DNA of 64,000 bases from Antedon bifida (lineage: Eukaryota; Echinodermata; Crinoidea; Comatulida; Antedonidae), in NCBI GenBank assembly GCA_963402885.1, contig OY727103.1:15774085-15838084 (forward strand). Direction: 5' to 3'. Position numbers and translations under genes: made by a program. This document shows positions 1 to 64,000 of this stretch, piece after piece (the first letter of the stretch is position 1; every line of letters begins with the position of its first letter). The notes beneath the pieces were generated by a model. That model was not told the DNA's origin. It ran no database searches and worked only from the letters and a program-made list of their open reading frames with translations.

Positions 1-1221
1 AGCACTGAAAACAACTTAAATGTACTGACAGTATTATCATATAGACCTATTAAATTTTGGAGTAGTTTACAAAAAACCCAACTTTCTATAAATGTTTATA
101 TTGGACAGTAATGTTGTGGAAGCAGCGCATTCATTGATACAGATGCAAATATAAGCCCATGAGACATATTTGGAGTAATAATCTTGTACCTTCAGTAGAA
201 ACCTACACTACAACGTTGACCTATTTTATCAGGTGGACACTCCAGTCAGCAGCAACAGCAAATAGAAAATGTCAACAAGGTCAAATCTAAAACCGTATCA
301 AAGGCGTGTGGTACTTAAAAGCTTGCATAATCTCAAGTGTATAAACATAATATTTTGGAAATCCTGTTTTGCTTCGTGATCAAACCAGGTAACGATACTT
401 CCTTATTGACGAGATTCCGTAATTACTAATTAAATTCAAACTCAAAATCTTATTACTTGGAGCAGCATTCAATTGTAGAGAATAACAACAATAACTAGCA
501 GGATCTTGCGTGACATTGTGAATCTAAGAAAGAAAATGCACACAAACACAAAAATCTTACGCAATTACCAATTTACTGACTTGGAAGATCTTTGATGAAT
601 AATTGTTAAGCGGATGTCACATGACGATTGTTTAATGAAAAAACAAAGCTGACGAATTGTCAATGAATGATCTACGTTGCACGAAAAACATGTATTACCG
701 AGTGGCATAGCTAAAAACAAATGTTCTCTCAAGAGTTCCTATTCAAAATCTACATAATGCACAATATGATCCATATAAGGATAAACTGCTAGAGATTAAG
801 TTGTCAGCAATTAATACCGTAATAATAATTTTTAAATGACTTGCGTAAAATCTACAGCGACCTAAAAATATTTTAAAATTTGGGTTCATAAAAAATCACT
901 GTGAATCAATCTCACAGAAATTTGTTTCATTTTGTTAAATCAGCATAATAATAAATTGAAATTAATCTTTATTCATTCCGTCTGCATTTTGTTTGATTTA
1001 TCGTCATGAATAAACATGATTGGCAACAAATTTTTTTTTTTCCTAGACACTACAAAAGAACAAATTAAATCATGCATTAAATAAAATCTGTCAGATGTAT
1101 TGAATTAAGATATGAATAAATTATTTTCAATTCCTGATTCGGTAGTAATGTTGAACAAATTGAGTGATGTTTGTAGTTTGAAGCTTACCATTTACACATT
1201 GTATTGATGCTATGTTTTGTT

Positions 1222-1368
1222 GAGTAGAACCCTTATATTAAGGGGACATTATGGGACCCTTAATAGAGGTGTCCCCTGAATAGGGGTTGACTGTAGTGTT
1301 AAGACATATATTCTTTCTCATTAGTTTCAGAAGACTATTCCCCTGAAAAGGAGGGGCTCTACTGTACC
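1222..1368. mobile_element. Decayed mariner-like MITE
   Basis: The left end AGTAGAACCC with following AAGGGGAC mirrors the right end, whose complement reads AGTAGAGCCCC with a following AGGGGA. The interior holds several GGGGAC/GTCCCC blocks. This end type is common in Tc1/mariner-derived MITEs. Target duplication is unclear. Confidence 0.45.
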
Positions 1369-1385
1369 AACTTTACAGTTTCCTT

Positions 1386-1540
1386 AAGCTCTGTCTACAC
1401 TATCAAATTTTATGTAAAAAAATGTGTCTATATATGGACACGATAATGTCATATCACTACCGTATTTGGGCATATCACTACCATATTTAGGCACATCACA
1501 CTTCTTTTGTCAAAATAGCTTGATAGTGTAGATAGAGATT
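1386..1540. mobile_element. MITE family 1, copy A
   Basis: Starts AAGCTCTGTCTACACTAT and ends in the inverse (ATAGTGTAGATAGAG). The interior has the family palindromic core ATATATGGACA plus a CATATCACTACC repeat. See copy B for the best-preserved member. Confidence 0.85.
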
Positions 1541-1547
1541 TATATTA

Positions 1548-34280
<32,733 letters not shown>

Positions 34281-34418
34281 GATTAGTTATGTTAGATTAC
34301 TACAATTTTACTATCCAAAATGATAACAGAGCTAAGCCTCTTTCCTAACCCCCACAAGCGTCACTACTGCTGGGCTGTGAATTTTCGTACCCGGACTTAG
34401 CTAACACCTGATCTCGGG

Positions 34419-34430
34419 AACTTCCTGTCA
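34419..34430 (-). promoter_or_regulatory. ETS-type site upstream of CaMKI start
   Basis: ACTTCCTGT on plus (ACAGGAAGT on minus), about 140 bases upstream of the CaMKI ATG. It matches the general ETS consensus. A single match, so only suggestive. Confidence 0.25.
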
Positions 34431-35216
34431 GAGATGGTGTGTAGAATTTTGGAAAATAAAAAAACAAGACTTACAAATGACGTCATAATTAAGCAACTAC
34501 TTAGAGGGCGCACTTGTGGTTCCAAGTAGCACTAGAATGCGATGTATTACTTTTATTTCGCAAAAAAATAAAAACGGTACAAAATGAATAGAAACACCAA
34601 AATATGTAACAATTAACACATTTAAAAGTTTTTGAAATATTCCAAATAGGCACCATATCATGAATTACCAACGTTGTGTTGTTGAATAGGATAGACATCC
34701 CTACCCATATTTTGGGTGCAAAGAATTCATTTTTCTATTAGATGCTTAAATTATCATAATAATAATATATAAAAATGTTGAAACCATTGAGAAATTGGCA
34801 CAAACTTGCAATCATATGTAGGCGTATACTAAAGGCATCCATGCTAAATATTATTAGTTGAAAGAAATTGTGATTGGTAGTAGAAAAAAAAATAACTTTA
34901 GGGACAAACGTATTTTTATAACATTTATTGTGAAAGAAAAACATCAGATTACTAATATCAAAACACAATGTACTTCCGCACGCGACGGTATTAAAATCGA
35001 AACCACGTCTAATAATGTATAACAAAAAGGTAACCTATCTAGTTGAGTCATTTTTTTACCCAGTAACTACTACCAAGATTTTCATTTCATTTGGAGTGGA
35101 GGAGCCTACGAACTCAAAACGATGATACAATAAATTAAATTCAAACTGAACAAAATTTCTTTAATCACTGATAGTGATGGCTTCCGTCTGCCATCTTACA
35201 ATATAAAATCATATCC

Positions 35217-35438
35217 ATATCGGACATGCAGATCGACATTTATGTTTTATATGAACGTGATTATTACAAAATCTTACCAAACATATCTGACCCTGAATAA
35301 AATTAATATAGTTTCCCTAATAACCAAACCCATTTCGGACATACAGCATTTTTTTCATGAACGTGATTTAAAAAAGAAATCTTACGAAACATATCTGACC
35401 CTGAATAAAATTAATATACGGTTTTCATAAACCAAACG
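35217..35438. repeat. Two-unit direct duplication (about 110 bp) upstream of the Ig receptor
   Basis: Both units run CGGACAT, GAACGTGATT, ATCTTAC then ACATATCTGACCCTGAATAA, AAATTAATATA and end ACCAAAC. They differ by small changes and indels. Confidence 0.85.
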
Positions 35439-35874
35439 TTTTATATTACCGCCTGAAATTGGTGTTCAAGGCTATTTGATTACTGCATAACCACCACCCC
35501 AAAGTGGGCTCATATCTTTGCAAATTATGATCGTTGCCTCGATTTTCTATCTCCTTTGTGAGTACTTTTTGTCTTAAGTCGTAGAAGGTCAATCGCCAAT
35601 GATAATTGATTATCGAAAGTAATTTCTTTCTGCCACGATACTTACCCGAACCTATACCAAGATACAATAATATTTTTATTTTGGATGACTTCATCGGAAG
35701 TTGTAGCTGTGTGTCACTTGTAGTAACAAACGTCAATTGTATTTTGTTTGTATTTTTAAAATTATTTGGTATAAAACTAAACTGCATTGTAAGACTTAAG
35801 CAGTATTTTGTAACTCAGGCCTAAAACCAGAACATTCAATATATAATATCACTCCGATAATAAATACAGTCATT

Positions 35875-37443
35875 ATGTCGTCAACTGGAGGAGTTGGAGC
35901 AGTACTGATGTTTATATTGTTAATGCCATTGGATTGTTCTGCTAACATTTCGTTCGTTGAAATGCCAGAATTTAAAGAAGTAACCGAAGGTGAAACAGTA
36001 TCTTTCTCTTGTGTTCTTCGACTAACATCTCCAGAGTCTGGTTACAAAACGTGGATTACATGGGAGACTGGAGAAGGCAACCTCTTGATTGCCAGTGGCA
36101 GTGATACCTATCTGACAGACACAAGATACGCAGTGAATACATCTAAAGAGTCGTCAGATGCATCAATCACGTTATCTAGTAAGTTGATCATATCTGATGT
36201 CAGTGATCAAGACGAGGGTGGGTTCAGATGTAGTCTGCGTTATTTCTCAGGGAATGCTGGGTCGACTACTAGTTACCAATCGTCTGCTGGTTCGTTAGAA
36301 ATATCTGCAAACACGATTCCAATACCATCCTGTTTGCTTCAACCACCCTTTGTCAACATTGGTGACTCTATTAAATTAACTTGTGTCTCACCAGCTATGG
36401 AACCACCACTTACTCTACAATGGTTAAGTTCGAATAATCCAATTGGTGAACCAATCAAATCAAGTGGTGAGCAAGATGTTGTGCTAACTCATCAATTCAA
36501 TGTCACTCTGGACATGGATGATTCCTCATTCGTATGCCATAGTTCAAGCTCCGTTAACTCTGCAGGTCGGAAGTGTGTCGTTGGGCCTTTAAGTGTGGCA
36601 CCACCTCCAGTACCTATATCTACTATTGTCCAGATACCTCCATTTGGTGGCTCTGACATCCATTTAAGATGTCAGGTCACTGGTTCGCCACCATTCTCGT
36701 ATACATGGCTATTGTCAAGTGTTATCAGGAACCAAGTAGAGGATGTCCATTCTGAAACACTGATTATTAAGAACATTGATTCCAGTGACGTAAGGGGTGT
36801 GGCGATTTGTAAAGTTTCTGATAGGTATGGCCAGGAAGAAACTAGTCTGCTTTACACAATACCAATTGATCACGTCATCCGTCATCCAACGGTGGATAGG
36901 CCTACTCCACTTCTTACAACATTGACAACAATGTCAGTCGAGCAGACGGTCTCCACAGTTACAGTCACGGTAACAGATACTTTCGGACAAACTCTGAACA
37001 GCACCGATGCAGTGTCTACGTACATTCCGCAAGACGGTCCGTCAACAAGCATCAACAGACATCCAAAAAACACTATAATCTTAATTCTCGTTTGTGTTTT
37101 ATTAATTTGTTTACTTTTAACTACACTTTTTACGTACGTTGTAAAATATAAAATGTCTGAAAGCGCGTATACGAAAGACGCGGAGCGACCAAAAATTGTG
37201 CATCAACATAACGTGAAGTATGTCGAGCCTATTTACCACGTTCTTTGTAAGCCTACCAGTGGAAATATATCTACGTTGCCTGCAACGAAACATTATGAGG
37301 AAATATCATCAAATCAGTTTGAACTAAAGGAAAATATAAAAACAAAGAATGCATTATATGCTGATCTAGTGACCATTTCGAAAAGCAATACTTCGAAAGT
37401 TTCTTCAAGTACAAATATCATGTATGCCGAAATCCAGAAATAA
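35875..37443 (+). CDS. Intronless three-Ig-domain receptor with ITIM-like cytoplasmic tail
   Basis: Single open frame of 522 residues. Residues 1 to about 24 are a signal peptide (hydrophobic VLMFILLMPL). Ig1 is V-like, about 30-140, with SFSCV, a Trp pair and DQDEGGFRC in which the usual Tyr before Cys is Phe. Ig2, about 150-240, has KLTCV, LQWL and FVCHS; Ig3, about 245-330, has HLRCQ, YTWLL and AICKV. A Ser/Thr-rich stalk follows, then a membrane helix (about 399-423, IILILVCVLLICLLL). The 99-residue tail has Tyr at 432, 449, 454 (IYHVL), 474 (YEEI), 495 (ALYADL) and 517 (IMYAEI). IMYAEI fits the ITIM rule [SIVLT]xYxx[IVL], which binds SHP-type phosphatases when phosphorylated; YEEI is the classic Src-type SH2 target. 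Not assigned to a named family; an adhesion or immune-type receptor is inferred. A plausible AATAAA lies at 37990-37995. Confidence 0.88.
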   Translation: MSSTGGVGAVLMFILLMPLDCSANISFVEMPEFKEVTEGETVSFSCVLRLTSPESGYKTWITWETGEGNLLIASGSDTYLTDTRYAVNTSKESSDASITLSSKLIISDVSDQDEGGFRCSLRYFSGNAGSTTSYQSSAGSLEISANTIPIPSCLLQPPFVNIGDSIKLTCVSPAMEPPLTLQWLSSNNPIGEPIKSSGEQDVVLTHQFNVTLDMDDSSFVCHSSSSVNSAGRKCVVGPLSVAPPPVPISTIVQIPPFGGSDIHLRCQVTGSPPFSYTWLLSSVIRNQVEDVHSETLIIKNIDSSDVRGVAICKVSDRYGQEETSLLYTIPIDHVIRHPTVDRPTPLLTTLTTMSVEQTVSTVTVTVTDTFGQTLNSTDAVSTYIPQDGPSTSINRHPKNTIILILVCVLLICLLLTTLFTYVVKYKMSESAYTKDAERPKIVHQHNVKYVEPIYHVLCKPTSGNISTLPATKHYEEISSNQFELKENIKTKNALYADLVTISKSNTSKVSSSTNIMYAEIQK

Positions 37444-38853
37444 TATGTTACGGTACATTAAATTTTACTTTCAATACATGTAAATACAGAGACCATTTGA
37501 AATTGTAAACATTTGTCAATATTAATAGGCTTGTCCCAACCTGTATAAATTACGGCACGGCACGGCATATTGCAGTATAAGGCCTATAGACATTATAACG
37601 GGTTTCATTCATAAATGGAAGTTACTCATAAGATACCGTATAGCATAACTAAATATTTTTACCATTGCCCTTTGAATATTTAGCATAATTGTAGATTTGA
37701 AATATTGACTGTATACAATTTAAATATGAGCGTAATTTTAGGGCCTAATTTTACATAGGCTAATGTTAAACTTGCGTTCCAGTATAACGACTTCATATAG
37801 TCGATGTCTATTTAAAATCTATATTAAATATCGGTTCTAATTTTTGTATATATTTTGTATTTTAAAAATCAAATGTTAAAATGTCCCCATGTTGATAACA
37901 CACTTTAGTACTTTATTATGACTATATCTACAAAATGTAAATCTCTATTTAACAGAACATGTGTCCTATTATTATGTATTAACTAAGAGAATAAAGAAAA
38001 AACAATTACTATTGGTTACATATCTGATTTAATTATATTTTGTGACAGCGCCATCTATTTTAAGGACCATGAGAACTTCTTGAACTTTTTGTTTATTCAT
38101 TCTTTATTTCCTGGACAGAGAGACAACAGGGCGACAGTTTAGCTCTTGCTGGTGTAAAACTGATTAACGTATAATATATTATTATTATGACGGAGACCTT
38201 TTTTAGTGTTCAATAAATGCTTGTGTATTCATTATAACATTGTGGAACAGTAAGTCTTGTTTAAAGTAATTTAAGCCTCTACTACAAGGTTACCACCACC
38301 AGAAACTTGAGTGACTTAGGCCCGGACTTAGGCTATTATAGGCCTTCTGTTAATGCCTTATTAGCTTAGACCAGGAGGACCAAGGGAACATTACCACTTG
38401 GTTGGCTTGCTTTAGAGACATTCTTAGCTGGAGATTATACTCACCTATTGTAAGGTGATGCTTCTAGTCATATAACTTCCCTTCTTAATTCCGCGCTGTT
38501 AAATGTAATAAAATCTACTATTTAATATTGTTTATGTATAAATAGGTGAAAAGTTTCCGACCTGACACTCTCTGACTCATTCTTTTAAAGCAGATCTAAA
38601 TTTTGATCGAAACCAGCCCCCCTTTATCTGTATAACCATCCCCACCCTCCTCCTCGCCCCACCATCCGTCAAAGAAAAATCTATTTCCCATGATGCATAC
38701 AGTAGTAATTACTGTAATAGCAGTATATATATATTTATTACTAATTTATAGTTTTATACATTTTATTTGTCTGTATCTGCCATTGATCTACTACTGGTAT
38801 AAATAATTGATTAATGTGTACTCTTTTAATTTCAGACAATCTCTAGCTCCATC
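37444..38853. other. Ig receptor 3' flank and plexin upstream region
   Basis: The first about 550 bp probably form the receptor 3' UTR. No coding exon recognised. TTAATTTCAG at 38826-38835 looks like a splice acceptor, so the plexin 5' UTR may start in an upstream non-coding exon and join at 38836, 18 bases before the ATG. Confidence 0.5.
37990..37995 (+). terminator. Polyadenylation signal AATAAA, likely for the Ig receptor
   Basis: First canonical AATAAA in a plausible position downstream of the stop at 37443. It is common by chance in AT-rich DNA. Confidence 0.4.
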
Positions 38854-41192
38854 ATGTTTTCCAGACCATCTTTCTTGTTGAATTTTATCATATCAGTTGC
38901 TTTATCAAAAACTGTTAACATATCTGACTACCTGATACACGAACACAAAGGCACTGGTTTTAATCATGTCACTAACCATAAAGACTCTGGCAGTATTTAT
39001 ATCGCAGCTACTAATTTTATCTTTTTAATTAATAATGATTTTGAATTAGTAAAAGAAAATAGTACATGTACCGATATGGATACGGATTGCGAAAACGTGA
39101 ACAAAATCCTAACTATTGATTACGTAAACAATAGGTTGATAACATGCGGAGAAGGCAATGAGGGGAGATGTGAACGACGTTCGTTAGATAATTTAGAGAT
39201 GGATGGTGTGAGTGACGACAACATAGTTGGAAGTTCCTCTACTGTTGGAATTATCTCATACCACTTTGATACAAATAATAACAGATTGAATGTTGCATCT
39301 CATATTTCAGATAAAAAACGTATAGTAACAACTAGAAAAGTGAATTCAGATTATAGTTTTTTGTCTGATGTTACATTTCTTACATATGATAGAAAAGATT
39401 CCATAAAGTATGTTTCAGCATTCAATCATGGTGACTTTACATATTTTGTGTCAAACAGAGAAAACCAGTCACACATCAGTAGGTTTTGCAGTAGTAACAA
39501 TGACAAAGATAAAATCTTAGATACATTTTCAGAAATTTTTGTCTATTGCGTTGGACCAAATAACAACAAATTTGATGTAGTTCATGATATGAAATTGGAA
39601 GTGGTGGGGTCATCGTTGGCCAGTTTGCTTGGCTTGACTGGCTCACAAGAAGTTCTATTTGGTGTGTTTAGTAATTCCACTGATAAAAATACTGATTCTG
39701 TGCTTTGTATGTTCCCATTGGAAGATATTGAGGATGGGTTTTTTAAGGCTGTTGAAGGTTGTTACTCAAGTGGTGATCCAGAAAGAAATAAACTAGACTA
39801 TGTAACAGGGGCTCAGTGCCATAATGAGGTAATGAATTACTACATTGACTAAAGTATTTAAGACAATATTAAAGATGTATTGTTCCTTTGACTAATTCCA
39901 AAAAAATAAAAAAATAAACGATTTTGAAAAAAAGTTGAAGTATCATAATAGTTATTAACTTTCACCCAAAATTAGTCGAAAAAAAAATCATTTAACTGAA
40001 ATACAGACATTTTTTTTTCAAAAAATAACTTTGACTTCCAGTCAAAGTTTTCGATCAAAACATATCTCATAATGCAAGGGGCTTGTTTGGCTACTCTGTA
40101 TGCATAATCATAAAACTTCCTTGCGATCTGTGTGAGAACACCTTCTCAACTAACTGTGCCCGCGATGACTTTCCAGACGAAATGTAATCAAATTAATTTA
40201 CCTGTTAATTACGTAAACTTGTTGTTTTTTGCTCGAATTTTCGACTTAAAGCGAATAACTTTAATATTACTTTGATATGGCCAATTTAAATTTAGAATAT
40301 TCTGACCTTCATTTTTGTGTGTTTCAAGGAACAATACATCTTTAAAGTACAAATTATGATCTGTTATATATAAATTTACAGCCACAGAAAAAATTCTAAA
40401 CCTCCCAGTGATATAATGAAATTTAATAACCGGTAGTTGTTTTGCTGCCTGGTGCCCATAATTTGCGGAACATCGATGTAGAGCATTGCCATCTTTGAGT
40501 TATTTTGAGTTAGATAGTGAATTAATTCATATAATATATATATCCTTAGCACTTTGCCAAATATAAAAAACTTAATTTATTTAGTCAAATAATTTTGTTT
40601 AATTGCAGATGAATGATTTAACAGATTTGATTGAAGGATTCTTCTGTGTTCCAAGTAGTTCTGGTGTCAAGTACTCACAAGGCATTGAAAGTGAGGCTGT
40701 CAAATCTCAGTCCATAATGCATTTCAAAAACACTGAATTAACATCAGTTTCAGTGGCTGTAGAGAACGCTAACACAATAGGCATTCTGGGAACACAAGAT
40801 GGAAATCTGATTAAGGTAAACTATATACACATAGACTGCATGTATAAACACAGCATATTTTGTCTAGTCTATTTCGTGCCTAGCTTACCTGGATAAACCA
40901 AAAATAGCCTTTTCTTCTCGAAGAGCGAGATATAACTTGAAAAGTAGAAGTTTTCATTGTAAGGTAACAACAGGGTGGAGGAAGGTGGAAGACTGGAGTG
41001 GAATTTCCTGTATTTATTAACAACTAATAATTAAACTACACAATACTGCAATTGTTTGTATAGGTACACGTAAACAACAGAAGTACAGCTACAGAGTATG
41101 AGAGAATGACACTTGACGAAGGCTATCCCATCAAACCTGACACTATAATTGATGCCAATGGAACCAGCTTTATCATCCTCACTGAAAATAAG
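38854..41192 (+). CDS. Plexin exons 1-3: signal peptide and sema domain
   Basis: Residues 1-437. The ATG begins MFSRPSFLLNFIISVALS, a clear signal peptide. Exon 1 is large (975 nt), as usual for plexin sema exons. Sema strands: GSIYIAATNFIFLIN, ILTIDYVNNRLITCGEG then GRCERR, YVSAFNHGDFTYFVSNRE, RFCSSN. Exons 2 and 3 add GFFCVPS, GILGTQDGNLIK and EGYPIKPDTI with FIILTENK, the last sema blade. Confidence 0.92.
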
Positions 41193-44100
41193 GTAATCCA
41201 CATAATTTGACAAATTCATGGTCTGCCCAACAGTATTGGGTTTTCTGAACATATTTTACAGAACAGAAAACAATTTTGGACCAAAGTTATAGGTTTTTAT
41301 AGTTTTTTCTTCATATTTCTAGGAGTTGGGGTGGTATAGTCAGTAGGTTTCTATATATAACACACTATTTATTTGTTTTTAAGGCAACTTTATTTGATAT
41401 TCAATATAAATGTAACCGATTTCTACTAAAATCTACTGTATTTTGTATGCGTTTTCATAAAATGATATTTTTTAAGTTTGCATTTTTTGTCCCTTTTAGT
41501 TGTTGAAGATTCGAAGTGAGATTTGTGGCCAGTATATGACTTGTGATGAGTGTGTAGGGATTGAAGAAGGTGGGGCAGATCCATACTGTGGTTGGTGTAC
41601 ATTGGAAAGCAGGTAGAGGCATTTTTCTAACCTAAATCATTTATCAATGGTTATGTAATGTAATAGAATGTTTCACAATTTAAGTTTAAGTTTTTTTGTT
41701 CATCATTATTCATCACTCGTACTACATCAATCAATGGAAACTACATCCATAGTTGACAATTATGTTATTATGCATTATGTACTCTTTAAAACAATACAAA
41801 CACAACCGTAAGGTTATTGTACTGTAGAGATGACAGGTTGTTTTTATTCTGTTCTCAGATGTAGTCGTTCTAGTGAATGTTCCACTGGCTACTGGAAAGC
41901 AAGTGGCTCAAGTGAATGTATTGCAATACAAACTGTTCCAGATTCTCTACCAATTTCTGATTGGAGACATGTAAGTTCTTTACAATATTATTTCTCTTCA
42001 CGTACCTTTTAAATTAAACACTGGAAATTATCTTGTACAACACTCTGTCAATGATGGTTTATTACGGTCTAAAATCTTTTTTAGCATTCCAAAAACCAAA
42101 ATATCGACTGATGGTTGAAATAACATTGAATAAGAACATTTCTGATTATCCTAAAAGATCTGATTTCTCAAGACAATTTTTATTTTGTAGACAATCCATT
42201 TGTCAATAAGCCAACTACCAGTAGACCAGAATTACACATGTCAATTTGACAATAAAGTTGTTAAAACTAACGCCATTGATTCCACGCTTGCGTGTGGCCC
42301 AATACCACAGCAACCTTTGATACCACCAGGACAAGGTAACTTCCTTACAACATTTTGTTTAAATGAATTAGTATTGTGGATGTTTATTTGCTTTTTATTA
42401 CTTTATGATGACATTTTACATTATAAATCAATTCAATATTTTTATTTTGTTCCTTCTTTTTTGTTGTTTATTTTATGTAGTGTACTGGTATCATTTTATT
42501 TATTGTAGGTATAAAATCATTAACACTTGGGTATTTATATTTTTGGAATTGACTATATTATTATGTTATCATGTGATATGGCTTGTTCAGTAGCAACTCA
42601 TAATACAAAGAGCAACCCACCAGTTACTACTACTGGTAGCGATTCAGATTCAGGAATTAATGGAAATACCAATAATACAAATCGACTAAATGAACTCAAA
42701 TTTGATGTGTTTGAGTCCATTACAAATTTTGCAGGAAACTTTGATCTAGATCCTGACCAAAATTTCTACAAAAACTGCACAAACCTTTCTAATTATTTTC
42801 TTTGTGATCAATTTGCATGTAAATTTAAAACAGTAGATACTCAAAAAAGTTTTTCTAGTATCCACTTTAATGCAAGAAGTCTCGTAAAAAATTTGGATGC
42901 TATCATGGAATTTATTGAAACTCTACATTTTCAGTTTGATATCATTGGTATCTCGGAGACATGGTGTAATGAAAATAGTCCACCGTTAAATATACCTAAC
43001 TATACATTGTTATCTAAAAATCGAAACGGTAGAGTAGGTGGTGGGGTTGCTTTGTATGTAAGTAACTTAAGATCATATACTCAACGAAATGACATTTCCT
43101 TGACAAATATTTCATGTGATTCAATTTTTATTGAAATTAATCAAAATCATGGAAAGAATATTATTGTTGGTGTTGCTTATAAGCCACCAGATGTAAACAG
43201 TAACCACTTTGTGGACGATTTTGATAAAATACTCACAACAATAGATAAAGAAAATAAGCTAAACTATATCATGGGTGACTTTAATTTAGACCTTTTACGA
43301 TATACGAGTATAAACTCAACGCAAGACTTTTTAAATATATTATATAGTAATTTCTATTTACCCTTAATAAATAGACCGACTCGAATCACTAGTAATACTG
43401 CTACATTGATTGATAATATTATAGCTAATTCATGATCTACCTGTCACAAGTGGTATATTATACTGTGACATTAGCGATCATCTACCAATTTTTCAAATCA
43501 CTTCATTTATAAATGATTCATTTCAAAATGACGTCCCTATTCAGTCGTATCGCCTAATAAATCCTCTAAATATTGAAAATTTTAAACAAGATCTGGCTAC
43601 AAACGGTTGGGATGATGTAATGTCTTTGTCTAACCCTGAAAATGCTTATGATTTGTTCCAATCCAAATTTACAACAGTATACCAAAACAATTTTCCATTG
43701 CATACTGTTAAAAACAAAAATAAGAGAAAATTAAAACCATGGATGACTAATGGGATTTTACAGTCTATTAAGCATAAAAATAAACTGTATAAAAAGTTTC
43801 TTAAATATCCAACAGGCCCAAATGAGTTAAAGTATAAAACCTTTAGAAATAAATTGAATACTCTTGTAAAAACATCTAAATTAGCTTATTATAACGAACA
43901 ATTTTCCAATACTAAATCGAACATAAAGAAAACATGGGATGTAATAAATAATTTATTAAACAGAAAAGTCAAATGTAAGCAAAATACTAATTTTACTTGT
44001 GATGGTCGATCTTTGGATCAACCGCAAGATATTGCAAATGCATTTAATGACTTTTTTACACAAATTGGTCCCTCACTTGATAGAAAAATTCCCCCTGGAA

Positions 44101-47100
44101 ACATTGATTATAATGATTATTTAAAACAACCAAACAACCATTCAATGTACTTTTTTCCAATGACCGCTGCTGGGTTTGACGGTTTATGTCCTAATGTGGT
44201 TAAAGCGGTAGCAGCCTTAATTAGCAAACCGCTCTGCCATATTTTTAACGCATCATTAGTTAAGGGTATTTTTCCCAGCCAACTAAAAATAGCTAAGAGT
44301 TACACCCGTTTACAAATCTGGAGACAAAGGAGACATTAGTAATTATAGACCAATTTCTATTTTATCATGCTTCTCCAAAATTTTAGAACGTATGCCTTTG
44401 TTAGAACTGTTTCTTTTCTAGATAAGTACGATATTCTTCATAATGGTCAATATGGTTTTCGTAGCAAATTTTCTTCTTCAATGGCTCTAGTGGATCTTAC
44501 AGATAGAATTATAAGTGCATTTGAGAACAAATCACATGCAATAGGTATTTTTTTGGATCTATTCAAAGCATTTGATACGATAAACCATAACATTTTATTA
44601 TATAAGTTAAGTTATTATGGAATTCGTGGTGTTGCTTTACAATGGTTCAAAAGTTACCTTGAAAATCGATCCCAGTGTACAAAATATGAATCTTTGCTGT
44701 CGGAACTGCAAAATATAACATGTGGAGTACCACAAGGATCGCTACTTGGACCACTATTATTTATTTTATATGTTAATGACATTTTTAAGACATCGGATCT
44801 TTTTTCATTTATACTATATGCCGATGATACAAATATATTTTACAGTAATGATGACATCTATGAATTATATCGTACTGCAAACAACCAACTACATTATATT
44901 TGTGAATGGTTTAAGGCTAATAGATTATCATTAAATTCAAAGAAATGTAATTATATTATTTTTAGTAATAAGAAAAAGAAGGCTGATGATGTAGATAATT
45001 TAAAAATTGTACTTAACAATGATGACATTCAAAGAGTAGAACAAACAAAATTTCTCGGTGTCTTAATTGATGAGCAGTTGACTTGGAAATACCATATCAT
45101 TTGGTGACGCCACCTTTTTGGAAATAAATGTTGATTTTGATTGATTGATTGATTGATATTTACATTTAGTTGATTTTGGTGCTTATTTAACTTTGGTTAT
45201 TGTTTTACTTCGTCGGTTATTCAATCCTCCCATACATTTTCTTTTCATTTATCATAGTATTGTAGGGGACCTCGTGACACTTTTGCTTCTAATGAGGTGT
45301 TCCCAGTTATTCTTAACTGAATAAATATTGAATGAATGAATATAAACATTTTTTTTTCCAGTTAAAACAAGTGTATTTATATCTGTTCACATACAGTCTG
45401 GATTGTCTATTGTTAGTACAGAATTTCCATTCTATAACTGCAGTGCTATAACGTCGTAAGTAACTATTTTTCTAAAGCTCTGGGTTTAATTTAGAAGGTG
45501 TGGAGATTACAGAAAAAAAATGTTTCTTTGTTAAATCTTCTTCCTACTACAATTCCTAAAGGAAACATACATACTTCCTGAGAGAGTATTGCCGGAAAAT
45601 TCTCAAACCGGTATTGTTGAGAAGACATTACCATAATATGGAGTTTATTACATACTAGCTGTTATCTATCATGTTGTTTTTGTTGCATTTAGTATGGTTT
45701 ATCCAACTACTATATTATGGTGATAGACCACAATGAAAATGATTTAATTTTAATTACTTTTTAACAACTTTTTGTGTCCTTGATATATCCATTTATTGTC
45801 TTAAAGTTTGTTTGTTGCCAATTCTTTTATCTAATTGCGTTGTATGTAGGCCTATATATGGATATTTTAAAAATATTAAACTGTAAAAACAGTAAATTTA
45901 TTTATAGATATTTTGTAGTTAAATACAGTATAGTAATTGTAATAAGAGTTGTAAAAATGGTTAGATTTTAACTGAATGTTAACAACACAATAATTATCTT
46001 TTTCTTATTATACCATAATGAATAGATATGTGAAGTACTTTGATAGTTGGTAAAAATTCATTCAGGTTTTACAATAGGTATAAAAAGGATTTCTTTTTGT
46101 AATAACCATAAAATTATAAGAGAACTTACAGAATGAAACATGTCAGGTTTCGTAACGTTCTGTAAGTTCGCTTATAATTTTATGGTTTTTACAACAAGAA
46201 TTCCTTGTTATACTTTGATGGTGTTTACAATGCCACAGAACACTATTAATATTACAATAAAACTTTAATCATCCATGGAAGCCCATTCTGAACGTGCCTA
46301 TTGTTGTTTTTCACTGGGTAGATACAAATAAACAAATAAACTGAGTGCGTTTAGATAATATTTTCAAAATGAAAAGGAATAACAAATATTAACAATAATG
46401 CAATATTTCCTACACAGATTGATATTATAAATACTTATATTGGTAACTTCATTATTTATACAGTTATAAATAATGAATCATCATCGAACACAATAGGAGT
46501 TTAATTCATATTAAGTGCGTTTATCTGTTAACAATGATTGGATATATAGAATTGAAGTGAGTGTGTAAGAGCTATTGAATTTGTTAAGTCAGAGACCACA
46601 GGAATTCTTATTTACTAGTTAGGTTGTTAGGCCTTTTATCAAATGTATTGAAAGTAAATGAAAACCAACTCAAGTGGAATCGATATTAGAGATCCTGACA
46701 AACTAATTTTACGGTAATTAAACAATATACCAATCTCCCCACTAAAATTGAACTGACGTATGTACATATTACCTCATTTTTTATTTGTGATATTAGATGC
46801 TCAGAGTGTACAAATAGCCGTTTTGATTGTTCATGGTGTCCATTGGAACACACATGTGCTTATAGTAGTGGGTCCTGTTCTATGATTGGAGATGTTTCTG
46901 TCAATTCACAACAGGTATGTATCAGCGTATGTATGAATAAACAAATTACATACTAAAGATACATGGTGGATCTCAATAGAATCAGAAGCTAAAAACATGG
47001 CAAATGTAATCTGATTATACTGTGGTTTATTATTTACAATTATCTTTTTATCTTATATTTCTGTTTTATATTTATAAAGTTTTAACTAAAAACTACACAT

Positions 47101-50100
47101 ATCTAGATCAACTATATTGCTTATTAATATTGATTAAAAGGCTAACAAAAAAGGCAAATTCAAAATTGTACAAATTACAATGCAAAAGATAGGACATTAG
47201 GATAACTGTAGCACTTCATTTTCACCATTAAAAACAAAATCTGTATCTGCCACTGGTTGAATTGAAACTACAATTTTTAGGTAAGTTTCAGGTTTTTTTA
47301 CAAGACGTGTATAAATCCGTCTTCCTTATCTGAATAACTGACTAATTGATTTAAAAGATATTATTGTTTCCTTTTAGAAGTTCCTGCATTGTTTAATACG
47401 TTTATACCCAACCAGGAAATAATGTAAAACTAACAAAAATATTAATAAATATAATAAATTTGGATTTCCATTAACAATATGAAATCATATGTAATCAAAG
47501 AAGTTTAAATATGTCACGTTTTTTACCTTTAGTGATTCTTACCTTTAGTGATTAAAAGAGGCTGTGAGCTTAATGCTCGTAATAGTTGCCTCCTCTCCTT
47601 TTGTTTATGTGAATGTCGAGGTTGTTTTTGAATGAATTTGTGTTTGTGCTGTTAATGACATGTTCTGGTAGTGAGTTCCATTTGTTGATTGCTCTGACGT
47701 CAAAATAGGTATCTCTCCTGATGGTTTTGTATCTAGGTTTTGATAGTGTAAGTGAGTGTCCTCTGGTTATATAACCTCCGGGGTTCTGCCTTAGAGTGAA
47801 AAATGAATTTGCCTCAATGTTTACTATACCATGAATATCTTTTGTTTCAAACTTGTTTTAATAATTTGTTTAACAGATGAGCTTTGTTGTGTTTAAGTCT
47901 ATTTAAAGATCATTGAATTTTGCTGTAAATTTTGGAAGAGTATCTTTATTTATTAAAAACTTGGCAAATAGCCCAAGAGGAAACCATGGGCCAATGGCCC
48001 ATCACTTACATAAAAACAATAGAGATAAATTGAAAAAAACATCTTTAAAATGTTCTGAAATGTTTGGACACAATAGGGTTTGGACCATGTTACATGTTCA
48101 TGTCAAAAAATAATAATACTTTAATTTTATTTATGAACATAAGGTAAGTTTTCTGGGAATGTTCTGGCCGCAAGTCCACCTGACAACCACGTTTTTTCAT
48201 GTTAACTGACAATATTCTCAATGTTATCATTCTGTTTTTCAGCAATGTCCTCAAATAGCATTACAGACTGAACTAGAGTTTTTCCACACTAATATGTCAA
48301 AGAAGATTTTGATTAATGCGAACAATCTTTTAAATGTATGTAACATCTATTTTAATTTAATTAATTATTGAATATTTTGTTTTTAAATGTTTGATCAAAT
48401 CAATATATGAATATTTCCAATTATACAAAGGTGGTAACAACCACTCTTAATTCAAAACAAGCTTAGGCCTATACAATCTTGTAAAAGTATACATTTCTAT
48501 TTAATGCTTTTATTATTCATATCAATTATTTATCAAACCAACTGTTACTTTTGGTTTTGGCACTTTGGTGAACATCACTGTGATAGTAACATATCATTAT
48601 CATATTAGTAAACAGAACACAAATAAGTTGTTTTCTTGTAATACCCAAATAAAACTCTGATAAAGAAATCTGTTTATGCATCATGTTTATAGGTCTCGAA
48701 TTACATTTGCGTCATTAATGGAATTGAAGTTCCAGCCACCAGGATTGATAATAATAACATTATCTGTGACGATTATATGGTAATCAAATAAATTCTAATA
48801 TTTTATTAATAAACAAACTGTAAATAATATATCTGAAAACTAGAATAAGAATCAGTTGTATCTCAAATTTGAGTATACAGTACAGTATATGTTTTTAGTA
48901 TTGCTTTTTTATGACAGTATATGACTGAGTATAATCCCATGTTAGAGTAAAATACCATGTTCTAGTATATTCCCATGTTTAAGTATAATCCCTTGTTCAA
49001 GTATAATCCCATGTTCGAGTATAATCCCATGTTCGAATATAATCCCATGTCTTGAGTATAATCCATGCTGAAGTATAATCCCATGCAGTGTCCCATGCTC
49101 AAGTATAATCCCATGCTCTAGTATAATTCCTTGTTCGATTATAATCCCATGTTTGAGTATAATATAATAATAATAATAATAAAAATGCGCTGCTCTCACA
49201 GAATTTATTAGGTCCAATAAAACATATCGGAAATTCGTTTTTTGTACACTATTTAAAAAAACATATAAAGAACGTATAATCCCATGCTCGAGTTCAATCC
49301 CATGCTCGAGTTCAATCCCATGTTTGAGTATAATCCCACCTCCCTAATGCTATTAAGACTTTGGTCAAATCCATTGTTAATACACGTGTTTAATTCAACC
49401 CTATCATTTTTGCAAAATTTCACACCCAGACTATGGAGTCATATACCATATACAGTATAATCTTATCTAGTTTAATACAAATATTTCATTAAAATTTAAA
49501 CAAATTTTGTGCCAACTACAGCATGTGATGTATGCATTAACATTTCTTGGCAGATATCCATGTTCCTCTGGCTCATCTGTTTTTTTCTACCATACATTTT
49601 CCTCTATTATCTTCTAACACACAACCAAGTTTTATTTCATAAATTTTCCAGAAGATTGTAACCATACACTACTTCCTTATACTAGTTGAACTTAGTCCCT
49701 CGTCCCTCCCTGAAGGCATGCTTACAAATTAGTCATCTATCAAGAATGACATCACCTGAAGAAATAATATTATTTCCTCCTGTTTTATGTTTACTAATTT
49801 GATTGCATAAAATAATTGTCTTTTGGCAATGAATTCATTTATATAGAGAGTGTACATTGAACTCAATGATAAATACTTATGTTTTTTTCAGTATGTCTCT
49901 GATGGGGTATCGCAGGAGGAAAACGTAACAATTGAAGTTGCGTGGAATAACGTTAACTACATTGATTTCAGTTGGAAAGGTATTTTAAAAACAGAACAAT
50001 AAAATACATAAGGGCCTATTTACTTATGTTTAATAACAAACAAGTATAAATTAAATTTTCAAGTATTAATTCATGGAAATGGAATTGCATTTTTAATTAT

Positions 50101-53100
50101 CTTTTAATTATAATATTGTGACTGATTATATAGATTGATTGAATACTTAATTCATTCATTTATTAATTGAAAAATAAGCATTCTGTTATGATTTGTGTAC
50201 TAGTAGCCGTGGTAACAAACACAGTGTAATAAGAATGCTGTCATCTTATTGGTATGTAAGATGGAGAGACATATTTTATTTCTCTAGGTGAGCTGACTTA
50301 ATGAAAAAATTGTCAAATGAAACTATACATTGGTTGTTTTACTATTCTAGAATAAATGATATATAGGGGAGCCTACTTATGGGAATTAGTTGAAGAATAT
50401 CATTGCATTACCACTTCCTTGAAAAGTATATTTTCATATAATTTTTAAAAACTAGTAAAAAATAGTATTTTAAGTGTTATTTAAAATTATTTTTGTAGTA
50501 ACTTTGTATGATTGTTCAGTTGGCCGACCTGATTGCAGTAGGTGTCTGTCTCCACTAACTACCCCATCTGAATATAACTGTACATGGTGCAATCCAGCGA
50601 TGTGTGTTTTGGAGTCCAAATGTTTAACAGGAAAACCATCCTCTTGTCCATTGCCAATAGTGAACGAGGTAAGTAGTTTCATGAATTGTCACTCTTCCCT
50701 GATTGGCCCTAAGTTTTTATGGGAAAGCACCATTGCTTTTTCCCTATGTATTTATATATACAACATCATGTGCAGGGGTAGATCCAGCATCATAGATTAG
50801 AGGGGCTAAATATTTCATAAAGATAAAAATGATCCGTCTGGTTGCTGAAAATAAAAATAGTGATTATTTTATTTTAAAAAGATGGCTGTTAAATTTTAGG
50901 GGGGCTAAAGCATGTTTAGCCTCCACCTAAATCCGTACCTGAAGTAAATCATTGCTTTATATCCTATTCAAACAAAGGAAGAGTCAAAACATTTAAGATG
51001 CTACTATGAGGTCTCACTGATTGATCAAGAAAATCATGTGTAATATTAAAATCATGATTATCACTATATGCAATCAATTTATTATTGTATAATTCATTTT
51101 TTCATTTTCCAATTGTCTAGATTTCACCTGTTTAATTAAAAACATGATTATCACTATATGAAGTCAATTTTTTATTGCATAATGAATTATTAATTTTCCA
51201 ATTGTCTAGATTTCACCACAAGTTGTTCCCACGTCAGCAGACGATGAGTATGTTGATGTAATCACTCTGATTGGTCAAGATCTTGGGCAGAGAGTTGAAG
51301 ATCTGAATATTGACGTTGGTGGAAAACCATGCGAGATTAGAAGTGAATTATATCAAGTTGCCAAAAAGTTAGTGGTTATTTGTTGATCATATAATAATAA
51401 AAAACAATGTTTAGTTCTAAAACCACTTATATCCTGTCCCTTTTGTAATGCAAATCATCTTACATCCATGAAAGGGCACCCTGGATATAAGAGATTTTGG
51501 AAATTAGCCCTTCTAATATAGTACATATAAGAAAACATAGGTAAATAAAGCTCTGTCTACACTATCAAACTTTATGTGACAAAAATGTCTGATGTGTGCA
51601 AATATGGTAGTGATATGACATCATCATGTCCATATATGGGTACATCACATTTTGTTGTCACATAAAGTTTGATAGTGTAGACAGATCTTAAGCTTTGAAC
51701 TAATACCCTTCTGCCTAATATACTTTCATTAGACAATCATAGTAGTCCTATAAAGTTCAATTTAATAGTAATAATAAACTCAACGGGATAAATCTACGAT
51801 GGTAAAATAGTCACCCCAACCAAGAATCGAACTATCACTCTCCTGCTTAACATAGAAACACTCTTACATTAGACCATCATAGTCTGATAACTTTCAATTT
51901 AATAGTAACTCAACAGGATAAATCTACGATGGTAAAAAAGTCACCCCAACCAAGAACTATCACTCTCCTCCTAACATAGAAACACCTTACATTAGACCAT
52001 CATAATCCGATAAAGTTCAATTTAATAGCAACATTGTAAAAAAATTAAAACCCTGATTACCTGTTTCAATTTCCTGAACTTGGTTTTGCTTATAAAAGAA
52101 AAAACCATAGAAGAACGTGGTAACCTTGGTTTATATTCATATACAGGAGGTTATTAACACCTACAAGGAAACACTTAAGAAGTAAAACACAATGCAGCAT
52201 TGTATAATACCATCTTGAATATCCTCTTAAGTTTATGTCAAAATATGGTTATTGGCTACTAAATACTACTACTTTATAAAGATCTGTCTACACTATCAAA
52301 CTTTATGTGACAAAAATGTGATGTGCCCATATATGGACATGATGATGTCATATCACTACATATTTAAGCATATCTCTACCATATTTGGGCACATCACACT
52401 TTTTTTGTCAAACTAGTTTATATGCATTTTATTAGGTGATCATTTAGAATAAAATGATCACCTATTGTTATTGTATAAAATCTTTATTATTATTTTTTTT
52501 TTTATTATTTTTTTTCTTTTTATTGTTTCTGTACACTATTTTGTGTAACAATTATCTCAAAAAGTTTAATGTCAATGATTACAAAAATTTCAGAATATCT
52601 TTCAAATAATACAACTTAATCCTAATAAGCTTTCCAGCGTGATCACTCATCCGTGACGACATTTATACGCCATTTTGCGAAATCACATTATCAATCATAT
52701 CTCCATAATTCATTATCACATATTAATGAAATTCACTACACGTAAACTTCAGATCAAGGGTAAAAATATTAGCAAATAAAAACGCACGCGCACGTAGGTT
52801 CATGCGCGTGATATCGCGCGTTAAAAATTTAAAAAGCTCAAAATTAAGTTTTGATCAATTTAGAGCATGAATTAGGCCATTTGCGTGTTTCAAAAAATTA
52901 CTGCGCAAAAATGCGTTTTTGCGCGCGCGATACTTAAAAAGCGTAAAAAATATGAATTTTTTTTACAAATCTCATTCTACTCACCATCCTTAGTACATTC
53001 ACCAAATTTGAGTCAGTTCCGACTTAAAATAACGCTATACGAGCACGTTAAAAATGACAAAATGCGCACATTTATTTTACAAAAGTTCTGAAAATGGTGA

Positions 53101-56100
53101 AAAATAGGTCTTTTTTAAAATGAAAATAATTCTTCAGAATGCAAGATGACCCCCGATTTTTTTAACTTATTCTGGAAGCCATTGAGTTGTAGATATGAAT
53201 TCATGTACACATTTTACGTACAAAATGTTTTGACGTCATCAAATGGCCACTTGAATTTAAAAATTAGGATTTGTTATCTTTTTGTGTAGATTATCACATT
53301 CAACAGAGCGCATCTTGGTTATGTGTGCTCGAATTTCGCACAACTTTCAGTATGTGCTTGCTTAATTAATTATCTTTATCATGAGTTGACACTATCTTCA
53401 TTTTAATGACGTCATCACGCGTAAAAACTTGAATAACGTAGGCCGTGTAATTTCACCTTCGCAGTAAATTTGAATATCTTACAGCTCTTCAGAATTGAAG
53501 GTTACCTTGATGATTATAATTTATTATGAAAGCTGATGAAATGTAGATATTTATTCATATAAAAATTAAGCCTATCGGATGTTGTGACGTTAACATATGG
53601 CCAGTTGAAGTGAAAAAGTAGTTTTTTCATATTTTTCGTCAAAGTTATACACAATTCAAAGAGCGCGCACAGCGCTTCTACGTGCCAAATTGTTTTCCAA
53701 ATCTTATATTTTTTTGCTCAATTAATTATCTTTCGAAATTGTCATCTTAAAGTTTAGTTTGATAACGCCATCATGCCAAAAAATTAGAACATGTGTCCCG
53801 CAATTTCACCTATGCTACACTGTATATAGATATACAGTATATACTGTACATATTGTATATGGCATATAGGCACAACTCAGCACTATAAGCATATAATAGG
53901 ATGGCATACATCAACATTTTCCGATCGTATGTTAACGTACGTGCATGTTTAAAAAAAAATTAATTTCAGTAAAATGATAAAAATGATCACCTATAATTCG
54001 TCAAAGTGACGAATTAAATTCTAGTTTGTATTGGTTATTGTTATAATGTTATATTAAATATGTTTTGTATTCACCATTATGAAATAAACATTATGGAAAC
54101 TCTGAAAAAATCCAGAAAAAATCGAATAAATGAAAAATGATTAAAATAATCTGAAATGTCTCCTACAATGCTCAGTCAATATTTTACTTTCTCTAATTTT
54201 ATTACTAAAAATTGTAGGTTGTCCATCATCAAGTGTGGAACACATATTGTTTTGAAACTATTTTTACAAACACATTTTTCTTTTAAATAGTATTTCTTGT
54301 GAGGCTCCAAGCTTTCCTAATGCTGGTTCTCAAAGCATTACAGTGATGATAAATGGTAATTCAAGAATTATTGGAAATCTTAAATATCAGGTAAACATCT
54401 CAAAATTATAAAATTAAAACTATCATTTTGAAATCCCATTCAAAATGTCAGTAGTATCTACTTCTCAGTAATATATTATTGTTGAATGTTGTTGAAAATG
54501 AACTTATACAGGTATTCTAAGTTTATAATGAATATTATACCCAAGTCATCAAAATTACCGCAATGTAATGTGAACATTATCCGCCATCTTGGATACACTT
54601 TAGCAGCCAAATTGGCATTTAAATGCCCTCACTTTGGAGTATAAAAATGACCAGAATCGTAACTAATGGAGTAGGTTGAGGGGTCAGGGAAGAGGTACCT
54701 ATTCTGGTATGGGTATTTCTTTTAGTAAACACAGTCTATCATAAGTAGATAATAAAAAATTGAATCAATCTAATCTTCTAGAATTTGCTAAAAATAGATT
54801 CATAAAATGGCTCCTTACCCCTATTAAACTATTCTGATTTTCCTTACTCCTATTACTATTTCAAACTTTCTTGTTACAACATCTGCCTTTCCCTTCACTA
54901 AACCATCTCATATATTTGGTTATAGACACCAACATTCTCTACTGTACAACCATCAGAAGGCATTGAGGCTGGAGGTACTGTGATCAAGATTAGAGGCAAC
55001 AACCTCAACTTTAGTTCTACATCTGTCAGTATTGATGAAGCTGACTGTGAGATTATAAGGTATGTTAAATGATCTAAAGCTCTGTTTACACTATCAAACT
55101 AGTGTGATGTGCCCAAATATGGTAGTGATATGCCCAAATACGGTAGTGATATGACATCATCATGTCCATATATGGGCACATCACATTTTGTTGTCGCATA
55201 AAATTTGATAGTGTAGACAGAGCTGTATACACTTTCAAAATTTCTGTATTCTTATTTATGTTGCTTAATTTGCATGGTTGTCAATATCTAAATGTTGATT
55301 ATTTGCAGGATGATTAAAATTTATGCTCTTTTTATTTTTACAAAATATGTAGAAAAAATAGCAACGAAATTAAATGTAAAACTGGAACTAAAGTCAATGG
55401 TAACGGGACAATTATGGTCAAATTTGGAAACGTTGTATATGATTCTTCGGTCAAGTATTTCTACCAGTCAAATCCAACCATTGATGATTATAACCCTAAA
55501 ACAAGCATAAAAGCGTAAGACATCTTATTTCTATTACTGGTGTTAAACCACCTTCTTGTACAGGCTATTATACATTTTAAAAACTTTATCAAATGTGATT
55601 TTATAATTTGAAAATGATATTTGAATTTCTATAAATCATACAGTGGCGGTCGGATTGTAAGAGTGAATGGCAGTAACTTTCAGTATGTACAAGATGCCAA
55701 AATGAAAGTTGAATTAGACGGCCACATTTTTGAGTCGGTAAGTATATTACATAAGCTCATCAGTATCATTAAGTACTGAACTGATACAAGGTGCCCTGGC
55801 ATTTCTCCTCACCTTGTGATTTTCCTTTTGTTGTATCTCAAAATGCTCTACGACTCCTTCTTGGATTGTAGATGTAGATCTCCATTTTTGTCTGATGAGT
55901 TCATACAGTATGTCACCACTGCCAAAAGAAATGTCACTATACGATTGGACTCTTCAGTAAAAGACAGCAATAACATGCAAACATCATAATCTCACTAGAG
56001 GGATTGCAGTTTATATAGATAATTACATGCAGTGGCATAACGCAGAGGCCTGAGACCCCTGGTTTAGGAACCCTAAGTCGCCCTCCAATGCTGAAGGCCT

Positions 56101-59100
56101 TTTTCGACATATTTTAATGCCTGTTTTCCTCTGGGCACTGCTCATGGGCCCCATAAGCTCTGGGCCCATGGGTTTAGCCAGTGAGCGCTCATAGCCATTA
56201 CGCCATTGATTATATGAGATATGATTTATGTAAAGTTACATGGTCTGCAATAAGGTGTTCTGAATCAGTCTTCTTGTTGTTTGTTGTTTCCAGTTTTTTC
56301 AAGGAAGTCTATGATAATATTGATTTTCTCTTAAACAGAATTGCACAGACAAAACACAAGTATCAATGATATGTAGTTCTCCTGCTGTTGAGTTCAACGC
56401 AGCTCGCAGAAAACGACAAGCGGACAATAGAGGGAAGGAAGCAAGTGTTACATTCGTCTTTGATGGTTTTGATTTTGATGCTGATACTGGTGGTGTTACA
56501 TTTTTTCCTGATCCCGTATACTATATTTTTACGAATTTTTCTTATACTCTTGTAGATGATGATGGCTTTTACACATTGTCAGATGAAACACATATTTTAC
56601 TATTTGTAAGTATAAATTAAACGTAAAAGTAATGATGTTTCAAATGATTGATTCATTCTTAAACTTAATTAACTAAAGATTTGAAGAATACATTTGTATC
56701 TCCACTGAGATCAGCCACTGATACTCACAGCATTGTCATTTTTCCAGTAACTTTCTTTTGGATTTATAAAGAATACAAATAAACAAATCAAAGTTTCATA
56801 CAGTATGCCTATTTGACTTATTAATTGTTTATTTTCTCAATGCAATATTTATTATTATGTTCCCAGGGTGTTGATTTAGAATTGGCTAGTGATAAAAGCG
56901 ATGTTACCGTTTTTGTAGGTGACACCAAGTTGAAGGTCGAAGAACTTGGTAAAACATATGTCAGGGTTGCTCTTCCTAAAGAAAGGCTTGATTCTACCAT
57001 GGTCACGGTAAGAGCATTAATGCCAATTTACACAGACGAGCGATAACGGTAATACAAATATAAAATCTATGTTATTCCTTATGACCATTTAAGCACAATG
57101 CGGAGCGGTCGGGCGATTTCCTCTCAGGATAGATACAGATTTTACATGGGACAATCTACGCTTTTTTCCCACTTACCGTTACCACTCGCTAGCTAATAAA
57201 AGTGTTTCATAGTCTTGAGGCCATGGACATATTTTAAAAATTATATTTTAAATTCCTACCAACAGAGCAGCTGAAACTGTACATTAAACCTTGCATACAT
57301 AGTATAAGTTATTGTCAAATTTTTTTTTAACTGGTCTAATTTTTTTTTAACTGGTCCAATTGTTTTTTAACTGGCCCAATTGTTTTTCAACTGGCCCAAT
57401 TGTTTTTTAACTGGTCCAATTGGTTTTCAACTAGTCCAATTGTTTTTTAACTGGTTAATTGGTTTTCAACTGGTCCAATAGGTTTATAACTGAAAAAGGA
57501 GTCTCATAAGACAAACCTTCCCAGCTTCCTGAGACCCCATTTCATCATTCTTTTTGTTTAAACACTGTACATACTGTTCATATTCATATTAAATTGTTTA
57601 AAATAATAGTAATATTTTTTTTGTTCACAGGCAGATCATAATAATATTCACGTACAGTTTGGAGAGATTAGATACCTTACCAATAAAGTTAATTTCCTTT
57701 CAATAATCATTGCTTGTACGGTAGTGGTGTTCATCATCATTATAGCTATTCTGACTATTAGGTATCTTCGCAAGTCACACAGGATTAAAAGCGAAGTTAA
57801 AAACATTCGTCTTGAGATGGAAGAATTAGAGATGGCAGTACAAGAAGAAGCCAGAGAAGGTATGTAATTGAATCTTTTTTCCGTTTTACAATAAATACAT
57901 TTTAAAATGTTTTTTTTTATCCACAACAAAATTATGTGAAAATGTGATGGTACAGGTATACACATTAAATAAATCATTTCTTTTATTTAATTTCAGCCAT
58001 AGCAGATCTAGCCCTCGGCTTGACTGACATTACTGACAATTTGAAGGGAGCTGGCATGCCATTTCTTAGCCATCGTGACTATGCTTGTAGTATGCTGTTC
58101 ACTGGCTTTGAAATTGTACCCGACTCTTTTGAAATCGATGTACGGGTAGGTGACATTAGCGATCTTTCAAAATTCAGCACAAAAAATGATGGACTTACTA
58201 GAGCACATGTTTATATCCAGAACAATATGTTGCATTTAATTGTTAGTAAATTGTCTTGCCTAACGATACGAGCAATGCGGCAAGAGTTGGATTTGAACTC
58301 GCGATCAGTAATCCAACGTCCAACATACTGCGCCACACAGCCTCACTAAGATAATAAGATATACAGTGCCGTCAATATTTTGTTTTAAAGACACAAAAAA
58401 TGTTGTTATATAAATATTTTTGTTTATTCCAGGATGAAGATGAAGTTAAAACGAGCGCACTTTTGAAATTCTCAAAGTTGTTGTTAGACAAGCAGTTTTT
58501 ACTTGCGTTCATAAGAATGATGAACAATAACAGACAAATCACAATCCGAGAAAAGTAAGAACTAATGTACCTTATCTGATTCAAAGGGTCCCTGGATATC
58601 AAAGAACCTTTGAATATGCAAATATATTTGTAATTATATTTTAGTTAACTATGTTTTTTAATAACTTTTTTGTTAAATTACAGGGGTAATTTTGCCTCCT
58701 TACTCACTGTTGCAATGATTATTGAGAACAAGATGGAGTATATGACTGAGTAAGTAAACTGAAAATTCAGATAAAATCATGAATAAGGCTGCAATGTTAT
58801 TTATTTTCAAACTAATCGATTTATATGTTTTTTTTAAAGAATACTTGAGATTCTTCTCAAAGAGTATATTGAAGACCATGTGTACTCCAAGAAAGCAAAA
58901 CAAGTTTTAATCAGGTACGTTTATAGAACTGTTTGCAGTGATAGTGAAAGTGATACTTTTACCACCTTTTCAAGATGTAAAATAATGTTATTATAAATAA
59001 AGCATTTTTTGTGAACGCTTTCTTATTATAACCTTAAATTTATCATGAGGATAGATTATGATATTTATGACAATATTTTATACAAACTGCCTTTTGTTTG

Positions 59101-62100
59101 TAATAGTAAGATACAAAGAAATTTGTTTTTCACAGTATTCCATAAAGATGTAAATAACACAAAAAGCCTATTTTTCCTTTGGTGGCTTTGGTTGTGTTGT
59201 GAGTACCGCAGACAAATCTATCATTCATAAGATTGTTGTCATACAGTACAGCTATTACTGCTCCGTTCCCACACATAATCCTACGTAGCCAATGCGTGTG
59301 GCATTGTTTTTGATCGCGAACTGTAATGATGGCAGTATACCAGCCTTACAGGAAAAAAATTCCAGAAAATAAATGTTTTGTGTAATTTTCAACTTTTTTC
59401 AGAAATGAGACAGTGACTGAGAAACTGTTATCCAACTGGATAGCATTATCTATGTACAACTATCTAAAGGTAGACAACATTTCTTGTAAAGACTAAATTT
59501 TAAGATCAGAAAATAATATATATCATTAACAGCTAAATACCTGTTTGGTGAACATTAATTTCACCATCATTTATAGCTAAACCTTTATTTATTTAAACGA
59601 TATGTTTGTATTTATTTTTGCAGTACCATGCAGCGTTCCCTCTCTATTTACTCTTCCAAGCCATCAAATGTCGGATCAAGATGGGACCAGTAGACGCTGT
59701 TTCCCATTATTCCACTTACTCCCTCAGCATCGATCATATTTTGCCGTCAGGAATTGATTATAAGGAAATTGTGAGTTCAAATTTAAAAGAAATTTTCAAA
59801 AAGGCAGAAAGAAAGAAATTGTAAGCTGTAGGGCAATCATTGACAATCATTGACAATATAACTAGCTGACTCTAAGTACTGTATATAGTATAGTACTGTA
59901 CTGTATTACAAATTCTGTAATACAGTGTCATTTATGTATCACAACTGTATCATAGAACATAAGGCTAAACCTTCCCTAAACTTTATAGGCACGCTGTGTG
60001 ATATATGTTACACTGTATTAAAGAATTTGCCTATATACTGGATAGATAATTCCTCTGTGTTACTGAATAGAGTTACTATCCAATGGTCATTGATTACTCT
60101 AAATCCATTTTTCAGACTTTAGTTGTTGTACTAAGTGATGATGATGGTGAACAAATAGAGGTCAAAGTATTGACATGTGATAGCATCTCTCAAGTAAAGA
60201 TGAGGCTTTTGGATGCAATGTATAAGAATTCCAACCATTCAGACCGGCCAATGATAAGCGAAGTTGACCTCGGTAATTATGCTTTGCAAGACGTTTTAAA
60301 TGCATGATGGGACACTAAAGACTACGAAACAGTGTTGAGTCCAAGTATGGTAGTCACAGAACTTATAGTCATACTTATTGATTGTAGACATCCACATATG
60401 TTATCTTGTATTATCTTTGGCAAGGCCCTATTACTATTCGCAGTACAATATTTGTAGGCATAGATAAACTTTCTTACATAATACTATAAAATATAAAATT
60501 GTAGACTCGGCTCCTCTATCAATTAAAACATACATAAAACATTAATACCGAAAAAAACACATTAAAAGGCTTTAACTTCACAACTTAATGTATAAATAAT
60601 AAGATCATTGTTTATTACTATTAGAGTGGAGAAACGGAAAAAATGGTCATTTGGTACTACATGATAAAGATGCAACGTCACATCGTTCGGGTCGCTGGCA
60701 GAAAATAAACACTCTTGGGGACTTTGGTGTAAGTAGATATTTAACGTTAAAATGTTTGAACATATCAGTCAATGGTTCTTAAGGAATCAGCATCAGAGAT
60801 GGCATAGGTTTGAGAACTGTGCCATCTATGTTTTACTCTCATTGCTTGTCCTTCGGATAGGACATCAACTAAATAAATGGAGATTTAAACTAAATATTTT
60901 TTTACTAATTTTAACTAAATATGATTACTTTGTTTTTGAACCAGGTAACAGATCAATCAGTAATGGCACTGGTTATGAGGAAGAGTGTTAGCAATTGTGA
61001 TGTCCAAGTTGAACTAGTTAGTCCTACTAGTAACAACAGTACAAAATCACAAGGTACTTTCATATATTTGCAATTGTATGAATAATAATGTCAGTATTAC
61101 AGGGCCGTAGCCACCAGTATGGTTGATAAGGTTTCAACCTGACAACGTTTTCACAGAGGCCTTTGACAACACAGTGGCTTGAACAGAGATTGTTCCCTTT
61201 TCCTGCAAAAACCGCAACACTTTATTTCTTGTGGCTACATCACTGGCTAAGATAATATCCATAAACTTGCATACCAATTTATGTGATAGATTCTATCAGT
61301 TCTGCTATTGCAGTCAATTACTAAAACAGTTCAAAATGCCCGTGTTAATAAGAACAAAATTCGGACCTTTCTCTACCATGTGAAATTTGAGGTTTTGGTA
61401 GTTTGCAAGTAATCTGTGTTTCAGACCCACTACAATACTGCTTGATCAGTTTTCATTTATTAGGTTACACTTTTGTTTTTCTTTCCGCATTAGGGTACCA
61501 AAACGTTGTACTGACAACAGAAAATGCCAAACAGTTTGACTTCCAAACCGAGGAAGGCATGTCATATTATCATCTGGTAAGATTTGATAATTCTATATTT
61601 AATAATAAGAGTAATACTAATATTTCATTCATTCTTATATAGCGCATAGACAAGCTATAAATATCTTGCCTTATGTTTCTTCATTATATATTATTTGTAT
61701 TGTTATTTTTGTTAGGTAAAAGAAGATGACTTTCTTGAAACCAGAGACAGATCCGCGGCTCCAAAAGAATTCAAACGAGGTCAGACTATACAGTACAAGA
61801 GGAAGAAGATGGTGAAAGAGATTAATTTTCCAAGACTGGTTGCCACAAAGGTACATAAAGGTTAATATTATGTGGAGAGAGAGAGAGAGAGATGGCACAC
61901 CAGTAAAGACTTCTCTTTGTCCTACTATCTACAATATACCTGTAGTAAGCCTAAAGCTCTGTCTACACAATCAAACTTTATGTGACAAAAAAAATGTGAT
62001 GTGCCCATATTTGGACATATCACTACCATATTTGCGCACATCACACTTTTTTTGTAAAACTAGTTTGATAGTGTAGACCATGACCATCTTTGATGGACAT

Positions 62101-63349
62101 GCTGCTGCCTTGTCTGTGTTCTTTGTCAAACTGGTTGTACTTATCATTTAGATAAGCTGCTGGATATATTTACATTAATGGTGCACATGTAATAATAATG
62201 TTCATAATTATTCAAAAGACTAGTGGATTGGCTTCTGGTGTTCGTAGTATACAGTGCTCTATAATAATAATAATAATTTATATTTATTCCAGAATTTTAT
62301 AATTTAAAACTCTTAAATGCTATTTGTTAGCATTGCACTATTACTATAATTGTTTCTGATATTTTATTTGTATAAATTAGAACACTATACAGGAGTATGT
62401 GGATGATATGTTTAAAGCTATTATGAAGCCTCCCAGCGATGCACACAAAGTTCCTCTTGCTATCAAGTACCTGTTTGACCTGTTTGACAAGGAAGGAAAA
62501 ACACATGATGTTGATGGTAGCATTCTGAAGACCTGGAAGAACAACAGGTGGGCTAGAATATGACATTTATATTAGAGTTACCAGTGGCTATGAGCACTCA
62601 CTGGCTAAACCAAGAGGCCCCAGAGCTTACAGGGGCCCCTGAGCAACGGTCAGAGGAAAAAACAGGCATTCAAATATGTCGGAAAAGGGTAAAAACTTCC
62701 AAGGCCTCCACTTAGGGTCCTCAGGCCTCTGTGTTACACCACTGAGAGTTACATATGGCCCTTTCATGCTTAGTTTTCTGTGTAAGTTGGGTTAAGGGGC
62801 ACACTTATCACTTACTGATTAAAAATAAAATTGGTGAAAAAGGAATCTTGATATTTTTGTTGCAGTTTTCTTGCACGGTTCTGGGTTCAGGTAATCACTC
62901 ATCCCAATTTCATCTTCGACATCGCTCCCATGAGGTCGGTAGATGTCGCTCTTGATATCATTTCTCGTATGTTCCTTGATTCTTGTTCTGCTGTGAAGAT
63001 CAAATTTACCAAGGTATTGTATAACATACATTCTATTTATTTATTCATTCAATTATTTCATGTTGAATCATACCAGGTCATTTAAATGAGACAGCAAGAG
63101 TTACCAGTCATGCATTATATTTTATACTGAACGACATGTGATATGAAATTAACCAATCAAATGGCAAAGATACACTCGGCTTATAATATATAATATTTCA
63201 TTTTTCAGAAATCTCCTGTAAATCGTCTGCTTTATACCAAAGAGATTGAAAATTACCGTCCACTTGTTGATCAGTTTTATTCAAGTGTACGTGACATGCC
63301 AGACTTCACCCGTAGCGAGCTCGTCAAAGAACTAGAAGAATCGGGCAAG
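38854..63349 (+). CDS. Plexin (semaphorin receptor), 34 coding exons, C-terminus beyond window
   Basis: Exons: 38854-39828, 40609-40815, 41064-41192, 41500-41612, 41859-41970, 42191-42335, 45362-45455, 46797-46914, 48243-48335, 48693-48779, 49892-49979, 50499-50668, 51210-51367, 54291-54390, 54926-55059, 55353-55514, 55644-55737, 56339-56605, 56867-57007, 57631-57859, 57997-58145, 58433-58554, 58684-58749, 58840-58914, 59403-59469, 59624-59770, 60116-60272, 60625-60728, 60945-61053, 61494-61576, 61716-61850, 62381-62547, 62866-63013, 63209-63349. Sites are GT-AG and phases agree throughout (5286 nt, 1762 residues). Order: signal peptide, sema, PSI1, IPT, PSI2, IPT, PSI3, three IPT-like regions, RRKR site, TM helix (about 1151-1173), split RasGAP-like domain with inserted Rho-binding domain. 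Plexins transduce semaphorin binding into R-Ras/Rap GAP activity and cytoskeletal change. An RRKR site before the membrane recalls class B, but class is not settled. About 50 C-terminal residues are missing. Confidence 0.95.
39869..40345. mobile_element. TTAA-ended inverted-repeat element (477 bp) in plexin intron 1
   Basis: Left end TTAAAGATGTATTGTTCCTT is mirrored by right end AAGGAACAATACATCTTTAA. Both tips are TTAA, the piggyBac target site. No ORF. An internal perfect hairpin AACTTTGACT/AGTCAAAGTT lies at 40026-40048. Confidence 0.75.
40867..40961 (-). repeat. Short dispersed repeat with splice-donor-like core, plexin intron 2
   Basis: GCCTAGCTTACCTGGATAAA on plus, i.e. CAG|GTAAGC on the minus strand, antisense to plexin. 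Longest copy; it includes the GAGATATAACTTGAAAAGTA tail also seen, inverted, at 5372. Confidence 0.75.
41500..41970 (+). CDS. Plexin exons 4-5: PSI domain 1
   Basis: Residues 438-512. Cysteine pattern CGQYMTCDECV, DPYCGWCTLESRC and SSECSTGYW fits a PSI (plexin-semaphorin-integrin) cystine knot. CGWC is diagnostic. The junction splits an Arg codon (AG/A). Confidence 0.92.
42191..46914 (+). CDS. Plexin exons 6-8: first IPT-like region and PSI domain 2
   Basis: Residues 513-631. Exon 6 (YTCQFDN, ACGPIP) and exon 7 (VFISVHIQSGLSIVSTEF, YNCSAI) form the region between PSI1 and PSI2. Exon 8 is PSI2: CSECTNSRFDCSWCPLEHTC. The 3-kb intron between exons 6 and 7 holds a LINE; the 1.3-kb intron between 7 and 8 holds a long hairpin. 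Confidence 0.9.
42527..45107 (+). pseudogene. LINE ORF2 (endonuclease-reverse transcriptase), frameshifted
   Basis: Intact blocks are 42527-43435 (endonuclease), 43436-44339 (linker and N-terminal RT, upstream part in a shifted frame) and 44367-45107 (palm with YADDT). Breaks and the lost C-terminus make it inactive. Confidence 0.85.
42527..45155 (+). mobile_element. Degraded endonuclease/RT LINE in plexin intron 6, sense orientation
   Basis: APE-type endonuclease in the first frame (SIHFNARSL, GISETW, GGGVALYV, YIMGDFNLDLL, PTRIT). After a frameshift near 43435 comes SDHLPIF, then an RT start (PVYKSGDKGDISNYRPIS), a second break near 44415, and an RT with FLDLFKAFDTINHNIL, GVPQGSLLGPLLF and catalytic YADDT. 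The ORF stops at 45107 soon after WKYH, losing the usual C-terminal part, and a GATT-repeat tail follows (45133-45150). The motif set places it in the CR1/L2/Jockey group. Not functional; no ORF1 seen. Confidence 0.88.
45181..45352 (+). mobile_element. LINE 3' end fragment with GAAT tail
   Basis: GCTTCTAATGAGGTGTTCCC, then CTGAATAAATATTGAATGAA and TGAATA: a LINE-type 3' UTR end with GAAT microsatellite tail. It is either the true tail of the preceding LINE or a second insertion. Confidence 0.45.
46077..46214. repeat. Long near-perfect hairpin (57-bp arms) in plexin intron 7
   Basis: Left arm includes ACCATAAAATTATAAGAGAA and CTTACAGAA; right arm includes TTCTGTAAGTTCGCTTATAA and TTTTATGGT. 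About 90% of arm positions pair. The 24-base loop contains GAAAC/GTTTC. Confidence 0.85.
47570..47868 (-). pseudogene. LINE C-terminal fragment (minus strand) in plexin intron 8
   Basis: Minus-strand reading DIHGIVNIEANSFF, GGYITRGHSLTLSKPRYKTI, RRDTYFDVRAINKWNSLPEH, VINSTNTNSFKNNLD then stop. RGHSLxLxKPR...R...FxxRxINxWNSLPxxV is the standard C-terminal end of CR1/L2-type LINE ORF2. Upstream coding is lost or frameshifted near 47850. Confidence 0.8.
48243..49979 (+). CDS. Plexin exons 9-11: second IPT-like region
   Basis: Residue 632 onward: CPQIALQTELEFFHTNMSKK, ILINANNLLN, YICVINGIEVPATRID and VTIEVAWNNVNYIDFSW. These small exons follow the pattern of plexin IPT segments. Similarity is weak, so domain naming leans on position. 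Confidence 0.85.
48922..49342. repeat. 18-bp tandem repeat (AGTATAATCCCATGTTCG), interrupted
   Basis: About a dozen units at 48922-49163 and four at 49273-49342, separated by an ATA-repeat and about 90 bp of other sequence. An 18-bp period leaves all frames open for a while, which explains an apparent minus-strand peptide of GIILEH repeats. Confidence 0.85.
50499..50668 (+). CDS. Plexin exon 12: PSI domain 3
   Basis: VTLYDCSVGRPDCSRCLS, then YNCTWCNPAMCVLESKC. The YDC...DCSRCL...CTWC pattern is the third plexin PSI. Confidence 0.93.
50773..50941. mobile_element. hAT-like MITE in plexin intron 12
   Basis: Left end CAGGGGTAGATCCAGCATC; right end complement CAGGTACGGATTTAGGTGG. The ends follow the hAT CAGGG-type. 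An inner GGGGCTAAATA/GGGGGGCTAAAG pair is also present. No clear 8-bp target duplication. Confidence 0.55.
51210..57007 (+). CDS. Plexin exons 13-19: IPT repeats and RRKR site
   Basis: Residues 778-1129. VITLIGQDLGQRVEDLNIDV with PCEI and ISCEAP; VQPSEGIEAGGTVIKIRGNN with DCEIIR and IKCKTG; AGGRIVRVNGSNFQYVQD with MICSSP: three IPT/TIG-like folds with their G-G-T-x-I-x-I-x-G-x-N/F signature. Exon 18 then has NAARRKRQAD at about 1016-1019, a proprotein-convertase-type site. Exon 19 (VTVFVGDTKLKVEELG, YVRVALP) is a last beta-rich segment. Intron 13 carries the Helentron-like element. Confidence 0.88.
51546..51690. mobile_element. MITE family 1, copy H
   Basis: TAAAGCTCTGTCTACACTAT at the left and GATAGTGTAGACAGATCTTA at the right. 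Confidence 0.88.
51805..52010 (-). mobile_element. Two tandem tRNA-like SINE heads (family 3)
   Basis: TCACCCCAACCAAGAATCGA and GACCATCATAGTCTGATAA, repeated about 128 bp later with small deletions (from 51938). On minus, GATTCTTGGTTGG is the B box side and GACTATGATGGTCTAATG the A box side. Related to 17195-17275. Confidence 0.55.
52277..52419. mobile_element. MITE family 1, copy I, right end lost at a Helentron-like element
   Basis: TAAAGATCTGTCTACACTAT start and a normal core up to GTCAAACTAGTTT. The terminal 25 bp are replaced; a different element begins at about 52434. Confidence 0.82.
52434..54024 (+). mobile_element. Non-autonomous Helitron2/Helentron-like element (HINE-type), 1.6 kb
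   Basis: Left tip AGGTGATCATTT forms a 12-bp hairpin with AAATGATCACCT (52452-52463). The same AAATGATCACCT recurs near the right end (53981-53992) as an asymmetric inverted repeat. It is followed by a perfect 9-bp-stem hairpin AATTCGTCA/TGACGAATT (53995-54015) and then CTAG (54021-54024). Asymmetric TIR, right-side hairpin and CTRR-type end are the known hallmarks of Helitron2/Helentron elements. No ORF. The inside has two diverged units about 358 bp apart (around 53230 and 53590). Confidence 0.6.
55075..55227. mobile_element. MITE family 1, copy J
   Basis: TAAAGCTCTGTTTACACTAT at the left and GATAGTGTAGACAGAGC at the right. It lies only 15 bases after a plexin donor (exon 15). Confidence 0.88.
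56030..56208. mobile_element. hAT-like MITE family 3, copy 1
   Basis: CAGTGGCATAACGCAGAGGC at the left; right end complement CAATGGCGTAATGGCTATG. Flanks ATTACATG and ATTATATG fit an 8-bp target duplication with one change. Same family, opposite orientation, as 62582-62744. Confidence 0.75.
57035..57191. mobile_element. Short TIR element just after plexin exon 19
   Basis: GACGAGCGATAACGGTAAT at the left; right end complement AGCGAGTGGTAACGGTAAG. No coding capacity. Confidence 0.45.
57316..57491. repeat. 20-bp tandem repeat, about 9 units, plexin intron 19
   Basis: AACTGGTCCAATTGTTTTTT with variants GGCCCAATT and ATTGGTTTTC. Ends 140 bp before exon 20. Confidence 0.9.
57631..57859 (+). CDS. 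Plexin exon 20: transmembrane helix and juxtamembrane helix
   Basis: FLSIIIACTVVVFIIIIAIL is the membrane span (about residues 1151-1173). The basic stop RYLRKSHRIK and a charged helix (RLEMEELEMAVQEEARE) follow, as in plexin juxtamembrane coiled coils. Confidence 0.95.
57997..59770 (+). CDS. Plexin exons 21-26: GAP domain, N-terminal half
   Basis: Residues up to 1414: MPFLSHRDYACSMLF, SALLKFSKLLLDKQFLLAFI, IREKGNFASLLTVAM, EILLKEYIEDHV, VLIRNETVTEKLLSNWIALS, FPLYLLFQAIKCRIKMGPVD, YSLSIDHILPSGIDYKEI. Vertebrate plexins carry two adjacent Arg (LLRRTE) where this reads VLIRNE, so one Arg of the pair is Ile. The retained Arg (about 1343) is split across the 58914/59403 junction. Confidence 0.95.
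58262..58347 (-). mobile_element. tRNA-derived SINE head (family 4)
   Basis: On minus: GTGTGGCGCAGTATGTTGG (A box) and GCGAGTTCAAATCCAACTC (B box), correctly spaced. It lacks a functional tRNA fold and sits in a plexin intron. Confidence 0.6.
60116..60728 (+). CDS. Plexin exons 27-28: Rho-GTPase-binding domain
   Basis: TLVVVLSDDDGEQIEVKVLT, CDSISQVKMRLLDAMYKN, ISEVDLEWRNGKNGHLVLHD, RWQKINTLGDFG. The CDSISQVK and VDLEWR blocks match the ubiquitin-like RBD inserted in plexin GAP domains that binds Rac/Rnd GTPases. Confidence 0.95.
60945..63349 (+). CDS. Plexin exons 29-34: GAP domain, C-terminal half
   Basis: VTDQSVMALVMRKS, YYHLVKEDD, EINFPRLVATKNTIQEYVDD, APLAIKYLFDL-type (here VPLAIKYLFDLF), LKTWKNNSFLARFWVQVITH, PNFIFDIAP, MFLDSCSAVKIKF, SPVNRLLYTKEIENYRPLVD. 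The C-terminal catalytic Arg of FLARFW (about residue 1670) is kept. The last exon seen ends VKELEESGK at 63349 before GTAATG. The final helices are outside the window. Confidence 0.95.
61100..61245. mobile_element. hAT-like MITE in plexin intron 29
   Basis: CAGGGCCGTAGCCACCAGTA at the left; right end complement CAGTGATGTAGCCACAAG. Target duplication not evident. Confidence 0.6.
61952..62079. mobile_element. MITE family 1, copy K
   Basis: TAAAGCTCTGTCTACACAAT at the left and GTTTGATAGTGTAGACC at the right. Confidence 0.87.
62582..62744. mobile_element. hAT-like MITE family 3, copy 2, with perfect 8-bp target duplication
   Basis: CAGTGGCTATGAGCACTCAC at the left, GTGTTACACCACTG at the right. 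The element is flanked on both sides by AGAGTTAC (62574-62581 and 62745-62752). Eight-base duplications with CAGTG-type ends are the hAT hallmark. Confidence 0.85.
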
Positions 63350-64000
63350 GTAATGTTAAAACAGGAAAATTCTTCTGTTAATATAGTCCTTAGAAAAGTA
63401 AGATTTGTCTTGACATTCTGTTATGTTGTCAAATTGATATAGTTTTGATTGTTATGCTACAACTTCTGGAATTTACCTATCACAATCTTAATTTCTTCCT
63501 ATAGTATTTATGTATGTATTTATTTTTTATTTATTCATTCAGTAAAATCACATTTTTATCGGTGGCACACATCATTCAATATATGTATATACTAGTAATA
63601 CTTAAAGACCCCTTCCCTGCAATTTTGGACGTTTTTTGGAAAATAATACATATATATCACTTTAAAAACATTAAACCATGTCATTCCTTGTCTTAAATGT
63701 ACGTTTTATGGTAAATTATGATAAAAAGTGAGAAACAATGCACTACCTAAGTAGCTCGCGGTGATCGACCTCTCGTGGACGGTCTTAGGCCTAGCCTAGC
63801 TAGGCTTAGTTTTGTAGGCCTAGCTGGTAAACATCGGTAACGTACGAACATCGTACGCTAGCTATATACCTAGCCTGACGTTGTATAGTTGCTGCATTAA
63901 TTGTCTTTCTATTTTTGCCAGACTCCGTTGATACAAATTGGGGAAAACCCGGTATTTTCGCTGAAAAGTTAGGAGTCTTCCATTTGTTTTGGCCTCACGA
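63350..64000 (+). other. Plexin last intron (start); no exon recognised
   Basis: After the donor at 63350 I see no exon matching the plexin C-terminal helices. The stretch 63780-63870 is rich in TAGGCCTAGC-type palindromic motifs. Confidence 0.6.

Follow-up and report, generated by a model that had tools for sequence, protein, structure and literature searches.

Introduction

Among vertebrates, SIRP-alpha, PECAM-1, the Siglecs and LILRB are type I receptors of the immunoglobulin (Ig) type carrying at least two C-terminal YxxL/V/I motifs with a spacing in the low to middle twenties, PD-1 is a receptor with one Ig domain, and the SIRP, Siglec and LILRB genes generally place each Ig domain on an exon of its own. 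The two tail motifs of PD-1 (Y223 and Y248) lie 25 apart and act via SHP-2, according to the available part of the report (PMC7078208). For the ITIM itself, the accessible sections of a second source give the consensus S/I/V/LxYxxI/V/L, place Ala at pY+1 in the ITIMs of SIRP-alpha and Siglec-6/9, and state that this residue recurs in the ITIMs of several inhibitory receptors, most of which are reported to recruit SHP1 (PMC8631942). As to the phosphatase, excerpts of a third report describe SHP2 as being activated best when two phosphotyrosines, joined by a linker of about 40 angstrom, are arranged head to tail (PMC10231330).

Outside the vertebrates, the fester co-receptors (FcoR) of Botryllus schlosseri are, in the sections available of the paper describing them, type I IgSF receptors of 520–610 aa constituting a multigene family, which combine a V-type Ig domain, a sushi domain and two C2-type Ig domains, are encoded by an alternatively spliced locus, and contain an ITIM, a hemITAM or a core YxxI/L/V motif in their long tail. 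The same sections state that almost all proteins of the ITAM/ITIM pathway have homologues expressed in Botryllus ampullae, and cite the candidate Alr allorecognition genes of Hydractinia as carrying ITAM/ITIM motifs (PMC12065747). In the accessible text of a 2025 review of the invertebrate IgSF, echinoderms are named once, in a phylum list, and the text on ITIMs deals with LILRB (PMC11999971). Among the open-licence papers listed, none reports a receptor of this kind in an echinoderm, which constitutes weak evidence of absence. IgTM is reportedly a skeletogenic gene of sea urchins. Here we compare with these systems a three-Ig receptor gene, the focal gene, and the gene family surrounding it.

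Results

The focal gene lies in a 64-kb stretch of genomic DNA that was analysed as a whole and is referred to as the window. Its features, in window positions, are the following.

35875..37443, + strand: receptor gene for a type I membrane protein of 522 aa; one ORF with its own ATG and stop, Pfam matches, and paralogues of like layout
35875..35943, + strand: putative signal peptide, residues 1–23; hydrophobic N-terminus of the translation, judged by eye
35974..36264, + strand: Ig domain 1, V-type, residues ~34–130; Pfam V-set 34–124 and ig 36–130
36343..36588, + strand: Ig domain 2, C2-type, residues ~157–238; Pfam C2-set_2 165–225 and Ig_3, outer borders estimated
36628..36849, + strand: Ig domain 3, I-type, residues ~252–325; Pfam Ig_3 257–315 and I-set 259–325, outer border estimated
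37069..37143, + strand: transmembrane helix, residues ~399–423; hydropathy and AF2 helix 398–429
37228..37245, + strand: PIYHVL (Y454), a YxxL core motif that is not a strict ITIM
37288..37305, + strand: KHYEEI (Y474), a YEEI motif 21 residues before Y495
37351..37368, + strand: ALYADL (Y495), first of the pair; Ala at −2 departs from the ITIM rule, and YADL occurs in both paralogues that have the pair
37417..37434, + strand: IMYAEI (Y517), second of the pair; fits S/I/V/LxYxxI/V/L, with place and spacing as in the paralogues L041 (YAEI) and L069 (YADI)

The window translation contains no internal stop in the 522-codon frame at 35875–37443(+), and the probability of 522 open codons at the composition of this ORF (GC 0.41, stop probability 0.061 per codon) is ~4e-15. 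Pfam Ig_3 matches the protein in three stretches (E 7e-17), and no sushi domain was matched by Pfam at E 0.1. The single-sequence AF2 model is poor (mean pLDDT 35), its only confident part being the helix 398–429, in which pLDDT reaches 89 for a block of 10 residues. An earlier note on this DNA had described a single-pass receptor with three Ig domains, and the three Pfam Ig domains, the one hydrophobic helix and the intact ORF agree with that description.

Elsewhere in the window, a 332-aa ORF that matches a Sema domain (38854–39852(+), E 4e-6) is located 1.4 kb downstream of the receptor and probably represents the first coding exon of a gene of the plexin or semaphorin kind. Fragments of a LINE-type retroelement, with an endonuclease-type ORF and a reverse transcriptase ORF, occupy 42527–45107(+), and an Rfam scan of the 64 kb yielded no match.

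The cytoplasmic tail of the focal receptor comprises 99 residues (424–522, encoded by 37144–37440). Its tyrosines are, outward from the membrane, Y425, Y432, Y449, Y454 (YHVL), Y474 (YEEI), Y495 (YADL) and Y517 (YAEI); Tyr495 stands in the context NALYADL and Tyr517, 22 residues further on, in NIMYAEI, and the three Yx[DE][IL] motifs (Y474, Y495, Y517) succeed one another at spacings of 21 and 22 residues. The earlier note had singled out ALYADL and IMYAEI at a spacing of 22, which is correct according to the ORF translation, and had taken the second to obey the ITIM rule and the first to depart from it by its Ala at −2, in agreement with the published consensus; its list, however, passed over the further YxxL/I motifs PIYHVL and KHYEEI, the latter of which we take to resemble a Src-family SH2 site. 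ITAMs follow the rule YxxL/I-x(6-12)-YxxL/I, and an ITAM reading of the tail was rejected because 16–18 residues, not 6–12, lie between the successive YxxL/I motifs at tyrosines 454, 474, 495 and 517.

When the focal tail was shuffled, at least one strict ITIM appeared in 8,157 of 20,000 shuffles, and the single strict ITIM seen is hence at chance level. Three Yx[DE][ILV] motifs arose in 4 of 20,000 shuffles, a pair of such motifs 18–28 apart in 180 of 100,000, and two YA[DE][ILV] motifs in 4 of 100,000 (1 of 100,000 in a repeat run). What sets this tail apart is the pairing of its motifs and their acidic +2 residue, not the strict ITIM count. The acidic and paired patterns were chosen post hoc, with the tail sequence in view, and the paralogues therefore constitute the more independent test.

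The genome searched for paralogues was that of the window itself (315.6 Mb, 27 contigs). The family has at least 83 matching places in it, that is, at least 72 from the search with the focal protein (a lower bound, with 83 of 275 candidates scored) and 11 further ones among 20 from a search with L041. From 81 ORFs fetched, 73 passed a filter at E 1e-7 and yielded 69 tails, four being dropped (three too short, one devoid of a helix); two of the eight ORFs outside the filter (C7a_184716 and C7a_184078) matched in another search. Together with three tail ends (L069, L070 and L071), 72 tails were examined. Among 20 loci fetched, no ORF reaching 250 aa was obtained from L037, and the tail of L039 is incomplete, its frame running past the fetched end.

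The module YADL-x18-YA[DE]I is found at the tail end in 3 of these 72 tails, namely those of the focal receptor, L041 and L069 (2 of the 69, and L069 alone of the three tail ends). These tails end in ALYADL...IMYAEIQK, LQYADL...TQYAEIRR and LMYADL...VIYADITKH, respectively, with the tyrosines 22 apart in each, and for none of the three did any of 100,000 shuffles produce such a pair 22 apart. L041 (C9:13468716-13470698, on a contig other than that of the focal gene) shares 25% identity with the focal protein across 347 residues, and L069, the gene next to it (C9:13476013-13477890, of which the last 701 bases alone were read), is 25% identical to L041 over residues 24–653. The pair is absent from L070 (IYEGxx repeats) and from L071 (SIYDTI only). 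A genome search with the whole focal tail returned the tail itself (E 4e-60) and otherwise one match with a stop at E 1.3, with nothing other at E <1; L041 and L069 turned up via whole-protein searches, not via the whole-tail search. The C-terminal 30 residues had no match among solved chains at E 10.

The comparison of the three tails points to the paired module being selectively kept, by descent or by repeated gain, because the tails differ greatly in length and sequence and scarcely align beyond the pair. In a tree of 30 ectodomains, the focal protein is on a long branch whose placement is unsure and whose meeting with L052 was flagged as a long-branch effect; this weak tree speaks neither for nor against a common descent of the pair with L041, which is neither shown nor excluded. 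One might argue that the motifs merely represent a chance resemblance in a tyrosine-rich tail, considering that the strict ITIM count is at chance and the patterns were post hoc, but the identical pair and spacing in two diverged paralogues render this explanation extremely improbable.

A second explanation takes the motifs for endocytic or sorting signals of the YxxPhi kind, recognised by the mu subunit of AP-2 and unrelated to phosphotyrosine signalling. YHVL, YEEI, YADL and YAEI all satisfy, as we understand it, the YxxPhi rule. AP-2 is not known to ask for an acidic residue at +2 or for an exact 22-residue pairing, and both are present in three receptors; SHP2 activation, by comparison, does depend on spacing in the available part of the report (PMC10231330). 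We thus consider sorting alone improbable.

The 69 tails fall into 15 tail types, one with 55 tails and 14 with a single tail each. Away from the membrane, a strict ITIM occurs in 5 of the 55 large-type tails and in 7 of the 14 single tails, and Yx[DE][ILV] in 21 of the 55 and 8 of the 14. If the membrane end is included, strict-ITIM matches are present in 21 of the 55 large-type tails, but 15 of these are the membrane-adjacent VYYFCI/VYYYCL. With one tail taken per type (15 tails), 12 Yx[DE][ILV] motifs were seen and 3.0 expected (1 of 2,000 shuffles), and with the membrane end cut off none of 5,000 shuffles reached the count across the 15 types; for the strict ITIM, 10 were seen and 4.2 expected (57 of 5,000 shuffles). 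The last YxxPhi motif of the large type is AMYLEI in 14 tails, HSYTYI in 13 and QGYTYI in 13, and is lacking in 5; rarer forms, found in one tail each, are VMYLEI, SIYLEI, SVYAEI, SFYAEL, VHYSEI and more.

Other tail designs were observed as well. The tails of L054 (C12:25218200-25220200) and L070 (C16:15456500-15457000) contain repeated units with IYEGPI/IYEGAI-like tyrosine motifs, those of L054 being near-identical, ~44 residues long, and accompanied by HLYSKV. The tails of L036 and L045, two further lone relatives, look activating: L036 has DEDGYMETL, which we take to be close to a hemITAM, and L045 has YQSL-x12-YELL.

Yx[DE][ILV] is frequent in the large type, SH2 exons were matched 55 times in the genome, and the focal tail has YEEI (Y474) along with two further YxxL/I motifs, all of which would suit a multivalent scaffold on which each motif binds one other SH2 protein (a Src-family kinase, SHIP, PI3K p85 or adaptors). 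A single tandem-SH2 partner is favoured over such a scaffold because the spacing of the two motifs recurs in the paralogues, and we regard the scaffold as very improbable.

A candidate partner is encoded at C7:23229063-23234240(-), where exon matches follow one another in the order SH2, SH2, phosphatase (6.4 kb read there). The exon for the N-terminal SH2 domain matches PTPN11 (SHP-2) best, at E 2e-41 versus 9e-30 for PTPN6 (SHP-1), as does that for the C-terminal one (7.5e-39 versus 8e-26). On these exon matches the gene is the SHP-2 orthologue, and the host has a tandem-SH2 phosphatase. A Syk/ZAP-70-like SH2 domain, the part examined, was identified at C11:445683-445916 (E 2e-30), and the genome thus probably also encodes a Syk-like kinase for the phosphatase to oppose. 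At least 159 tyrosine phosphatase exon matches were registered genome-wide (150 of 299 candidates scored), many of them clustered on C10 and C11, which suggests expanded PTP genes.

The host itself can be placed by means of its mitochondrial contig C27 (15,844 bases), which in the part read contains cox1, cox2, nad1 and nad2. A conserved segment of nad1 reads WASNSKY with AAA = Asn and TGA = Trp, and nad1 and nad2 are opposite to cox1; as read from this segment, the code is of echinoderm type. Flatworms have this code in common with echinoderms but generally carry all mitochondrial genes on one strand. On the same contig (L031), ~70 bases separate the start of nad1 from cox1, which has the opposite orientation, and cox1 is succeeded after 13 bases by cox2, with no nad4L between.

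Many family members are organized in tandem arrays, to which the focal gene, a singleton, does not belong. Five arrays were compared, four at C7:18.386-18.551 Mb (12, 7, 13 and 9 genes) and a fifth, of 6 genes, near 24.7 Mb. Their ectodomains exhibit 51–80% protein identity, with fourfold sites 50–87% identical, and their tails 92–98% protein identity, with fourfold sites 83–93% identical; in the four arrays at 18.386-18.551 Mb, the flanks are 47–58% (300 bases upstream) and 42–51% (downstream) identical. The silent-site contrast is small (0.87 versus 0.92) in the array at 18.536-18.551 Mb, and in the other arrays gene conversion appears to have homogenised the tails, because selection acting on protein sequence would by itself leave silent sites free to differ. 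The region C7:18385874-18551386 (L009–L026) as a whole presents single-ORF three-Ig receptors whose transmembrane segments and tails are near-identical, including silent sites, whose ectodomains are divergent, and whose flanks hardly align.

The best solved-structure matches of the focal ectodomain are titin, CEA, Dscam and contactin, which are mostly adhesion-type Ig proteins; MAG, a Siglec, ranks below these, and neither SIRP nor LILR is among the best 60 of 67 matches. This ranking would be in accordance with an Ig receptor of the adhesion or growth type, not an immune inhibitor, for which SHP-2 would be a positive effector. SHP-2 acts positively below growth-factor receptors and certain adhesion receptors; the orthologue is present, and the paired motif would serve equally. 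Yet the family to which the gene belongs is large, with tandem arrays in which ectodomains diverge and tails are almost identical, and is in this unlike ordinary single-copy adhesion molecules, even though the focal gene is itself a singleton, and we consider the adhesion or growth role rather unlikely.

Discussion

Taken together, our analysis suggests that the focal gene probably encodes an inhibitory-type cell-surface receptor recruiting SHP-2 via a paired-ITIM module that two diverged paralogues share. Binding of a ligand to the Ig domains would then lead to phosphorylation of Y495 and Y517 by a Src-family kinase, for which pY474-EEI may be a docking site. The phosphotyrosines pY495 and pY517, 22 apart, would engage the N- and C-terminal SH2 domains of the SHP-2 orthologue in head-to-tail order, and such bivalent engagement would open the phosphatase, which might damp a nearby kinase-driven (e.g., Syk-like) activating signal. 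Against the inhibitory reading it is to be held that IMYAEI alone is a strict ITIM, that one such motif is at chance, and that the pair is present in 3 of 72 tails only.

The proposal of the earlier note that this is an inhibitory-type receptor is thus upheld in part: the gene is intact, the pair is kept at 22 in two diverged paralogues and an SHP-2 orthologue is encoded, but only one motif obeys the strict ITIM rule. Its placement of the receptor outside the described vertebrate families is consistent with an ectodomain not nearest to SIRP, Siglec or LILRB and with a coding region that is one ORF as a whole, and the invertebrate origin it assumed for the receptor is corroborated by the echinoderm-type mitochondrial code of C27.

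It is tempting to go further and speculate, quite tentatively and at less than even confidence, that the focal gene represents the paired-ITIM inhibitory arm of an undescribed KIR-like echinoderm recognition system, that is, of dozens of single-ORF Ig receptors (at least 83 places) in which arrays diversify the ectodomains, gene conversion keeps transmembrane segments and tails near-identical, and signalling is wired to SHP-2 and Syk-like kinases. Receptor arrays presenting variable ectodomains on homogenised tails constitute a plausible recognition repertoire in an animal devoid of antibodies. If the module works, paired-ITIM/SHP-2 inhibition at a vertebrate-like spacing operates in an echinoderm, the inhibitory logic would be spread more widely among deuterostomes, and a defined pair of peptide and phosphatase would be at hand for testing.

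The principle is not new, because ITIM-bearing Ig receptors outside the vertebrates have already been described in Botryllus (FcoR) and Hydractinia (Alr); what is new is the phylum, the build as one ORF, a paired module resembling that of vertebrates, and the family around the gene. As far as the available account of FcoR goes, both systems consist of invertebrate type I Ig receptors of a multigene family with tyrosine motifs in the tail, but the focal gene encodes three Ig domains with no sushi match in one coding ORF, whereas FcoR has a sushi domain and is alternatively spliced. ITIM motifs are likewise common to the focal receptor and Alr, which is cnidarian and is likened here by its description in that account only. 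PD-1 shares, in what is accessible of its report, the two tail tyrosines at a similar spacing; its second motif, however, is an ITSM (TxYxxV/I), and the second focal motif has I instead of T at −2. With SIRP-alpha, PECAM-1, the Siglecs and LILRB, finally, the focal receptor has in common the type I Ig build and the C-terminal paired motifs at similar spacing, and with SIRP-alpha and Siglec-6/9 also the Ala at pY+1, yet its ectodomain singles out none of them, its gene is a single ORF, and its genome is of echinoderm type.
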